DNA of 64,000 bases. Origin: Mesoflavibacter zeaxanthinifaciens DSM 18436 (GTDB taxonomy: Bacteria; Bacteroidota; Bacteroidia; Flavobacteriales; Flavobacteriaceae). Under the pieces are notes generated by a model, which was given only the letters and a program-made list of their open reading frames with translations, was not told the DNA's origin and did no database searches. Positions within the stretch are counted from its first letter, which is position 1. Every line of letters starts with the position of its first letter. The position numbers and the translations under genes were made by a program. The DNA is taken from the NCBI RefSeq assembly GCF_000422365.1, contig NZ_AULQ01000001.1, forward strand, positions 496,001-560,000. Direction: 5' to 3'. Shown here one piece after another: positions 1-64,000 of this stretch.

Positions 1-1592
1 GCTTTGCCAAACGGTAATGTATAGTAATCAGTAGGTACATCTTGTCTAATACTTCTATATAACGCTTTGTGCTCAAAGAACAATACAGGATTTGGATCAT
101 TAATAGCTGTAGCTAATAAACCTTTTGCATCATAAGGAAACGCTGGAAACACAACTTTTAAACCTGGTGTTTTTGTAAACCAAGCTTCATTAGTTTGACT
201 ATGAAATGGTCCAGCAGCAACACCTGCACCACATGGCATACGTAATACCACATCTGCATTTTGGCTCCAACGGTAATGTGATTTTGCTAAATAATTAACT
301 ACTGGATTAAAACCTGAGGTTACAAAATCACTAAACTGTAGCTCTACAACACTTTTAATACCCGCAATACTTAATCCCATTGCAGATTCTATAATAGCAG
401 ATTCACAAATAGGAGTATTACGAACACGTTCTTTACCAAAAGCTTCGACAAAGCCTTCTGTTATTTTAAAAACACCACCATATTCTGCAACATCTTGTCC
501 CATAATTACAAGATCTTCATGACGTTGCATAGATTGTTTTAACCCTTCAGAAATAGCATCTACTAAACGTAATTCTGACGTGTTTTCTTTTGGCTTAACT
601 TCTTGGTATTTAAACCCTTGAAAAACATCATTTAATTCAGTACTTAAATTTGGCGTAATTGGTTCTTCCGCGAAAGCGATTTCTAAATGCTCGTTTATTT
701 CGTGGATAATATCTTCTTTAATTTTAACTTCTTCTTCATCGGTTAAAATACCTTCATTTTTTAAAAATTCTTGATAGTTTTCAATTGGATCTTTTTTAGC
801 CCATTGATCCATCAAATCTTGCGGTACGTATTTGGTACCACTAGCCTCTTCATGACCACGCATTCTAAAGGTTTTAAATTCAATTAATACAGGACGAGGA
901 TTTTTACGGATGCTTTCTGTAATTTCAGAAATTTTTGTGTAAACCTCTAAAATATTATTGCCATCTATAATATGACTTTCCATACCGTAACCAATAGCAC
1001 GGTCTGCTAAATTCTCACAGTTGTATTGCTCTTTTGTTGGTGTAGACAAACCATAACCGTTGTTTTCTATACAAAATAGCACAGGTAATTGCCATATAGA
1101 AGCAACGTTTAAGGCTTCGTGTATATCGCCTTCACTTGTTCCGCCTTCACCTGTAAACACTGTAGTTACTTGGTTTTTGTTTTTTAGTTTAGAAGCTAAA
1201 GCAATACCATCTGCTACACCAAATTGTGGTCCCAAATGGCTAATCATACCTACAATCTTATATTGCTGTGTACCAAAATGAAAACTTCTGTCTCTACCTT
1301 TTGTAAACCCATTAGCTTTTCCTTGCCACTGCGAGAATAAACGGTATAACGGGATGTTTCTTGTTGTAAAAACACCTAAGTTACGGTGCATTGGTAAAAT
1401 ATACTCTTCGTCTTGCATAGCAGATGTTACTCCTACAGCTATGGCTTCTTGCCCAATACCAGAAAACCATTTACTTATTTTACCTTGTCTAAGCAAAATA
1501 AGCATCTTTTCTTCAATTAATCTAGGTTTAAGTAAACGCTTGTAAAGATCTAACAGCGTATCGTTATTTAGGGTTGATTTGTCAAATTTCAT
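1..1592 (-). CDS. 2-oxoacid dehydrogenase E1, alpha-beta fusion (C-terminus off window)
   Basis: Thiamine-diphosphate dependent E1 component of a 2-oxoacid (probably branched-chain or pyruvate type) dehydrogenase complex, which decarboxylates the 2-oxoacid and passes the acyl group to the lipoyl E2. The frame is open from an ATG at 1592 to the left window edge, giving 530 visible residues. The alpha module carries the ThDP motif GEGGTSEGD near residue 147 and the closing NNGYG near 177. After a linker (about 300-340) the beta module starts with LVDAISEGL and shows GQDVAEYGG. Separate alpha and beta chains are usual in most bacteria, while the single-chain form of about 660-690 residues is common in Flavobacteriia. 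A TATATTTG box lies upstream. The linker contains a repeated 14-nt word (see findings). The exact substrate cannot be told from sequence. Confidence 0.93.
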   Translation of the reverse strand, partial: MKFDKSTLNNDTLLDLYKRLLKPRLIEEKMLILLRQGKISKWFSGIGQEAIAVGVTSAMQDEEYILPMHRNLGVFTTRNIPLYRLFSQWQGKANGFTKGRDRSFHFGTQQYKIVGMISHLGPQFGVADGIALASKLKNKNQVTTVFTGEGGTSEGDIHEALNVASIWQLPVLFCIENNGYGLSTPTKEQYNCENLADRAIGYGMESHIIDGNNILEVYTKISEITESIRKNPRPVLIEFKTFRMRGHEEASGTKYVPQDLMDQWAKKDPIENYQEFLKNEGILTDEEEVKIKEDIIHEINEHLEIAFAEEPITPNLSTELNDVFQGFKYQEVKPKENTSELRLVDAISEGLKQSMQRHEDLVIMGQDVAEYGGVFKITEGFVEAFGKERVRNTPICESAIIESAMGLSIAGIKSVVELQFSDFVTSGFNPVVNYLAKSHYRWSQNADVVLRMPCGAGVAAGPFHSQTNEAWFTKTPGLKVVFPAFPYDAKGLLATAINDPNPVLFFEHKALYRSIRQDVPTDYYTLPFGK

Positions 1593-1636
1593 TAATAAGC
1601 TTTCAAAAATTGAAAATATGATAATATATACTATGC

Positions 1637-1644
1637 CAAATATA
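1637..1644 (-). promoter_or_regulatory. TAnnTTTG -7 box for the E1 gene
   Basis: On the minus strand the bases read TATATTTG, an exact match to the Bacteroidota -7 consensus TAnnTTTG. It lies 45 bp upstream of the E1 start codon. I see no good TTG at the -33 position, so the call rests on the -7 box alone. Confidence 0.5.
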
Positions 1645-1690
1645 GTATAATTACGAATAAAATAAACTACTGTTTTTGCTTAGTTTTCGT

Positions 1691-1698
1691 TACATTTG
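1691..1698 (+). promoter_or_regulatory. TAnnTTTG -7 box for the 2OG-oxygenase operon
   Basis: TACATTTG matches the phylum's -7 consensus exactly and lies 29 bp before the ATG at 1728, so transcription would begin around 1705 with a short leader. It is divergent from the E1 promoter in the same intergenic gap. Confidence 0.55.
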
Positions 1699-1727
1699 TA
1701 GTTAGAAGATTATAATTTTTACACATT

Positions 1728-2675
1728 ATGAATAAAATACCTAGTGTTAATTTAGAGGATTTTCTATCTGATGATCCTAAGAGAAAACAAAAATTTGTAG
1801 ATGAAATTGGTAAGGCTTACGAAGAGATAGGTTTTGTAGCTCTTAAAGGTCATTTTTTAGACGATAAATTAGTAGACGATTTATACGAAGAAATAAAGAA
1901 CTTTTTTGAATTACCTGTAGAAACTAAGCAGAAATACGAAATACCTGGCATTGGTGGACAACGTGGATATGTGTCTTTTGGAAAAGAAAGTGCAAAAGGT
2001 AAAAAAGAAGGTGATTTAAAAGAATTCTGGCACTTTGGACAATACGTAGAAGATGATCCAAAACGCGCCAAAGAATACCCAGAAAATGTAGAAGTTAAAG
2101 AAGTTCCTAATTTTAATGTCGTTGGAAAAAAAGCATACCAAACTTTAGAAAAAACGGCTAAGTATGTATTACGTGCTTTAGCGCTTCACTTAGGTTTAGA
2201 AGAAACGTATTTTGATAATTATATCCATAACGGAAATTCAATTTTAAGACCAATTCATTACCCACCAATTACTCAAGAACCAGATAATGCGGTTCGTGCA
2301 GCAGCACATGGTGATATTAATTTAATCACTTTATTAATGGGTGCACAAGGTCGTGGTTTACAAGTTCAAAACCATAATGGAGATTGGATTGATGCTATTG
2401 CTGAACCTGATGAATTAATGATTAATGTTGGTGATATGTTATCACGCCATACTAATAATAGATTAAAATCTACAATTCACCGTGTTGTTAATCCGCCAAG
2501 AGAATTATGGGGTACATCTCGCTACTCTATTCCTTTCTTTATGCATCCAATTAGCGAAATGAAATTAGATGTATTAGATAGTTGTGTAGACGAAAACAAC
2601 CCTAAGCAATATGAAGATATTACTGCTGGAGAATTTTTAGACCAACGATTAAGAGAATTAGGATTAAAAAAATAG
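1728..2675 (+). CDS. 2-oxoglutarate-Fe(II) oxygenase, isopenicillin N synthase-like
   Basis: A 315-residue cytosolic non-heme iron oxygenase of the isopenicillin N synthase superfamily. The N-terminal DIOX_N region (about 5-120) is followed by the double-stranded beta-helix core with the iron ligands H194 and D196 (AAHGD), H251 (STIHRVVNPP) and the co-substrate binding R265-x-S267 (RYSIPFF). These residues support 2-oxoglutarate dependent oxidation, but the substrate is unknown. No antibiotic gene cluster is nearby, so a secondary-metabolite role is not supported. It is the first gene of a run that continues with the SUI1, DUF1835 and phosphorylase genes, with a 71-bp gap to the next gene. 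Confidence 0.9.
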   Translation: MNKIPSVNLEDFLSDDPKRKQKFVDEIGKAYEEIGFVALKGHFLDDKLVDDLYEEIKNFFELPVETKQKYEIPGIGGQRGYVSFGKESAKGKKEGDLKEFWHFGQYVEDDPKRAKEYPENVEVKEVPNFNVVGKKAYQTLEKTAKYVLRALALHLGLEETYFDNYIHNGNSILRPIHYPPITQEPDNAVRAAAHGDINLITLLMGAQGRGLQVQNHNGDWIDAIAEPDELMINVGDMLSRHTNNRLKSTIHRVVNPPRELWGTSRYSIPFFMHPISEMKLDVLDSCVDENNPKQYEDITAGEFLDQRLRELGLKK

Positions 2676-2715
2676 TTTTCAGTCGCAGTCTTAGTTGTTT
2701 CCTCTAAATAATTGT

Positions 2716-2739
2716 GACTGCAAACTGATACTGTAAACT
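2716..2739 (+). repeat. short degenerate ACTG tandem repeat
   Basis: Within the 71-bp gap between the oxygenase and SUI1 genes, ACTG-type units recur every 6-7 bases (gACTGcaaACTGatACTGtaaACT). A matching GCAGTC/GACTGC inverted pair is formed with bases near 2685. It resembles degenerate intergenic minisatellites that I recall from related genomes, but only one copy is in this window. Confidence 0.35.
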
Positions 2740-2746
2740 AAACAAC

Positions 2747-3073
2747 ATGGATTTACAAGATCAATTAAAAAATCTATTTCCTGATCACGTCCCTGAAGAA
2801 ACCGAAGAACAGCAAGAAGAAAGCAACATTTGGTTACAAGATGATCCTATAATTTGTAAATACGAAAAACGTAAAGGAAAACCCATTACAATTTTAGAAG
2901 GATATACTGGTGCTGATGAAGATTTTAAACTACTAGCCAAAGAGTTAAAACAAAAACTAAGCGTTGGTGGTAGTTTTAAAAACGATAAAATCATTATTCA
3001 AGGTGATTATCGTGATAAAATTATGGAAATATTAAAAGATAAAGGTTTTAATGTAAAACGTGTTGGAGGCTAA
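2747..3073 (+). CDS. SUI1/YciH-family translation initiation factor
   Basis: A 108-residue protein whose C-terminal two thirds match the eIF1/SUI1 fold. The basic segment YEKRKGKPITILEGY is followed by LAKELKQKLSVGGSFKNDKI and a C-terminal strand ending FNVKRVGG. In bacteria, YciH-like proteins bind the 30S ribosome and influence initiation fidelity, mostly under stress. The N-terminal 35 residues are acidic and family-specific. It ends 2 bp before the next start, so it is co-transcribed with the DUF1835 gene. Confidence 0.92.
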   Translation: MDLQDQLKNLFPDHVPEETEEQQEESNIWLQDDPIICKYEKRKGKPITILEGYTGADEDFKLLAKELKQKLSVGGSFKNDKIIIQGDYRDKIMEILKDKGFNVKRVGG

Positions 3074-3075
3074 TT

Positions 3076-4008
3076 ATGAGTAAAAAAACGCTTCATATTA
3101 CAAATGGTGGTGTATTAACAGAGTATTTAACCAAATTAGATTTTGAAGGCGACATGCTAACATGGCACGAAATGTTATGCGTTGGACCTACTACAAAAGA
3201 AATAGATAATGATAATTTTTTCAGTATTAGAAAAAATTTTATCGAGTCTACTTATAATATTCCTTACAAAGCAGAAGTTTTTAAAAAAGAGCTAGATAAA
3301 CTTGCAGAATTAGAAAGTTACGAAGAAGTTATCCTTTGGTTTGAATATGATCTGTTTTGCCATATCAATATGATAGCCGCAATAAGTCTTCTAAAACAAA
3401 AAAAATGTCAATTACCTATTTACTTAGTTAATTGTGGGAAAATTGAAGGAGAAAAACAACTTAAAGGCTTTGGTGAGTTAACTCCAGAACAAATTCAGTT
3501 AAATTACGAAAACAGAATTCAATTAAATGTTGACGATATTGCTTTTGCTCAAAAAGCATGGCGTATTTACTGCGAAAACGACCATAATTTATTAAAAGAA
3601 TTAATCGTACGTCCATCAAATTACATTTACATGAGCAATTGTTTAAAAGCGCACATGAAACGTTTTCCAGATACAAGATCAGGATTAAATATGATGGAGT
3701 ATAATCTTTTAAAGCTAATTAATGAGTATAAAATAAAAGATCGCCATCATTTACTTGGTTATGGCTTGCATTATCAAGGTTATTACGGTTATGGAGATAT
3801 CCAAATAAAAAGAATAATTGATAATATTTCAATATTCTATGACGAAAAAGAAGAACAGTTAACCCTTAACAGAAATGGACATTTAGCTTTAGAGCATCAA
3901 AAAAACTTCTTTGAAGAAATGAAATCAGACTTCCAATTTGGAGGCGTAAAAAAGTCAGATTTCCAATATTTAAAAACCGAAAGTAAATTAGTAAATACCA
4001 TCAAATAA
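3076..4008 (+). CDS. DUF1835 domain-containing protein
   Basis: A 310-residue soluble protein beginning with the typical DUF1835 opening LHITNGGVLTEYL and the motif WHEMLCVGPT, followed by an acidic WFEYDLFCHIN segment. DUF1835 proteins have no assigned biochemical function. Near the C-terminus the pentapeptide KSDFQ occurs twice, 12 residues apart, suggesting a small local duplication. The stop codon overlaps the start of the nucleoside phosphorylase gene (TAATG), which implies translational coupling and a possible shared task in nucleoside handling, though that is inference. Confidence 0.8.
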   Translation: MSKKTLHITNGGVLTEYLTKLDFEGDMLTWHEMLCVGPTTKEIDNDNFFSIRKNFIESTYNIPYKAEVFKKELDKLAELESYEEVILWFEYDLFCHINMIAAISLLKQKKCQLPIYLVNCGKIEGEKQLKGFGELTPEQIQLNYENRIQLNVDDIAFAQKAWRIYCENDHNLLKELIVRPSNYIYMSNCLKAHMKRFPDTRSGLNMMEYNLLKLINEYKIKDRHHLLGYGLHYQGYYGYGDIQIKRIIDNISIFYDEKEEQLTLNRNGHLALEHQKNFFEEMKSDFQFGGVKKSDFQYLKTESKLVNTIK

Positions 4009-4877
4009 TGGCAATACAAGAATCAGAACTAATCTTAAATCCAGATGGTAGTGTTTACCACCTTAATTTAAAACCAGAACATATATCAGATACCATCATC
4101 TTTGTTGGTGATCAAGACCGAGTAGAAAAAATAACAAAACACTTTGACAGCGTAGAAGTTTCTATTCAAAAAAGAGAATTTAAAACACAAACGGGCACTT
4201 ACAAAGGAAAACGCTTAACCGTTATTTCTACAGGTATTGGACCAGATAATATAGATATTGTTTTAAACGAGTTAGACGCTTTAGTAAACATCGATTTAAA
4301 GACTAGACAACCAAAAGAACAATTAACATCACTTAACATTGTTCGTGTTGGTACTTCTGGCTCTTTGCAGGCAGATATCCCTGTAGATTCTTTTGTAATG
4401 GCGTCTCACGGTTTAGATTTAAACGGAATGCTACACTTTTATCAGATAGATCATATTAGTAACCCAGAAATCGAAGATGCATTTATAAACTTTACAAATT
4501 GGGACAGTAAAAAAGCACGTCCAATTATCATAAATAATAGCAAAGCTTTAGAAAAACAATTTGAAGGGTCAAATATTTTTAAAGGCATGACAGCAACAGC
4601 TGGAGGATTTTACGGTCCACAAGGTAGAGTATTAAGATTACCTCTTTTTGATGCAGATTTAAACCAAAAAATGGATACATTTAACCATGAAGGTTTTAGA
4701 GTCACAAACCTAGAGATGGAAACATCTGTAATTTACGGTCTATCAAAACTTTTAGGCCACAATGCACTATCACTTAATGCAATAATTGCAAATCGTGCTA
4801 ATGGAACTTTCAGTAAAGATCCAAAAAAAGTAGTCGAAAACTTAATAGAATACACGCTTGATAAGTTTGTTAAGTAA
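4008..4877 (+). CDS. nucleoside phosphorylase (uridine/purine phosphorylase superfamily)
   Basis: A 289-residue cytosolic enzyme of the PNP/UDP phosphorylase family, which splits nucleosides with phosphate to give the base and ribose-1-phosphate. Visible family signatures are the phosphate-binding GDQDRV near residue 35, STGIGPDNIDI near 80, RVGTSGSL near 120 and the ribose-binding EMETS near 235. The sequence looks closer to uridine phosphorylases than to trimeric PNPs, but the base specificity cannot be read from it. Its start overlaps the DUF1835 stop by one base. Confidence 0.88.
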   Translation: MAIQESELILNPDGSVYHLNLKPEHISDTIIFVGDQDRVEKITKHFDSVEVSIQKREFKTQTGTYKGKRLTVISTGIGPDNIDIVLNELDALVNIDLKTRQPKEQLTSLNIVRVGTSGSLQADIPVDSFVMASHGLDLNGMLHFYQIDHISNPEIEDAFINFTNWDSKKARPIIINNSKALEKQFEGSNIFKGMTATAGGFYGPQGRVLRLPLFDADLNQKMDTFNHEGFRVTNLEMETSVIYGLSKLLGHNALSLNAIIANRANGTFSKDPKKVVENLIEYTLDKFVK

Positions 4878-4903
4878 TTAAACTTTATAAACATATCTAA
4901 GTA

Positions 4904-4920
4904 TTTCGCTTTCGCGGAAA
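4904..4920. repeat. GC-rich word TTTCGCTTTCGCGGAAA, inverted copy of 666-679
   Basis: Fourteen bases (4906-4919, read on the minus strand as TTCCGCGAAAGCGA) are identical to bases 666-679 inside the E1 gene. The word is far more GC-rich than its surroundings and contains the palindromic core TCGCGA-like run. It sits in the 61-bp gap between the phosphorylase and the substrate-binding-like gene. I recall similar words being scattered in other Flavobacteriaceae genomes; here only two copies are seen. Confidence 0.6.
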
Positions 4921-4938
4921 AACATAACAATACATTAA

Positions 4939-5793
4939 ATGAAACAAATAAACATTGGTGGCGTACCAGAACATTTCAATCTGGCTTGGTATTTAGGCTT
5001 AAAAAATGGAGAATATAAAGATGCAGGCATAAATCTACGTTGGAAAGATTATTTTGGCGGAACAGGCGCAATGAACAAAGGTTTACGCGATGGTGATATA
5101 GATATGGCTGTTATTTTAACAGAAGGGATTATTAAAGATATAATAGCAGGTAATAAGTCTAAAATTGTTCAAGTCTTTGTAGAGTCACCATTAATTTGGG
5201 GAATTCACGTAGCTTCTAAATCAGATTATAATACAATAGAAAGTCTTAAAGGCACAAAAGCAGCAATAAGTAGATACGGATCTGGTTCTCATTTAATGGC
5301 TTATGTTAACGCAAAAAATAATAATTGGGATTTAGAAAAAGATCTTGATTTTGAAGTCATAAAAAACTTAGATGGCGCTGTTGAAGGTCTTACAGAAGGT
5401 AAAGCCGATTATTTTATGTGGGAAAAATTTACCACAAAACCTTTAGTAGATAACGGTACGTTTAGACGCGTTGGTAATTGTCCTTCGCCTTGGCCATGCT
5501 TTGTAATAGCGGTTAGAGAAGAGTTTTTAAAAACGAATAAAGAAGAAGTAAAAACCATTTTAGATATTGTAAACGCTACTACATCTGAGTTTAAAGATAT
5601 ACCAAGTATTGATCGTATGATTGCTAATAGATATGAGCAAGAATTAGAAGATGTACAAGAATGGTTAAGTCTAACCGAATGGAGCCAAGAAAACATCTCT
5701 GAAGCGACTATAAAAAAAGTACAAGATCAACTATTTGATTTGAATATTATAGAAGAAAAGTGGAGTTATAAAGACCTTGTTGCCGAATTGTAG
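4939..5793 (+). CDS. periplasmic-binding-like type II protein without signal peptide
   Basis: A 284-residue protein with the type II substrate-binding fold of the NMT1/SsuA/ThiY kind. It opens with GGVPEHFNLAWYLGLKNGEY, then GTGAMNKGLRDGDIDMAV, and later the hinge region LKGTKAAISRYGSGSH. There is no signal peptide or lipobox, so it should be cytosolic, and no ABC permease or ATPase is adjacent. It may be a ligand sensor or an enzyme built on the binding-protein fold. It follows the nucleoside phosphorylase in the same direction and is followed 3 bp later by a small membrane protein. Confidence 0.8.
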   Translation: MKQINIGGVPEHFNLAWYLGLKNGEYKDAGINLRWKDYFGGTGAMNKGLRDGDIDMAVILTEGIIKDIIAGNKSKIVQVFVESPLIWGIHVASKSDYNTIESLKGTKAAISRYGSGSHLMAYVNAKNNNWDLEKDLDFEVIKNLDGAVEGLTEGKADYFMWEKFTTKPLVDNGTFRRVGNCPSPWPCFVIAVREEFLKTNKEEVKTILDIVNATTSEFKDIPSIDRMIANRYEQELEDVQEWLSLTEWSQENISEATIKKVQDQLFDLNIIEEKWSYKDLVAEL

Positions 5794-5796
5794 AAT

Positions 5797-5994
5797 ATGA
5801 AAACAATTGTTAAAATATTTGGCTTAGCACTACTCTATCTTTTTATAGTTTATCTTTTAATTAAAATCTCCTTTTCTTTATTTGACTCAAAAACAAATAC
5901 AACTGAATTATCATCAACACTTTGGTTTCAGCTCATAGTCTATTTTATACCGTTAGTTCTAGTGATTTTGATTGGTAAACGTGTTTTAAAATGA
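5797..5994 (+). CDS. small two-helix membrane protein
   Basis: A 65-residue hydrophobic protein with two predicted membrane helices (about 7-29 and 43-60) separated by a short polar loop rich in Asn and Thr, and a basic C-terminus. It begins 3 bp after the previous stop, so it is probably the last gene of that operon. Its stop codon directly abuts the stop of ung on the other strand with no gap. I do not recognise a family. Confidence 0.6.
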   Translation: MKTIVKIFGLALLYLFIVYLLIKISFSLFDSKTNTTELSSTLWFQLIVYFIPLVLVILIGKRVLK

Positions 5995-6660
5995 TTACCA
6001 CTCTATCTCCTCTAACCCATTGTTCTTTAAAATAGCATTAGTCTTACTAAAGTGTTTATTCCCAAACCAATATCCGCGATTAGCACTTAATGGCGACGGA
6101 TGACCTGATGTTAAAACATGATGTTTTTCACTGTCAATTAGTTTGACTTTTTTCTTAGCAAATCCGCCCCAAAGTAAAAATATGACATTTTCTTTTTGAT
6201 CACTTATTGTTTTAATAACAGCATCTGTAAAAGTTTCCCAACCGTGTTTTTGATGGCTGCCAGCTTCATGCGCTCTAACAGTTAACGTTGCATTTAATAA
6301 AAACACACCTTGCTCTGCCCAACGTTCTAAATTTCCACTTTTTGGATATGTTTTTTTTACATCTGTTTCAATTTCTTTAAAAATATTAACTAAAGATGGC
6401 GGATGCGCAATACCATCATTTACACTAAAACATAATCCGTTTGCTTGATTGTAATTATGATAAGGATCTTGACCAATAATCACGACTTTTAATTGATCTA
6501 ACGCACATTTTTTAAACGCATTAAATATTAGGTTTTCTGGCGGAAAGCATTGATGTTCTCTATATTCTTTCTTTACAAATTCAGCTAATTTTTTAAAATA
6601 CGGTTTATCAAATTCGTCTTGTAAAAAAGGATTCCAGCTAGGGTTAATATCAACGTTCAT
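5995..6660 (-). CDS. ung: uracil-DNA glycosylase, family 1
   Basis: A 221-residue enzyme that removes uracil from DNA to start base excision repair. All family-1 motifs are visible: the water-activating motif GQDPYH with D65, the LLNATLTVR strand, FLLWGGFAKKK, and the catalytic-loop HPSPLSANRG near residue 189. Length is normal for bacterial Ung. It is a single-gene unit with its own TATCTTTG box upstream and converges with the small membrane protein gene with no spacer. Confidence 0.98.
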   Translation of the reverse strand: MNVDINPSWNPFLQDEFDKPYFKKLAEFVKKEYREHQCFPPENLIFNAFKKCALDQLKVVIIGQDPYHNYNQANGLCFSVNDGIAHPPSLVNIFKEIETDVKKTYPKSGNLERWAEQGVFLLNATLTVRAHEAGSHQKHGWETFTDAVIKTISDQKENVIFLLWGGFAKKKVKLIDSEKHHVLTSGHPSPLSANRGYWFGNKHFSKTNAILKNNGLEEIEW

Positions 6661-6705
6661 AAGTTTGTAAATAAAATGGTAGTCTTCTAATTACTGAAGT
6701 ACTTT

Positions 6706-6713
6706 CAAAGATA
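6706..6713 (-). promoter_or_regulatory. TAnnTTTG -7 box for ung
   Basis: The minus strand reads TATCTTTG, an exact -7 consensus, 45 bp upstream of the ung start codon. On the plus strand a near match, TATCTTTA (6725-6732), could serve the divergent carrier gene. Confidence 0.5.
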
Positions 6714-6760
6714 AAAATAATACTATCTTTATTTTTTAAAATTTACAGTATTTCTTCTAT

Positions 6761-8251
6761 ATGAAAAAACTAAAATTCCCTTCAGCACAAACTATTTTAC
6801 TAATCATTGCAGGATTAGTAACTTTATTAACTTGGGTAATTCCTGCAGGTAAATATGAAACTTTAGGCTATAACAGTGCTGACAATACATTTACTAAAAC
6901 TGGTATCACTGAAACTGAAAATTTACCAGCAACTCAACAAACTTTAGAAAACTTAAATATTAAAATTCCTTTAGAAAAATTTACTAACGGAGATATTTAT
7001 AAACCAATAAATATTCCTAACACTTACCATCAATTAAAAGCTAAACCACAAGGCTTTTTTGATTTTGTAAAGTCGCCAATTAAAGGAGTTATAGAAGCAG
7101 CAGATATCATTTTTTTAGTATTAATTATTGGTGGATTAATTGGTATTATTAATAGTACAGGAGCTTTTGATGCAGGAATTGGTTGGTTGGCTAATGCATT
7201 AAAAGGACGCGAATTTATCCTAATCATCTTTGTAACAATATTGGTTGCTGCTGGAGGAACAACCTTTGGTTTTGCTGAAGAAACTATTGCCTTCTTCCCT
7301 ATTTTAATCCCTGTGTTTTTAGCAGCTAGATATGATGCTATTGTTGGTATTGCGTGTATCTTTTTAGGGAGTACAATTGGCACCATGTGTTCTACAGTTA
7401 ATCCGTTTAGTGTTATTATAGCAAGCGATGCTGCTGGTATTAGTTGGACAACAGGTATTTGGGGAAGATTTATAATGCTTTTAGCATGTTTAACCATCTC
7501 ATTAATATATATTATACGTTATGGTAAACGTGTACAAAATGATCCTACTAAATCTATAGTTTACGACCAGCAACAACAAATCGCTGCGCTATTTAAACAT
7601 GACAAAAAGAAAGTTAATTTTAATAGCAGATTACGTTTAGCCTTATTTGTATTTGCATTATGTTTTGTAATTATGATTTATGGTGTTGTCTTTTTAGAAT
7701 GGTGGTTTATAGAAATGACTACTACATTTTTAGTTGGATCAATTATTATAGGTGTTATTGCAAAAATTAATGAAAGTGACTTTATAGATACTTTTATTAG
7801 AGGCGCAAGTGATTTATTAGGTGTTGCATTAATTATAGGTATTGCTCGTGGTGTTACCGTAATTATGGCTGATGGTTTGATAAGTGACACCTTATTATAT
7901 TACGCTAGTTCTGCAACAGAAGGCATGAATAAAGGTGTTTTTGCAAGCACTATGACTGCAATCTACGCAGGCTTATCTTTTTTTATACCTAGTAGTTCTG
8001 GTATGGCTGTGTTGACTATGCCTATTATGTCTCCGTTAGCAGATAGCGTGGGAATTGGAAGAGAAATTGTAGTTAATGCTTACCAATATGGTATGGGATT
8101 ATTTTACATGATTAATCCTACAGGTTTAATATTAGCCTCTTTAGCAGTAGTGAAAATTGGTTTTGATAAATGGTTAAAGTTTATAATGCCTCTATTTATT
8201 ACTCTAGTTGTTTTTACATTAATCGTAATGACAATATCTTGCTACTTATAA
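6761..8251 (+). CDS. YfcC-family membrane carrier (C4-dicarboxylate/arginine-type)
   Basis: A 496-residue polytopic inner-membrane protein with about 11-12 hydrophobic helices. It starts with the family-typical LTWVIPAGKYE segment after the first helix and has the conserved GGTTFGFAEETIAFFPI motif and a late STIGTMCSTVNPFS re-entrant-like motif. The YfcC/DcuC-related group moves organic acids, amino acids or peptides, and the true substrate is unknown. It is followed by a palindrome-rich gap and the SatD-like gene. Confidence 0.88.
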   Translation: MKKLKFPSAQTILLIIAGLVTLLTWVIPAGKYETLGYNSADNTFTKTGITETENLPATQQTLENLNIKIPLEKFTNGDIYKPINIPNTYHQLKAKPQGFFDFVKSPIKGVIEAADIIFLVLIIGGLIGIINSTGAFDAGIGWLANALKGREFILIIFVTILVAAGGTTFGFAEETIAFFPILIPVFLAARYDAIVGIACIFLGSTIGTMCSTVNPFSVIIASDAAGISWTTGIWGRFIMLLACLTISLIYIIRYGKRVQNDPTKSIVYDQQQQIAALFKHDKKKVNFNSRLRLALFVFALCFVIMIYGVVFLEWWFIEMTTTFLVGSIIIGVIAKINESDFIDTFIRGASDLLGVALIIGIARGVTVIMADGLISDTLLYYASSATEGMNKGVFASTMTAIYAGLSFFIPSSSGMAVLTMPIMSPLADSVGIGREIVVNAYQYGMGLFYMINPTGLILASLAVVKIGFDKWLKFIMPLFITLVVFTLIVMTISCYL

Positions 8252-8256
8252 TTATA

Positions 8257-8327
8257 GTCTTAAATGACGATATTTTAAAATATCGGTCTTAAAGACGATT
8301 TTTTTGGTAATCGTGTTTTAAAACGAT
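8257..8327. promoter_or_regulatory. cluster of palindromes between carrier and satD-like gene
   Basis: Four related elements built around TTAA lie in 70 bp: GTCTTAAATGACG at 8258, the perfect 18-bp palindrome CGATATTTTAAAATATCG at 8268-8285, ATCGGTCTTAAAGACGAT at 8282-8299 and ATCGTGTTTTAAAACGAT at 8310-8327. The ATCG...CGAT outer halves recur. They sit 20-90 bp before a gene encoding an HTH protein, so they may be its operators. One element followed by T's can also be read as the terminator of the carrier gene. Confidence 0.5.
8282..8305 (+). terminator. possible rho-independent terminator of the carrier gene
   Basis: ATCGGTCT-TAA-AGACGAT can fold into a 7-bp stem with one bulged G and is followed by seven T's (8299-8305). 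It lies 30 bp after the carrier stop codon. It is one member of the palindrome cluster, so its role is ambiguous. Confidence 0.45.
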
Positions 8328-8347
8328 ATCTTTATAAAAAAATATAC

Positions 8348-8947
8348 ATGATAGCAGTATTAACAGGAGATATTATTAATTCTAGACAAGGTCAAACATC
8401 GTTGTGGTTAAATCAACTAAAATCAACGCTTAATCTTTATGGACAGACACCAAAAGATTGGGAAATATTTAGAGGCGATAGTTTTCAATTAAAAACAAAT
8501 CCAGAAAATGCATTACGTATAGCTTTGCATATTAAGGCTGTAATAAAACAAGTAAAACCTTATGACGTACGTATTGCAATAGGTTTAGGAGAACAATCTT
8601 ATGATAGTAAAACTATATCTGAATCTAACGGAACTGCTTTTGTTAATTCTGGTGAAGGTTTTGAATCTCTTAAAAAACAAACATTAACAGTTGTATCTGA
8701 AAACAAAAAATGGGACAACACGATTAATATTATGATTAATCTAGCTTTGTTAACAGCCAATAATTGGAGTAATACTGTTGCAAAGGTAATTAGTACAGTG
8801 ATAGAAAATCCTGAAAAAAACCAAAATGACATTGCTTTACTTTTAGGAAAATCTCAAAGCACCATTAGCGAAGCTTTAAAAAGAGGTGGATATGAAGAAA
8901 TTATGCAGTTAAACACGTTCTATAAAGAACAAATCTTAAACCTATGA
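8348..8947 (+). CDS. SatD-like protein with C-terminal helix-turn-helix
   Basis: A 199-residue protein opening with the SatD-family signature VLTGDIINSR, followed by an RGDSFQL segment and an IRIAIG-like strand, reminiscent of nucleotide-cyclase-type folds. Residues about 150-190 (NQNDIALLLGKSQSTISEALKRGG) form a clear helix-turn-helix, so it may bind DNA. The molecular role of SatD proteins is not well established. Its last 4 bases overlap the start of the DUF3307 gene (ATGA), tying the two together. The palindrome cluster immediately upstream suggests autoregulation. Confidence 0.75.
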   Translation: MIAVLTGDIINSRQGQTSLWLNQLKSTLNLYGQTPKDWEIFRGDSFQLKTNPENALRIALHIKAVIKQVKPYDVRIAIGLGEQSYDSKTISESNGTAFVNSGEGFESLKKQTLTVVSENKKWDNTINIMINLALLTANNWSNTVAKVISTVIENPEKNQNDIALLLGKSQSTISEALKRGGYEEIMQLNTFYKEQILNL

Positions 8948-9657
8948 TTGTACTTTTATTAAAACTATTATTAGCTCACGTAATTGGTGATTTTGTGTTA
9001 CAACCAAAAAAATGGGTCAAGCAAAAAAATAAAAAGAAGCATAAATCAAAATACCTTTATTTTCATGTCCTTATACATGCTTTAGCCTTAATAATTCTTT
9101 TAAAGTTTAAATTTAGTTTCTGGATAGGTATTTTAGTTATTACAATATCTCATTATATAATAGATTTAATAAAACTCTATCTAAATAATAAAATAAAAGC
9201 ACACTATCTGTTTATTGCAGACCAAATAGCACATATTATAGTAATACTAATTGTTTCAGCTTTATATACAAACTATAAGTTTGATATTAATAGTATTTAC
9301 TCTAAAGAAGTCATAACTTTGTTATTAGCATTAATGACATTAACTTCAGTTTCTTCCGTAATTATGCAACTAATAATGAATAAATGGAAGTTAGATGAAG
9401 ACGATGCAGAAAACTCTTTAGATAAAGCAGGAAAATACATAGGCATATTAGAGCGTTTGTTTGTCTTTGGATTTATCGTGTTAAATCAATGGAGCGCTAT
9501 TGGATTGCTAATAACTGCAAAATCTGTATTTAGATTTGGTGATTTATCTAAAGCTAAAAACAGAAAACTTACCGAATATGTCCTAATAGGAACCTTGTTA
9601 AGCTTTGGTATCGCTATAGCTGTTGGTTTACTTTTTAATTTTGTTATAAAAAATTAG
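8944..9657 (+). CDS. DUF3307 membrane protein
   Basis: A 237-residue inner-membrane protein with about 6-7 helices. The DUF3307 hallmark is the opening LLAHVIGDFVLQPKKW, with a later HALALI and ISHYIIDLIKLY, where the conserved His and Asp residues sit in or near membrane helices. The function is unknown. The start overlaps the SatD-like gene by 4 bp, so the two are translationally coupled and probably act together. Confidence 0.85.
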   Translation: MIVLLLKLLLAHVIGDFVLQPKKWVKQKNKKKHKSKYLYFHVLIHALALIILLKFKFSFWIGILVITISHYIIDLIKLYLNNKIKAHYLFIADQIAHIIVILIVSALYTNYKFDINSIYSKEVITLLLALMTLTSVSSVIMQLIMNKWKLDEDDAENSLDKAGKYIGILERLFVFGFIVLNQWSAIGLLITAKSVFRFGDLSKAKNRKLTEYVLIGTLLSFGIAIAVGLLFNFVIKN

Positions 9658-9670
9658 CTGTTAATTTTTT
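9648..9670 (+). terminator. weak AT-only terminator after DUF3307
   Basis: AAAAAATTA (9648-9656) pairs with TAATTTTTT (9662-9670) around a 5-nt loop, and the run of T's continues to 9672. The stem contains most of the TAG stop codon. With only A-T pairs it would be a weak terminator. Confidence 0.4.
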
Positions 9671-9760
9671 TTAAGAGTTAATAACTTTCAATAACTTATT
9701 CACTTAATCGATTGTGTTTGATTAATTGTTCTGTTAAATTAGTGATTAAATAAAAGATTT

Positions 9761-10978
9761 ATGCCTAAAATTTTAATTACAGGAAATGGATTTGATTTAA
9801 ATTATAATTTACCAACTCACTATTCTGATTTCATTAATATATTAAATTTTATCGAAAGAGATAAAAATTATGAATTTCACAAAATATATTCAAAAATTAA
9901 CAAATATCAAGACATTGTAAATGATTACAATTCATTTGAATTAGATACTATTCGAATTGAAAAATTAAAAAAATTATTGAATGATAATTTATGGTTTAAT
10001 TTTTTTAGTAATGAATATAAAATTGATTCTTGGATTGATTTTGAAAATAGAATTGAAAAAGTTTTAAGTATAATATTTAAAACTGCTGAAATTATAAAAG
10101 ATAAAATTTTTGATAAAAAATCGATATTAATAAAAAACAATGAATCTTTTCCTTTCACCTATTTTAAAAACAATATCGAACATTTAGAATTACTAAAAAA
10201 TTTTAAAATTATTTCATACAGAGATTTACGTAGTGGTTATTTTGTTTTAAACGAAGAGTTTTTAGTAAACAAATATGATCACCATATAGATTTAGATATT
10301 GAAGCAATTTCAAATTGTTTGAAAAAAAGTCTATATAATTTTAAAAAAATTTTCAATTATTATTTTGAAATTTTTGTTTTCCCTTTTTATGAAAATAAAA
10401 AGAATGTAATAGATAAGTTGTTTTTTAAAGATTTCAATAATTACTATACTTTTAATTATACCCCAACATTTGAAAGATTTGTTGAATTAAAAAACACCAA
10501 TGTAAATTATTTACATGGTAATATAAATTCTGAAAATAATAAAATTGTATTAGGTATTAATAAAATTGATGAAAGCTTTTTAGAAAATAAATATTTTATC
10601 CCTTTTACCAAGACGTATCAAAAATTAGATTATGATACTGATTTTAAATTTTTAAAAGAATTTGAAAACAAAAAAAGTAATTATTATATGATTTTCTTTT
10701 GGGGTCATTCTTTAGATAAATCTGATAAAGAATATATAGATGAAGTCTTCAGTTTTATAAATAGTGTTAAATCACAAATTAAAAAAATAGTAGTTATTTA
10801 TCACACAGAAAAATCAAAATCACAATTACTATTAAATTTAATTGATATTAGAGGTGAAAAAGATATTGTTAATTTAATGAAAGAAGATAATTTAATATTT
10901 GTAAAAATTGATTCTGAAAATTTAAAAAAACTTTTACTTATAAACACAAAAAAAGATTACATGCCTATTAGAGTTTAA
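9761..10978 (+). CDS. AbiH-family abortive infection protein
   Basis: A 405-residue protein with the AbiH opening ILITGNGFDLNYNLPTHYSDF, a nucleotide-binding-like strand and loop, and the later family motifs YLHGNIN and FFWGHSLDKSDKEYI. AbiH proteins are known from lactococcal plasmids as phage abortive infection factors acting as single genes; the mechanism is unresolved. Composition is strikingly richer in A/T, Lys, Asn, Phe and Ile than the neighbours, consistent with recent transfer. It stands alone between DUF3307 and mutS2 with no other defence or mobile gene, so it is probably a self-contained accessory insertion. Confidence 0.88.
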   Translation: MPKILITGNGFDLNYNLPTHYSDFINILNFIERDKNYEFHKIYSKINKYQDIVNDYNSFELDTIRIEKLKKLLNDNLWFNFFSNEYKIDSWIDFENRIEKVLSIIFKTAEIIKDKIFDKKSILIKNNESFPFTYFKNNIEHLELLKNFKIISYRDLRSGYFVLNEEFLVNKYDHHIDLDIEAISNCLKKSLYNFKKIFNYYFEIFVFPFYENKKNVIDKLFFKDFNNYYTFNYTPTFERFVELKNTNVNYLHGNINSENNKIVLGINKIDESFLENKYFIPFTKTYQKLDYDTDFKFLKEFENKKSNYYMIFFWGHSLDKSDKEYIDEVFSFINSVKSQIKKIVVIYHTEKSKSQLLLNLIDIRGEKDIVNLMKEDNLIFVKIDSENLKKLLLINTKKDYMPIRV

Positions 10979-11006
10979 TGATTTTAATTTTCCCACCACA
11001 ATTCCC

Positions 11007-11014
11007 TACCTTTG
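11007..11014 (+). promoter_or_regulatory. TAnnTTTG -7 box for mutS2
   Basis: TACCTTTG is an exact -7 consensus 60 bp before the mutS2 ATG. Transcription would start near 11019, inside or just before an 8-bp inverted repeat. Confidence 0.55.
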
Positions 11015-11062
11015 CAACGCTATATAAGAATTAACCTAGCGTTGAAAGTTCTGCAAAAGCAG
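11015..11062 (+). promoter_or_regulatory. two-hairpin leader of mutS2
   Basis: CAACGCTA (11015-11022) and TAGCGTTG (11037-11044) form a perfect 8-bp stem with a 14-nt loop. A second stem, TCTGC-AAAA-GCAGA, follows at about 11050-11063. The start codon is at 11074. The leader may affect stability or translation; no known riboswitch is recognised. Confidence 0.45.
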
Positions 11063-11073
11063 ACAGGATAGAC

Positions 11074-13248
11074 ATGATAAACATTCATCAAAAAACATTA
11101 CAAGACTTAGAGTTTGCAACCGTTTTAAACCAAGTTAGTGAGTATTGTATCACTGCTTTGGGTAATGAAGCTGCGCTTTCTATTTCGCCATACAAAGACA
11201 AAGAGACCTTACTATTTTCGTTACAATTAACTAACGAGTATATTTCGTCCTTTTATAACGATAATCGCATACCAAATCACGGTTTCGATTCAATTACAAA
11301 AGAATTAAAACTACTAAAAATTGAAAACACTTTTTTAGAGCCACATAGTCTAAAAAAATTAGTTTCTATATCATTAACCAGTAACGATTTAATCAAATTT
11401 TTTAAAAAGTTTGAAACCTATTATCCAACTTTACAACAGTTTAGCAATAAAATTGAAGTTACTACAGATATTATAAACAAAATAGATAGTGTAGTAAACC
11501 GATTTAATGAGGTTAAAGACGACGCTTCACCAACCTTGTATGAGTTACGTCAACAAATAAACAAGTTAAAAGGTAAAATAAACTCTAGTTTTACCAGCGC
11601 TTTAAACCATTATCATAATTTAGAATATCTGGATGATATTAGAGAATCTGTAGTCGATAATAAACGTGTATTGGCTGTAAAAGCAATGTACAGACGCAAG
11701 GTTAAAGGCGCAATTATGGGCGGAAGCAAAACAGGAAGCATTGTTTATATAGAGCCAGAAACCACCTTACAACACACTAGAGAACTTAACAATTTACAAT
11801 ACGAAGAAGGCGAAGAAGTTGTACGTATCTTAAAAGAAGTAACCAATTACATTAGGTTTTATTTACCGCTTTTAGAGTTATACCAATCGTTTTTAACTAA
11901 AATAGATGTGATTTCGGCAAAAGCAAAATATGCCAAATCGATGAATGCGATTTTACCAGAAATCACAGAAAATCGTGAGCTATACTTACGTGATGCCTTT
12001 CATCCACTACTCTATTTAAATAATTTAGAAAAAAAGGAAACAACACATCCGCAAACTATCCAGCTTAAAGAAGATAGTCGCATTATAGTTATTTCTGGAC
12101 CTAATGCTGGCGGAAAAAGTATCACCTTAAAAACTGTTGGTTTATTACAAGTAATGCTACAATCCGGATTGTTAATTCCGGTACACGAACGCAGTAAAGT
12201 CTGTTTATTTGACCGTATTGTTAGCGATATTGGAGATAATCAATCTATTGAAAATCATTTAAGTACTTACAGTTATCGTTTAAAACAGATGAATTATTTT
12301 TTGAAGAAAATAAACAAGAATACACTGTTTTTAATAGATGAATTTGGTACAGGATCGGATCCAGAACTTGGTGGCGCGTTAGCCGAAACATTTTTAGAAG
12401 AGTTTTATGCCCGTAAAGCATTTGGAATAATCACAACACATTATGCTAATTTAAAACTGTTAGCTAATGAAAAAGACGAAATGATAAACGCCAACATGAT
12501 GTTTAACGAGCGTACTTTAGAACCAATGTACAAACTAGCATTAGGACAAGCAGGAAGTAGTTTTACCTTTGAAGTTGCACAAAAAAATGGAATTCCATAT
12601 AGTTTAATTAATCGCGCTAAAAAGAAGATAGAACGTAGCAAAGTACGTTTTGACGCAACAATTGCTAAACTTCAAAAAGAACGCGCAAAGCTTGAAAAAA
12701 CAGGTGAAAACCTAAAGAAAAACGAAAAGAAAAAACAATCTGAAGCAGATAAGTTAGAAGAAATTAATGCTAAAATTCAGAAAAAATTAGAAAGCTATCA
12801 AGAATTGTATGATAGCAATCAGCGTTTAATTTATTTAGGTCAAAAAGTAAATGATTTAGCCGAAGGTTACTTTAACAATAAACGTAAACGCGAATTGATG
12901 GCTGAGCTGTTTAAGCTTGTCCAAATTGAAAATTCTAAACGTAAAAAACAATCTGCCAAACAAGCAAAAGCTGAAAAAGCAAAACAACAAAAAGTAAAAC
13001 AAGAAGCAGAGAAAAAGGTAGAAGCTATACGTAAGAAAAAGAAAGAAGCGAAGAAAAAAGAAGCCGAAAAACCTGCACCACCAAAACCAGTTTTAAAAGT
13101 TGGAGACCGCGTACGTATGCAAGATGGTAAAGCAGTAGGAAGTATTGATAATATTGACGATAAAGGTAAAGCTATTGTTAATTATGGTGTGTTTACAACT
13201 AACGTAAGCTTAGACCAATTAGAATTGGTAGAAGCGGTAAAAAAGTAA
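11074..13248 (+). CDS. mutS2: MutS2-family ATPase without Smr domain
   Basis: A 724-residue MutS2 homologue. The N-terminal clamp and core region lead to the ABC-type ATPase with Walker A GPNAGGKS (about 342-349), the SDIGDNQSIENHLSTYS signature and Walker B LFLIDEFGTGSDPELGGAL (about 418-435). A long Lys/Glu-rich coiled coil follows (about 510-670) and then a KOW-like small domain starting GDRVRMQDGKAVG. The C-terminal Smr nuclease domain of the roughly 785-residue Bacillus protein is absent. MutS2 proteins act in suppression of recombination or rescue of collided ribosomes. The gene has its own promoter and converges with the Mpo1-like gene with a 1-bp gap. Confidence 0.93.
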   Translation: MINIHQKTLQDLEFATVLNQVSEYCITALGNEAALSISPYKDKETLLFSLQLTNEYISSFYNDNRIPNHGFDSITKELKLLKIENTFLEPHSLKKLVSISLTSNDLIKFFKKFETYYPTLQQFSNKIEVTTDIINKIDSVVNRFNEVKDDASPTLYELRQQINKLKGKINSSFTSALNHYHNLEYLDDIRESVVDNKRVLAVKAMYRRKVKGAIMGGSKTGSIVYIEPETTLQHTRELNNLQYEEGEEVVRILKEVTNYIRFYLPLLELYQSFLTKIDVISAKAKYAKSMNAILPEITENRELYLRDAFHPLLYLNNLEKKETTHPQTIQLKEDSRIIVISGPNAGGKSITLKTVGLLQVMLQSGLLIPVHERSKVCLFDRIVSDIGDNQSIENHLSTYSYRLKQMNYFLKKINKNTLFLIDEFGTGSDPELGGALAETFLEEFYARKAFGIITTHYANLKLLANEKDEMINANMMFNERTLEPMYKLALGQAGSSFTFEVAQKNGIPYSLINRAKKKIERSKVRFDATIAKLQKERAKLEKTGENLKKNEKKKQSEADKLEEINAKIQKKLESYQELYDSNQRLIYLGQKVNDLAEGYFNNKRKRELMAELFKLVQIENSKRKKQSAKQAKAEKAKQQKVKQEAEKKVEAIRKKKKEAKKKEAEKPAPPKPVLKVGDRVRMQDGKAVGSIDNIDDKGKAIVNYGVFTTNVSLDQLELVEAVKK

Positions 13249-13249
13249 A

Positions 13250-13708
13250 TTATTTACCAAACATTTTGTAAATAACCCAAGCTGGACCAATTAATAAAAA
13301 CTGTAAATCATCAATAAAACTAGGTTTTTTACCCTCTACTTTATGTCCATAAAATTGCCCAATCCATGCTAAGACAAAAATTATTATAGATGTAATTGCT
13401 AAATTAAAATATTGAGCTATAAAGTAATTTACTATTAGACAAAATGCAGAAAAAAACAGCATTTGTAAACCAATTTTTAAAGACATTCTAAAATAAAAAA
13501 ACACTAAAACAAAAGCTAATACAACAAAAGCCCAGTTTGCAATAATAGGATGTGGTAAAAAACGACTTAAAAAACCACTAGGAATAGACATAAACAGACC
13601 AACTATACTTAAAAAAATTGCAGGCACACAAATAAAGTGAATAGAAATATTTGTTGGATTTTGATGGCTTACTGCGTAACTATCAAACCATTCTTTAGCT
13701 GTTCTCAT
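13250..13708 (-). CDS. Mpo1-like (DUF962) membrane protein
   Basis: A 152-residue protein with about four membrane helices. It matches the Mpo1/DUF962 pattern: SHQNPTNISIHFICVPA near residues 14-30 and a late GQFYGHKVEGKKPSFID motif. The conserved histidines are iron ligands in yeast Mpo1, a dioxygenase for alpha-oxidation of 2-hydroxy fatty acids. The same chemistry on flavobacterial hydroxy fatty acids or sphingolipid-like lipids is plausible but inferred. Single gene; its stop lies 1 bp from the mutS2 stop. Confidence 0.85.
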   Translation of the reverse strand: MRTAKEWFDSYAVSHQNPTNISIHFICVPAIFLSIVGLFMSIPSGFLSRFLPHPIIANWAFVVLAFVLVFFYFRMSLKIGLQMLFFSAFCLIVNYFIAQYFNLAITSIIIFVLAWIGQFYGHKVEGKKPSFIDDLQFLLIGPAWVIYKMFGK

Positions 13709-13749
13709 ATAATTGGTTTTTGTAAATATATTAAATTATTTTTGTTATT

Positions 13750-14166
13750 ATGAATCACTTACCAAAGCATAAACAATTAATACTTTTTGATGGCGTTTGC
13801 AACCTGTGCAATAACTCTGTTCAATTTGTAATAAAGCATGACAAAAAGAATCAGTTTATGTTTGCTCCTTTACAAGGTAAGGCTGGACAAGAAATCATTA
13901 GAAAATACAATATTAATACCGCAAAAAAAGATTCAATTTTATTATATTCTGAAGAAAAAGGACTTAAGTTGAAATCTACAGCAGCATTATATATAGCTAA
14001 AGATTTAGGATTTCCTTACGCTCTACTTTCTGTGTTTTTAATTGTTCCTGCTTTTATCAGAAATATGGTTTACGATTTTATAGCCAAAAACCGCTACAAA
14101 TGGTACGGTAAAAAAGAAGCTTGTATGATTCCTACACCAGAGTTAAAGAGCAAATTTTTGGAGTAA
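13750..14166 (+). CDS. DCC-family (DUF393) thiol-disulfide oxidoreductase-like protein
   Basis: A 138-residue protein starting with the family motif LILFDGVCNLCNNSV, which contains the D-x2-CxxC arrangement (C17 and C20) expected of a thioredoxin-like redox centre. The family is annotated as thiol-disulfide oxidoreductase from fold similarity; no reaction has been fixed. A hydrophobic stretch near residues 95-113 may associate with the membrane. It is divergent from the Mpo1-like gene with 41 bp between starts. Confidence 0.85.
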   Translation: MNHLPKHKQLILFDGVCNLCNNSVQFVIKHDKKNQFMFAPLQGKAGQEIIRKYNINTAKKDSILLYSEEKGLKLKSTAALYIAKDLGFPYALLSVFLIVPAFIRNMVYDFIAKNRYKWYGKKEACMIPTPELKSKFLE

Positions 14167-14169
14167 TAT

Positions 14170-14295
14170 TGTTCTCGATACAATACTTCTATTGTCGCAA
14201 TACTCGAATCGACGAGTTTAAGATATATAAAACCACGACACCTCGAGTGTTTTTTGAAGAATGAGAAAAATGCATCGAAAAGCTTTATCTCACCC
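14170..14295. repeat. degenerate TCGA-rich intergenic repeat
   Basis: This part of the 390-bp gene-free stretch contains five TCGA sites within 104 bp (14175, 14204, 14209, 14243, 14275) and small inverted repeats such as CTCGAATCGACGAG and CCTCGAGTG. The words TTCTCGATACA, CTCGAGTG, GAAGAATGAGAAA and ATCGAAAAGCTTTATCTCA are reminiscent of REP-like intergenic elements that I recall as abundant in Flavobacteriaceae. Only this one copy is in the window, so the repeat call rests on recall and composition. Confidence 0.4.
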
Positions 14296-14394
14296 AAAGT
14301 ATAAGTTTACTTAATAAAAAGTTCACTTCCCTAATTACAATTTTTTTAGTTTATACTTTCAAATTAATTTAGCATTGAGAGTAAGTAATAAAAG

Positions 14395-14523
14395 ATCTCA
14401 AAGCATTACTGTTAACTTAACCCTTACTTCTGTTAGTAAGGAACGAGTTAAGTTCTAAACAAAAGGCATGTCTAACCGTTTGTTTAGCTTAGGTTACTAA
14501 TGGACAATGTAATGTTTTGAGAT
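14395..14523 (+). ncRNA. candidate structured RNA, closing stem with internal hairpins
   Basis: No gene covers this region. A 15-bp closing stem pairs 14395-14409 with 14509-14523 (one G-U). Inside are a long hairpin (AACTTAAC 14414-14421 with GTTAAGTT 14447-14454, then 14422-14428 with 14435-14441, separated by a 5-nt bulge AACGA), a second hairpin (CTAAACAAA 14455-14463 with TTTGTTTAG 14479-14487) and a mini hairpin (TTAG-GTTA-CTAA 14489-14500). Loop bases UAACC (14473-14477) could alternatively pair with GGUUA (14492-14496). The plus strand is favoured because the closing stem is followed by ATTTATTTTTTA. It could belong to a known flavobacterial family such as Flavo-1 or 6S-Flavo; I cannot confirm this. 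Confidence 0.65.
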
Positions 14524-14556
14524 TTATTTTTTAGGTAAAGAGGTTTAAACATTTAA

Positions 14557-15705
14557 TTATTTTAAAATCTTTTTTAGATAATGATAAGCTTCTTTTTCCA
14601 TGATATCAAAACCACCATCTGCAAAAGCCATTAATTTTATATCAGCAAATAAATCTGCTAAATCATTACGGTAATAATCATGTGTTTTTACAGCTTCGAT
14701 AATATTTTGTATGCTTTGGTAGTCATTATCTTGGTTAAACTTCTCTTCTACTCTTTTGTAAATATCCTTATCAACTCTAGATAAAATATATTCTTTTTCT
14801 TTTTTGGTTTCTTCTAAATCAGAATGAGCTACAAAAATTAAAATGTATGCTAATAATTCTTCTTTAGACCATTGTTTAGGATCTTGCATGTTTCCTGTTG
14901 TTAAAGTTCCGTATTCTGTCCACGAACCATCGTAAACGCTATTGTTATAACCTAATAGTGTTGCAGCTAAACTTAAAATTGAAGCTGTAATACCAGAGCC
15001 ACAAGTAAACACTAAATGTTGATTATTGTTTGCTAAATCTTTAAAAGTTGAAGCTATTTGTTCTTTATGCTGAAATTTATGTTCGTTTAAGATATTTTGA
15101 TATGGTAAATTAACCGAGTTTGGTATATGTCCTGAGCGTAAACCTTCTCTTGGTTCTGGTACGCGACACATAAAACGATCGTTAGACCTTGCATCGATAA
15201 TCTTAAAATTTGGATCTTTATTTATAGCTTCTAAAGATTCAAAATAGACAATGTTATTTGGTTTGTATTTAGCTATAAAATTTCCTGAGTTATATTGTTT
15301 TTCAGTTTTAACTTCTGTTGGAAATTTCTGAGCCTTCCATTCAGGAAAACCTCCATCTAAAACAGCTACATTGTTATGTCCAAATGTTTTAAATAACCAC
15401 CAAACACGCGGACTTGAATATATTCCAAATTCATCATAAACAACAATAAAATCATCGTGATTTATTCCTAATTTTTGTGCTTCGGTTTGAAATTGAATTT
15501 CAGAAGGAATTGTATTAGGAAATTCTGCTGAAGCATCACTAAAAGCATTCTTTATATCAAAAAATCTAGCATTTTCTATTTGTTGTTCTTCTGATTGAAA
15601 GTTGCTAGAAACTTTTTGAATCGTTCCATTTAAAACAACAACGTTTGGATGGCTTAAATGATCTTTTAACCACTTTACAGAAACAATATTATCAAAACCA
15701 TCCAT
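14557..15705 (-). CDS. 3-mercaptopyruvate-type sulfurtransferase with TerB-like C-terminal extension
   Basis: A 382-residue protein with two rhodanese domains (about 8-130 and 150-275). Only the second has the active-site cysteine, C235 in CGSGIT, the loop type seen in 3-mercaptopyruvate sulfurtransferases rather than thiosulfate rhodaneses. The usual two-domain enzyme ends near residue 280. Here about 100 more residues follow, with a helical, acidic pattern (FVAHSDLEETKKEKEYIL and later LMAFADGGFDIMEKEAYHYL) that resembles TerB tellurite-resistance domains. Likely cytosolic, transferring sulfur to a thiol acceptor. The tail may bind metal or a partner; that is inference. Confidence 0.88.
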   Translation of the reverse strand: MDGFDNIVSVKWLKDHLSHPNVVVLNGTIQKVSSNFQSEEQQIENARFFDIKNAFSDASAEFPNTIPSEIQFQTEAQKLGINHDDFIVVYDEFGIYSSPRVWWLFKTFGHNNVAVLDGGFPEWKAQKFPTEVKTEKQYNSGNFIAKYKPNNIVYFESLEAINKDPNFKIIDARSNDRFMCRVPEPREGLRSGHIPNSVNLPYQNILNEHKFQHKEQIASTFKDLANNNQHLVFTCGSGITASILSLAATLLGYNNSVYDGSWTEYGTLTTGNMQDPKQWSKEELLAYILIFVAHSDLEETKKEKEYILSRVDKDIYKRVEEKFNQDNDYQSIQNIIEAVKTHDYYRNDLADLFADIKLMAFADGGFDIMEKEAYHYLKKILK

Positions 15706-15757
15706 AATTAGATATTAAGTTTTATCTGTTTAAATTTAGAATAATTATAATACATGA

Positions 15758-17083
15758 TTATTTTACATCTTCATAATTGTCATCCCATTCTTTTGGATGT
15801 GGCTCATGCAATTTATCTAACGATTTTGCAACTAACATTGATACAGTAGCATCACCAGTTACATTTACCACAGTACGACACATATCTAAAGGTCTATCTA
15901 CTGCAAATATCAAGGCTAATCCAATTGGTAATAATTCCGCGGGAAAACCAATAGACTCTAAAACAATAACTAACATTACCATACCTGCACTTGGCACAGC
16001 AGCACTACCTATAGAAGCTAATAATGCGGTTAAAATTATAACAATTTGATTGGTAAAAGTTAATCCTTCTGGCCAAATTACCTGCATAATAAAAACAGCT
16101 GCTATACCTTGGTACAAACTTGTGCCGTCCATATTGACAGTAGCACCAACAGGTAATACAAATCCAGAAACTTCTTTATCTACACCAAGATGCTCTTCAA
16201 CACGCTCCATAGTTACTGGTAAAGTTGCTGCACTACTAGAGGTGGAAAATGCTAATAATTGTGCTGGACTAATTTGTTTTAAAAACCATAATGGTGATTT
16301 TTTAGCATAAACACTAACTAAAATCAAGTAAAAACAAATCATTAAAAACAATCCTCCAACAACACATAATGCATATAATAAAAGTTTTAGTAAAATTTCT
16401 GTATCATCAAAAGCTATAATTACGTTTGCCATTAGTGCAAATACTGCGTATGGAGCAAAAAGCATAATTAAATCGACCATTTTCATTATGACTTCGTTGA
16501 GTGAATCGAAAAAATCTACCATAGGCTTGGCTTTTTTCTCTCCAATTAGCAACAAACAGATACCAACAAATAACGCAAAAAATATGACTTGTAACATTGA
16601 AGCGTCTGCAAAAGATTGAAATATATTACTCGGGAAAATATCTACTAAAGGTTGTAAAGGACCAGCGTCTTTAGTTGCGTTTGCTTTATTTAATTTATCA
16701 ACAACACCTGCATCATTTTCATACTTCATTTTAATTTTTTCGATGGTATCTTTTGGCATTCCTGTACCTGGTTTTGCAATATTTACAATGCTTAAACCAA
16801 TAACAATAGCTACTAAAGTTGTTGTTATGTAAATACCAATGGTACGTAAGCCCATTTTTTTAATTTTTGAAATATCTTTTAAATCGGAAACTCCTTTAAT
16901 TAATGATGCTAAGATTAAAGGAACAGCAATTAACTTTAAAAGATTAATAAAAATTTTACCGAATGGTGCAATCCAATTTGTTGTAAATAATTTTCCGCCA
17001 TCAATGGTATTCATTAAAAAACCAAAAATTATCCCTAGTATCATTCCTATAATAATCTTCCAATGTAACGCTAGTTTCTTCAT
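15758..17083 (-). CDS. dicarboxylate/amino acid:cation symporter (DAACS family)
   Basis: A 441-residue inner-membrane carrier of the GltP/DctA type. Diagnostic motifs are the serine-rich re-entrant loop FSTSSSAATLPVT, the NMDGTSLYQG segment in helix 7 and the late VDRPLDMCRTVVNVTGDA in helix 8. Such proteins import glutamate, aspartate or C4-dicarboxylates with Na+ or H+. An insertion of about 40 polar residues near position 120-160 (KYENDAGVVDKLNK) is present, as in some Bacteroidota homologues. Single gene between aroC and the sulfurtransferase. Confidence 0.94.
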   Translation of the reverse strand: MKKLALHWKIIIGMILGIIFGFLMNTIDGGKLFTTNWIAPFGKIFINLLKLIAVPLILASLIKGVSDLKDISKIKKMGLRTIGIYITTTLVAIVIGLSIVNIAKPGTGMPKDTIEKIKMKYENDAGVVDKLNKANATKDAGPLQPLVDIFPSNIFQSFADASMLQVIFFALFVGICLLLIGEKKAKPMVDFFDSLNEVIMKMVDLIMLFAPYAVFALMANVIIAFDDTEILLKLLLYALCVVGGLFLMICFYLILVSVYAKKSPLWFLKQISPAQLLAFSTSSSAATLPVTMERVEEHLGVDKEVSGFVLPVGATVNMDGTSLYQGIAAVFIMQVIWPEGLTFTNQIVIILTALLASIGSAAVPSAGMVMLVIVLESIGFPAELLPIGLALIFAVDRPLDMCRTVVNVTGDATVSMLVAKSLDKLHEPHPKEWDDNYEDVK

Positions 17084-17156
17084 ATAATATATTTCTTTTC
17101 CTTAGATAAATTCTGTAATTAGTTATTTTATAGTTCTTTATAAGCTTATTATATTT

Positions 17157-18215
17157 TTAGTAAATTTTATTGATCAAAAAATAATCAGCTAAAACCAGTG
17201 CAGCCATAGCTTCTACAATGGGTACAGCACGAGGTACAACACAAGGATCGTGTCTTCCTTTACCTTGCATTTCAACTTCATTCCCTTCTTTATCAATAGT
17301 GGTTTGATCTTGCATAATTGTTGCTACAGGTTTAAAAGCAACTCTAAAATAAATATCCATACCGTTACTTATTCCTCCTTGGATACCACCAGAAAGATTT
17401 GTTTTGGTACTTCCGTCAATATTAAATTGGTCGTTATGTTCACTACCTTTCATTTTAGCGCCGCAAAATCCGCTACCATATTCAAAGCCTTTTACGGCGT
17501 TTATTGATAGCATAGCTTTACCTAATTCGGCATGTAATTTATCAAAAACAGGCTCGCCTAATCCAATTGGCACATTTTTTAATACACAAGTTACTGTTCC
17601 TCCTATAGTATCACCTTCTTTTCTGATTTGCTTGATTTTTTCAATCATTTTATCAGCATATTCTTCATCTGGACAACGTACAATATTAGATTCTACTTTA
17701 GAAAAGTCTAAATCTTGGTACGGTTTTTCAAGAAAAATATCACCAACAGAAGATGTATAAGCATGAATTTGTATAGTATTAAGCATTTGCTTAGCAATTG
17801 CTCCAGCTACTACTCTACTCGCAGTTTCCCTAGCACTACTGCGTCCGCCACCACGATAATCTCTAAACCCGTATTTTTTATCGTATACAAAATCTGCATG
17901 ACTTGGTCTGTATGCATTTTTAATATGCGAATAGTCTTTAGATTTTTGATTGGCATTTTCTATAACAAAACCAATTGGTGTACCGGTAGTTTTACCTTCA
18001 AAAATACCAGAAAGAAATTTGACTTCGTCTGGTTCTTTACGTTGAGTTACAATTTTTGATTGTCCTGGTTTACGACGATTCATTTCGTGCTGGATTGCTT
18101 CAAAATCTAATTCAATTCCTGGTGGACAACCATCTATAATTCCGCCAATTGCAGTTCCGTGTGACTCACCAAATGTGGTAAGTTTAAATAAGTTTCCGAA
18201 GCTATTTCCTGCCAT
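17157..18215 (-). CDS. aroC: chorismate synthase
   Basis: A 352-residue enzyme catalysing the last shikimate step, EPSP to chorismate, with reduced FMN. It opens [18 protein letters not shown] and carries the family signatures GCPPGIELD, the RRPGQS-type [35 protein letters not shown] and the late [19 protein letters not shown]. Length and motifs are standard. Single-gene unit; an LpxH-like gene is divergent. Confidence 0.98.
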
Positions 18216-18390
18216 AAATATTTAATTTACGCTAATGTAATCATAAAAAATGCCTAAACAAAACAGGTTTTATTTCAACTTTAAAAAATTGATAATATTA
18301 ACTTAACAATATACTGATAATTAAATAATTGTCTAGACACGTTGAATTAACAATCATTATCAATATTTGTAATGTAAAAAATCTAAAGTA

Positions 18391-19227
18391 TTGAAATTTA
18401 AAAGAAAAGTTGAAATTGTAGTTATATCTGATGTGCATCTTGGTACTTATGGTTGCCATGCTAAACAACTTCTTACCTATTTAAATAGTATAGAACCAAA
18501 ACATTTAATTTTAAATGGCGATATTATAGATGTTTGGCAGTTTAGTAAGCGTTACTTTCCTAAATCACATATGCAAGTGATTAAAAAAATTGTATCATTT
18601 GCTGCAAAAGGAACAAAAGTAACTTACATTACTGGAAATCATGACGAAATGCTTAGAAAGTTTACTGATACCGAAATTGGTAACATTGCAGTTGTTAATA
18701 AATTAGTTTTAGAATTAGACGATAAAAAAGCTTGGATTTTTCATGGTGATGTTTTTGATGCCTCAATCCAAAATGCTAAATGGTTAGCAAAACTTGGTGG
18801 TTATGGTTATGACCTTTTAATTTTAATAAACCGTTTTACTAATTGGATGTTAGTTAACTTAGGAAAAGAAAGATATTCTTTATCAAAACGTATTAAAAAC
18901 AGCGTAAAATCTGCAGTTAAATACATTAGTAATTTTGAAAAGACAGCTACTGATTTAGCTATAGAAAACGGTTACGATTATGTGATTTGCGGTCATATAC
19001 ACCAGCCAAAAAATGAAATCGTAGAGTCTAAAAAAGGAAAAACACACTATTTAAATTCTGGTGATTGGGTTGAAAACTTTACTGCTTTAGAATATCAGTT
19101 TAAACGCTGGAAACTATACAAATACAGCGAAGATAAACTTTCTGCTTTTTATGCTGATGAAGATCTTAAAGAAATGACAGAAGCCGAATTGATTGCGGCA
19201 ATTACAGTTATGAAACCAATGAAATAA
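18391..19227 (+). CDS. UDP-2,3-diacylglucosamine diphosphatase-like metallophosphatase
   Basis: A 278-residue calcineurin-type phosphoesterase with the metal ligands in ISDVHLGTYG (D14, H16), LNGDIIDVWQF, TGNHDE and GHIHQP. The DVWQF context and overall layout resemble LpxH/LpxH2 enzymes that cleave UDP-diacylglucosamine to lipid X during lipid A synthesis, a role that fits an outer-membrane organism. The start is TTG at 18391 because the only upstream in-frame ATG runs into a stop at once. A near-consensus AATATTTG lies 25 bp upstream. Confidence 0.85.
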   Translation: MKFKRKVEIVVISDVHLGTYGCHAKQLLTYLNSIEPKHLILNGDIIDVWQFSKRYFPKSHMQVIKKIVSFAAKGTKVTYITGNHDEMLRKFTDTEIGNIAVVNKLVLELDDKKAWIFHGDVFDASIQNAKWLAKLGGYGYDLLILINRFTNWMLVNLGKERYSLSKRIKNSVKSAVKYISNFEKTATDLAIENGYDYVICGHIHQPKNEIVESKKGKTHYLNSGDWVENFTALEYQFKRWKLYKYSEDKLSAFYADEDLKEMTEAELIAAITVMKPMK

Positions 19228-19279
19228 TTCGGTTTTTTAAAATAGATTAAGTTTCTTTACTTTGTAAAAAACGTACCAC

Positions 19280-20116
19280 ATGAAACTTACGCAATCTATT
19301 TTACTCTTATTTTTAAGTCTATTTTTATTTAATTGTTCTGATGATAGTGATGATTCAGAAATAAATAATCAAATTCAATTTTCTGGTGAGTTTTTACCAT
19401 TATCCATTGATAACCAATGGAATTATGATATAGAAAACACAAATAACAATACAAACGAAACTACAAATAGTCAAGACGTTTTAAAGGTTGAAAGTGAAAA
19501 TGCCTCAGGATTTTCTTTATCAGTTAATGATAATGGCGTAGCTAATGGAACTATGAGTGGCATTTTAACCACTGGAGATTTATCTTTAACAGAAACCACT
19601 TTAGTTTCTAACGGAACAATAGGCTTACCTATTGACGGATTTGATTTTAATATTGTTTTAGAAAATGCGTTATTATACAATACTGAAGCACCAAATGGCG
19701 AAATACTATATACACAGTCAGGTACTTTTGCTCAAGACTTTCAAGGATACCCAATAACTATTAATTATTCTTTGTTTAGCACACAGTTAGAAAACCTAGA
19801 AAATTTGGAAGTTTTAGGTGCAAATTTTGATACTGTAACATCTGCTAATATTTCACTTGAATTATCTGTATCTACAGAAGTGTCTGTATTTGGTTTAACG
19901 CAAACCATAAGTCTTTTAGATACTCAAAATGTCTTATCTGTAGATGCGTTTTATGCAAAAGATATAGGATTGATTACCGCTAATGCTAATATTGGTTATT
20001 CTTTAAACGAAAATACAGTAACCATTTTACAGCAACTAGGTGTAGATTTAAGCATGCTACCAACAAGCACGTCAATATTAAACACACAAGAATTGACAAG
20101 TTACACTTTACAATAA
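19280..20116 (+). CDS. predicted lipoprotein, beta-rich
   Basis: A 278-residue protein with a type II signal peptide: basic N-terminus, hydrophobic run and the lipobox LFNC with C19, followed by the acidic stretch SDDSDDSE often seen on flavobacterial surface lipoproteins. The rest is Ser/Thr/Asn-rich with alternating hydrophobic residues, suggesting beta structure. No domain is recognised. It probably shares a transcript with the phosphatase upstream (52-bp gap), and its last 9 bases overlap the end of the convergent FAD/Fe-S gene. Confidence 0.75.
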   Translation: MKLTQSILLLFLSLFLFNCSDDSDDSEINNQIQFSGEFLPLSIDNQWNYDIENTNNNTNETTNSQDVLKVESENASGFSLSVNDNGVANGTMSGILTTGDLSLTETTLVSNGTIGLPIDGFDFNIVLENALLYNTEAPNGEILYTQSGTFAQDFQGYPITINYSLFSTQLENLENLEVLGANFDTVTSANISLELSVSTEVSVFGLTQTISLLDTQNVLSVDAFYAKDIGLITANANIGYSLNENTVTILQQLGVDLSMLPTSTSILNTQELTSYTLQ

Positions 20117-23032
20117 AGCTTCTTTTAATATAGTTATTGGATGATATGCAGTTTTCTGAGTTCCATCTTTTATTTGATGCCTACAACTAGTACCATTTGC
20201 ACTAATTACAGTAGTTTTATCAGCTTTTCTTATTGCTGGAAATAAAGTTTGCTCGCCTATTTGCATACTTATATCAAAATGTTCTTTTTCGTACCCAAAA
20301 CTTCCTGCCATTCCGCAACAACCACTTGGTATGATTGTAACTTTATAATTTTTAGGAAGGTTTAAAACGTTAAAACTATGTATTTGATTAGACAATGCTT
20401 TTTGATGACAATGCCCATGAAATTTTATTGTTTTTTCTTCAAGAGTGAATTGATCTGAAGTGATGTGTCCTTTAGCAATTTCATTACTAATAAATTCTTC
20501 AATTAAAAAGGTGTGCTTAGCAATACGTTCTGCTGAAATTTTATCATCTACTAACTTAGAATATTCATCTTTAAACGTTAGAATAGCTGAAGGTTCTATG
20601 CCTATTAAAGGTGTGTTTTCAGTAATTAACTTTTTAAAAGTTTCAACATTTTTATCTGCTACGGTTTTTGCTTGGTCCAATAATCCTTTGGATAAAAACG
20701 AACGACCAGATTCGGTATGATTTACAATTTCAACTTGATAATTTAACGCGTTTAACACTGTTATTGCATCTTGACCTATTTGGCTATCTAATTGGTTGGT
20801 AAACTCATCATTAAATAAATATACTTTTTTTATTAAATTATTTTCAATTAATTGATTTTTAGCATTTAGGTAATATTTATCTAAACTAACACTTGATAAT
20901 AAAGGCAAACTTCTTTTAGACGCAATTCCAAAACTTTTTTTAATTAATGAAGCTGAAATTTTATTAGAAAACATAAAATTAGTTACACCTTTAAAACGTC
21001 TTCCAAATACATTTAATTGATTGTTGTAAGCAAACAATTTGGTGCGCCAACTAACTCCATTCTCTTTTTGATATTGATATAAAAACTCGGCTTTCAAACT
21101 AGCAACATCAACACTACTTGGGCATTCGCTAGCACAAGCTTTACAGCTTAGACACAAATCAAAAACATCTTTTAATTCTTTATGATTGAATTTGTTTTCT
21201 TTATCCGAAGTCGTTAAAAACTCACGTAACGCATTGGCTCTAGCTCTTGTGGTATCTTTTTCGTTTTTTGAAGCTCTGTAACTTGGACACATTGTACCGC
21301 CAAATTCTGGCAATTTTCTACAATCTCCTGATCCGTTACATTTTTCAGCTTCGCGTAAAATCCCTAAAGATTTAGAAAAATCAAGTTTAGTTTCAATACT
21401 AGGTTCTACTCTATCGGGTTGATAGCGTAAGTTTTTATCCATTGGTAATGCATCTACAATTTTACCAGGATTAAAAATATTATCAGGATCAAAAGTGTAC
21501 TTTATTTGCTTTAGTGTTTGGTAATTTTTGCTACCTATCATTAACTCGATAAACTCTGCACGTACAATACCATCACCATGTTCGCCACTAAAAGAGCCAT
21601 TATATTTTTTCACTAATTTGGCTACATCGGTTGTAATTTGCCTAAATAATTTAACGTCTTCAGATTGCTTTAAATCTAAAATTGGACGTAAATGAAGTTC
21701 GCCAGCACCAGCATGCGCATAATACACTGCATTCTGGTTGTAACGCTTCATTAAAGCAGTAAATTCATTAATGTAATTGGCTAAATCATCAACAGTTACA
21801 GCTGTATCTTCAATACAAGCAACCGCTTTTTTATCGCCAACAATATTACCTAATAATCCTAAACCTGCACTTCTTAGATTGTTAGCTTTATCTATTTCAT
21901 CTTCTATTAAAATAGGATTAGCGTAGCTTAAATTATGTGTTTCAATATCAATAATAAAAGCATTTGCTTTGTCTTTGGCGTCTGTTAATGTGTTTGCTCT
22001 AACTTCGCACATTAAAATTGCCACAGGATCACCTACTATAAAGCTTCTATTTTCTTGTTGGGTTTTATTGGCTTTTGTACAATCTAATATGGTTTTATCC
22101 ATCATTTCGCAATTAAACAAATCGTGTTGCATTGCAGGTTTTACTGCATTTAAACAATCTTCAATAGTTTTAAAGTGCATAGCAACCATGACGCGATGTT
22201 TTGGTGGTAAAGCGTCTAATTGCAAGGTGATTTCGGTGGTAAACGCTAATGTACCTTCGCTTCCTAATAATAATTTAGCGACGTTAATATCTTCTTTTTC
22301 TATTAGTTCGTCAATTGCGTAACCAGTGTTTCTTCTATGAATTTCAGGTTTTGGAAAGTTCTTTTTTATTTCGTTTACGATTTCTTCTGAAGAAATAATT
22401 TCATCTAAAACCTTATAAATATTGGCTTCTAAGGTATTATTAGATTTTAATTGCTGAATTTCACTTTTAGTTTTTGAATTAAAAACAGCTTCACTTCCAT
22501 CACTTAAAATAGTTTTTAGTTGAATAACCTTATCTCTTGTCACTCCATATTTAATAGATGTTGTTCCTGACGAGTTGTTACCAACCATTCCGCCAATCAT
22601 ACAACGATTAGACGTAGATGTATTTGGACCAAAAAATAACCCAAAGGGTTTTAAATAATTATTTAATTGATCACGAACAACACCAGGTTGTACGGTTACT
22701 GTTTTATTATTTTTATCTAAACTTATTATTTTATTGAAATGCTTTGAAACATCAACTACAATTCCGCTACCAACACATTGACCAGCAAGTGATGTACCTG
22801 CAGTACGCGGTATTAATGAAGTTTTGTTGTTTTTAGCAAAATCAATAAGTTTAATTATGTCATTTACTGTTTTTGGATAAGCAACCGCAAGTGGTAAAAT
22901 CCTATAAACAGAAGCATCTGTAGCGTATAATGTTTTTAATAGTTGGTCAAAATGAAGTGTTCCGTCTAAGTTTTTGGAAAGTGCTTGAAGCTTAGCGTTC
23001 ATAAGAGTTAGGATGTTTTTGCTAAAAATCAA
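20108..23032 (-). CDS. FAD-linked oxidase with Fe-S and CCG domains (D-lactate/glycolate dehydrogenase-like)
   Basis: A roughly 970-residue cytosolic or membrane-associated flavo-iron-sulfur protein. The N-terminal FAD-binding PCMH domain (RTAGTSLAGQCVGSGIVVD) and FAD-oxidase C domain (ending NIFNPGKIVD) are followed by Fe-S ligand clusters (CNGSGDCR and CLSCKACASECP) and a GlpC/HdrD-type C-terminal region with SGCCGMAGSFGYE. This fusion of GlcD- and GlcF-like parts oxidises 2-hydroxyacids such as D-lactate or 2-hydroxyglutarate and passes electrons to quinone; the substrate is not certain. The start could be the ATG at 23032 or, more likely from family alignment, the internal ATG at 23002 (MNAKLQALSK). 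Confidence 0.9.
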   Translation of the reverse strand: MIFSKNILTLMNAKLQALSKNLDGTLHFDQLLKTLYATDASVYRILPLAVAYPKTVNDIIKLIDFAKNNKTSLIPRTAGTSLAGQCVGSGIVVDVSKHFNKIISLDKNNKTVTVQPGVVRDQLNNYLKPFGLFFGPNTSTSNRCMIGGMVGNNSSGTTSIKYGVTRDKVIQLKTILSDGSEAVFNSKTKSEIQQLKSNNTLEANIYKVLDEIISSEEIVNEIKKNFPKPEIHRRNTGYAIDELIEKEDINVAKLLLGSEGTLAFTTEITLQLDALPPKHRVMVAMHFKTIEDCLNAVKPAMQHDLFNCEMMDKTILDCTKANKTQQENRSFIVGDPVAILMCEVRANTLTDAKDKANAFIIDIETHNLSYANPILIEDEIDKANNLRSAGLGLLGNIVGDKKAVACIEDTAVTVDDLANYINEFTALMKRYNQNAVYYAHAGAGELHLRPILDLKQSEDVKLFRQITTDVAKLVKKYNGSFSGEHGDGIVRAEFIELMIGSKNYQTLKQIKYTFDPDNIFNPGKIVDALPMDKNLRYQPDRVEPSIETKLDFSKSLGILREAEKCNGSGDCRKLPEFGGTMCPSYRASKNEKDTTRARANALREFLTTSDKENKFNHKELKDVFDLCLSCKACASECPSSVDVASLKAEFLYQYQKENGVSWRTKLFAYNNQLNVFGRRFKGVTNFMFSNKISASLIKKSFGIASKRSLPLLSSVSLDKYYLNAKNQLIENNLIKKVYLFNDEFTNQLDSQIGQDAITVLNALNYQVEIVNHTESGRSFLSKGLLDQAKTVADKNVETFKKLITENTPLIGIEPSAILTFKDEYSKLVDDKISAERIAKHTFLIEEFISNEIAKGHITSDQFTLEEKTIKFHGHCHQKALSNQIHSFNVLNLPKNYKVTIIPSGCCGMAGSFGYEKEHFDISMQIGEQTLFPAIRKADKTTVISANGTSCRHQIKDGTQKTAYHPITILKEALL

Positions 23033-23135
23033 ATTTAAGACATGTTAACTAATATTAACAACGATTTATGAACGAATTTTAACATTTGAAACGTTTTATA
23101 ATTAATTTTACGTAAAACCAAAACAATTAAAATTT

Positions 23136-23624
23136 ATGAAAAATCTTATTATTACAACTGTTGCATTATTAGGTTTTGCAACATTTACGTTTGCTCAAGA
23201 CATTTCTCCAAACGCAATTGGATTACGTTTAGGAGATAGTGATGGTTTTGGGGCAGAAATATCTTATCAAAGAGCTTTAGGAGATAACAATCGTTTAGAA
23301 GCTGACTTAGGTTTAAGAAGCGGGAATAACTACGATGGATTTAAATTAGCTGCTTTATACCAATGGGTATGGAATATTGATGGTGGTTTTAACTGGTATG
23401 CAGGTGCTGGTGGAGGATTAGGTTCTTATAGTTTTGACAATGATATACCTGGTCTTGATGATGATAGCGAAACATTTTTATTTGTAGCTGGAGATATTGG
23501 TATTGAATATAATTTTGATATTCCGTTACAGTTATCTTTAGATGCTAGACCTGAATTAGGATTTGGAGATTATAGAGATGATTTAGATTTTGACATCGCT
23601 TTAGGAATTAGATATAGATTCTAA
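23136..23624 (+). CDS. small outer-membrane beta-barrel protein
   Basis: A 162-residue secreted protein with a clear signal peptide (MKNLIITTVALLGFATFTFAQ). The mature part shows alternating strands, DLGLRSG, GLGSYSF and a C-terminal IALGIRYRF ending in an aromatic residue, typical of 8-stranded barrels inserted by BamA. Strand loops are rich in Asp and Gly (LDDDSET). The function is not known; such proteins are often abundant and stress-responsive. It is followed by a strong bidirectional terminator. Confidence 0.82.
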   Translation: MKNLIITTVALLGFATFTFAQDISPNAIGLRLGDSDGFGAEISYQRALGDNNRLEADLGLRSGNNYDGFKLAALYQWVWNIDGGFNWYAGAGGGLGSYSFDNDIPGLDDDSETFLFVAGDIGIEYNFDIPLQLSLDARPELGFGDYRDDLDFDIALGIRYRF

Positions 23625-23642
23625 ACCAATTAAAATACAAAT

Positions 23643-23675
23643 AAAAAAGCCATCTAATTTAGATGGCTTTTTTTA
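23643..23675. terminator. bidirectional terminator
   Basis: GCCATCTA (23649-23656), a 3-nt loop and TAGATGGC (23660-23667) form a perfect 8-bp stem, with A's on the left and eight T's on the right. It sits between the beta-barrel gene and the convergent bshA gene and can stop both. Confidence 0.9.
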
Positions 23676-24812
23676 TTAATATACTTTACATTTATTAAGG
23701 GTTTCTTGATAAATAGCTTCGTATTTTGGAACGATTTGTTGTATATCAAAAGTTTTGGCTTGTGACTTAGCATTTTTCTTAAACTCCTTAAATCTACTTT
23801 CATCTTTTAAAATATAAATCGCATTTTTACTCATATCTTCAACATCTCCTACTTCACTTAAAAATCCAGAAAAACCTTCTTTATTAACTTCTGGTATTCC
23901 ACCTGTATTACTTGAAATTACAGGAACACCTGACGCCATAGCTTCTAAAGCAGAAAGCCCAAAGCTTTCGGTTTTACTAGGTAGTAAAAATAAATCTGAA
24001 AAACATAGTATGCGATCAATCTCGTTACTATTCCCAAAGAAAACTACTTTATCTGCAATACCTAATTCTTCACATAAACGTTCTGCAGGTTCGCGTTCTG
24101 GTCCTTCTCCAACCATCATTAATTTGGCTGGTATTTCTTTTAGAATATTATAAAACACTTTAATTACATCTGGTATACGTTTAACTTCTCGCATATTACT
24201 AATATGCGTTATAATTTTTTCATCTTCTGTTGCCATCATAGCACGTTGACAATCTGTAAAATCATGATTAAACCTAGAAATATCTATAAAGTTAGCAACC
24301 ACATTTATTTCCTTTTTTATATTAAACAAACGCAGCGTATCTTCTTTTAAACTTTGTGATACTGTTGTAACAGCATCAGATTTGTTAATACTAAATGTTA
24401 CTGCTGGTTTGTAAAATGGATGATTACCTACAAGTGTAATATCTGTACCGTGTAAAGTTGTTACTATTGGTACATAAATACCTTCTTCTAACAACATTTT
24501 TTGAGCCATATATGCAGCATATGCATGAGGAATTGCGTAATGTACATGCAAAACTTCAATCTTATGAAGCTTTACCATATCTACCAATTTACTTGATAGA
24601 GCTAACTCGTATGGTTGATAATGAAATAATGGATATTCTGGAACATTTACTTCGTGAAAATGCACATTATTACCTAATAACTCTAATCGCACTGGTTGAT
24701 TATAGGTTATAAAATGAATTTGATGTCCACGCTTGGATAATTCTAAACCTAATTCTGTTGCAACTACACCACTACCGCCAAAGGTTGGATAACATACTAT
24801 GGCTATTCTCAT
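23676..24812 (-). CDS. bshA: N-acetyl-alpha-D-glucosaminyl L-malate synthase, bacillithiol pathway
   Basis: A 378-residue GT4-family glycosyltransferase that joins GlcNAc from UDP-GlcNAc to L-malate, the first step of bacillithiol synthesis. The N-terminus CYPTFGGSGVVATELGLEL, the HVHYAIPHAYAAYMA segment, LHGTDITLVG and the sugar-nucleotide motif KTESFGLSALEAMASGVPVI are all BshA-like. Length fits the family. It implies bacillithiol as low-molecular-weight thiol, in line with other Flavobacteriia. Other bsh genes are not in the window. Confidence 0.95.
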   Translation of the reverse strand: MRIAIVCYPTFGGSGVVATELGLELSKRGHQIHFITYNQPVRLELLGNNVHFHEVNVPEYPLFHYQPYELALSSKLVDMVKLHKIEVLHVHYAIPHAYAAYMAQKMLLEEGIYVPIVTTLHGTDITLVGNHPFYKPAVTFSINKSDAVTTVSQSLKEDTLRLFNIKKEINVVANFIDISRFNHDFTDCQRAMMATEDEKIITHISNMREVKRIPDVIKVFYNILKEIPAKLMMVGEGPEREPAERLCEELGIADKVVFFGNSNEIDRILCFSDLFLLPSKTESFGLSALEAMASGVPVISSNTGGIPEVNKEGFSGFLSEVGDVEDMSKNAIYILKDESRFKEFKKNAKSQAKTFDIQQIVPKYEAIYQETLNKCKVY

Positions 24813-24902
24813 TTATTTGATTGGTTTTAATTGAAAGGTTTTAATTTTCAAATATTTATAAGTTGGTCAATAATTTTAATTAAAACTTACAAAAGATCAT
24901 AG

Positions 24903-27863
24903 TTATTCAATAATTGCTTCATATATAACTTCTTGAATATTTGTTCTTATGTTTTCTCTAAGTAACATGTTTTTTCCCATAGATGTTGGATAGGTTCTAT
25001 TTGCCATAAAAACATATACAATTTCTGTTTCTGGATCTGCCCATGCATAAGTGCCTGTAAAGCCAGAATGTCCAAAACTAGTCATACTAACACAACCGCA
25101 AGTTGGTCCTACATCTCCTAATTGTGGTTTGTCAAAACCAATACCACGACGGTTATCACTTTCGCAGAAATAACATGTATTAAATTTATCTAATGTTTCA
25201 CTTTTAAAATAGCGTTTTCCGCCATAAAATCCTTTTTGTAAAAACAACTGCATGATTTTGGCAATATCATTAGCATTACTAAAAATACCTGCGTGACCAC
25301 CAACACCACCTTGCATTGCTGCGCCCATATCATGTACATATCCTTGCACGGTTTGGAAACGGTAATAATCATCATTTTCTGATGGAACTATATGCTTGTT
25401 ACTAAATTTTTCTGAAGGATTATAAGTTGTATAATTAGCACCTAATGATTTGTAGAAATGGTCTTGAACAAGTTCATCTAAAGGTTTATCGTAGTGCTTT
25501 TCTATATATTGTTTTAAAATATAATACGGCAAATCACTGTATCTGTATCTTAATCTTGATAATAAATCTGTGTCTTTAATAATACCATTTATAGAGTCTT
25601 TATAATCGTCTCGCATATATAAGTCAGGCATAACCTTAACTGTAAATCCCTTTGTTTTTTCTTTTCTATAATATTTTAAAGACGGTTTTTTAGTAAGTGT
25701 ATCTAATGTTTTATAATAAAAAGGAATCCAAGGTTTTAACTGTGCATAATGTGATAACATGCGTTTTAAAGTCACATCTTTTTTATTAGAATTTTTGTAT
25801 TCTGGTATAATATCGGAAAGTTTTGTGTCTAAGCTTACAACACCTTGCTCCTCTAATTCCATTAATAATGGTAATGTAGCTACAATTTTAGTAAGAGAAG
25901 CTACATCATAAATATCATTAAACTTTACTTGTTCATCACCTTCATATGTATGTTTACCAAAGTTTTTATTGTAAATTACTTTACCGTGTCTAGCTACAAT
26001 TAACTGAATACCTGGCGTCATTTTATTAGTTATCGCATAATTGGCTATAGAATCTACTTTTTTTAATATAGCACTAGACATACCAACTCGCTCTGGTGTA
26101 GAATATCCTAATCGTTCTAAACTATTTGTTTGGACTCCATCTCCAACGGAAAAATAAGGACCTGCAGAAACAGGTAAACAACCTCTAGCAGGAATAGCAC
26201 CAAAAATTAACTGAGCTGATTTTTGTTGTGCAATATCACTATTTTGATAGCTAACAATAATACTTTCAAAATTAGAAATTGTTTTTAAATCCATTAACGC
26301 ATATGGTTTTGCAAAAACATTTAAAATTACATTGTTAGTTCTTGCTATTTCATATAACCAGGTTAATTCTTTATCTGAAAATTTGTATGACTTCCAAGGG
26401 TTATCATTTGACTTATGAAAACCAACAATTACAGTATTATAATTTTGAAGTTTAGTAATTAAATTATCTAAATTATCATCCGAAATTATATGAACATCTG
26501 TATATTTTTTTAACTCATTATAAAAAACATCACCAGAATCATCACCTAGTTTTACATAGGCTATTTTCTTAGTTTCTAAGTGTCTAAATGGCAACTGTTT
26601 TGTTGAGTCTTTAGCAATGGTAATGGCATTTTCCATTAATTTTTCATACAAAACATCATCTTTAATTCGGTTTAAATCTTCAACTAAATTTTTAGTAGAA
26701 ATTGGTTTATAGTTATTTAATCCAACTTTGTATTTAGCCATTAATATTTTTTTTACCGAATGTGCTAAACGTTTTTCAGAAATTTTACCTGTTTGATATG
26801 CTACAGCAATTTTATTAATACCAGCAGCAACATTTTCTGACATTAGCATTACATCATTACCTGCTAAAAAAGCAGCTAAATCAACTTCTCCTGCTGTGTC
26901 AAGTTTATTAACTTTATTTCCGTCGATTGAAGGACTTACATATTCTGAAACACCTTTCATTGTTAAGGCATCTGTAAAAATTAATCCTTCAAACTTTAAA
27001 CGTTCTTTTAAAATATCCTTGATAATTATATTAGATATTGAAGATGGTAAACCTTCTTGACCTGTTAGGCTTGGTACATTTAAGTGTCCTACCATAACAC
27101 TAGATAGTCCTTCTTTTATTAGTTTTTTATATGGATAAAGCTCTATAGAATCAATTCTTTTTGCTGAAAAATCTATTGTTGGTAAGGTTTTATGTGAATC
27201 TGAAGACGTGTCGCCATGACCAGGAAAATGTTTTGCATTAGCTAAAACGCCTGCGCTTTGCATACCTTTCATAAAAGCCAAAGCTTTTTCTGTAACATTA
27301 TCTCTATCTTCCCCAAAAGATCGATTACCTATAATTGGGTTGTTAGGATTGGTATTAATATCTACTACAGGAGCAAAATTAAAATGGACACCTAAACGTT
27401 TGCAATGCTCGCCTAATTGTCTTCCTGTTTGTTCAATTAATTCGTTGTTTTTTACGGCGCCAAGTGTCATATTCCAAGGAAAAGAATAGGTTGAATCTAA
27501 TCGCATACTTAATCCCCATTCTGCATCCATACCAATTAATAAAGGTGTAGCTGAAGCTGCTTGCAACTGATTATTTAATTGAGCTTGTCTAACTGGTCCT
27601 CCTTTACTGTAGATAATTCCGCCAATTTTATTGTCTTCAATAAGTTTTAATATATCATCTTTTGATGGGCCATCTCCGTTAGAAAATACTTGAACCATGT
27701 ATAATTGTCCAATTTTCTCGTTTAATGATAAACTATTATACACACTATCTACCCATTTTTTTTGGGCTTCTTTGTCTTTAGTTAATAAAGGGTTATCACT
27801 ATTTTGAGAAATAGAGAAAATTGAGAATAAACAAAATATAGCTAAGAAAAATAATTTATGCAT
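24903..27863 (-). CDS. GH3 beta-N-acetylglucosaminidase fused to a serine beta-lactamase-type domain
   Basis: A 986-residue exported protein. After a signal peptide (residues 1-20) comes a NagZ-like glycoside hydrolase family 3 domain with the His-loop KHFPGHGDTSSDSH (211-224) and FTDALTMKGV with the nucleophile Asp near 297, then a linker domain. The C-terminal third (about 590-986) is a beta-lactamase/penicillin-binding-like serine hydrolase with the SxxK motif in ASLTK near residue 655 and a late HSGFTGT motif. The pair could remove GlcNAc from muropeptides and trim or hydrolyse an amide or ester in the periplasm, i.e. peptidoglycan recycling. It is a single transcription unit between bshA and serB. 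Confidence 0.93.
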   Translation of the reverse strand: MHKLFFLAIFCLFSIFSISQNSDNPLLTKDKEAQKKWVDSVYNSLSLNEKIGQLYMVQVFSNGDGPSKDDILKLIEDNKIGGIIYSKGGPVRQAQLNNQLQAASATPLLIGMDAEWGLSMRLDSTYSFPWNMTLGAVKNNELIEQTGRQLGEHCKRLGVHFNFAPVVDINTNPNNPIIGNRSFGEDRDNVTEKALAFMKGMQSAGVLANAKHFPGHGDTSSDSHKTLPTIDFSAKRIDSIELYPYKKLIKEGLSSVMVGHLNVPSLTGQEGLPSSISNIIIKDILKERLKFEGLIFTDALTMKGVSEYVSPSIDGNKVNKLDTAGEVDLAAFLAGNDVMLMSENVAAGINKIAVAYQTGKISEKRLAHSVKKILMAKYKVGLNNYKPISTKNLVEDLNRIKDDVLYEKLMENAITIAKDSTKQLPFRHLETKKIAYVKLGDDSGDVFYNELKKYTDVHIISDDNLDNLITKLQNYNTVIVGFHKSNDNPWKSYKFSDKELTWLYEIARTNNVILNVFAKPYALMDLKTISNFESIIVSYQNSDIAQQKSAQLIFGAIPARGCLPVSAGPYFSVGDGVQTNSLERLGYSTPERVGMSSAILKKVDSIANYAITNKMTPGIQLIVARHGKVIYNKNFGKHTYEGDEQVKFNDIYDVASLTKIVATLPLLMELEEQGVVSLDTKLSDIIPEYKNSNKKDVTLKRMLSHYAQLKPWIPFYYKTLDTLTKKPSLKYYRKEKTKGFTVKVMPDLYMRDDYKDSINGIIKDTDLLSRLRYRYSDLPYYILKQYIEKHYDKPLDELVQDHFYKSLGANYTTYNPSEKFSNKHIVPSENDDYYRFQTVQGYVHDMGAAMQGGVGGHAGIFSNANDIAKIMQLFLQKGFYGGKRYFKSETLDKFNTCYFCESDNRRGIGFDKPQLGDVGPTCGCVSMTSFGHSGFTGTYAWADPETEIVYVFMANRTYPTSMGKNMLLRENIRTNIQEVIYEAIIE

Positions 27864-27976
27864 AAAAATGAGTTGTCTGTTTTTATATATTCAACTAAAA
27901 ACTATGCCAAATTAGTATATTTTGCAGGATAAATAAAGGACTTTAAGATTGTTTTATAAAAGCGTTATAAACAATA

Positions 27977-29200
27977 TTAATCTACTAGATCTATATGTCT
28001 ATCATGATACCCTAACAAATAGAGCACACCATCTAATCCTACGCTTGAAATAGAACTCTGTGCATTGTTTTTAACTTTAGGTTTTGCATGAAAAGCAATA
28101 CCTAAACCTGCTAAATTTAGCATTGGTAAATCATTAGCACCATCTCCAACTGCAATGGTTTGATTTATATGGATACCTTCTTTTTTTACTATTTCTTTAA
28201 GGTATTCTGCTTTTTTATTACCATCAACAATTTCTCCAAGATATCCGCCTGTTAAGACACCGTTTTTAACCTCTAATTGGTTGGCATACACATAATCAAT
28301 ACCTAATTTTTTTTGTAAATAGTATCCAAAATAAGTGAATCCACCAGATAGTATTGCTGTCTTAAATCCGTAAGTTTTTAAAGTATCTATTAGTCGTTTT
28401 GCACCTTTAGTTATGGGTAAATTTTCAGCTACATTTTTTAAAACATCTTCACTTAAACCTTCTAACAATTTCATGCGACGTTTAAAACTTTGGTTAAAAT
28501 CTATTTCGCCTTGCATTGCAGATTCTGTTATAGCCTTTACTTCTGCTCCGACGCCTGCAAGTTCAGCTAACTCATCTATAACTTCAGTTTGAATTAACGT
28601 AGAATCCATATCAAAACATACTAAGCGTCTGTTACGTCGATAAATATTATCTTCTTGAAAAGCAATATCTACATCTAAATCGTGAGATATCTGCATGAAT
28701 TTTTCTGTAAACTCAGCTTTATTATCAATTTTTCCTCTAATAGAAAGTTGAATTGATGCACGAGGATAATCGTCTTCTTTAACTAAAGATGTACGACCTG
28801 TTAGTCGTTTTATCGCATCAATATTCAAATTTTTATCTGAAATGACTTGAGTAACTTTAGATATTTGTTCTGCTGTTAATTGTTCTCCTAAAATAGTTAC
28901 AATATATCTGTCTTTACCTTGTAGTGTTACCCAATTTTCATAATTTTCTAAAGAAATAGGCGTAAATTTTGCTTTTACACCCAACTCGTAAGCTTTAAAA
29001 AGTAAATCTTTTAATACTGCTGAAGACTTATTTCCTGTTTCTATTTCAAAAAGAAAACCTAAAGATAACGTGTCATGTATATTTGCTTGTCCTATATCTA
29101 AAATTTTGGCTCCATAATGAGACAAAACGTTAGTTAAACTAGAGGTTAAACCTGGTTTATCTTGTCCAGAAATGTTTAGCAGAAAAATGTCTTTGGTCAT
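27977..29200 (-). CDS. serB: phosphoserine phosphatase with N-terminal ACT-like domains
   Basis: A 407-residue HAD-family enzyme making L-serine from phosphoserine. The N-terminal part (about 1-180) has two ACT-like modules (SGQDKPGLTSSLTNVLSHYG and VTILGEQLTAEQISKV), likely for serine sensing. The catalytic part has CFDMDSTLIQTEVIDELAE with the nucleophile Asp near 197, ILSGGFTYF and VGDGANDLPML. The larger ACT-containing form is known in actinobacteria and Bacteroidota. The gene follows the 160-aa conserved protein by 11 bp. Confidence 0.96.
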   Translation of the reverse strand: MTKDIFLLNISGQDKPGLTSSLTNVLSHYGAKILDIGQANIHDTLSLGFLFEIETGNKSSAVLKDLLFKAYELGVKAKFTPISLENYENWVTLQGKDRYIVTILGEQLTAEQISKVTQVISDKNLNIDAIKRLTGRTSLVKEDDYPRASIQLSIRGKIDNKAEFTEKFMQISHDLDVDIAFQEDNIYRRNRRLVCFDMDSTLIQTEVIDELAELAGVGAEVKAITESAMQGEIDFNQSFKRRMKLLEGLSEDVLKNVAENLPITKGAKRLIDTLKTYGFKTAILSGGFTYFGYYLQKKLGIDYVYANQLEVKNGVLTGGYLGEIVDGNKKAEYLKEIVKKEGIHINQTIAVGDGANDLPMLNLAGLGIAFHAKPKVKNNAQSSISSVGLDGVLYLLGYHDRHIDLVD

Positions 29201-29211
29201 GTTGTTTGTGT

Positions 29212-29694
29212 TTAGAAAAACCTGCTATGCCAGCTTTGTTCTGCAGGAACTTCCCAATTTTCGTTAAGCTCTCCAATATTTGTTACCAAATTATTAAAAA
29301 CTATGGTGTTTTTTGATACTGCTTTATCTTTTACCATTTTTTTAAAATCAAGTAATGTTTTATGGGCAACAAATTGACCTTGTTTGTAGGATACATTCAT
29401 TTTATCCATTAAATCTACATTGTAGTCTTGTTCTAATTGTTGAATAAATCTAACAGAAGCATCTATACTACAACCTGTTGCAGATTGTGATGTTTGGTCT
29501 ACTGCCAATATGATAAAACGTTTATATCTAATCTCATACCCCGAATTAAGATCTGAACCGTGAGCTGTCCAATTGGTAATAAATGTATCTAATTTTTGTT
29601 TGATTTCTGTAAGCTCTTCTTCAGAAAAACTTCTATTGGCTTGGTATATCCAAACTCTTGAATGTTCTGGTAGCGTATTAAATTCTACTAACAT
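29212..29694 (-). CDS. conserved Bacteroidota protein of unknown function
   Basis: A 160-residue soluble protein without signal peptide or membrane helices. It starts with FNTLPEHSRVWIYQANRSF and carries a central motif KRFIILAVDQT followed by ATGCSIDASVRFIQ. Homologues I recall are often labelled ABC transporter ATPase, but no Walker A, Walker B or signature motif is present, so that name is unsupported. The single conserved-looking Cys next to Ser and Asp could be functional. It lies between a small membrane protein gene (1-bp overlap) and serB (11-bp gap). Confidence 0.75.
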   Translation of the reverse strand: MLVEFNTLPEHSRVWIYQANRSFSEEELTEIKQKLDTFITNWTAHGSDLNSGYEIRYKRFIILAVDQTSQSATGCSIDASVRFIQQLEQDYNVDLMDKMNVSYKQGQFVAHKTLLDFKKMVKDKAVSKNTIVFNNLVTNIGELNENWEVPAEQSWHSRFF

Positions 29695-29906
29695 TAATCT
29701 AAATTTTTGTTTTTGTTGTTAGGTTTACGTTTTGCCATAAAAATGCCAAAAATCCAAAATAAGAAAAAGCTAATAGTAGTATATAAGCTATTGAACGGCA
29801 TATCTCTTAAATAGTTAATAAATGTAACTATTAATGTCCCTATAATAGCCATTATAAAACCAGTTATAACTCTTTGTTTTAACGGTGGTTTTTGTTGGTT
29901 TTCCAA
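29694..29906 (-). CDS. small two-helix membrane protein
   Basis: A 70-residue protein with a basic N-terminus, two membrane helices (about 13-30 and 40-58) and a Lys/Asn-rich tail. Its stop codon overlaps the start of the next gene (TAATG on the minus strand), a sign of translational coupling. No family is recognised. Confidence 0.65.
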   Translation of the reverse strand: MENQQKPPLKQRVITGFIMAIIGTLIVTFINYLRDMPFNSLYTTISFFLFWIFGIFMAKRKPNNKNKNLD

Positions 29907-29913
29907 AGCTTAT

Positions 29914-30702
29914 TTACTCTTGTGTGTTAGCTATTAGTTCTGCAATATCCATAACATCTATTTCTGCTTCTTTTTCTTTGGCTTTAACACCATCTGTCAT
30001 CATTGTATTACAGAATGGGCATGCAGTAATAATTACTTTTGGATCAGTTTCTAAAGCGTCTTCTGTTCTTAAAACGTTAATGTCTTTATCTCCCTTTTCT
30101 GGTTCTTTAAACATTTGTGCACCACCAGCACCACAACATAAAGAGTGACGTTGGTTACGTTTCATTTCTTTAAAATCTACACCTAATGTTTGAATTAAAT
30201 CTCTAGGAGCTTCAAACACTTCGTTAGCACGACCTAGGTAGCATGGATCATGAAAAGTAACTTTTTTTCCTTTAAATTCTGATTCTTTAACTTTTAGTTT
30301 TCCTTGAGAAATTAATTGTGACAAAAATTCGGTATGATGAAATACCTCATAATTACCACCTAATCCAGGATATTCATTTTTTATGGTATTATAGTCATGA
30401 GGATCTGTTGTTATAATTTTTTTCACCTCATACATATTCATTACCTCAATGTTAGTTACAGCTTGCATCTGAAATAAAAACTCGTTACCAGCTCTTTTTG
30501 CAGCATCACCAGAGTCTGACTCTTCTGTTCCTAAAACAGCAAAATCTACATTAGCTTTATTTAATAATTTTACAAATGCTTTGGTTATTTTTTTTGCTCT
30601 ATCATCAAAAGCACCTGCAGAACCTACCCAAAATAAATATTCTGGATTTTTACCTTCTGCCATCATTTGTTCCATTGTTGGCACATTTAATTGCTCGCTC
30701 AT
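29914..30702 (-). CDS. CCG-domain Fe-S protein (HdrB/GlpC/LutA-like)
   Basis: A 262-residue protein with two cysteine-rich CCG-type modules. The second is clear (DPCYLGR ... HSLCCGAGGAQMF) and the first is degenerate. In heterodisulfide reductase and glycolate/lactate oxidase complexes this domain binds a non-cubane Fe-S cluster and handles electrons or thiols. It is transcribed in the same direction as the membrane Fe-S protein at 31053-32366, with which it probably forms a two-subunit, quinone-linked oxidoreductase. The substrate is unknown. Confidence 0.88.
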   Translation of the reverse strand: MSEQLNVPTMEQMMAEGKNPEYLFWVGSAGAFDDRAKKITKAFVKLLNKANVDFAVLGTEESDSGDAAKRAGNEFLFQMQAVTNIEVMNMYEVKKIITTDPHDYNTIKNEYPGLGGNYEVFHHTEFLSQLISQGKLKVKESEFKGKKVTFHDPCYLGRANEVFEAPRDLIQTLGVDFKEMKRNQRHSLCCGAGGAQMFKEPEKGDKDINVLRTEDALETDPKVIITACPFCNTMMTDGVKAKEKEAEIDVMDIAELIANTQE

Positions 30703-30714
30703 ACTATTAGGAGT

Positions 30715-31035
30715 TTATTTGTTTAAAGCTTTAAAATCTTCTTTTGAAAGCCTTATGTATATTGATAATATTTTTATTCCGTTATCTCTACGGTTTTTAG
30801 GATCGTTTTGTTCAAGTTCTGATAATTTAATCGCTTGTAATCCTAATTGTTTTTTTTGTTCTTCGGTACAATAATCACAAAGTACTTTTTTCAATTTTAT
30901 ATCTTCTACTTTACTTTTATAATACTTTATTGCTGTGATTATTTTAAATTGTAATGAGTCTTTTGTATAATCTTGCGCTTTGGTTTGGTTTAAACTAAAG
31001 ATGAATATGATTAATATTAGAACTCTGTATTTCAA
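30715..31035 (-). CDS. small exported protein of unknown function
   Basis: A 106-residue protein with a signal peptide (hydrophobic run ending NQTKAQD) and a helical, Lys-rich mature part containing the pair CDYC, which could bind metal or form a disulfide. It is inserted between the two Fe-S subunit genes with 12-17 bp gaps on each side, so it is co-transcribed and could be an accessory factor of that complex. I do not recognise a family. Confidence 0.62.
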   Translation of the reverse strand: MKYRVLILIIFIFSLNQTKAQDYTKDSLQFKIITAIKYYKSKVEDIKLKKVLCDYCTEEQKKQLGLQAIKLSELEQNDPKNRRDNGIKILSIYIRLSKEDFKALNK

Positions 31036-31052
31036 TTTTTAAAAATTTTAGT

Positions 31053-32366
31053 CTACTCGTCTTTCCATTTTAAACGATCCATTTGGTTGTATGGCCAAGG
31101 TGCACCGTTATTTTCTATATTAGTCATCATATTATTTAATTCCATTGGTGCCGCACTTTGCTCCATAACTAAATATTGACGCATTTGCATGATAATATTT
31201 AATGGATCAATACTAACTGGACAAGCCTCTACACAAGCGTTACAGCTGGTACATGCCCAAAGTTCTTCATTAGTAATATAATCTCCTAATAATTGTTTAC
31301 CGTCATCTACAAATTTACCACCGTTTGCATCAATGTTTTTACCAACTTCTTCTAAACGATCTCTGGTATCCATCATGATTTTACGTGGTGATAATTTTTT
31401 ACCTGTAAGGTTTGCAGGACATTCGCTAGTACAACGACCACATTCTGTACAGGTGTAGGCGTTTAATAAGTTTAACCAACTTAAGTCTTGCACATCGCTT
31501 GCTCCAAATTTTTCTGGTTCTGCAGCGTTTTCGTCTTCTGCTGGCGTAGCAAATGGATCTGCATTTGGATCCATCATTAACTGTACTTCTTTAGTTACTG
31601 TTGGGTTATTAGGAAACTGTCCTTTTGGCGTTAATTTACCGTAATACGTATTTGGGAACGCTAGTAAGATATGTAAATGCTTAGAGAAGTATAAATAATT
31701 TAAGAATACTAAAATACCTACAATGTGTAACCACCAAGCAGCTCTTTCTATAATGTGTAATGTTCCTTCTGATAATCCAGAAAATAAAGGTGAAATAAAT
31801 TGACTAATTACATTACCTGAATCTAAGGATTGAAATGTTGTATCTGTTGCATTCATAACCAAAAACAAGGTCATTAATACCATTTCAAAATAAAGGATAA
31901 AATTACCGTCATTTTTAGGCCAACCTTTCATTTCGGCGCTTAAAAAACGTTTTAATTTAATAACGTTACGTCTTAACCAAAATATAACAACTGTAACAAA
32001 TACTAATGCTGCAAGGATTTCAAAACTACCTATTAAAAATCCGTAAACAGATGTTGGTAATACTTTTAATCCTATTCTATGCGTCCCGAAAAGTCCATCA
32101 AGAATAATTTCTAAAACTTCAATATTTATAATAACAAAGCCTACGTAAACAATTATGTGTAACAATCCTGCTATAGGTCTTTTTACCATTTTACTTTGCC
32201 CTAAAGCAATGTAAGCCATGTTTTTCCAACGTTGTGGTTTGTTATCTGAAACGTCTAAATCTTTACCTAGCTTAATGTTTCTTGATAATTTTTTTACGTT
32301 TTTTACAAAGTAGCCAATGCCTAAAATAAGGACAATTGCAAATAGAATATTAGGAATATATTCCAT
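31053..32366 (-). CDS. membrane-bound 4Fe-4S respiratory subunit (HdrE/NarI-like fused to ferredoxin domain)
   Basis: A 437-residue protein with about six membrane helices (first at 5-22), then a cytosolic ferredoxin-type domain with two CxxCxxCxxxCP motifs, CTECGRCTSECP near 310 and CTSCNACVEACP near 372. Histidines in the helices could ligate heme b. The layout matches HdrDE-like or GlpC-linked membrane modules that pass electrons between a soluble partner and menaquinone. It stands upstream of the CCG-domain gene and downstream of the MCE and amidase genes in one minus-strand run. Confidence 0.88.
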   Translation of the reverse strand: MEYIPNILFAIVLILGIGYFVKNVKKLSRNIKLGKDLDVSDNKPQRWKNMAYIALGQSKMVKRPIAGLLHIIVYVGFVIINIEVLEIILDGLFGTHRIGLKVLPTSVYGFLIGSFEILAALVFVTVVIFWLRRNVIKLKRFLSAEMKGWPKNDGNFILYFEMVLMTLFLVMNATDTTFQSLDSGNVISQFISPLFSGLSEGTLHIIERAAWWLHIVGILVFLNYLYFSKHLHILLAFPNTYYGKLTPKGQFPNNPTVTKEVQLMMDPNADPFATPAEDENAAEPEKFGASDVQDLSWLNLLNAYTCTECGRCTSECPANLTGKKLSPRKIMMDTRDRLEEVGKNIDANGGKFVDDGKQLLGDYITNEELWACTSCNACVEACPVSIDPLNIIMQMRQYLVMEQSAAPMELNNMMTNIENNGAPWPYNQMDRLKWKDE

Positions 32367-32387
32367 AGTTAGTCAATTTTAATTTAG

Positions 32388-33344
32388 TTAGTTATTGTCT
32401 TTAATCTCATTACCTTCAGCATCATAACGTTTCGGTTTTTTTCCAAATAATGAAAAATGTACATAACGCTTTGGATTTAACTTCATGTCTTGCAGAAGTT
32501 GTTCCATTTGCAATGCTGCGCCTTCAAGATTATTATATAATTTATCGTCTTTTAAAAGTTTTCCTAAAGAGCCTTCTCCATTTTCTACACTTGCTAATAT
32601 ACCATTAACACTGTTTAATGTATTCTCTAATTTTTCAATACTATTACTTATTTGAGCTTCTTTTAACTCTTTTGATAATGTAGTTAAATCCTGACTTACG
32701 GTTTTAAAATTTTCTAAAACTTGAGCTATATTCTCATCATTCTTCTTAACAACTCCGTTTATTGAATATGAAAGATTTTTAAATGATTTTAAAGTTGAAT
32801 TTAACTCTGCAATTGTATTTTTTAATCCGTTTTCTGATGTATCTGTAACTAAACCATTTAGGTTAATTAATAATGTATCTGCAGATTTTAATGTTGAATT
32901 TAGGTCTGTACTAAGTTCAGAAAAGTTTCCTGTTAGTTTATCTACTAATCCTTGCTCTACTTCAGACTTTAAAAAGTCACCATCCTTAGCATAATCATTA
33001 TCATTAGCAGCAATTAAAGCCAAAGCATTACCATCCATAATACCTGGCTTGTAAAGTCTTATAATACTATTTTTTGAAAATTTTATTTCTTCATCAACAG
33101 TAAAAGACACTCTTGTTTTACCAGTGTTTATATCGTAAACAATATCTTTTACCTTACCAACTCTATTTCCTTTAATAGTTACAGAAGAAGATTTTGAAAG
33201 CGCATTGTATTCAAATTCGGTATAATATACATCGTCATTTTCTAAAATATTATTTCCTTTTAAGTAGTTATAACCGAATATAAACAGGAAAATACCTGTA
33301 AGAACAATTATAGAGGTTTTGACTTCTTTTGTAATTTTTATCAT
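32388..33344 (-). CDS. MCE/MlaD-family lipid transport protein
   Basis: A 318-residue protein anchored by one N-terminal helix (about 11-28). The MCE domain follows with YNALSKSSSVTIKGNRVGKV, the usual substrate-binding module of Mla and Mce systems, then a long helical region (about 150-290) likely to form a tube. It should face the periplasm and carry phospholipids between membranes. The matching permease and ATPase genes are not in this window. Location next to an amidase and lptD suits an envelope role. Confidence 0.9.
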   Translation of the reverse strand: MIKITKEVKTSIIVLTGIFLFIFGYNYLKGNNILENDDVYYTEFEYNALSKSSSVTIKGNRVGKVKDIVYDINTGKTRVSFTVDEEIKFSKNSIIRLYKPGIMDGNALALIAANDNDYAKDGDFLKSEVEQGLVDKLTGNFSELSTDLNSTLKSADTLLINLNGLVTDTSENGLKNTIAELNSTLKSFKNLSYSINGVVKKNDENIAQVLENFKTVSQDLTTLSKELKEAQISNSIEKLENTLNSVNGILASVENGEGSLGKLLKDDKLYNNLEGAALQMEQLLQDMKLNPKRYVHFSLFGKKPKRYDAEGNEIKDNN

Positions 33345-33395
33345 ATTAGAACTTGGTTATGTAACAAAATTAGAAATAAAATTATTAATGGACTG

Positions 33396-34505
33396 CTATT
33401 TTTTTTCTGTTTTTAAAGCTTCAGAAACTTTTATCTGTTTACCATCTTTAAATGCAGTAATAAATGCTGTATTATAACCTTTGTTTTTTGCTTGAATTTG
33501 AAGCTTTTGTATTTGATTATAGTCTGATGTGTATCCATAATAATATTTGTAAAGCTTACCTACTTTTTGTCTAGAAATATCTTTTAAACCTTTAAAATTA
33601 TAAGGTTTAGGGTCTAAAGCTTTACTACTTGCAGCCAATTGTACCTTAAAAACAACATTTGTAATGGTGTTTTCTGTTGTTGGTATCGTATCGGCAATAG
33701 GTTTTTCTATATGGTTACCTACATTAAAATCTAAATCTTTTTTATAATCTTTAATTGCATTAGCAATAGCTGTTGATAACTCTGCTTGACCTTTTTTAGA
33801 GTTAAGGTATTTACCTTCGTGCGTGTTGGTTACAAAACCTGTTTCTATCAATACACTTGGCATAACTGTTTGATGCAAAACAATAAAACCTGCTTGTTTT
33901 ACACCTCTATTTTTTCGTTTTAGTTTGTTTGTAAAGTTACCTTGAATGTTAGTTGCTAGCTTAATACTTTGATCTAAATACTCTTCTTGCATAAAGGACA
34001 AACCAATAAAAGATTCTGGTGAGTTTGGATTAAAACCAGCGTAATTTTCTTCATGGTTTTCTTCTAAAAAGATCACTTCGTTTTCTGCTTTAGCAACCTC
34101 AAAATTGGTTTTATTTCTATGCAATCCTAAAACATAGGTTTCTGAGCCATAAGCTTGACTAGTATGAGCATTACAATGTACAGAGACAAACAAGTCTGCA
34201 TTAGCATCATTTGCTATTTTACCTCTTTTAAATAAATCTACAAATACATCTGTTTTTCTGGTATAAACTACTTTTATATCATGTTCTTTTTCTAAAATCT
34301 GACCAATTCCTAATACAACTTTTAAAGCTATATCTTTTTCTTTTAGTCCAGATTTAGCATGTTTACCAGGATCTTTACCACCATGACCAGCATCTAAGAC
34401 TACTATAAATTTATCTTTATCAACTTGAGCAAAAACATTATTTAATGTAAAAAATGTTAATACTATAATAAAAGATACGAAATGTTTTAAAGTGTTCGTT
34501 TGCAT
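33396..34505 (-). CDS. N-acetylmuramoyl-L-alanine amidase (AmiC type) with SPOR-like C-terminus
   Basis: A 369-residue exported cell-wall hydrolase. After a signal peptide (about 1-26) the amidase_3 catalytic domain shows the zinc ligand motif VVLDAGHGGKDPGKH, then LFVSVHCNAH, FLEENHEENY and the closing ETGFVTN. The C-terminal 80 residues (KVQLAASSKALD ... QIQKLQIQAKNKGYNTAF) look like a SPOR peptidoglycan-binding domain. It cleaves between MurNAc and L-Ala for septum splitting. Divergent from lptD, a gene order that is conserved in relatives as I recall. Confidence 0.95.
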   Translation of the reverse strand: MQTNTLKHFVSFIIVLTFFTLNNVFAQVDKDKFIVVLDAGHGGKDPGKHAKSGLKEKDIALKVVLGIGQILEKEHDIKVVYTRKTDVFVDLFKRGKIANDANADLFVSVHCNAHTSQAYGSETYVLGLHRNKTNFEVAKAENEVIFLEENHEENYAGFNPNSPESFIGLSFMQEEYLDQSIKLATNIQGNFTNKLKRKNRGVKQAGFIVLHQTVMPSVLIETGFVTNTHEGKYLNSKKGQAELSTAIANAIKDYKKDLDFNVGNHIEKPIADTIPTTENTITNVVFKVQLAASSKALDPKPYNFKGLKDISRQKVGKLYKYYYGYTSDYNQIQKLQIQAKNKGYNTAFITAFKDGKQIKVSEALKTEKK

Positions 34506-34592
34506 AGATATTATAACCTTTTTTTTATAGGTTTATTATGGAATATAAATTTTAACGAAATATAAATATTTCAATAAAAAATATATGTAGTT

Positions 34593-37373
34593 TTGTCATT
34601 TCAAAAACCAAGCCATACTTTTACAAAAATACATTTAAAAGCATTGCATACACAACGTCTTAACATACTTTTTACCCTGAGTTTTACAATGTTTATTAAC
34701 ATTGTTTGCTTTGCACAAAAAGATTTGCCTAAGGAAGGAACAAAAATTCCGCCTGTAGAAAACACAGAAGAATTACCTGAAGAAGAAGTTAATGATAGTC
34801 TAACCATTGATGCAGAAAGCTTTTTGGCAAGTAATAAAGAAATAGACTCTACCAAAAACGATACTATAAAGCCTAAAACTCAACTTTTATCAAGTACTGT
34901 AACTTATAAGGCTACAGATTATATGGCTTACAAGAAAAAAGAATCTAAAATGTATCTTTATAATGAAGCTGAAGTCTATTATGAAGATATGGAAATTAAA
35001 GCCGGTAGTATTATTTTAGATTTTGATAAAGATCTAGTATATGCTTACGGTATAAAGGATACATTAGGTAGTTATACACAAAGACCAAGCTTTAAGCAAG
35101 GTCAAAACTTAATAGAGCCAGATTCTATTATATTTAACACAGTGACAAAAAAAGGGTTAATTTACAACTCACAAACAGAACAAAACGGAGGTACTTTAAT
35201 CACAGAAACTACTAAAAAAATTAATGATTCTGTATATTATGTAAGAAATGCAAAATTTACTACTGCAGAAGATTTAGACGATCCGGAATATTATTTTTTA
35301 ATCAGTAAAGGTAAAATTGTACCAAACTCAAAAGTTATTACTGGTCCAACACAAATGCATATATATGATGTCCCTACTCCTGTTTGGATACCTTTTGCTT
35401 TTTTCCCGTTAACCAAAACACGTACATCTGGGGTAATATTTCCTAGTTTTGGAGAAGATGGTACACGTGGTTACTTTTTACAAAATGGTGGATATTATTT
35501 TGCGATTAGTGATTATGTAGATTTAGCTACTATCGGAGATTATTACACCAATGGTAGTTATGGATTAAGACTAGAAAGTAAATATGCCAAACGTTATAAG
35601 TTTAATGGTAACGTAGGATTTAGATATGAAAATTTAATTACTAGCGAGCGTGGCTTTCCTGATTATGCAAAAACTACTATTTATAACATACGTTGGTCTC
35701 ACAATCAAGATAGTAAAGCCAATCCTAACTCACGTTTTTCTGCGTCTGTAAACCTTGGTAGTAGTAATTATTATCAACAATCTGTAAATCAAGTAAACTT
35801 ACCTAACACTCAAAACAACACACTAGCATCTTCTATCTCCTATTCTAAAACATTTCAAGGAGAACCACAAGCAAATATTAGTTTAACAGCTACTCACTCT
35901 CAAAACACACAAACAGGACTTGTAAATATGACACTACCAACGTTTCAAGGTAGTATAAGTCGTATATTTCCTTTTGCACCAAAAACTGGAGTTAAAAAAG
36001 GAATTATTCAAAACATTAACTTACAGTATAATGTTAGAGCAGAAAATAGAATAAGTACAGAAGAAGAATTTTTCTTTAAAAGTGAAATGTTTGATGATGC
36101 GCAAGTTGGCGCAAGGCATTCTATACCAATTTCTACAAACTTTAAAGTGTTTGACTATTTTAGTGTAAGTGCTAATGCTAATTATGAAGAAGTATGGACA
36201 TTAAATCCAATTAGAAAATATTATGATCCTGTGCTAGATGATATCGTTACAGAAGAACTAAACAAATTTGATTCTTTTAGAACCTATAATTTTAGCACAA
36301 GTGTTGGTACAACCATTTATGGTATGTTTGACTTTGACAAAAAAGGAGAAGGCAAAAGATTACAAAAAATAAGACACGTTATTAGACCATCTATAAGTTA
36401 TAATATTAATCCAGCTTTTGATAATTATTATGACACCGTAGAAGTTATTGACGCAGATGGAACAACAAGGTCAGAATATACTCGTTTTGAAAACAGTCTT
36501 TTTGGTAGTCCAAACAATACCTTTTCTAGTTCTATAGGTATTGGTATAGCAAATAACTTTGAAGCAAAAGTAAGAGACAGAGACACCACAAAAGTAGAAC
36601 CAAAAAAAATTACACTATTAAATAACTTAAATTTTTCTACATCATATAATGTGGCAGGAGACTCTTTAAATTGGAGTCCTGTAAGAGTTACCGGTGGTAT
36701 GCAAATTTTAAATAATAAAATGAACATTAACTTTGGTGCTACATTAGACCCATATGCATTAGATGCTAACAACAGAAGAATAAACACTTTTAATATAGAT
36801 AATGGTGGAAGTTTATTTAGAATGACCAGCGCTAACCTTACTTTAAACTACAGCCTAAGCAGTGATGGTATAAGCAATTCTACTAACGAAAGTCAAAGCT
36901 CTATTAACGAAAGGTTACAAGGTGGTGGACGTGCAGATGACTTATTTGGTGTATCTGAAGATTTTGCAGATCAACAATTTAATAGAGATGGTGTCGATAA
37001 AGAAGAAGAGGAAGAAGAAGAATCCGAACTCTACAATTACAAAATACCATGGAGCCTAAGACTTGCCTATGCTGTAAACTACTCTAACGCAGCAAGACAA
37101 AATGAAATATCCTCACATTCATTAATGTTCTCTGGTGATATAGAAATTTCACCAAAATGGTCCATTGGTGGATCATCAAGTTATGATTTTAAAAACAAAG
37201 GATTTGGTTTAACTCAATTAAGATTTCAACGTGATTTATTAAGTTGGAGAATGAACTTTAGTTGGGTACCTTTTGGTACTTATAATCGTTGGAATTTTTT
37301 CATAGGAATAAAATCAAGCTTACTTAAAGATTTAAAATACGAACAACGTCGTAGACCAGACGAACAATTATAA
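34593..37373 (+). CDS. lptD: LPS-assembly outer-membrane protein LptD
   Basis: A roughly 900-residue outer-membrane protein that inserts LPS in the outer leaflet. An N-terminal signal peptide ends in CFAQKD; the periplasmic OstA-like domain follows (EVYYEDMEIKAGSIILDFD), then a large barrel with TPVWIPFAFFPLTKTRTSG and a C-terminal strand-rich region. Late in the protein there is a Glu run (EEEEEE near 805). The start is unclear: TTG at 34593 gives 926 residues, while TTG at 34644 gives a shorter, more usual signal peptide. A TAGTTTTG box overlaps the first option. The partner LptE is not in the window. Confidence 0.92.
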   Translation: MSFQKPSHTFTKIHLKALHTQRLNILFTLSFTMFINIVCFAQKDLPKEGTKIPPVENTEELPEEEVNDSLTIDAESFLASNKEIDSTKNDTIKPKTQLLSSTVTYKATDYMAYKKKESKMYLYNEAEVYYEDMEIKAGSIILDFDKDLVYAYGIKDTLGSYTQRPSFKQGQNLIEPDSIIFNTVTKKGLIYNSQTEQNGGTLITETTKKINDSVYYVRNAKFTTAEDLDDPEYYFLISKGKIVPNSKVITGPTQMHIYDVPTPVWIPFAFFPLTKTRTSGVIFPSFGEDGTRGYFLQNGGYYFAISDYVDLATIGDYYTNGSYGLRLESKYAKRYKFNGNVGFRYENLITSERGFPDYAKTTIYNIRWSHNQDSKANPNSRFSASVNLGSSNYYQQSVNQVNLPNTQNNTLASSISYSKTFQGEPQANISLTATHSQNTQTGLVNMTLPTFQGSISRIFPFAPKTGVKKGIIQNINLQYNVRAENRISTEEEFFFKSEMFDDAQVGARHSIPISTNFKVFDYFSVSANANYEEVWTLNPIRKYYDPVLDDIVTEELNKFDSFRTYNFSTSVGTTIYGMFDFDKKGEGKRLQKIRHVIRPSISYNINPAFDNYYDTVEVIDADGTTRSEYTRFENSLFGSPNNTFSSSIGIGIANNFEAKVRDRDTTKVEPKKITLLNNLNFSTSYNVAGDSLNWSPVRVTGGMQILNNKMNINFGATLDPYALDANNRRINTFNIDNGGSLFRMTSANLTLNYSLSSDGISNSTNESQSSINERLQGGGRADDLFGVSEDFADQQFNRDGVDKEEEEEEESELYNYKIPWSLRLAYAVNYSNAARQNEISSHSLMFSGDIEISPKWSIGGSSSYDFKNKGFGLTQLRFQRDLLSWRMNFSWVPFGTYNRWNFFIGIKSSLLKDLKYEQRRRPDEQL

Positions 37374-37381
37374 TATTAATT

Positions 37382-37762
37382 ATGAAAAAAATCATAACAA
37401 CAACAAAAGCACCAGCTCCAATAGGACCATATAACCAAGCGGTTTTAAACGGAAATACTTTATACACATCAGGTCAAATTGCTTTTAATCCTGAAACTAA
37501 TGAGCTTGTTTTAGATGATATTAAAACAGAAACTAAACAAGTCATGGAAAATCTAAAAGCAGTGTTAGAAGCTGCAGAAATGACTTTTGAAAATGTGATA
37601 AAAACTTCAATATTTATTAGTGATATGAATAACTTTTCTTTAATTAATGAAGTCTATGGAAGTTATTTTAATGAAGACACTGCTCCAGCAAGAGAAACCG
37701 TAGAAGTAGCAAACTTACCAAAATTTGTAAATGTAGAAATTAGTATGATTGCTTCAAAATAA
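37382..37762 (+). CDS. RidA-family reactive intermediate deaminase
   Basis: A 126-residue YjgF/RidA protein that hydrolyses reactive enamine/imine intermediates from PLP enzymes. Visible signatures are APAPIGPYNQAVLNGNTLYTSGQI, the EAAEMTFENVIKTSIFI stretch and PARETVEVANLPK with the conserved substrate-binding Arg. It starts 8 bp after lptD and shares its transcript. A terminator follows. Confidence 0.95.
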   Translation: MKKIITTTKAPAPIGPYNQAVLNGNTLYTSGQIAFNPETNELVLDDIKTETKQVMENLKAVLEAAEMTFENVIKTSIFISDMNNFSLINEVYGSYFNEDTAPARETVEVANLPKFVNVEISMIASK

Positions 37763-37793
37763 GCTATAACTATAAACAATTGTTAATAAAACA

Positions 37794-37830
37794 GCCTTAT
37801 CTTTTTAAAAAAAGATAAGGCTTCTTTTTT
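37794..37830 (+). terminator. rho-independent terminator after ridA
   Basis: GCCTTATCTTTTT (37794-37806) pairs with AAAAAGATAAGGC (37809-37821); in practice the loop opens to about 6 nt. TTCTTTTTT follows. It lies 32 bp after the ridA stop and only 10 bp before the guaC promoter box. Confidence 0.88.
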
Positions 37831-37839
37831 AATTACTTG

Positions 37840-37847
37840 TATTTTTG
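37840..37847 (+). promoter_or_regulatory. TAnnTTTG -7 box for guaC
   Basis: TATTTTTG is an exact -7 consensus. Transcription would start near 37853, so a TTG at 37845 cannot be the translation start; ATG 37872 fits. Confidence 0.55.
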
Positions 37848-37872
37848 ATAGTAACCCAAACATTACTATCAA
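37845..37872 (+). promoter_or_regulatory. inverted repeat overlapping promoter and start of guaC
   Basis: TTGATAGTAA (37845-37854) and TTACTATCAA (37863-37872) form a perfect 10-bp inverted repeat with an 8-nt spacer. The left arm overlaps the -7 box and the right arm ends on the A of the guaC ATG. It could be an operator for a dimeric repressor or a hairpin masking the start codon. Confidence 0.55.
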
Positions 37873-38912
37873 TGCGTATTGAATTAGATATTAAATTAGG
37901 TTTTAAAGATGTAATGATAAGACCTAAAAGATCTACATTAAAAAGTAGATCGCAAGTAGACTTAGAAAGAGAGTTTAAATTTTTACACAGTAACCATACC
38001 TGGAAAGGTATACCTATTATGGCAGCTAATATGGATACTGTTGGTACGTTTGAAATGGCTTCTGCCCTATCTAAACACAAACTATTTACTGCAATACATA
38101 AGCATTATTCTTTAGAGCAATGGAATCAATTTCTATCTACTTCAGGTAACGACATTAGTAATTATATAGCAGTAAGTACAGGAACAGGAAAAAATGACAT
38201 TGAAAAGCTAAATTCAATTTTTAATGCTCATCCTGATTTAAAGTTTATTTGCATAGATGTTGCTAATGGCTATTCAGAGCATTTTGTTGATTTTGTAAAG
38301 AAAACAAGAGATAATTTTCCTGATAAGATTATTATGGCAGGAAATGTTGTAACCGGAGAAATGGTTGAAGAGCTATTAATATCAGGAGCAGATATAGTAA
38401 AAGTAGGTATTGGACCAGGTAGTGTTTGCACAACACGTGTTAAAACAGCTGTTGGTTACCCGCAATTATCTGCAATTATCGAATGTGCTGATGCAGCTCA
38501 TGGGTTAGGTGGACAAATAATTAGTGATGGTGGTTGTACTATTCCTGGAGATTTATCTAAAGCTTTTGGAGCAGGTGCTGATTTTGTTATGCTTGGCGGT
38601 ATGTTTGCTGGTCATACAGAAAGTGGCGGTACTACTATAGAAAAAGACGGAAAAAAGTATAAGCAATTTTACGGTATGAGCTCTGCAACAGCAATGAATA
38701 AACATGTTGGTGGCGTAGCAGATTATAGAGCTAGTGAAGGTAAAACTGTAGAAGTTGCTTTTAAAGGTGATGTAGAAAACACATTGCAAGATATTTTAGG
38801 AGGCATAAGAAGCACATGTACGTATGTTGGTGCTGCAAAACTAAAAGAGCTAACAAAAAGAACTACTTTTATTCGTGTTGCAGAACAAGAAAATCAAGTT
38901 TATAACTCATAA
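37872..38912 (+). CDS. guaC: GMP reductase
   Basis: A 346-residue enzyme that converts GMP to IMP with NADPH, for purine interconversion. I start it at ATG 37872 because [21 protein letters not shown] matches the well known enterobacterial GuaC N-terminus; a TTG at 37845 would overlap the promoter. The active-site cysteine lies in [11 protein letters not shown] and the glycine loop in [25 protein letters not shown]. It lacks the CBS domains of IMP dehydrogenase, as expected. Single gene, with an inverted repeat at its start that may control it. Confidence 0.96.
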
Positions 38913-38945
38913 AAAAAAGCACTTTATTAAGTTAAAGTGCTTTCA
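38913..38945. terminator. hairpin between guaC and mgsA
   Basis: AGCACTTTA (38918-38926) pairs with TAAAGTGCT (38933-38941), preceded by eight A's on the left and followed by TTTCATT. The right arm overlaps the last codons of mgsA. Reading leftward the stem is followed by eight T's, so it is strongest for mgsA. Confidence 0.75.
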
Positions 38946-39294
38946 TTAAAAGATCTGCTGTAGCAGGATTTGTAGCTAATGGTACATCATGTACATCACA
39001 TAATCGCATTAGCATTAAAACGTCTGGTTCGTGTGGATGTTTTTCTAAAGGATCTCTAAAAAACAATACCATATTACATTTTCCTTCTGCTACTCTTGCT
39101 GCAATTTGTGCATCTCCTCCTAAAGGTCCTGATAAAAGTCTAGTAACATCAAATCCTGCTTTTTTTACTTTTTTACCAGTTGTACCTGTAGAAATTAATG
39201 TTATATTTTTATTTAGTAATAAGTCTTTGTGCTGGTTTAAAAACTGAACCATTTCTGCTTTTTTACCATCGTGTGCTATAATTGCTATTTCCAT
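38932..39294 (-). CDS. mgsA: methylglyoxal synthase
   Basis: A 120-residue enzyme that turns dihydroxyacetone phosphate into methylglyoxal and phosphate, a bypass of lower glycolysis. It has IAIIAHDGKK at the start, STGTTGKKV for phosphate binding, SGPLGGDAQIAARVAEG with catalytic D61, FFRDPLEKHPHEPD and a late CDVHDVPLATNPATAD. It is shorter than the 152-residue E. coli form but complete. It follows the BadF-type kinase gene by 12 bp and lies downstream of gapA. Confidence 0.97.
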   Translation of the reverse strand: MEIAIIAHDGKKAEMVQFLNQHKDLLLNKNITLISTGTTGKKVKKAGFDVTRLLSGPLGGDAQIAARVAEGKCNMVLFFRDPLEKHPHEPDVLMLMRLCDVHDVPLATNPATADLLMKAL

Positions 39295-39306
39295 AGGTCT
39301 TTGGTA

Positions 39307-40167
39307 TTAAGAAGCATTAGTATGAAAGCTAACTAAACCTTCAATAGGTCTTCTTTCAAAATTTCCCACTTTAAAGTTTAGCTCTTTAGCAACTTCTTTA
39401 ATTTCTTCTTGACAGAAAAAAGCTATTGAACCTGCAAAATGTACAGGAACAGTTTTTAGCTCTTCTTCGTACTGCAAAATCATGTTTTTAGCAAAACGTC
39501 TTATACCCTTTTTTATTAATTCTTTTACGTAATCAGAATCTTTATTAAGTATCATAAACTCTGCAAAACTTGCTAAATACGCGTTAGGATTTGGCTGTTT
39601 GTATAAATTATATTTAATATAATCTGCATCTAAATTATACTTGTCTCCAAAAGCTACTTTTATTTCTTCTGGCATGTGGTTAAAGTAATAATCACGTATT
39701 AATTCTTTACCATAATAGTTACCAGAAGCATCATCCATTAATGTATAACCTAAAGATTTTACACGTTGGTGTAGTTTTTTTCCATCATAATAACTACAGT
39801 TTGATCCTGTACCCATTATACAGACTACTGCAGCTTCGGTTGGCTCGTTTACTGTTGCAAATACGGCAGCCATAGTATCTTCTTCTACAGAAATTTCTGC
39901 ATTAGGAAAAAACTCGTGAAGTACTAATTTTAGTACTAATTTTGGGTTTTCTGTACCACAACCAGCTCCATAAAAATAGATATTAGTTACTTCTTTTCTA
40001 TGTTTTTTTAAAGCTTCACTTTTTTTAAGAACTTTTTTTATTTTCTTTTCTGAAAGAAGCGCAGGATTTAATCCTTTTGTACGGATTTTTTCTAACAACT
40101 GATTTCCTTGGTTATCTACCGCTTTCCAGTCGCATTTTGTAGATCCGCTATCAACAATTAAAATCAT
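39307..40167 (-). CDS. BadF/BadG-type ATPase, probable N-acetylglucosamine kinase
   Basis: A 286-residue sugar-kinase-like protein of the ASKHA superfamily. It opens MILIVDSGSTKCDWKAVD (phosphate-1 motif), then GAGCGTENP, VEEDTMAAVFA, CIMGTGSNCSYYDG and ASGNYYGKELI. Flavobacterial homologues are usually labelled GlcNAc kinase-like. A longer start at 40197 is possible, but it would run into the gapA terminator, so ATG 40167 is preferred. It sits between gapA and mgsA on the same strand. Confidence 0.88.
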   Translation of the reverse strand: MILIVDSGSTKCDWKAVDNQGNQLLEKIRTKGLNPALLSEKKIKKVLKKSEALKKHRKEVTNIYFYGAGCGTENPKLVLKLVLHEFFPNAEISVEEDTMAAVFATVNEPTEAAVVCIMGTGSNCSYYDGKKLHQRVKSLGYTLMDDASGNYYGKELIRDYYFNHMPEEIKVAFGDKYNLDADYIKYNLYKQPNPNAYLASFAEFMILNKDSDYVKELIKKGIRRFAKNMILQYEEELKTVPVHFAGSIAFFCQEEIKEVAKELNFKVGNFERRPIEGLVSFHTNAS

Positions 40168-40180
40168 AAAATTAGTTTTA

Positions 40181-40224
40181 ACAAAAAAGCGTAGCACTTT
40201 TTTATAAATATACTACGCTTTTGT
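40181..40224 (-). terminator. terminator of gapA
   Basis: ACAAAAGCGTAG and CTACGCTTTTTTGT (minus-strand reading, 40224 to 40181) form a stem of at least 11 bp with an 18-nt loop, and a T-run lies at its 3' end. It is 20 bp after the gapA stop and just upstream of the kinase start. Confidence 0.75.
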
Positions 40225-40243
40225 TTAATTGAATAATTATGGA

Positions 40244-41278
<1,035 letters not shown>

Positions 41279-42265
41279 TTATGTTGTCATTATATCTGAT
41301 ACACGAATTAACTCGTGATCAATCTCTGACTTTCCTTTTACTGCTTGTTCTAATGGTGTTAAAACTATTTCGTCTTTAAGTAATCCTACCATGTAATTAG
41401 ATTTACCTTCCAAAAGACTTTCAACTGCTTTTACACCCATTCTACTAGCTAAAACACGATCAAAGCATGATGGTGATCCGCCACGTTGCATGTGACCTAA
41501 AACAGATACTCTTACTTCGTATTCTTCCATGTTTTCTTCAACATAGTCTTTAAGTTCGAATACGTTTTTACCTGTTTTATCTCCTTCTGCTACAATTACT
41601 ATACTAGAAGATTTACCTGATTGTTTACTTCTTCTTAAAGATTCTAAAAGTCTATCTAAACCTAAGTCTTCTTCTGGTATTAAAATTTCTTCAGCTCCTG
41701 CTCCTACACCAACGTTTAAGGCTATATGACCTGCATCTCTTCCCATTACTTCTACAAAAAATAGACGATTATGAGAACTAGCTGTATCTCTAATTTTATC
41801 TACACAATCTACTACAGTATTAAGTGCTGTATCATAACCTAAAGTGTGTGATGTACCATAAATATCATTATCTATTGTACCTGGTATACCCATTACAGGA
41901 AAACCAAATTCCTCGTTAAAGATTAATGCTCCTGTAAAACTTCCATCACCACCAATTACAACTAATGCATCTACGTTTTCGGCAACTAAAGCGTCATAGG
42001 CTTTTTTACGACCTTCTTTAGTTCTAAACTCATCAGATCTAGCAGATTTTAAAAATGTACCTCCTTTATTGATAATATCTTTTACACTTCTTGCTGTTAA
42101 GGGTTTAAAATCGCCTTCAATCATACCCTCGTAACCTCTATATATTCCTACACATTCTATTTTGTAAAAAGCGCAGGTTCTAACCACAGAACGAATAGCT
42201 GCATTCATACCAGGAGAATCTCCTCCAGAGGTAAAAACAGCTACTTTTTTTATAGTATTTGACAT
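41279..42265 (-). CDS. pfkA: ATP-dependent 6-phosphofructokinase
   Basis: A 328-residue enzyme that phosphorylates fructose-6-phosphate. The nucleotide-binding GGDSPGMNAAIRSVVR is at residues 14-29, followed by YRGYEGMIEGD, the catalytic GIPGTIDNDIYGTSHTLGYDTA, EVMGRDAGHIA and GHMQRGGSPSCFDR. Gly residues after GGDGS suggest ATP rather than PPi as donor. First gene of a pfkA-gapA unit, which fixes upper and lower glycolysis in one transcript. Confidence 0.98.
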   Translation of the reverse strand: MSNTIKKVAVFTSGGDSPGMNAAIRSVVRTCAFYKIECVGIYRGYEGMIEGDFKPLTARSVKDIINKGGTFLKSARSDEFRTKEGRKKAYDALVAENVDALVVIGGDGSFTGALIFNEEFGFPVMGIPGTIDNDIYGTSHTLGYDTALNTVVDCVDKIRDTASSHNRLFFVEVMGRDAGHIALNVGVGAGAEEILIPEEDLGLDRLLESLRRSKQSGKSSSIVIVAEGDKTGKNVFELKDYVEENMEEYEVRVSVLGHMQRGGSPSCFDRVLASRMGVKAVESLLEGKSNYMVGLLKDEIVLTPLEQAVKGKSEIDHELIRVSDIMTT

Positions 42266-42427
42266 AAAATTAATTTGTTAGTATTGTAAAGCTACTAAAC
42301 AAATTTTATTATTGACATGAGTTTTACTAAAATTTTGCGAAGTGCCGCAAACTATATCGTTTTCGTTAATAACTATTTAATTTTGAAGACGTTTTGCTAC
42401 GGATATTTATGTTTAAAAAGTGAAAAA

Positions 42428-45400
42428 TTAGTCTTTTTTGAAAGTATTATCAGACTTAAAAACCGATTCTGGTTCGGTTGCATTTTCGTTTGGATCTTGA
42501 TTAAGATTTTGTTCTTCTTTTTCTTTTTTTGGATTGAAAATTTTACGCAGTAATTCTCCAAAAGTATCAAAGTCTACATTGTATGCAATTCCTACACCTT
42601 GAGTGTAGCCTATTTCTTCTCCAAAGTTACGAATGCTGTTTTCTCTATTAAATACTTTTGCTATTAAAGTTCCTTCTTCATTTAATAAAAAGTCAACCTG
42701 AACATCTCCTGCGATAACAGAATCTCCTAATCCACCAACTGGCACACCAACTTTACCGTTAATAAGAACACGGTCTGATATTTTGGTTTGTAAAGTTACA
42801 CCTACTCTATTATCTGTTTGAAAATCTGGTCTTGTTTGTCCTGCTTCAAAATTTAATCCAACATTAAACTTACCGTCTCCTGAAGATAGTAGGTTGTTAA
42901 CTAATCCATTTAAACGCTCGGTTAATGTTCCTGTAAAATTAAGGTTTTCTAATCCACGACTAAAGGATCCTGTAGCTAAAAGGAAAAGTGCTTGATTTTC
43001 TCTATCTTCTCTTGAGTCTAATCTATAATTTAACTCTGATTTTATTGTTGAGCTTGTATTAGGAAAATCAAACGCATAATTTATTGTTGGTCGTTCTAGT
43101 TGATCTGTTAACTCTAAGGTTAAATCTACAGGTATACTTCTGTTAATACCACTATCTAACAATGGTGATGGATTAGCACGTGTACTATATTTTGCTTTTA
43201 TATCTATTAAGGCGTCTAACGGTGGACCATTCCATGCAAGTGTACTTACATAAGGCTCTACAACAAATTGTTTTTGTACAACACCGCTGTATAGAAAATT
43301 GTAAACACCTTCATAAATTACAAAGTCACCGTACATATCAAACTTATTATTAGTGTTTATTTCTATCAATAAACCACCAACACCACGACCTTTTATTGTA
43401 CTTCCTGAAGTTTTATCTATTAAAATTTCAATTTCGGCATCTTGTGTAACATCTAATTCAAAATTTAAGTCTAAACCTTCATCTATTTCAAAATCTATTT
43501 CTTTACCTTCTTCTTTTGCTTGTTTTTCTTCTGGTGTTAAAAAGTGAATGATAGAATTATCTCCAAAAGACTCGTTATCATTTAGTGGAATTTTAAATAC
43601 AGTACCTTCTTTAGTTTCGGCAATTACATTTATACTTAATGCTTCTGTTGCACCAACAATTTCTGCACTACCACCTATAAATGCGGTACCATAATACATA
43701 GATTCTTCTGTATATTTGGTATCTAACACTAAGAGTTTTTGTGTGTTTATGCCTAAGTTTAATTTCCATTTAGAAAAATTATTGTGGCTTATACTACCAC
43801 TGAAGCTTCCTTTTGTATTGTGTTTAGTGTCTGTAATATTTGTTTTTTGAAAGTTGAAACTTTGGTCTTTCAAAATGACTTTTGTGTTATCCTGAAATTT
43901 ATAATCAACCATCAAATAAGGCACACCTAATCCGCCATTATTAATTAATAATTCTCCATTAAAATTTGGTTGGTTAAGATTACCTACTACTTGAGTGTTT
44001 CCTGTAACCTTACCTCTTATATTGCTTAGAATTCCATCTAAAAATGGATTTAATGGTTTTAAACTAAAATCTCTAAACGCAATATCTAAATCTATAGAAG
44101 GCTCTTGTCCTGACACTTTTATATTACCATTGGCTTCAAAAGAGTTTGTTACATCATCCTTTATTTTTGCATTTACCGTATAGTTTGATAAGTCTGAGTT
44201 TCCTTCAATTTTTGCATCAAAAGAACCTAGATATGTTTTGTTAAGTTCTAAATTATCTATGGTGATGTTAGAACTTGGTAAATAACTACCGTTTTCTTGT
44301 AATACATTAAGTTTTCCATTAATCGTACCTGCAAGACTTAAACTATCAATCTCTGGAATAATTTTATTTAAATCTACATCTTTAAAATTAAGGTTTAAGT
44401 CTTTGTAGGTAGAGTCTTTTAAAACACCTGCTAACTTAATTTCTTCATTTTGATGGTTAAGTAAAATGTCTTCAATTTTAAAATCTTTAAAATCTCTATC
44501 AAAAATTATTTTATTAAAGTTGTTACGGTCTTCATTAATATGCCAATTATTACCTTTAAAGGTGACATCGCTCTTTTTAAAACCTACAACCGAATTGTTG
44601 TCTTGATCTATTGTATGATAAAAACTTAAATCGTAAAGGTCATCATTTCGTTTACCTCCTTTAAATTCGCTACGCATATAAAGCGTATCATTTAAGGTTA
44701 CATTAATTAAGTTGAATTTTGAAATATTGTAGACGTTTGTATTTATACTATCAATTTCTACGTAAGTATTAAATAATGGATTGTTGTTATCTACTTGTAT
44801 CTCAATTTCGTTAGCAAAATATTCTAATAGCTTTATTTTTGGTGATTTAAAGGTTAACTCAAACTCTTTTTCGTTACTTTCTACTCTTCCTCTTATAAAT
44901 GTATTTGGTGCTAACTCTACCTCTGGTAAGAATACTTCTACTATTTTATTATAAATTTTAAAATTGAAATCTATATATTGATTACCTTCTATCTTATTAG
45001 GCTTGTAATTTGTGTATATACTTTTTAAAGAGTTTTCAAAAAGCAACTCTAAATCATTAAATTTAAAGTTTCCGCTTAAGCTACCTTCAATAATTTCGGG
45101 AGAGTTTATATCTATTATATGTTCGTTATCAATAAATTGAGAGTTAATTTCGAAATCCTTAAAATTATATGTATCATTTTCATTTTTATAGGTAGTATTT
45201 TTAAATTGAATGTATCCTACTGCATCATCAATAGTGTTTGCATTCATTTTCATTTCTACAATTCCTGAAAATTCAGACTGTTCGTCTCTATTATAAAAAT
45301 TTAAAGTTTTTAGGTTGGCATAATCTACATTAGCAATAAAGTCAAAAGTGTTTACTTTTTGAGATAAATCTGCTAATCCGTTAAATTCTAATTTTAAATT

Positions 45401-46822
45401 TTGATCGTTAACAACAAGCTTACCATTAAATTTGCTCTGCTTATAAACACCATTAACAGCAATGTTTTGGTAATTATAAGCATTGTAGTTTATACTATAA
45501 ACATCACCTTTTAATTGTGTAGATAAGTTTTCTTTTTTAAACCCAACACCATCTACTTCTACATTTAGAGATGTTGTTGTTAATTTAGGATCGTCTAATA
45601 ATTTGCCTATATTAAATTGATCTAAAATAATGGTTCCTCTATAAGAAGCGTTATCAATATTATTAACATTATACATCTTTAAATCTGAGTCTACATACCC
45701 TAAATCTGTGATAATCTCTAAATCTGCAATTATATTATCTGGCGTTACATGGCTTGTCCCTTTTGCTGTAAAATTACCTAGCTTATCAAAAATTGAAGGT
45801 ATGGCTTCGCCTAAAACATTAGGTAACAACGCTTTTAAATCTCTATAATTTGAAGACAGATTAGTAAAGCTTCCATCCATTTCAAAATTATTAGCTTCAC
45901 TATTAAAAAGGTTTTTAAAATTTATATCACCATAAATTTTAGTGTTACTACTTGTGTTTAATCTTAAATTTGTAGTGTTTAAATTATTTAAAGTCCCTGA
46001 AAGTTTAGTACTAAAGTTAACTCTTTGATTAGTACCAAATTCATTATAAAATTTATTTAAATCATCAAGTAATATGCTAGCTTCTGTAAAATTTGCATCT
46101 ACATTTACTTTATCTTCAAAATCTTTAAAATCTTCTCTATTATAATTAAAATTTAAATTTCCCTCTACATAAGATGCTTTGGTTTTAATACTTAAATCAT
46201 CAAAACGCATTTGTGTTAAAGTATAAGAGAAGTTTGTTGATAAATTTTGAAGTGCTAAACCACGATTATCTACAAATTGCATGGTATTAATACGTGCACT
46301 TACATCACTTCCATCAATTAAAAAGTTTGTTGCATTTATGTTTAAATTATCAAACTGAAGTATTTTTGGTGTCTCTTTATTCTCATCAATCATTCTAAAC
46401 ACACCATTATTTATGGTAATATCACTAGAAGACATTAAAAAAGAACTTTTAGATGTTTTAGGTTGGTCATCATCAAATCTTGCTACAAAAACATCTAGAT
46501 TAGTATCAGTTTCATCTTTGTAGGTTTTAATATTAAACACCAAATCATCTAAACTTATATCGCCAAAATTTAATGTGCCATCATAAAGATTCTTAAAATT
46601 AATTATAGAAGTTTTAATCTCTGATGCACTAATTAAAGTATCTAGTTTGTAATCTTTTATTAAAACACCTTTTATCTGTACATCTCCATTAAAAGCAAGA
46701 CCAACTTTATCTATATTAATATTAGTCTTAAAATCTTGATTTAATCTATCTGTAGCATATTTACCTATCTTTGTTTGTACAGCAGGTATTGATAACACAA
46801 GCATTAAAATAATAAATAGCAA
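42428..46822 (-). CDS. TamB/DUF490 translocation and assembly module protein
   Basis: A very large protein of at least 1464 residues, anchored in the inner membrane by an N-terminal helix and spanning the periplasm as a long beta-helix of DUF490 repeats. The C-terminal TamB domain is recognisable (INGKVGVPVGGLGDSVIAG, GDVQVDFLLNEEGTLIAKVFNR). TamB-like proteins carry phospholipids or help barrel assembly with TamA/BamA. The first ATG-type start in frame is a TTG at 46822, which cuts the anchor short; upstream codons continue in frame to 46870 (ISKKALKIFGK...), so the true start is probably further up. A short acidic tail ends the protein. Confidence 0.9.
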   Translation of the reverse strand: MLFIILMLVLSIPAVQTKIGKYATDRLNQDFKTNINIDKVGLAFNGDVQIKGVLIKDYKLDTLISASEIKTSIINFKNLYDGTLNFGDISLDDLVFNIKTYKDETDTNLDVFVARFDDDQPKTSKSSFLMSSSDITINNGVFRMIDENKETPKILQFDNLNINATNFLIDGSDVSARINTMQFVDNRGLALQNLSTNFSYTLTQMRFDDLSIKTKASYVEGNLNFNYNREDFKDFEDKVNVDANFTEASILLDDLNKFYNEFGTNQRVNFSTKLSGTLNNLNTTNLRLNTSSNTKIYGDINFKNLFNSEANNFEMDGSFTNLSSNYRDLKALLPNVLGEAIPSIFDKLGNFTAKGTSHVTPDNIIADLEIITDLGYVDSDLKMYNVNNIDNASYRGTIILDQFNIGKLLDDPKLTTTSLNVEVDGVGFKKENLSTQLKGDVYSINYNAYNYQNIAVNGVYKQSKFNGKLVVNDQNLKLEFNGLADLSQKVNTFDFIANVDYANLKTLNFYNRDEQSEFSGIVEMKMNANTIDDAVGYIQFKNTTYKNENDTYNFKDFEINSQFIDNEHIIDINSPEIIEGSLSGNFKFNDLELLFENSLKSIYTNYKPNKIEGNQYIDFNFKIYNKIVEVFLPEVELAPNTFIRGRVESNEKEFELTFKSPKIKLLEYFANEIEIQVDNNNPLFNTYVEIDSINTNVYNISKFNLINVTLNDTLYMRSEFKGGKRNDDLYDLSFYHTIDQDNNSVVGFKKSDVTFKGNNWHINEDRNNFNKIIFDRDFKDFKIEDILLNHQNEEIKLAGVLKDSTYKDLNLNFKDVDLNKIIPEIDSLSLAGTINGKLNVLQENGSYLPSSNITIDNLELNKTYLGSFDAKIEGNSDLSNYTVNAKIKDDVTNSFEANGNIKVSGQEPSIDLDIAFRDFSLKPLNPFLDGILSNIRGKVTGNTQVVGNLNQPNFNGELLINNGGLGVPYLMVDYKFQDNTKVILKDQSFNFQKTNITDTKHNTKGSFSGSISHNNFSKWKLNLGINTQKLLVLDTKYTEESMYYGTAFIGGSAEIVGATEALSINVIAETKEGTVFKIPLNDNESFGDNSIIHFLTPEEKQAKEEGKEIDFEIDEGLDLNFELDVTQDAEIEILIDKTSGSTIKGRGVGGLLIEINTNNKFDMYGDFVIYEGVYNFLYSGVVQKQFVVEPYVSTLAWNGPPLDALIDIKAKYSTRANPSPLLDSGINRSIPVDLTLELTDQLERPTINYAFDFPNTSSTIKSELNYRLDSREDRENQALFLLATGSFSRGLENLNFTGTLTERLNGLVNNLLSSGDGKFNVGLNFEAGQTRPDFQTDNRVGVTLQTKISDRVLINGKVGVPVGGLGDSVIAGDVQVDFLLNEEGTLIAKVFNRENSIRNFGEEIGYTQGVGIAYNVDFDTFGELLRKIFNPKKEKEEQNLNQDPNENATEPESVFKSDNTFKKD

Positions 46823-46903
46823 TACAATTATTGCTATTATCTTACCAAATATTTTAAGTGCTTTTTTGATATTGAATTAAAATTATAATTTTAAAAGAAA
46901 TCT

Positions 46904-46911
46904 TACATTTG
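46904..46911 (+). promoter_or_regulatory. TAnnTTTG -7 box for tsaD
   Basis: TACATTTG is an exact -7 consensus 76 bp before the tsaD start. The leader would include a 5-codon reading frame that overlaps the tsaD ATG. Confidence 0.5.
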
Positions 46912-46987
46912 CATATACGTTAACAAATGTAATCTAGTTGTTAATTAACACTTCAAAATTAACAATTATTATGCCTAAAAAAAGCTA

Positions 46988-48010
46988 ATGAACTCACAAA
47001 ATATTTATATCCTTGGTATTGAGAGCTCTTGCGACGATACTGCTGCTGCTGTAATCCATAACGGAAAAATTTTAAGTAACATTATTGCTAATCAAAAAAT
47101 ACATGAAGAATATGGCGGCGTTGTGCCAGAATTAGCCAGTCGTGCTCACCAACAAAATATTGTTCCTGTTGTTGACCAAGCACTTAAAAAAGCTGGAGTT
47201 ACCAAAGATCAATTAAGTGCAGTAGCTTTTACAAAAGGTCCAGGACTTATGGGAAGCTTGTTAGTTGGTACATCTTTTGCAAAATCTTTGGCATATGGAT
47301 TAAACATACCTTTAATAGACGTAAACCATATGCAAGCACATATTTTAGCGCATTTTATAGATGAAGTAGGTTTTGATAAACCACCTTTTCCGTTCTTAGC
47401 AATGACTATTTCTGGTGGACATACTCAAATTGTAAAAGTGAATAATCACTTTGATATGGAAGTTATTGGCGAAACTATAGACGATGCTGTTGGCGAAGCG
47501 TTTGATAAAAGTGGAAAATTATTAGGTTTAGGTTATCCTGCAGGACCAGAAATTGACAAACGTGCTAAATTAGGTAATCCACAAGCTTTTAAATTTAGTA
47601 AACCAAAAGTAGACGGACTTAATTTTAGTTTTTCAGGTTTAAAAACGGCTATTCTTTATTTTATTCAACGTGAAGTAAAAAATAACCCAAATTTTATAGA
47701 AGAAAATCTAAACGATATTTGCGCTAGCATACAATACACCATTATTGGTATTCTAACCGATAAATTAAAAAAAGCAAGCAAAGAAACAGGCATTAAATAC
47801 ATAGCAATTGGTGGTGGCGTTTCAGCAAATTCTGGAATACGACAAGCCTTAAAAGATGGCGAATCTAAACACGGTTGGACAACATATGTGCCTAAATTTG
47901 AATTTACCACAGACAATGCAGCTATGATTGCTATTGTTGGCTATTTAAAATATTTAGATAAAGATTTTACTACACAAAATGTAATGGCTAATGCAAGACT
48001 AAAAATCTAA
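46988..48010 (+). CDS. tsaD: tRNA N6-adenosine threonylcarbamoyltransferase
   Basis: A 340-residue ASKHA-fold enzyme that transfers the threonylcarbamoyl group to A37 of ANN-decoding tRNAs. It starts ILGIESSCDDTAAAV, has the ligand triad region NHMQAHILAHF (H114 and H118 bind metal), SGGHTQI, DDAVGEAFDKSGKLLGLGYP and GGGVSANSGIR. Length is normal. Partner genes tsaB and tsaC are not in the window. A tiny upstream frame (MPKKS, 46971-46988) ends on TAATG with the tsaD start. Confidence 0.98.
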   Translation: MNSQNIYILGIESSCDDTAAAVIHNGKILSNIIANQKIHEEYGGVVPELASRAHQQNIVPVVDQALKKAGVTKDQLSAVAFTKGPGLMGSLLVGTSFAKSLAYGLNIPLIDVNHMQAHILAHFIDEVGFDKPPFPFLAMTISGGHTQIVKVNNHFDMEVIGETIDDAVGEAFDKSGKLLGLGYPAGPEIDKRAKLGNPQAFKFSKPKVDGLNFSFSGLKTAILYFIQREVKNNPNFIEENLNDICASIQYTIIGILTDKLKKASKETGIKYIAIGGGVSANSGIRQALKDGESKHGWTTYVPKFEFTTDNAAMIAIVGYLKYLDKDFTTQNVMANARLKI

Positions 48011-48101
48011 TTTTGTTAATAACGTTTTAAAAAAGCCTATCTACAACATCTTTTTTTTGTTTTTTTGTTCTATCAAAACTAAAATTCTAAAAATTTAATT
48101 A

Positions 48102-48728
48102 ATGAAATATCTACTTACAGTAACACTAGCTTTAATCACTTTTACAGCAACTGCTCAAAAAAAACTGATTAAAAGTTTAGATACTATTACCAACACAGAA
48201 CAAGCAGAAAAATTTTTAGAAACCAAAAAATCTAGAAAAAACAAGATCCTTATTTTTAATGAAGAAAAGCACCAATCCAAACTAGCTAACGCATTATTAA
48301 GCACATCTGTTGGTAGCACAAAAGTGGTTAAAGGTGAATTTGATACGACAGTTTACAAAGTCATAGAAAAAGATAACCAACGTCATTACAGACTAAGTTA
48401 CGTGTATTTAGATGGTAATAAATTAGATGCCGAAACCATTGTAAAATATAAAAACGAAATCCTTCAATCTTACGAAGATGGTGTTAGGTTTGATGATTTA
48501 GCAAAAAAATATTCAATGGATAAAAATGCGTTACGTGGTGGCGATTCTGGTTGGTTAAAAGAAGGTAATCTTCCTGTTGAAGTAGAAACCGAAGCGTTTA
48601 ATCTAGAACACAAAGTAGGACAAATTTACACGGTTAGAATACCAGAGCCACAAGCTTATTTTGTAATTTTAAAAACGCACAGAATTAAAAAAATTAAAGA
48701 AATTAAAGTTTTAAAAGTTATAGATTAA
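48102..48728 (+). CDS. exported parvulin-type peptidyl-prolyl isomerase
   Basis: A 208-residue protein with a signal peptide (ending FTATAQ) and a C-terminal PpiC/rotamase domain (about 105-200) recognised by YEDGVRFDDLAKKYSMD, GGDSGWLKEGNLP and VGQIYTVRIPEPQAYFVILK. It would act as a periplasmic chaperone in outer-membrane protein maturation. The N-terminal domain is small, unlike SurA. Single gene after tsaD. Confidence 0.88.
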   Translation: MKYLLTVTLALITFTATAQKKLIKSLDTITNTEQAEKFLETKKSRKNKILIFNEEKHQSKLANALLSTSVGSTKVVKGEFDTTVYKVIEKDNQRHYRLSYVYLDGNKLDAETIVKYKNEILQSYEDGVRFDDLAKKYSMDKNALRGGDSGWLKEGNLPVEVETEAFNLEHKVGQIYTVRIPEPQAYFVILKTHRIKKIKEIKVLKVID

Positions 48729-48819
48729 TTATAAAGAATAATTTAGCTTTTAATCGTATAAATTACTGTTAGTTAATAGTTTGACGTAACTTACATTAGT
48801 AAACGTAAAACAAGCTATT

Positions 48820-49038
48820 ATGAAACTATTTTTAATTAAAGCGATGGTAACTGTATCGTTATTACCATTAGCTTTTTCCCTTAATTCTGGTAAAAAACCA
48901 AATAACGACAAAAAAATTACAATTTGTCATGTTCCGCCAGGTAATCCTGGAAATATGCATAAAATAACAATAAGTAATAACGCATTACAAACACATTTAG
49001 ATCATGGAGATTTTATTTGTACAGGACAAGACCAATAA
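48820..49038 (+). CDS. small secreted protein with ICHVPPGNP motif
   Basis: A 72-residue protein with a signal peptide (about 1-21) and a mature part of about 50 residues that is mostly one motif: KITICHVPPGNPGNMHKIT then LQTHLDHGDFIC. The pattern of CHxPPGxP and HLxHGD occurs as a repeated or terminal module in many secreted proteins from diverse bacteria; here it stands alone. The conserved Cys, His and Asp residues suggest a metal site or a disulfide (C36 with C67), but no function is established. A strong terminator follows. Confidence 0.72.
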   Translation: MKLFLIKAMVTVSLLPLAFSLNSGKKPNNDKKITICHVPPGNPGNMHKITISNNALQTHLDHGDFICTGQDQ

Positions 49039-49055
49039 TTAAAATTTATTAAAAT

Positions 49056-49097
49056 AAAGAGTCTTATTTTATCCAAAAGTAAGACTCTTTTTTATTT
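49056..49097 (+). terminator. terminator after the ICHVPPGNP gene
   Basis: AAAGAGTCTTA (49056-49066) pairs with TAAGACTCTTT (49080-49090), an 11-bp stem whose loop can pair further (TTTT with AAAA). TTTTTATTTTT follows. Confidence 0.9.
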
Positions 49098-49100
49098 TTG
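49093..49100 (+). promoter_or_regulatory. TAnnTTTG -7 box for rsmE
   Basis: TATTTTTG starts inside the T-run of the preceding terminator and lies 16 bp before the rsmE ATG. The leader would be only about 10 nt. Confidence 0.5.
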
Positions 49101-49116
49101 TATTTTTAAAAATTAT

Positions 49117-49821
49117 ATGCAGTTATTCTATAATTCAGATATTTCAGAACAAAACAATACGTTTACTTTTCCTAAAGACGAAAGCAGACACATTGTAAAA
49201 GTTTTACGTAAAAAAGTTGGTGATATTCTTTATATCACTAACGGAAACGGATTTCTGTTTACTGCAAAAATCACTATTGCAGATCAAAAAAACTGCGTGG
49301 TAAGTATCGAAAATTCCGAATTTAAAAAACCAACAGATTACAAACTTCATTTAGCTGTTGCACCAACAAAAATGAATGACCGCTACGAATGGTTTTTAGA
49401 AAAAGCTACCGAAATTGGCATTACTAGCATCACGCCTATTTTTTGCGATCATTCCGAAAGAAAAAATGTAAAATTAGATCGTTTTGAAAAAATTTTACAA
49501 TCGGCAATGAAACAATCGCTTCATTTATATCTGCCAACTTTAAATCAACCTATATCTTTTAAAGACTATATAAATCAAGGTTTTTCTGGAGATTTATTTA
49601 TCGCGCATTGCGAAGAAACAGATAAAAAATCATTAAAAAGCGAAATTAAACCCAACACAGAAATCACAATTTTAATTGGTCCTGAAGGCGATTTTTCTGT
49701 TAATGAAATTGAAACAGCAATAAAAAATAAATTTATTCCTGTAACTTTGGGTAATACGCGTTTACGTACAGAAACTGCTGCTATTGTTGCCTGTCACAGC
49801 GTTGCTTTTATAAACGAATAA
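49117..49821 (+). CDS. rsmE: 16S rRNA (uracil-1498-N3)-methyltransferase
   Basis: A 234-residue SPOUT-class methyltransferase. The N-terminal PUA-like part has ESRHIVKVLRKKVGD, and the knot region shows KATEIGITSITPIFCDHSERK, LIGPEGDFSVNEIE and LGNTRLRTETAAIVA. It modifies U1498 of 16S rRNA in the decoding centre. It is followed 2 bp later by the DUF4159 gene. Confidence 0.96.
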   Translation: MQLFYNSDISEQNNTFTFPKDESRHIVKVLRKKVGDILYITNGNGFLFTAKITIADQKNCVVSIENSEFKKPTDYKLHLAVAPTKMNDRYEWFLEKATEIGITSITPIFCDHSERKNVKLDRFEKILQSAMKQSLHLYLPTLNQPISFKDYINQGFSGDLFIAHCEETDKKSLKSEIKPNTEITILIGPEGDFSVNEIETAIKNKFIPVTLGNTRLRTETAAIVACHSVAFINE

Positions 49822-49823
49822 TT

Positions 49824-50465
49824 ATGAAGTTTAAACTTATCTTATGTTTTTGTCTGTGTTCTATCTTTGGGTTTTCTCAAGATTTAGCAGTCTTAAAATA
49901 TAAAGGTGGCGGCGATTGGTATAGTAATCCAACTGCTTTACCAAACTTAATCAAGTTTTGTAACGAAAACATTGATACAGCGATGAACACAAAACCAGAA
50001 GTTGTTGAAGCTGGCAGTATTGATATTTTTCAATATCCAATGCTTCACATGACTGGTCACGGAAACGTTATTTTTGATGATGCTGAAGCTGAAAACATTA
50101 GAAACTATCTTATTTCTGGCGGATTTCTTCACATTGATGATAATTACGGAATGCAGCCTTACGTTGTAGAAGCTTTAAAAAAAGTATTTCCAAATCAAGA
50201 GTTGGCAGAATTACCTAATACACACGAGATTTTTAGCGCAGCATTTCAATTTAAAGATGGTTTACCAAAAATACACGAACACGATGGTAAAAGACCACAA
50301 GCTTTTGGATTGTATCATGAAGACAGATTACTGGTTTTATTTACTTTTGAAAGTGATTTAGGTGATGGTTGGGAAGATCAGGAAGTACACAATGATCCTG
50401 AAGACGTGCGTTTAAAAGCTTTAAAAATGGGCGCAAACATTGTAAAATATGCGTTTGAACATTAA
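49824..50465 (+). CDS. DUF4159 domain-containing exported protein
   Basis: A 213-residue protein with a signal peptide ending GFSQD. The DUF4159 features are YKGGGDWYSNPTALPNL, the MTGHGNVIFDD segment and GGFLHIDDNYGMQPYV. The domain often accompanies BatA/MoxR-type aerotolerance operons and resembles a glutamine-amidotransferase-like fold without a clear catalytic triad here. Probably periplasmic; function unknown. It shares a transcript with rsmE. Confidence 0.88.
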   Translation: MKFKLILCFCLCSIFGFSQDLAVLKYKGGGDWYSNPTALPNLIKFCNENIDTAMNTKPEVVEAGSIDIFQYPMLHMTGHGNVIFDDAEAENIRNYLISGGFLHIDDNYGMQPYVVEALKKVFPNQELAELPNTHEIFSAAFQFKDGLPKIHEHDGKRPQAFGLYHEDRLLVLFTFESDLGDGWEDQEVHNDPEDVRLKALKMGANIVKYAFEH

Positions 50466-50467
50466 AA

Positions 50468-50620
50468 ATGGATGATTTAATAACAGCTCTTATTGACTTT
50501 ATTTTTTTAAATTCAGATTATGATCAAAAAAACTCATATACTCAAATATTAAAAACTCTTTTTAAAGTTGTTATATTTTTAATAATAGCAACTATCATTT
50601 TATATTTCATATTAAAATAA
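50468..50620 (+). CDS. 50-residue single-pass membrane protein
   Basis: A short frame from ATG 50468 to TAA 50620 encodes 50 residues: an acidic N-terminus (MDDLITALIDFIF), a polar middle (NSDYDQKNSY) and a C-terminal membrane helix (about 31-49) ending in Lys. It begins 2 bp after the DUF4159 stop and ends 13 bp before the SpoU methyltransferase, filling an otherwise empty gap of this operon, which supports it being real. No family is recognised. Confidence 0.55.
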   Translation: MDDLITALIDFIFLNSDYDQKNSYTQILKTLFKVVIFLIIATIILYFILK

Positions 50621-50633
50621 ATCTAAACTCCAT

Positions 50634-51140
50634 TTGCAACTAAACCATTACAATACCAACTTTAAACAACAAACATTTCCTATTACCATTGTTTGTCAAA
50701 ATGTAACTAACGCGCCTAATATTGGTAGTTTATTCAGGACTTCAGATGCATTTGGTGTAAAAGAATTAGTGTTTACAGGAACCGAAATTCCGTTAGGTAG
50801 AAAAATGACCAAAACGTCTAGAGCTACCGAAAAAGTTGTGAATTATCAGGTTGTAGAAGATGCTTTCGGCTTTATTTCTAATTTAAAAAACGAAGGTCAT
50901 CAAATTATTTCATTAGAAATTACAGATAATAGCCAAGCATTACATAAATTTAATTTCAACTTAAATACGCCAATTGTATTAGTGATTGGTGATGAAAATT
51001 TTGGAGTTTCAGATAATATTTTAAGCATTAGTGACGCTATTATTCACATAGATATGTTTGGTCAAAATAGCAGCATGAATGTGGTACAAGCTACTAGTAT
51101 TGCACTTTACCAAATAACTAAACAACTAAGCCACAAATAG
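50634..51140 (+). CDS. SpoU/TrmH-family RNA 2'-O-methyltransferase
   Basis: A 168-residue compact SPOUT methyltransferase with motif 1 NVTNAPNIGSLFRTSDAFG, motif 2 VLVIGDENFGVSD and motif 3 MFGQNSSMNVVQATSIALYQ. It has no N-terminal RNA-binding extension, like TrmL or short TrmH proteins. The target tRNA or rRNA nucleotide is unknown. The start is TTG at 50634, as no ATG fits before the first motif. It is followed closely by the AI-2E family permease gene. Confidence 0.9.
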   Translation: MQLNHYNTNFKQQTFPITIVCQNVTNAPNIGSLFRTSDAFGVKELVFTGTEIPLGRKMTKTSRATEKVVNYQVVEDAFGFISNLKNEGHQIISLEITDNSQALHKFNFNLNTPIVLVIGDENFGVSDNILSISDAIIHIDMFGQNSSMNVVQATSIALYQITKQLSHK

Positions 51141-51154
51141 TTTATCTTTACGTT

Positions 51155-52249
51155 ATGACATCAAAAACTATCTCTAACGGAATCCTTCGTGCTGTAGCTA
51201 TAATTATAGGTGTAGTACTTTTAGGTTGGTTTATTTATAAAGTACAAAGCGTAATTGTTTACCTTGCTATTGCTGGTGTTGTAGCTTTATTAGGTAGACC
51301 TATTGTTGTGTTTTTAAAAAGCAAATTAAAATTTAACGACACACTTGCTGTTGTATTTACAATTACTCTCTTTTTGATCTTTATTTTTGGTATTATAAGT
51401 CTATTTATTCCTTTAATAATTGAGCAAGGTAACAATTTGTCACTATTAGATATTGATGAGTTACAAAAAAACATAGAAAATTTATACGTAGAAGCAATTA
51501 GCCATTTTGGATTAAATACTTCTGATGTTGAAGCGTCTTTAAAAGATTCAAAATTTATGTCTAATCTCAATTTTGGATTTATTCCAGACTTTTTAAATTC
51601 GGTTATTTCTGGTTTTGGTAGCTTTAGTATGGGATTATTTTCTGTGTTATTTATTTCGTTTTTCTTCCTTAAAGACAGTAAATTAATGAGCAATGGATTA
51701 ATTACCATATTACCTAAAAAACACGAAAAAAAACTTAGAAAATCGTTTGTTACGATTAGAGATTTACTAACTAGATATTTTGGCGGGTTGTTATTACAGC
51801 TACTTATATTATTTACAATATACTCTATCGTATTGTTCATTTTTGGTATAGAAAACGCTATAATAATAGCTACACTTTGTGCTTTACTTAATGTTATTCC
51901 TTATTTAGGTCCTGTAATTAGCGCAGCTTTATTAATATTATTAAGCATGTCTAGTAATTTAGGCGAAAGCTTTAGCGATGTAATTTTACCAAAAACCATT
52001 TATGTTATGATTGGTTTTATTATCGCACAATTAGTAGATAACTTTTTTAGTCAACCTTTTATTTTCTCTAAAAGTGTAAAATCTCATCCATTAGAAATCT
52101 TTTTAGTAATCATTATTGCTGGACTAATTTCTGGTATTGTTGGACTAATTATAGCTATTCCAGTTTATACTGCAATAAAAGTAATTGCTAAAGAATTTCT
52201 AAGTGAATATCGTGTTGTAAACAAGCTTACAGAAGGATTAAATGATTAG
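51155..52249 (+). CDS. AI-2E/PerM-family membrane protein
   Basis: A 364-residue integral membrane protein with about 8 helices. The family layout is visible: two N-terminal helices, a polar amphipathic region (about 90-145), and a conserved C-terminal half with LNVIPYLGPVISA and a late PLEIFLVIIIAGLISGIVGLIIAIP. Members include TqsA (AI-2 export) and Na+/H+ antiporters, so the substrate cannot be assigned. Its end overlaps the next gene by 8 bp. Confidence 0.9.
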   Translation: MTSKTISNGILRAVAIIIGVVLLGWFIYKVQSVIVYLAIAGVVALLGRPIVVFLKSKLKFNDTLAVVFTITLFLIFIFGIISLFIPLIIEQGNNLSLLDIDELQKNIENLYVEAISHFGLNTSDVEASLKDSKFMSNLNFGFIPDFLNSVISGFGSFSMGLFSVLFISFFFLKDSKLMSNGLITILPKKHEKKLRKSFVTIRDLLTRYFGGLLLQLLILFTIYSIVLFIFGIENAIIIATLCALLNVIPYLGPVISAALLILLSMSSNLGESFSDVILPKTIYVMIGFIIAQLVDNFFSQPFIFSKSVKSHPLEIFLVIIIAGLISGIVGLIIAIPVYTAIKVIAKEFLSEYRVVNKLTEGLND

Positions 52250-53432
52250 TTTCAATAAAGAAATACTAAATATTGAAATTCAAGAATTTATAAAAAATAA
52301 TATTAATTCAAATATCTCTGAATTAATATTGAAAGGTCTACCCTTTCCTTCTGAAATTTCTTCTGAAATTATTAATCAAATTGAAGCCAAAAACCGTTGC
52401 AAAAACAAGCTGAACACTTGGTTTGAAACTGATAATATTTACTATCCAAACAAGCTTAATATTGAGCAAACATCTTCTGAAATTACCGCTAAACACAAAG
52501 CGTCTTTAATCAAAGGAAAAAGCCTAATTGATGTAACTGGCGGATTTGGTGTAGACTGTTTTTACTTTGCTAAACAAATTGAAAGTGTAACACATTGTGA
52601 GCTTAATAACGATTTATCTAAAATTGTCGCTCACAATAATTCCGTTTTTAAAATTGAAAATATAGATTGTGTTGCTACAAATGGAATAGATTACATCATA
52701 AATAACGATACTATATACGACTGGATTTACATTGATCCTTCACGTCGTAACGATGCAAAAGGTAAAGTATTTATGTTGTCTGATTGTTTACCTAATGTCC
52801 CGCAACATTTAGATAATCTATTCAAAAAAACTAATAACATCATGATTAAAACATCACCGTTATTAGACATTTCTTTGGGCATAAAAGAACTTGATTTTGT
52901 AAAAGAAATTCATTGTATTGCGGTAAATAATGAGGTCAAAGAACTGTTATGGATTTTAGACAAAGGTTTTGACCAATCAGTTAAAATTATAACCACAAAT
53001 ATTAAAAAGGATAAAAAACATAATTTCGAGTTTTATTTAGATGAAGAAGCTAATGCAACGGTTAATTACAGTAAGCCACTAACCTATTTATACGAGCCAA
53101 ATTCGGCAGTATTAAAATCTGGAGCGTTTAATAGCGTTGCAGAACAATTAAGTGTGTTTAAACTACATAAACATTCGCATTTATACACAAGTGAGCAATT
53201 AATAGATTTCCCTGGAAGACGTTTTAAAATTGAAACAATTGCGCCTTACAACAAGAAAAAGTTTAAACAACAATTTAAACTAGATAAAGCTAACTTTACA
53301 ACTAGAAACTTCCCTGAAACTGTTGCACAATTAAGACAAAAACTTAAAGTTAAAGATGGCGGAACTGACTATTTGTTTTTTACTACAGATGAAGACAACA
53401 ACAAAATAGTGATTCACTGCACAAAAGCTTAA
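52242..53432 (+). CDS. class I SAM-dependent methyltransferase with THUMP-like C-terminal domain
   Basis: A 396-residue protein. The Rossmann core has SLIDVTGGFGVDCFYFAKQI (SAM loop) and a catalytic-type motif IYIDPSRRNDAKGKVF near residue 165. The C-terminal region (about 300-396) is basic and resembles the THUMP-like domain of this family. It is likely an RNA methyltransferase, as the DPSRR motif is like those in RNA N-methyltransferases; the target is unknown. The start overlaps the permease gene by 8 bp and the end overlaps pdeM on the other strand by 4 bp. Confidence 0.85.
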   Translation: MISFNKEILNIEIQEFIKNNINSNISELILKGLPFPSEISSEIINQIEAKNRCKNKLNTWFETDNIYYPNKLNIEQTSSEITAKHKASLIKGKSLIDVTGGFGVDCFYFAKQIESVTHCELNNDLSKIVAHNNSVFKIENIDCVATNGIDYIINNDTIYDWIYIDPSRRNDAKGKVFMLSDCLPNVPQHLDNLFKKTNNIMIKTSPLLDISLGIKELDFVKEIHCIAVNNEVKELLWILDKGFDQSVKIITTNIKKDKKHNFEFYLDEEANATVNYSKPLTYLYEPNSAVLKSGAFNSVAEQLSVFKLHKHSHLYTSEQLIDFPGRRFKIETIAPYNKKKFKQQFKLDKANFTTRNFPETVAQLRQKLKVKDGGTDYLFFTTDEDNNKIVIHCTKA

Positions 53433-54082
53433 ATTTTAAAAATCGCATCTTCTGTAAACACAATATTAGTGTTTTTTTTATCCGTTTTATTAGTGTTTAA
53501 ACCTGTAAACTTACTAAAAGCTGGCAATACGATATGATTATCAAACACTTGATAACATGGTAATTTTATAAACTGTTTGCCTTTACCCTTCAACACATAT
53601 CCTGGATGAATATGTCCTGAAATATAAAATGCATCGTCTTCACATTCATTTAAATCATGAACAAAAGTAAATGGATCTAATTTTAAGCTTGGTTTAAAAA
53701 TGTCGATATTTAAGTCTTCGTATAATGTAGCTGAAAGTCTGTCGTGATTACCAATAATTAACTGCAATTTCAAGTTATCAAATTGCAACAACCAATCTTT
53801 AAAATAGTCTATATCTGTATTAAATTCTGCGTGAAATAAATCACCAACAATTATTAGTTTTTCAGCTTTAAAATGATCTATTAAAGCCTTTAAACGCTGT
53901 AAATCTTCAATTAAAACAGATTGACTAATTGGTATACCATTTTTTCTAAATGTAGCCGATTTACCAATATGTAAGTCACTTAAAACCAATGCGTTTTCTG
54001 TTTCCAAAAAAAGTGCACGTTGGTTGGTAAACACTAAGTTTTGATTGGCAAATTTTAAACTAATCGTCGCTAATTGTTTCAT
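53429..54082 (-). CDS. pdeM: ligase-associated DNA damage response endonuclease PdeM
   Basis: A 217-residue calcineurin-type phosphoesterase. Metal ligands are visible in VLSDLHIGKS (D36, H38), VGDLFHAEFN, IGNHDRLS and SGHIHPGY. PdeM proteins are encoded with an Lhr-like helicase, an ATP-dependent ligase and an MBL exonuclease, as here, and are thought to process DNA ends. It is the last gene of the four-gene operon and overlaps the helicase gene by 4 bp. Confidence 0.93.
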   Translation of the reverse strand: MKQLATISLKFANQNLVFTNQRALFLETENALVLSDLHIGKSATFRKNGIPISQSVLIEDLQRLKALIDHFKAEKLIIVGDLFHAEFNTDIDYFKDWLLQFDNLKLQLIIGNHDRLSATLYEDLNIDIFKPSLKLDPFTFVHDLNECEDDAFYISGHIHPGYVLKGKGKQFIKLPCYQVFDNHIVLPAFSKFTGLNTNKTDKKNTNIVFTEDAIFKI

Positions 54083-56535
54083 GCTTCAAATTTAAGCATC
54101 TGTTTTTTAATGCGCTCGATACGTTTTTGCAAATCTTCGTTTGTCATCGTGCCTCTTAATCCATCTACTTTTAATGGAAAACTCAATGGTGTAAACGATT
54201 TTGAATGCTTAATAATAATCTCACTGTTTTTAATCCTATTAAAAGCTTCACGTAATCTCACTTCTTCTAATTCTTGATTAAAAACTTCGGCATAAGCTTG
54301 TCTGATTAATAAGTTAGAAGGCTCATTTTCTTCTAAAACTCTAAAAATCAAACCAGAAGACGATTGCAAACTTTTATTAGTTTTGCGTTGTCCTGGTTGC
54401 GATTGCACAACCAAACCAGCAATAACTGCTATATCTCTAAATTTTCGGCTAGCCATTTCACTAGCATTTATACTTGCCACAACATCTTCCATTAAATTCT
54501 CAACAGATAATATTTGATGAATTTTAGCCTTATCTAAAGGTAATTCTTGATCGCTTAATAATTCAAAACCATAGTCGTTACATGCAATACTAAAGGTTAA
54601 CGGTTTAAATTTACTAATACGATATGCCATTAATGCAGCGAAAATCTCGTTAACCAATCTGCCTTCAAACGGATACATAAATAGATGAAATCCGTCTTTT
54701 GTGGTGATTAATTCGACTAAAAACTGATTAGCTTTAGGTATTTGTGACGCTTTATTTTGACGTTGCAATAACGGTCTTAAAAACTTTAATTCTTTTTCGG
54801 ATGTTTTAGCAAGTAAAGCATCGCTTAACTTCAACCTTAAAAAGTGCGTCAAATACGATGTTAATGGCAACGAGCCACCTTTCCAACTTGGTGTAATGGC
54901 TTTTTTAGACTTACTTAAAGTTACCAAAGCCGTCATATCTTTAATTTGTTTTAGTTGCAATACACGACCAGCCAAAACAAATGCGTCGCCTTTTTTTAAT
55001 TTTGAGATAAAAAACTCTTCTATCATACCAATATAACCGCCAGAAAAGAATTTTACCATTAGCATCGCGTCACTAACAATTGTACCAATATTCATGCGAT
55101 GTAGCATGGCTATTCGTCTACTTTTTACCTTAAATAAACCATCTGTATCTAAAATGACTTTATGAAATTCTTCATATGAGGATAAGGTATTACCGCCTTT
55201 TGTTATAAAGTGAATTGCCCAATTAAAATCGTCTTCCGTTAAATACGAATAAGCATGAGTTTGTTGTAAAATTTTAAAAATTTCGTCCTTTTTAAATCCT
55301 TCGCCAACAGCTAAAGTGACTAAAAATTGTACCAAAACGTCGTACGCCAAAACAATTGGTGATCGTGTTTCGATTTGTTGTTGTTTTACTGCTTCTTTAA
55401 CAGCAGCAACTTCGATTAATTGTAAAGAATGCGTTGGAACAAAATATATTTTTGAAGTCTCGAAAGGCGAATGACCGCTACGACCAGCACGTTGTAAAAA
55501 GCGTGCTATACCTTTAACTGAGCCTATTTGGATGACACAATCTACAGGCTTAAAATCAACACCAAGATCTAAAGAACTTGTACAAATTACCGCTTTTAAA
55601 ATACCTGAAGCAATGGCGTCTTCAATAAAATTACGTTGTTTTTTATCTATAGATCCATGATGAATAGCAATCAATCCAGCCAAATCTGGTGCTTCTTCAA
55701 GAATGATTTGATACCATAATTCACTTTGATTTCTTGTATTAGTGAATATTAACGTCGTAGTATTTTCATAAATTATCGGTATAATTTTAGAACTCATTGT
55801 TCGACCTAAATGTCCTGCCCAAGGAAGTGTTTCGACTTGGTCTGGTAAGACTGAAATTATGTCGATTTTCTTCTTTAATTTCGCTTTAATTTGAATGGTT
55901 TTTAAATCTTTATAAGGCATTAAAACCTGCTGAGCTTCATCTAAATTACCAATAGTTGCTGTGATTCCCCAAATTTGAAGTTTTGGAGATAACTGTTTTA
56001 ATCTTGCTATAGCTAATTCGGTTAAAACACCACGTTTATTACCTAATAACTCGTGCCACTCATCTACCGCAATACAATTAAGATGTTTAAACCAACGTGA
56101 ATTTTTCTTTTGTGAGAACATTAAATGCAACGTTTCAGGCGTAGTAATCAATACATCGGGCATTAAACGTTCTTGCTTGCGTTTTATGTTTGTTGGCGTA
56201 TCACCATTTCTAACTTCTATTTGCCAATCTAATCCAATATCTTCAACCGCATTTGTCATTGCTTTGGCCAAATCTTTAGCTAAAGATCTAAGCGGACTAA
56301 CCCAAATTAATTTTAGTCCTTTTTTATAGGCTTCTGGATGATTTAAATAATCGATAACAACCGCTAAAAACACCGAAAACGTTTTACCAAAACCAGTCGG
56401 AGCTACAACTAAACCAGAATGTTTAGTGTAATATTTAGACCAAGTTGTATACTGAAAATCAAATGGTTGCCAATCGTTTTGATGCATCCAATTCTCAATA
56501 ATTTTATAACCAGTAGAATTTTTAAACTTAGACAT
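54079..56535 (-). CDS. ligase-associated DEXH-box helicase (Lhr-like)
   Basis: An 818-residue superfamily 2 helicase. Walker A is APTGFGKT (45-52), the DEXH box is DEWH (158-161), motif III is ITATIG and motif VI is QRAGRSGHS. The C-terminal half has the winged-helix and Lhr-specific regions (GMIEEFFISKLKKGDAFVLAGRVLQL). It should unwind DNA or DNA-RNA for the ligase and nucleases encoded beside it. It overlaps pdeM by 4 bp and the ligase gene by 8 bp. Confidence 0.96.
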   Translation of the reverse strand: MSKFKNSTGYKIIENWMHQNDWQPFDFQYTTWSKYYTKHSGLVVAPTGFGKTFSVFLAVVIDYLNHPEAYKKGLKLIWVSPLRSLAKDLAKAMTNAVEDIGLDWQIEVRNGDTPTNIKRKQERLMPDVLITTPETLHLMFSQKKNSRWFKHLNCIAVDEWHELLGNKRGVLTELAIARLKQLSPKLQIWGITATIGNLDEAQQVLMPYKDLKTIQIKAKLKKKIDIISVLPDQVETLPWAGHLGRTMSSKIIPIIYENTTTLIFTNTRNQSELWYQIILEEAPDLAGLIAIHHGSIDKKQRNFIEDAIASGILKAVICTSSLDLGVDFKPVDCVIQIGSVKGIARFLQRAGRSGHSPFETSKIYFVPTHSLQLIEVAAVKEAVKQQQIETRSPIVLAYDVLVQFLVTLAVGEGFKKDEIFKILQQTHAYSYLTEDDFNWAIHFITKGGNTLSSYEEFHKVILDTDGLFKVKSRRIAMLHRMNIGTIVSDAMLMVKFFSGGYIGMIEEFFISKLKKGDAFVLAGRVLQLKQIKDMTALVTLSKSKKAITPSWKGGSLPLTSYLTHFLRLKLSDALLAKTSEKELKFLRPLLQRQNKASQIPKANQFLVELITTKDGFHLFMYPFEGRLVNEIFAALMAYRISKFKPLTFSIACNDYGFELLSDQELPLDKAKIHQILSVENLMEDVVASINASEMASRKFRDIAVIAGLVVQSQPGQRKTNKSLQSSSGLIFRVLEENEPSNLLIRQAYAEVFNQELEEVRLREAFNRIKNSEIIIKHSKSFTPLSFPLKVDGLRGTMTNEDLQKRIERIKKQMLKFEA

Positions 56536-58129
56536 CTAACGGATTTGTAATGAGTTGTTTAACAGTTTCTATAGTATCAATTTCTGAAACTGGTTTATCT
56601 TTTCGCCAGCGTTTTATTCTTGGAAAACGTAGTGCTACTCCACTTTTATGACGCTTACTAAAAGCAATACCTTCAAAAGCAATCTCAAAAACTAATTCTG
56701 GTTTTACTGTTCTTACAGGACCAAATTTTTCGATAGCATTTTTATTAACCCACCTAGAAATTTCGGTAATTTCATCGTTTGTCAAGCCAGAATAGGCTTT
56801 AGCAACTGTAACTAAACCGTCTTCTGTTTTTACCGCAAACGTATAATCTGTGTATTTGCTACTTCGTCTACCGCTACCTTTTTGCGCGTAAATCATCACA
56901 GCATCAATGGTTAAAGGCTCTACTTTCCACTTCCACCAATCGCCTTTTTTACGACCAACGTGATATTCAGATTGTTTTTGTTTCAGCATTAATCCTTCGC
57001 TATTATGCAATCTGGCTTCATTTCTTATCGCATCTAATTCTTCCCATTTATTAAATTGAATCACTTCTGAAAGTTTAAAATTTGGTTTTGATAATTGATT
57101 ATCGCTAAAGAGTTGCTCAAGTGTATTTCGTCTAAACTGAAGGCTTTTTGCTCTTAAATCTTCATCATTAATTTCTAAAATATCGTAAGCAAAAAAACCA
57201 ATTGGTACGTCTTGTAATAGTTTTTTTGAGATGGTTTTCCTATTTAATCGCTTCTGTAAATCGTTAAATAATAACACAGATTGATCTTTAACAGCTAGGA
57301 TTTCGCCATCTAAAACAAAATCTTCTTTTATGGTTGAAACAATTTCAACTAGCTCCGGAAATTGTTTTGTGACCAACTCTTCGCCTCTTGACCAAATGTA
57401 AATTTCGTTATTTCGTTTTACAATTTGACCTCTAATGCCGTCCCATTTATATTCGACTTGCCAGTCTGAAACTGAGCCTAATTCGTCAAGATTTTTCTCC
57501 AAACTATACGCTAAACAAAACGGATAAGGTTTTGAATTATCGTAATTGATATGCGAACCGTTTATTAAGTCTTCAAACGAAATAGAATTGATGTCCCATT
57601 GCCCAATAATACTATGCATCAATTGATTAGCATCGATATTAGTTAGTTTAGAAAGTGCATTTACTAAAGTTTTTTTAGAAACGCCAATTCTAAAACTTCC
57701 ACCAATTAACTTATTAAAAATAAAGCGTTGTTGCGTATCTAAATGTCGCCAAGCATTCAACACGTAGGCTTTTTTTTCATCATCAGATTTAGTTGAAAGT
57801 TGCTTAAGCTCGTCCATATAAATATGTAACGGTTTATCAATTGTATTAGAAGGTTCTGGTAATAATAAGGATAAGGTTTCTCCTAAATCTCCAACAGTGC
57901 TGTAAGATTCTAAAAACAACCATTCTGGCAAACCTGTTTCTTCAATACACCATTGTTTTAATAAAGATGTTTTTACAGGTCTTTTAGGTCTTTTTCCTGT
58001 AAATAAAGCAATTAACCAGAGTTTATCTTTATCTAAAGCAGTTTCAAAAAAATTGACTAATGCATCTAATTTAGCATTAGTTTTATTGGTAATTTCTAAT
58101 GAATTTATGAGTTGCGAAAACTGTTTCAT
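56528..58129 (-). CDS. ATP-dependent DNA ligase, repair-operon type
   Basis: A 533-residue ligase with an N-terminal DNA-binding domain (1-200), the nucleotidyltransferase domain with lysine K228 in EYKWDGIRGQ (motif I), DGEILA (motif III), EGLMLKQ (motif IV) and a C-terminal OB domain with WWKWK (motif V). It seals nicks using ATP, in addition to the NAD ligase LigA expected elsewhere. The gene overlaps the exonuclease by 1 bp and the helicase by 8 bp. Confidence 0.97.
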   Translation of the reverse strand: MKQFSQLINSLEITNKTNAKLDALVNFFETALDKDKLWLIALFTGKRPKRPVKTSLLKQWCIEETGLPEWLFLESYSTVGDLGETLSLLLPEPSNTIDKPLHIYMDELKQLSTKSDDEKKAYVLNAWRHLDTQQRFIFNKLIGGSFRIGVSKKTLVNALSKLTNIDANQLMHSIIGQWDINSISFEDLINGSHINYDNSKPYPFCLAYSLEKNLDELGSVSDWQVEYKWDGIRGQIVKRNNEIYIWSRGEELVTKQFPELVEIVSTIKEDFVLDGEILAVKDQSVLLFNDLQKRLNRKTISKKLLQDVPIGFFAYDILEINDEDLRAKSLQFRRNTLEQLFSDNQLSKPNFKLSEVIQFNKWEELDAIRNEARLHNSEGLMLKQKQSEYHVGRKKGDWWKWKVEPLTIDAVMIYAQKGSGRRSSKYTDYTFAVKTEDGLVTVAKAYSGLTNDEITEISRWVNKNAIEKFGPVRTVKPELVFEIAFEGIAFSKRHKSGVALRFPRIKRWRKDKPVSEIDTIETVKQLITNPLDV

Positions 58130-59151
58130 TAGCTAGTAGTTGTTAATTGTTGGTCTTTGGCGTCTTCGTTGTCTTCTGTACCATATTCTGTAACGACTTC
58201 TTGACTTTCTATACCAATTTCATTTAAATACTTTGAAAATACAGCTTGCGAACCATGAGTGACGTAAACTTTCTCTGCTTCGGTAGCTTTAACAGCAGAA
58301 AGTAGTCCATTCCAATCTGCATGATCACTAACTGCAAAGCCAGCATCAACGCCTTTCCAACGTCTATTTCCTCTTATTTGCATCCAACCAGAGCAAATTG
58401 CAGTTGCTGCATTAGGAATCTTTTTAAGTAGTTTAGAACCCAATAAAGCTGGAGGAAGAATTACGATTTTGTTATGAATGTCTTTTTTATTGAAATCTGA
58501 AGTGATAAGTTTTGATTTTGGTAAAACAATTCCAGATTTAGAAATAGCTTGATTTAGATTGTTAATTGCTGAATGTACATAAACCTCATCAATTCCATCT
58601 ACTAAAGACATAATTCTTTGCGCTTTACCTAAAGAGTAACCAAAAAAGACACTAGTTTTATTTTGTTTTTGATTATTTACAATCCATTGCTGTAGTTGAG
58701 ATTGTAATTCGGCTTCTGTTTTCCAACTGTAAATTGGCAAACCAAAAGTACTTTCTGTAATAAATTCGTGACACTTAACAGGCTCAAATGGTGTCGTTAT
58801 AAAATCTGGATTAGTTTTGTAATCTCCAGAAAACACAACAACTTTTCCTTTATATTCAAGCTTTATTTGAACAGAACCGATAATATGTCCAGCAGGAAAA
58901 AATGAAACTTTTACACCATTTACAGTTTTTATTTGGTTGAAATTTAAAGTTTCTATCGAAATGTCTTTTCCTAAACGATGAAGCAGTATGTTTTTTGAGT
59001 TCTGATGACACAGATAATGCTTATTTCCCCATCTTGAATGATCTGCATGACCGTGAGAAATTATAGCATAATCTACAGGATACCATGGATCTAAATAAAA
59101 TTTTCCTGGTATGCAGTAAATACCTTTTTTAGTGAATTTTATGAATTTCAA
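58129..59151 (-). CDS. ligase-associated DNA damage response exonuclease (MBL fold)
   Basis: A 340-residue metallo-beta-lactamase/beta-CASP nuclease, similar to SNM1 and Artemis. The zinc motif is ISHGHADHS (H33, H35, D37, H38), with FSGDYKTNPDF and the later SDHADWNGLL and VTHGSQAVF. It should trim DNA ends before ligation. It is the first gene of the repair operon. A terminator for the tRNA operon lies upstream at 59223-59256, so the operon needs its own promoter in the short gap 59152-59222, where I see no clear TAnnTTTG box. Confidence 0.95.
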   Translation of the reverse strand: MKFIKFTKKGIYCIPGKFYLDPWYPVDYAIISHGHADHSRWGNKHYLCHQNSKNILLHRLGKDISIETLNFNQIKTVNGVKVSFFPAGHIIGSVQIKLEYKGKVVVFSGDYKTNPDFITTPFEPVKCHEFITESTFGLPIYSWKTEAELQSQLQQWIVNNQKQNKTSVFFGYSLGKAQRIMSLVDGIDEVYVHSAINNLNQAISKSGIVLPKSKLITSDFNKKDIHNKIVILPPALLGSKLLKKIPNAATAICSGWMQIRGNRRWKGVDAGFAVSDHADWNGLLSAVKATEAEKVYVTHGSQAVFSKYLNEIGIESQEVVTEYGTEDNEDAKDQQLTTTS

Positions 59152-59222
59152 GCGTTTTTAACTACAAAATACAACCAAAATCATAAAATTATAGTAGACT
59201 TAACTAATTTTTAACCAGAAAC

Positions 59223-59256
59223 AAAAAAGCCTTACTAAAATTAGTAAGGCTTTTTG
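59223..59256 (-). terminator. terminator of the tRNA operon
   Basis: GCCTTACTA (59229-59237) and TAGTAAGGC (59242-59250) form a perfect 9-bp stem with a 4-nt loop, flanked by A's on the left and T's on the right. On the minus strand it ends the tRNA transcript immediately after tRNA-Arg. Confidence 0.92.
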
Positions 59257-59330
59257 TGATCGCGACAGGATTCGAACCTGTGACCGTCTGCTTAGAAGGC
59301 AGATGCTCTATCCAACTGAGCTACGCGACC
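59257..59330 (-). tRNA. tRNA-Arg (anticodon TCT)
   Basis: The minus strand folds into a 74-nt cloverleaf: acceptor GGTCGCG with CGCGATC, D-arm TAGCTCAGTTGGATAGAGCA, anticodon loop CTTCTAA with TCT (reads AGA), T-arm ACAGGTTCGAATCCTGT and discriminator A. CCA is not encoded. Confidence 0.97.
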
Positions 59331-59339
59331 GATAAAATG

Positions 59340-59414
59340 TCGGGGTGGCAGGATTCGAACCTGCGACCTCCGCGTCCCAAACGCGGCGCGATAACCGGGC
59401 TACGCTACACCCCG
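59340..59414 (-). tRNA. tRNA-Pro (anticodon TGG)
   Basis: The minus strand gives a 75-nt cloverleaf: acceptor CGGGGTG with CACCCCG, anticodon loop TTTGGGA with TGG (reads CCA and other Pro codons), T-arm GCAGGTTCGAATCCTGC and discriminator A. CCA is not encoded. Confidence 0.97.
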
Positions 59415-59433
59415 AAATTGGTTATCTATATTG

Positions 59434-59515
59434 CGGAGAGACCGGGATTCGAACCCGGGCATCCCGAAGGATGACAGCTTAGCAGGCTGCTGCATTACCA
59501 CTCTGCCACCTCTCC
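59434..59515 (-). tRNA. tRNA-Ser (anticodon GCT)
   Basis: The minus strand gives an 82-nt class II tRNA: acceptor GGAGAGG with TCTCTCC, anticodon loop CTGCTAA with GCT (reads AGC/AGT), a long variable arm CATCCTTCGGGATG and discriminator G. It is the first tRNA of the operon. Confidence 0.96.
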
Positions 59516-59553
59516 TAAATCATTTAATGAACTTTGCAATAAAATTGCGGATG

Positions 59554-59584
59554 CAAATGTATGATTTCATCTCGTAGAACACAA
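59554..59584 (-). promoter_or_regulatory. TTG-N20-TACATTTG promoter of the tRNA operon
   Basis: On the minus strand TTG (59584-59582) is followed after 20 bases by TACATTTG (59561-59554), an excellent match to the Bacteroidota TTG / TAnnTTTG promoter. Transcription would start near 59547, about 30 bp before tRNA-Ser. Confidence 0.75.
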
Positions 59585-59609
59585 CATTTTTAGTGATTTT
59601 TTTGAAATT

Positions 59610-61658
59610 TTATTCCGGATACTCAATTCTTAAATGGTAAATGTTTGCTAACTTGCGTTTTAGCACTTTTTTTATGGCTTCAATTTCTTTAAAGGTTATG
59701 TCTGCATTTAAAAATTGTCCTTCGTCTTTTTGTTTATTTATTATATTTTCTACAAAATTATCAATTTTTGCTGATGTAGGTTCTTTTAAACTTTTTGATG
59801 CTGCTTCTACACTATCACACATCATTAGTATTGCAGTTTCTTTACTAAATGGCTTTGGTCCTGGATAGCTAAAGTCTTCTATGTTTACACCTTCATTATT
59901 AGCCTTTTCTTTCATGTAGAAATAATAAACTTGACTGGTACCATGGTGTGTTCTTATAAAATCTATTACTCTGTCGGGTAGATTATTTTTCTTAGCAATT
60001 TCAATTCCGTTTATAACGTGATTTATTATGATTTGAGCACTTTCTTTTGGAGATAATTCGTCATGACTATTTATTCCTGACGATTGATTTTCAGTAAAAT
60101 AAGTAGGGTTTTTCATCTTCCCAATATCATGATATAAAGCTCCTACTCTAACCAACATCGCATTTGCATTTATTTCATTTGCAGAAGCTTCTGCTAAATT
60201 TGCAACGTTTAATGAGTGATGGAATGTACCTGGAGCTTTATTTGACAGCTCTTTTAAAAGTTTAGAATTTGTATCGGACAATTCTAAAAGAGAAACATCT
60301 GATACTAATCCAAATAGCTTTTCATAAACATAAATTAATGGCTGGACAAACAATGTAGCCAACCCGCAAAGTATAAATAGTACAAAGGTTTGGGTATGTA
60401 TGTTTTCTATACTTGCTTCATGTATAACAAAAAAGGCAAAATAAGCAATGATATAAATTAATGTAATTTGACCTACTGATATGAATAGATTTGCTCTTTT
60501 ATAAAGTTCTGAAACTGTTAATATGGTTACAATACCTGCAATAATTTGCAAAAACATATACTCATAACTATTTGGCACTATTGATCCAAGTAAAAGCACT
60601 GTAATAACGTGTGCAAACAAACCTAATCTAGCATCAAAAAAAGCTTTTAAAACTAAAGGTAAAATAGCTATAGGTACAATATAGACATATTCTGATTTGT
60701 AACTTACCACCAAGGTTGTAAGCAAGACAACCACAAATATGTTAAAGAATATAAAGGTAACTTTAGTATTATTGTTAAAAACATCTATTCTATATTTTCT
60801 TATAAATAACAATAACATTAATAGGGCTAAAGCGACTAATAATGTGTAAGCAAAAACAATCCAATAATAGTTAGATTTTGTCCAATCTTTAGACTCATAT
60901 TCATTGACCAAAGAGTTTAAAATTTGAAATTTATTATCGTTTACAATTTCTCCTTTAGAAATAATTAAAGTCTCTTTTTCAATCATTCCCCTATTTACCG
61001 AAATAGATTGCAAAGCTTCATTTAAAACATTTTCTGTTAATGTTCTATTATAGGTTAAGTTTGGTTTTATAACATTAAAGAAAAGCGCTGTTATAGAATT
61101 TATTTCTTTTGGTGTAAAAATATCTTTTAGTTCGTTTTCAACGGTAGATTTTACTTCAGATTGGTTGAATAAATTTTTAAAATTTGTAGTTTCTTTTTCA
61201 ACATTATTTTCAAGTATAATTACAGTTTTTTCAGGCTTTAACTTGATGTTTTCGCTTAAAATTCCATATTCATAAAACTCATTTAAAATCTGACTACTTT
61301 TTTCTTTAAGAATGTTATAATTTGGTATTGAATCTGAAAAAACATTACTAAAAGACTTTTCAAAAGCATTAAAAACGCTTGATTTAACTTTTTCATTTCT
61401 ATTAAAATATGCTATAGATTGACTTTTTAGAAGCTCTTTTTCTTTATCAATTTCAGACTTATTTTTCTTTATAGCAAAGTTAAATGGTGCGTAAAGATTT
61501 TCTGTTTGCCAAGGTTTTCCTTTTTCAAAGTTATATTTAAAACGACCACTTTTAGGAAATAAAAACACAATTAAAAAAGTAGTAGCTATAAAAAGTAATA
61601 CTTTGTATATGTTAGAATGGTTTTTGTAAAAAATATTTATGTTGTTGTTCATGTTCAA
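59610..61658 (-). CDS. 7TM-HD phosphohydrolase (PgpH-like, probable c-di-AMP phosphodiesterase)
   Basis: A 682-residue membrane protein: one N-terminal helix (about 18-36), an extracytoplasmic 7TMR-HDED domain (about 50-265), seven helices (about 270-455) and a C-terminal HD domain with HHSLNVANLAEASA, the metal motif YHDIGKM, HDELSPKESAQIIINHV and RTHHGTS. The architecture matches PgpH, which hydrolyses c-di-AMP. Length is typical. It is transcribed alone, upstream of the tRNA operon on the same strand. Confidence 0.95.
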   Translation of the reverse strand: MNMNNNINIFYKNHSNIYKVLLFIATTFLIVFLFPKSGRFKYNFEKGKPWQTENLYAPFNFAIKKNKSEIDKEKELLKSQSIAYFNRNEKVKSSVFNAFEKSFSNVFSDSIPNYNILKEKSSQILNEFYEYGILSENIKLKPEKTVIILENNVEKETTNFKNLFNQSEVKSTVENELKDIFTPKEINSITALFFNVIKPNLTYNRTLTENVLNEALQSISVNRGMIEKETLIISKGEIVNDNKFQILNSLVNEYESKDWTKSNYYWIVFAYTLLVALALLMLLLFIRKYRIDVFNNNTKVTFIFFNIFVVVLLTTLVVSYKSEYVYIVPIAILPLVLKAFFDARLGLFAHVITVLLLGSIVPNSYEYMFLQIIAGIVTILTVSELYKRANLFISVGQITLIYIIAYFAFFVIHEASIENIHTQTFVLFILCGLATLFVQPLIYVYEKLFGLVSDVSLLELSDTNSKLLKELSNKAPGTFHHSLNVANLAEASANEINANAMLVRVGALYHDIGKMKNPTYFTENQSSGINSHDELSPKESAQIIINHVINGIEIAKKNNLPDRVIDFIRTHHGTSQVYYFYMKEKANNEGVNIEDFSYPGPKPFSKETAILMMCDSVEAASKSLKEPTSAKIDNFVENIINKQKDEGQFLNADITFKEIEAIKKVLKRKLANIYHLRIEYPE

Positions 61659-61699
61659 CTAACTAATAAGTTTTTAAGCTTGTATGTTACACTAATTTA

Positions 61700-62101
61700 T
61701 TATTCAAATTCTATATCAAAATCTTTTTGGTTGTATTTAATGGGAATTTTAGACCAAAAAATTTCATCTTTATTGTAAATGCTATCAGGCACTTTAATTT
61801 CTAGGAATATAGTACTAACTTCAGGATCATCTGGTAAAAAAGTTACAAAATACTTTTCACTCTCTTTTGGTTTAGATCTCCCTATATAATTATTTTGAGT
61901 GTAAGTAATAGAATTGTAACTATAGGTATATTTACAAGTCACACCACCTTTCATAGCATAAATATCATCAATAGTTGCTATTGTGAACTTCCCTTCGTTT
62001 AACAATTTTTTATCTCTTTTAAGATTAATTATTAAACAAATAATAATAAAAATCAAAAAAATTGGAATGCCTATTTTATCCTTTTTGTTTAGTTTAAACA
62101 T
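61700..62101 (-). CDS. small membrane-anchored protein, DUF3592-like
   Basis: A 133-residue protein with one N-terminal membrane helix (about 11-28) and a beta-rich extracytoplasmic part containing a KGGVTCKYTYSYN segment and an FLPDDPEVSTIF motif like those in DUF3592 or other short beta domains. Function unknown. A TACATTTG box lies about 100 bp upstream. Confidence 0.6.
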   Translation of the reverse strand: MFKLNKKDKIGIPIFLIFIIICLIINLKRDKKLLNEGKFTIATIDDIYAMKGGVTCKYTYSYNSITYTQNNYIGRSKPKESEKYFVTFLPDDPEVSTIFLEIKVPDSIYNKDEIFWSKIPIKYNQKDFDIEFE

Positions 62102-62182
62102 TTTTACTAGTTAGTTAGATTCTTAATATTTCTTAACCAGCATTAAATTAACTTATTTTAAGTTATCCATTGACTTCTATTA

Positions 62183-62206
62183 AAAAACTGTAGTTTTTCA
62201 AATGTA
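62183..62206 (-). promoter_or_regulatory. TAnnTTTG box with adjoining inverted repeat
   Basis: The minus strand reads TACATTTG at 62206-62199. Immediately downstream the 7-bp inverted repeat AAAAACT-GT-AGTTTTT (62183-62198) covers the expected transcription start of the gene at 61700-62101. Confidence 0.4.
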
Positions 62207-62306
62207 ATAAATAAATACAGTTTTGATTAGTTATAATGCACAGAATGGTCTAAATTTTATTAAAAAATTAGTAATTTCGTGGACATAATAAAAACTAAAT
62301 AAATAT

Positions 62307-63485
62307 ATGAGTAAAGAAGTTGTAATTGTCTCGGCTGCAAGAACACCAATAGGTAGTTTTTTAGGTGCTTTAAGTACTGTCCCTGCTCCTAAATTAGGTG
62401 CTGTAGCTATTAAAGGTGCATTAGATAAAATTAATTTAAAACCAGAATTGGTTGATGAAGTTTTAATGGGTAATGTAGTACAAGCTGGTACTGGACAAGC
62501 ACCAGCAAGACAAGCAGCTATTTATGCAGGTATACCAAATACTGTACCGTGTACAACTGTAAATAAAGTTTGCTCTTCTGGGATGAAGGCTGTAATGCAA
62601 GCTGCGCAAAGCATTGCTTTAGGCGACACAGAAATAGTTGTTGCTGGAGGTATGGAAAACATGAGTTTGATTCCTCATTACTTACATGCAAGAACTGGAA
62701 CTAAATTTGGTCCTGCAAGTTTAATCGATGGTATGCAAAAAGATGGTTTGGTAGATGCTTATGACCAAAATGCAATGGGTGTTTGTGCTGATGATTGTGC
62801 TACAGAATATAATTTTTCTAGAGAAGAACAAGATGCTTTTGCTATTCAATCTTACAGTAGATCTGCAGCAGCTTGGGACGCAGGAAAGTTTGATAATGAA
62901 GTTGTACCTGTAGAAGTACCTCAGCGTCGTGGTGAACCAAAAATAGTATCTAAAGACGAAGAATATACAAATGTTAAACTTGAGAAGATTCCTGCATTAC
63001 GTCCTGCTTTTACTAAAGACGGAACAGTAACTGCTGCTAATGCTTCTACAATAAACGATGGTGCTGGAGCAATGGTTTTAATGAGTGCTGATAAAGCAAA
63101 AGAATTAGGCCTAACACCATTAGCAACTATTAAATCTTATGCAGATGCAGCACAAGAGCCAAAATGGTTTACTACTGCTCCTGCAAAAGCATTACCTAAA
63201 GCTTTAGATAAAGCGGGAATTAAATTAGAAGATGTAGATTACTTTGAGTTTAATGAAGCTTTTTCTGTTGTTGGATTAGCTAATATGAAAATTTTAGGGT
63301 TATCAGACGACAAAGTAAACGTTAATGGTGGTGCTGTATCTTTAGGTCATCCATTAGGTTGTTCTGGTGTAAGAATACTAATCACTTTATTAAATGTTTT
63401 AGAACAAAATGATGCAAAAATTGGTGCAGCAGCTATATGTAATGGTGGCGGTGGCGCATCAGCTTTAGTACTACAACGTCAGTAA
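62307..63485 (+). CDS. acetyl-CoA C-acyltransferase (thiolase)
   Basis: A 392-residue thiolase that condenses two acetyl-CoA or cleaves 3-oxoacyl-CoA. The acylation cysteine is C89 in VNKVCSSGMKAV, and the second half shows NINDGAGA-like TINDGAGAMVLM, GGAVSLGHPLGCSGVR with the catalytic His and the final CNGGGGASALVLQ with the base Cys. It looks more like biosynthetic (AtoB/PhaA) thiolases than beta-oxidation FadA, but this is not decisive. It is followed 9 bp later by the C40 peptidase gene. Confidence 0.96.
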   Translation: MSKEVVIVSAARTPIGSFLGALSTVPAPKLGAVAIKGALDKINLKPELVDEVLMGNVVQAGTGQAPARQAAIYAGIPNTVPCTTVNKVCSSGMKAVMQAAQSIALGDTEIVVAGGMENMSLIPHYLHARTGTKFGPASLIDGMQKDGLVDAYDQNAMGVCADDCATEYNFSREEQDAFAIQSYSRSAAAWDAGKFDNEVVPVEVPQRRGEPKIVSKDEEYTNVKLEKIPALRPAFTKDGTVTAANASTINDGAGAMVLMSADKAKELGLTPLATIKSYADAAQEPKWFTTAPAKALPKALDKAGIKLEDVDYFEFNEAFSVVGLANMKILGLSDDKVNVNGGAVSLGHPLGCSGVRILITLLNVLEQNDAKIGAAAICNGGGGASALVLQRQ

Positions 63486-63494
63486 ATACAACTA

Positions 63495-64000
63495 ATGCAA
63501 TACGGAATTTGTAATTTAAGCATTGTTCCTTTAAGATTAGAAGCATCAGACACAAGTGAAATGGTTTCTCAGGTCATTTACGGTGATGTTTTTAAAGTTT
63601 TAGAGCAACGAAAAAAATGGAGTAAAATCAGATTAGCTTTTGATAAATATGAAGGCTGGATTGATAATAAACAATATGTAGAAATTACAGAAGAACATTA
63701 TAATGACTTAAATAATCAACCTTTAAAAATCTCAACAGATTTAGTTGAGTTTATTCAGGATGAAAATGAGCAACTTCATACAATTGTTTTAGGTTCTAGC
63801 TTAAATGGTGTTAGTCTATTAAATCATAAATATGAAGGTGCTTTTGTAGATCAAACACAAGAAAAAAATCATTTAATTGAAACTGCATTTAAATATTTAA
63901 ATGCTCCTTATCTTTGGGGAGGAAAAACTCCTTTCGGTATCGATTGTAGTGGTTTTACACAAATGGTATATAAACTTAATGGTTATAAATTATTGCGTGA
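63495..64000 (+). CDS. SH3-NlpC/P60 (C40) cell-wall peptidase, 3' end off window
   Basis: The frame opens at ATG 63495 and runs off the right edge (168 residues visible). An SH3b-like domain (MQYGICNLSIVPLRLEASD through YEGWIDNKQY) leads to the NlpC/P60 catalytic domain with PYLWGGKTPFGIDCSGFTQMVY, where the Cys of DCSG is the nucleophile. There is no signal peptide, so it is probably a cytosolic recycling enzyme like YkfC. It seems to share a transcript with the thiolase gene. Confidence 0.92.
   Translation, partial: MQYGICNLSIVPLRLEASDTSEMVSQVIYGDVFKVLEQRKKWSKIRLAFDKYEGWIDNKQYVEITEEHYNDLNNQPLKISTDLVEFIQDENEQLHTIVLGSSLNGVSLLNHKYEGAFVDQTQEKNHLIETAFKYLNAPYLWGGKTPFGIDCSGFTQMVYKLNGYKLLR

Follow-up and report, generated by a model that had tools for sequence, protein, structure and literature searches.

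To our knowledge, few regulatory RNAs have been characterised in the Flavobacteriaceae. The described families that compare with the element at positions 14395–14523 (plus strand) of the window (the whole stretch of 64,000 nucleotides that was analysed) are 6S-Flavo (RF01685) and Flavo-1 (RF01705), both, like the element, structured RNAs of flavobacteria. 6S-Flavo also has a similar length (108 model positions) and one match in this genome, whereas the element differs from it in architecture, with four helices meeting at a junction and two hairpin loops that are conserved. Flavo-1 differs in copy number, with 20 matches in the Mesoflavibacter zeaxanthinifaciens genome against a single copy of the element. 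The first-pass annotation had suggested that the element might be a member of either family, and this was refuted, with no overlapping Rfam match even at E ≤ 5. An Infernal-type check against the 4227 models of Rfam 15 returned only weak unrelated matches and no family at the element, and in 20 further member loci none lay at the element at E ≤ 1, the sole Flavo-1 match there being ~1.3 kb away (L099). The genome carries a separate 6S-Flavo (one match, 104.4 bits, G000:C5). Its 20 Flavo-1 matches lie elsewhere, 17 of them over the cut-off; spread across several contigs, they are many for one genome.

The nearest sRNA by taxonomy is Rfp18 of Flavobacterium psychrophilum, which is reported to be widely conserved in its genus (PMC9723704). 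Like the element, Rfp18 is described as an sRNA conserved in flavobacteria, strongly structured and with three or more stem-loops. When the element's covariance model was applied to g146, a genus that we infer to be Flavobacterium because it accounts for 10 of 21 listed rows of an order-wide draw of genomes, 24 of 41 genomes gave matches at E ≤ 1. Those listed were only 32–73 nt long, and the eight inspected were mostly plain hairpins. If g146 is Flavobacterium, these short matches make identity of the element with Rfp18 less likely.

Two general kinds of RNA 3′ end also bear comparison. Intrinsic terminators between convergent genes share with the element the sequence of its closing stem (AGCCUYAAAGC...GCUUURAGGCUUUU type), its place and its U-tract, but have a short loop where the element holds a structure of ~99 nt with conserved loops. 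Like sRNAs from mRNA 3′ ends, the element often lies 3′ of a same-strand gene and has a terminator-like 3′ end; unlike them, it occurs where neither Hfq nor ProQ was found (0/40 genomes each, its own included; controls positive in 5/14 and 1/14), and its upstream ORF is divergent in 7/47 loci. The lack of a detected Hfq or ProQ in these 40 genomes is a context that makes RNA regulation there of interest. Among the publications listed by literature searches, one of them very unspecific, we recognised none as describing the element. We class the element, which Rfam 15 lacks, as a new family within a known kind, the clade-specific structured bacterial sRNAs, and its alignment is available for deposit.

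The features of the element and its surroundings are given below in window positions, with the evidence for each in brackets.

14395–14409 with 14509–14523, plus strand: P1, 15-bp closing stem (fold)
14410–14413 with 14503–14506, plus strand: P1b, 4-bp extension of P1 (fold)
14414–14428, plus strand: 5′ strand of P2, a bulged 15-bp hairpin of 8 + 7 bp (fold, RNAalifold, covariation)
14429–14434, plus strand: L2, hexaloop UCNGUU, a conserved unpaired motif (column conservation)
14435–14441, plus strand: 3′ strand of P2b (fold, covariation)
14442–14446, plus strand: 5-nt 3′ bulge of P2, AACGA here and mostly AAUGA-like across the family (column conservation, mutual information)
14447–14454, plus strand: 3′ strand of P2a (fold, covariation)
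14455–14487, plus strand: P3, hairpin of 9 bp + 2 bp (fold, covariation)
14467–14475, plus strand: L3, 9-nt loop CAUGUCUAA with conserved core GUCUA (column conservation)
14489–14500, plus strand: P4, short 4-bp hairpin, longer in some relatives (fold, mutual information)
14524–14532, plus strand: U-rich tail TTATTTTTT, terminator-like (letters, column conservation)
14370–14377, plus strand: possible −7 element TAGCATTG (5/6 fixed positions of TAnnTTTG; weak, picked by eye, without a null model)
13750–14166, plus strand: upstream neighbour, DCC1-like thiol-disulfide oxidoreductase (PF04134, E 4.8e-31)
14557–15705, minus strand: convergent neighbour, rhodanese-domain protein (PF00581, E 3.5e-27)

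The element lies in a gap of 390 bp, the edges of which are the convergent stop codons at 14166 and 14557. The first-pass annotation had called this the largest gene-free stretch, and by eye no larger gap was seen between ORFs of 90 aa or more once the tRNA stretch and both ends of the window are set aside. The remaining part of the gap (14168–14300) is a dispersed repeat with eight further diverged copies or fragments in the same genome (71–87% identity, E ≤ 0.0041). An Mpo1-like gene lies on the minus strand at 13250–13708, between mutS2 and the DCC gene; its place in the sister genome G001 holds no ORF of at least 80 aa, while L137 has a related ORF.

Folding placed all four of the helices first proposed from the letters (the closing stem, the bulged hairpin and the 9-bp and 4-bp hairpins) where the first-pass annotation had put them, with a minimum free energy of −43.3 kcal/mol for the plus strand of 14395–14523. 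The same annotation had judged a chance origin of so many complementarities unlikely, and this was borne out, as none of 200 dinucleotide shuffles was as stable (mean −22.39, sd 3.52, z −5.94). The minus strand also folds stably (z −5.54). The T-rich tail reported for the plus strand was located as TTATTTTTT at 14524–14532, directly after P1, so that P1 and TTATTTTTT together form a stem with an immediate U-tract as in an intrinsic terminator; yet P1 encloses 99 nt, and a terminator scan of 14100–14700 for hairpins with 3–8 nt loops returned none.

Compensatory change among homologues was assessed in an alignment (A6) of 49 rows, of which 47 were distinct, two repeat rows being merged. Changes on both sides of the pair were seen in 36 of 40 pairs, above every shuffle, with 404 such cells where shuffles average 129 (0/500 as high), and 88.8% of cells were paired, against 28–48% when the partner strand was slid. 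RNAalifold, applied to a 35-row alignment, predicted 34 pairs, 32 of which had at least one both-side change. Both alignments were fitted by covariance model (CM) and lean towards the structure, so the count was repeated on 35 rows aligned by MAFFT, using the fold found in the window. Here, 82.0% of cells were paired (72.1% in shuffles), and 30/35 pairs had both-side changes compared to 20.3 in shuffles, none of 500 being as high. P1, P2a and P2b were 97–99% paired in the MAFFT alignment and P3 only 49%, which we put down to misregistered variable arms because the CM-fitted alignment gives 81%.

By helix, the two parts of P2 were paired in 92.0% and 97.9% of A6 cells, and P3 in 81.4%, with both-side changes in 9/10 of its pairs. 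The outer ten pairs of P1 were unpaired in 0–4 of the 47 rows and the inner five in 10–20, so that the conserved part of P1 is its outer 10 bp. Mutual information over well-filled pairs of A6 columns placed the top 20 within helices (one, in P3, is off-register) and added two pairs that are absent from the model structure, 14411–14505 in P1b (A-U, G-C, U-A) and 14492–14497 in P4; lower-ranked pairs outside the helices are left without interpretation. G-U cells outnumbered A-C cells by 165 to 34, which identifies the plus strand as the RNA. Taken together, these data strongly support the initial view of the locus as a structured RNA candidate or something new, and on this sequence evidence the element is a structured RNA with a conserved fold.

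Loop sequences are kept while stem sequences vary. Across 35 sequences, five of the six L2 positions are 97–100% identical, the L3 core is conserved at G 97%, U 94%, C 97%, U 89% and A 86%, the first two bases of the P2 bulge are A in 100% and 89%, and the first two positions of the tail are T in 91% and 97%. Among the 45 pairs listed by mutual information, the P2 bulge has no partner, save that column 61 is paired once with the tail, a pair to which we attach no interpretation. The loop–linker pseudoknot first proposed (UAACC with GGUUA) did not survive alignment, being lost even in the sister genome G001, where GGUUA has become GUUUA. A kissing interaction of L2 with L3 (GUUAG with CUAAC) would have all five Watson–Crick pairs in 16/35 sequences, by eye, but L3 is unchanged where L2 reads GUUAA or AUUAA (L051, L053, L091, L092, L097) and no such pair is among the 45 listed. 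Since L3 does not track the changes in L2, this interaction is not claimed. Antisense targets of L3 were not enriched either: the complement GTTAGACWTG occurred 11 times versus 10 for a reversed-pattern control in the window's genome (G000) and 17 versus 14 in G001, the RNA itself included, and, the RNA's own site excepted, the four sites shared by both genomes lie inside ORFs, on either strand.

The distribution of the element was followed by DNA search in 60 genomes (its own and 59 relatives) and by two covariance models. At the DNA level, matches were found in G001 (93% identity), G030 (84% over 61 nt) and at two places in G006 (76–77%), the remaining matches listed being short and weak. 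The element's own genome has a single copy (one model match), and its next DNA match there covers 26 bases in an unrelated context (E 0.018). The first model (R1), built from five sequences (alignment A1), matched 22/199 family genomes at 25 places (E ≤ 0.1) and 12 of 29 named rhodanese loci at E ≤ 3e-14, these 29 being all but one of the 30 rhodanese loci found (L069 was left out). Matches came from Psychroserpens (mesophilus, algicola, jangbogonensis, burtonensis, SPM9 and one MAG), a Winogradskyella MAG, Bizionia paragorgiae, Bizionia saleffrena, Arcticiflavibacter luteus, an Algicola MAG and Flavobacteriales bacterium 33_180_T64. In the other 17 of the 29 loci, ten of them from Tenacibaculum, no match was convincing (best E 0.04). 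These 17 include the examined loci of Psychroserpens damuponensis and of one Bizionia MAG, whose congeners carry the element, indicating that it is dispensable in places. Present in named genera like Psychroserpens and Bizionia, an RNA proven by covariation, with two fixed recognition loops, offers a handle on flavobacterial RNA regulation.

The second model (R2, 35 sequences) matched 37/397 family genomes and 27/237 genera at E ≤ 0.01 before inspection. Two matches (L150 in G268 and L151 in G269) were dropped, as neither has the conserved loops and both resemble terminators or some different structure, leaving 35/397 genomes and 25/237 genera. Judged by these genomic matches, the element is a clade-specific structured RNA of ~25 related genera. 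Of the genomes drawn across the order, the element's own was the sole match (1/246 genomes, 1/82 genera), and since the 21 rows listed there all belong to the same family, the draw says little on other families. Stricter filters were applied whenever more than 40 genomes were searched, which makes absences in those searches weaker evidence. The dropped elements themselves (L150:3998-4140 and L151:3985-4051) are terminator-like; the one in L150 is made up of several hairpins and could be a different structured RNA.

Gene context was tabulated for 47 distinct loci, leaving out L150, L151 and duplicates (L051 = L144, L054 = L127, L059 = L122). In 44 of them, the fetched stretch held at least one of mutS2, DCC, DUF4139, rhodanese, MATCAP-family and SDF genes, our definition of a common neighbourhood. 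By Pfam matches of representatives, the ORF immediately upstream was DUF4139 in 18 loci and DCC in 16, and the ORF immediately downstream was MATCAP in 22 and rhodanese in 13. The upstream ORF was on the same strand in 39 loci and on the opposite strand in seven, one locus ending at the contig end; two of the seven were Pfam-supported FMN reductases, and five were smaller ORFs in two clusters, representatives of which had no Pfam match or a sub-threshold one. The divergent orientation in these seven loci suggests that the element may have its own promoter there. The flavobacterial promoter consensus is TAnnTTTG. Sequences like TAGCATTG were seen by eye 11–16 nt upstream of P1 in 8/29 loci of one group, and exact TAnnTTTG occurred in 7/50 upstream stretches (≤200 nt) versus 2/50 downstream stretches (150 nt); as a promoter of the element, the motif is weak and suggestive only.

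G006, G030 and G153 each have, besides the main copy, a second copy near lspA. The second copies form one branch in a FastTree tree, which the main copy of G006 adjoins while those of G030 and G153 lie elsewhere (support values were not inspected). They keep L2 and L3; both loops being kept in another neighbourhood, the function is apparently not tied to one gene neighbourhood.

The reading that we favour, at about an even chance, is a trans-acting, clade-specific sRNA that works without Hfq or ProQ. A stable RNA of ~130–145 nt would be made from the plus strand, either as its own transcript or as an end piece processed from the mRNA of the upstream gene, and would join four helices: the long closing stem, the bulged UCNGUU hairpin, the GUCUA-loop hairpin and the small fourth hairpin. 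P1 and the U-tract would terminate transcription and clamp both ends, while the conserved loops L2 and L3, together with the bulge, would act in trans on a partner (an mRNA, another RNA or a protein). The loops are read as contact sites in trans because the second copy, elsewhere, keeps them. As Hfq and ProQ were not found, any pairing with RNA would be unaided or would use another protein, and their absence fits a self-sufficient RNA acting through its loops. Against the trans-acting sRNA stand the weak promoter motifs, the lack of antisense enrichment for L3, the congeners without the RNA and the 3′-UTR-like arrangement of the DUF4139 loci. This last feature favours the main rival, a tentative alternative in which the element acts in cis as the intrinsic terminator or 3′ UTR of the upstream gene (often DCC or DUF4139) and of the converging gene, possibly under the control of a loop-binding protein. 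No more than 20 nt separate the stop codon from the start of the RNA in 15 of the 18 DUF4139-type loci; the downstream ORF is convergent in 43/47 loci (same strand in 4/47) and its end falls inside the model's 3′ tail in 24/47; and, of 13 relatives without the RNA that were inspected by eye, five (L044, L046, L049, L066 and L071) clearly have a plain hairpin terminator at the equivalent place. The terminator-like P1, the plain hairpins that make up most of the short matches in other genomes and the stable minus-strand fold (z −5.54) are likewise consistent with a role in cis. By contrast, a terminator requires neither conserved loops nor an inner structure of 99 nt, the ratio of G-U to A-C cells is one-sided (165 to 34), the second copy has the same loops in a different neighbourhood, and the upstream ORF is divergent in seven loci.

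Next comes an RNA that sequesters a protein or binds a ligand, the junction and loops forming the site for one protein or metabolite. 6S RNA, which binds RNA polymerase, would be the precedent. We consider this unlikely as a separate explanation, and the trans-acting sRNA reading could include it as a special case. The enclosed multibranch shape, with invariant loop and bulge nucleotides and without an exposed single-stranded seed, would suit it, as would the unenriched L3 antisense and the missing Hfq and ProQ; there is, however, no known partner, and a riboswitch-like position, with a same-strand gene next, occurs at most in 4/47 loci. Improbable, in our estimate, is the more specific proposal of a new class of chaperone-independent regulator, in which a four-helix module in the loop of a terminator, with the stem as clamp, would bind one protein or ligand through its loops and bulge, in ~25 genera and in the second copy. 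A non-autonomous, MITE-like mobile element with terminal inverted repeats would share the inverted ends, small size, AT-richness and intergenic place. It was rejected as highly implausible, and present-day activity was refuted: the element is single-copy in its own genome, carrier genomes of the 25 genera hold one or two copies each, in two neighbourhoods, both arms covary, the neighbourhood is common to 44/47 loci, no target-site duplication was seen by eye, and a 25-letter pattern had no exact match in viral contigs. Chance palindromes in AT-rich intergenic DNA have nothing beyond AT-richness in their favour, and the fold z-score together with covariation across genera in both the CM-fitted and MAFFT alignments makes their probability practically negligible.

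Two further observations concern genes beside the RNA. In G030 and G153, the second copy is followed on the same strand by a small conserved ORF of ~63–66 aa (cluster c23), at L039:6771-6971 (plus strand) and at the matching place in L119. At L050:6400-8565 (minus strand), the gene adjoining the RNA encodes an odd mix, a DUF4139/DUF4140 protein with an inserted CarboxypepD_reg-like domain and TonB Plug.
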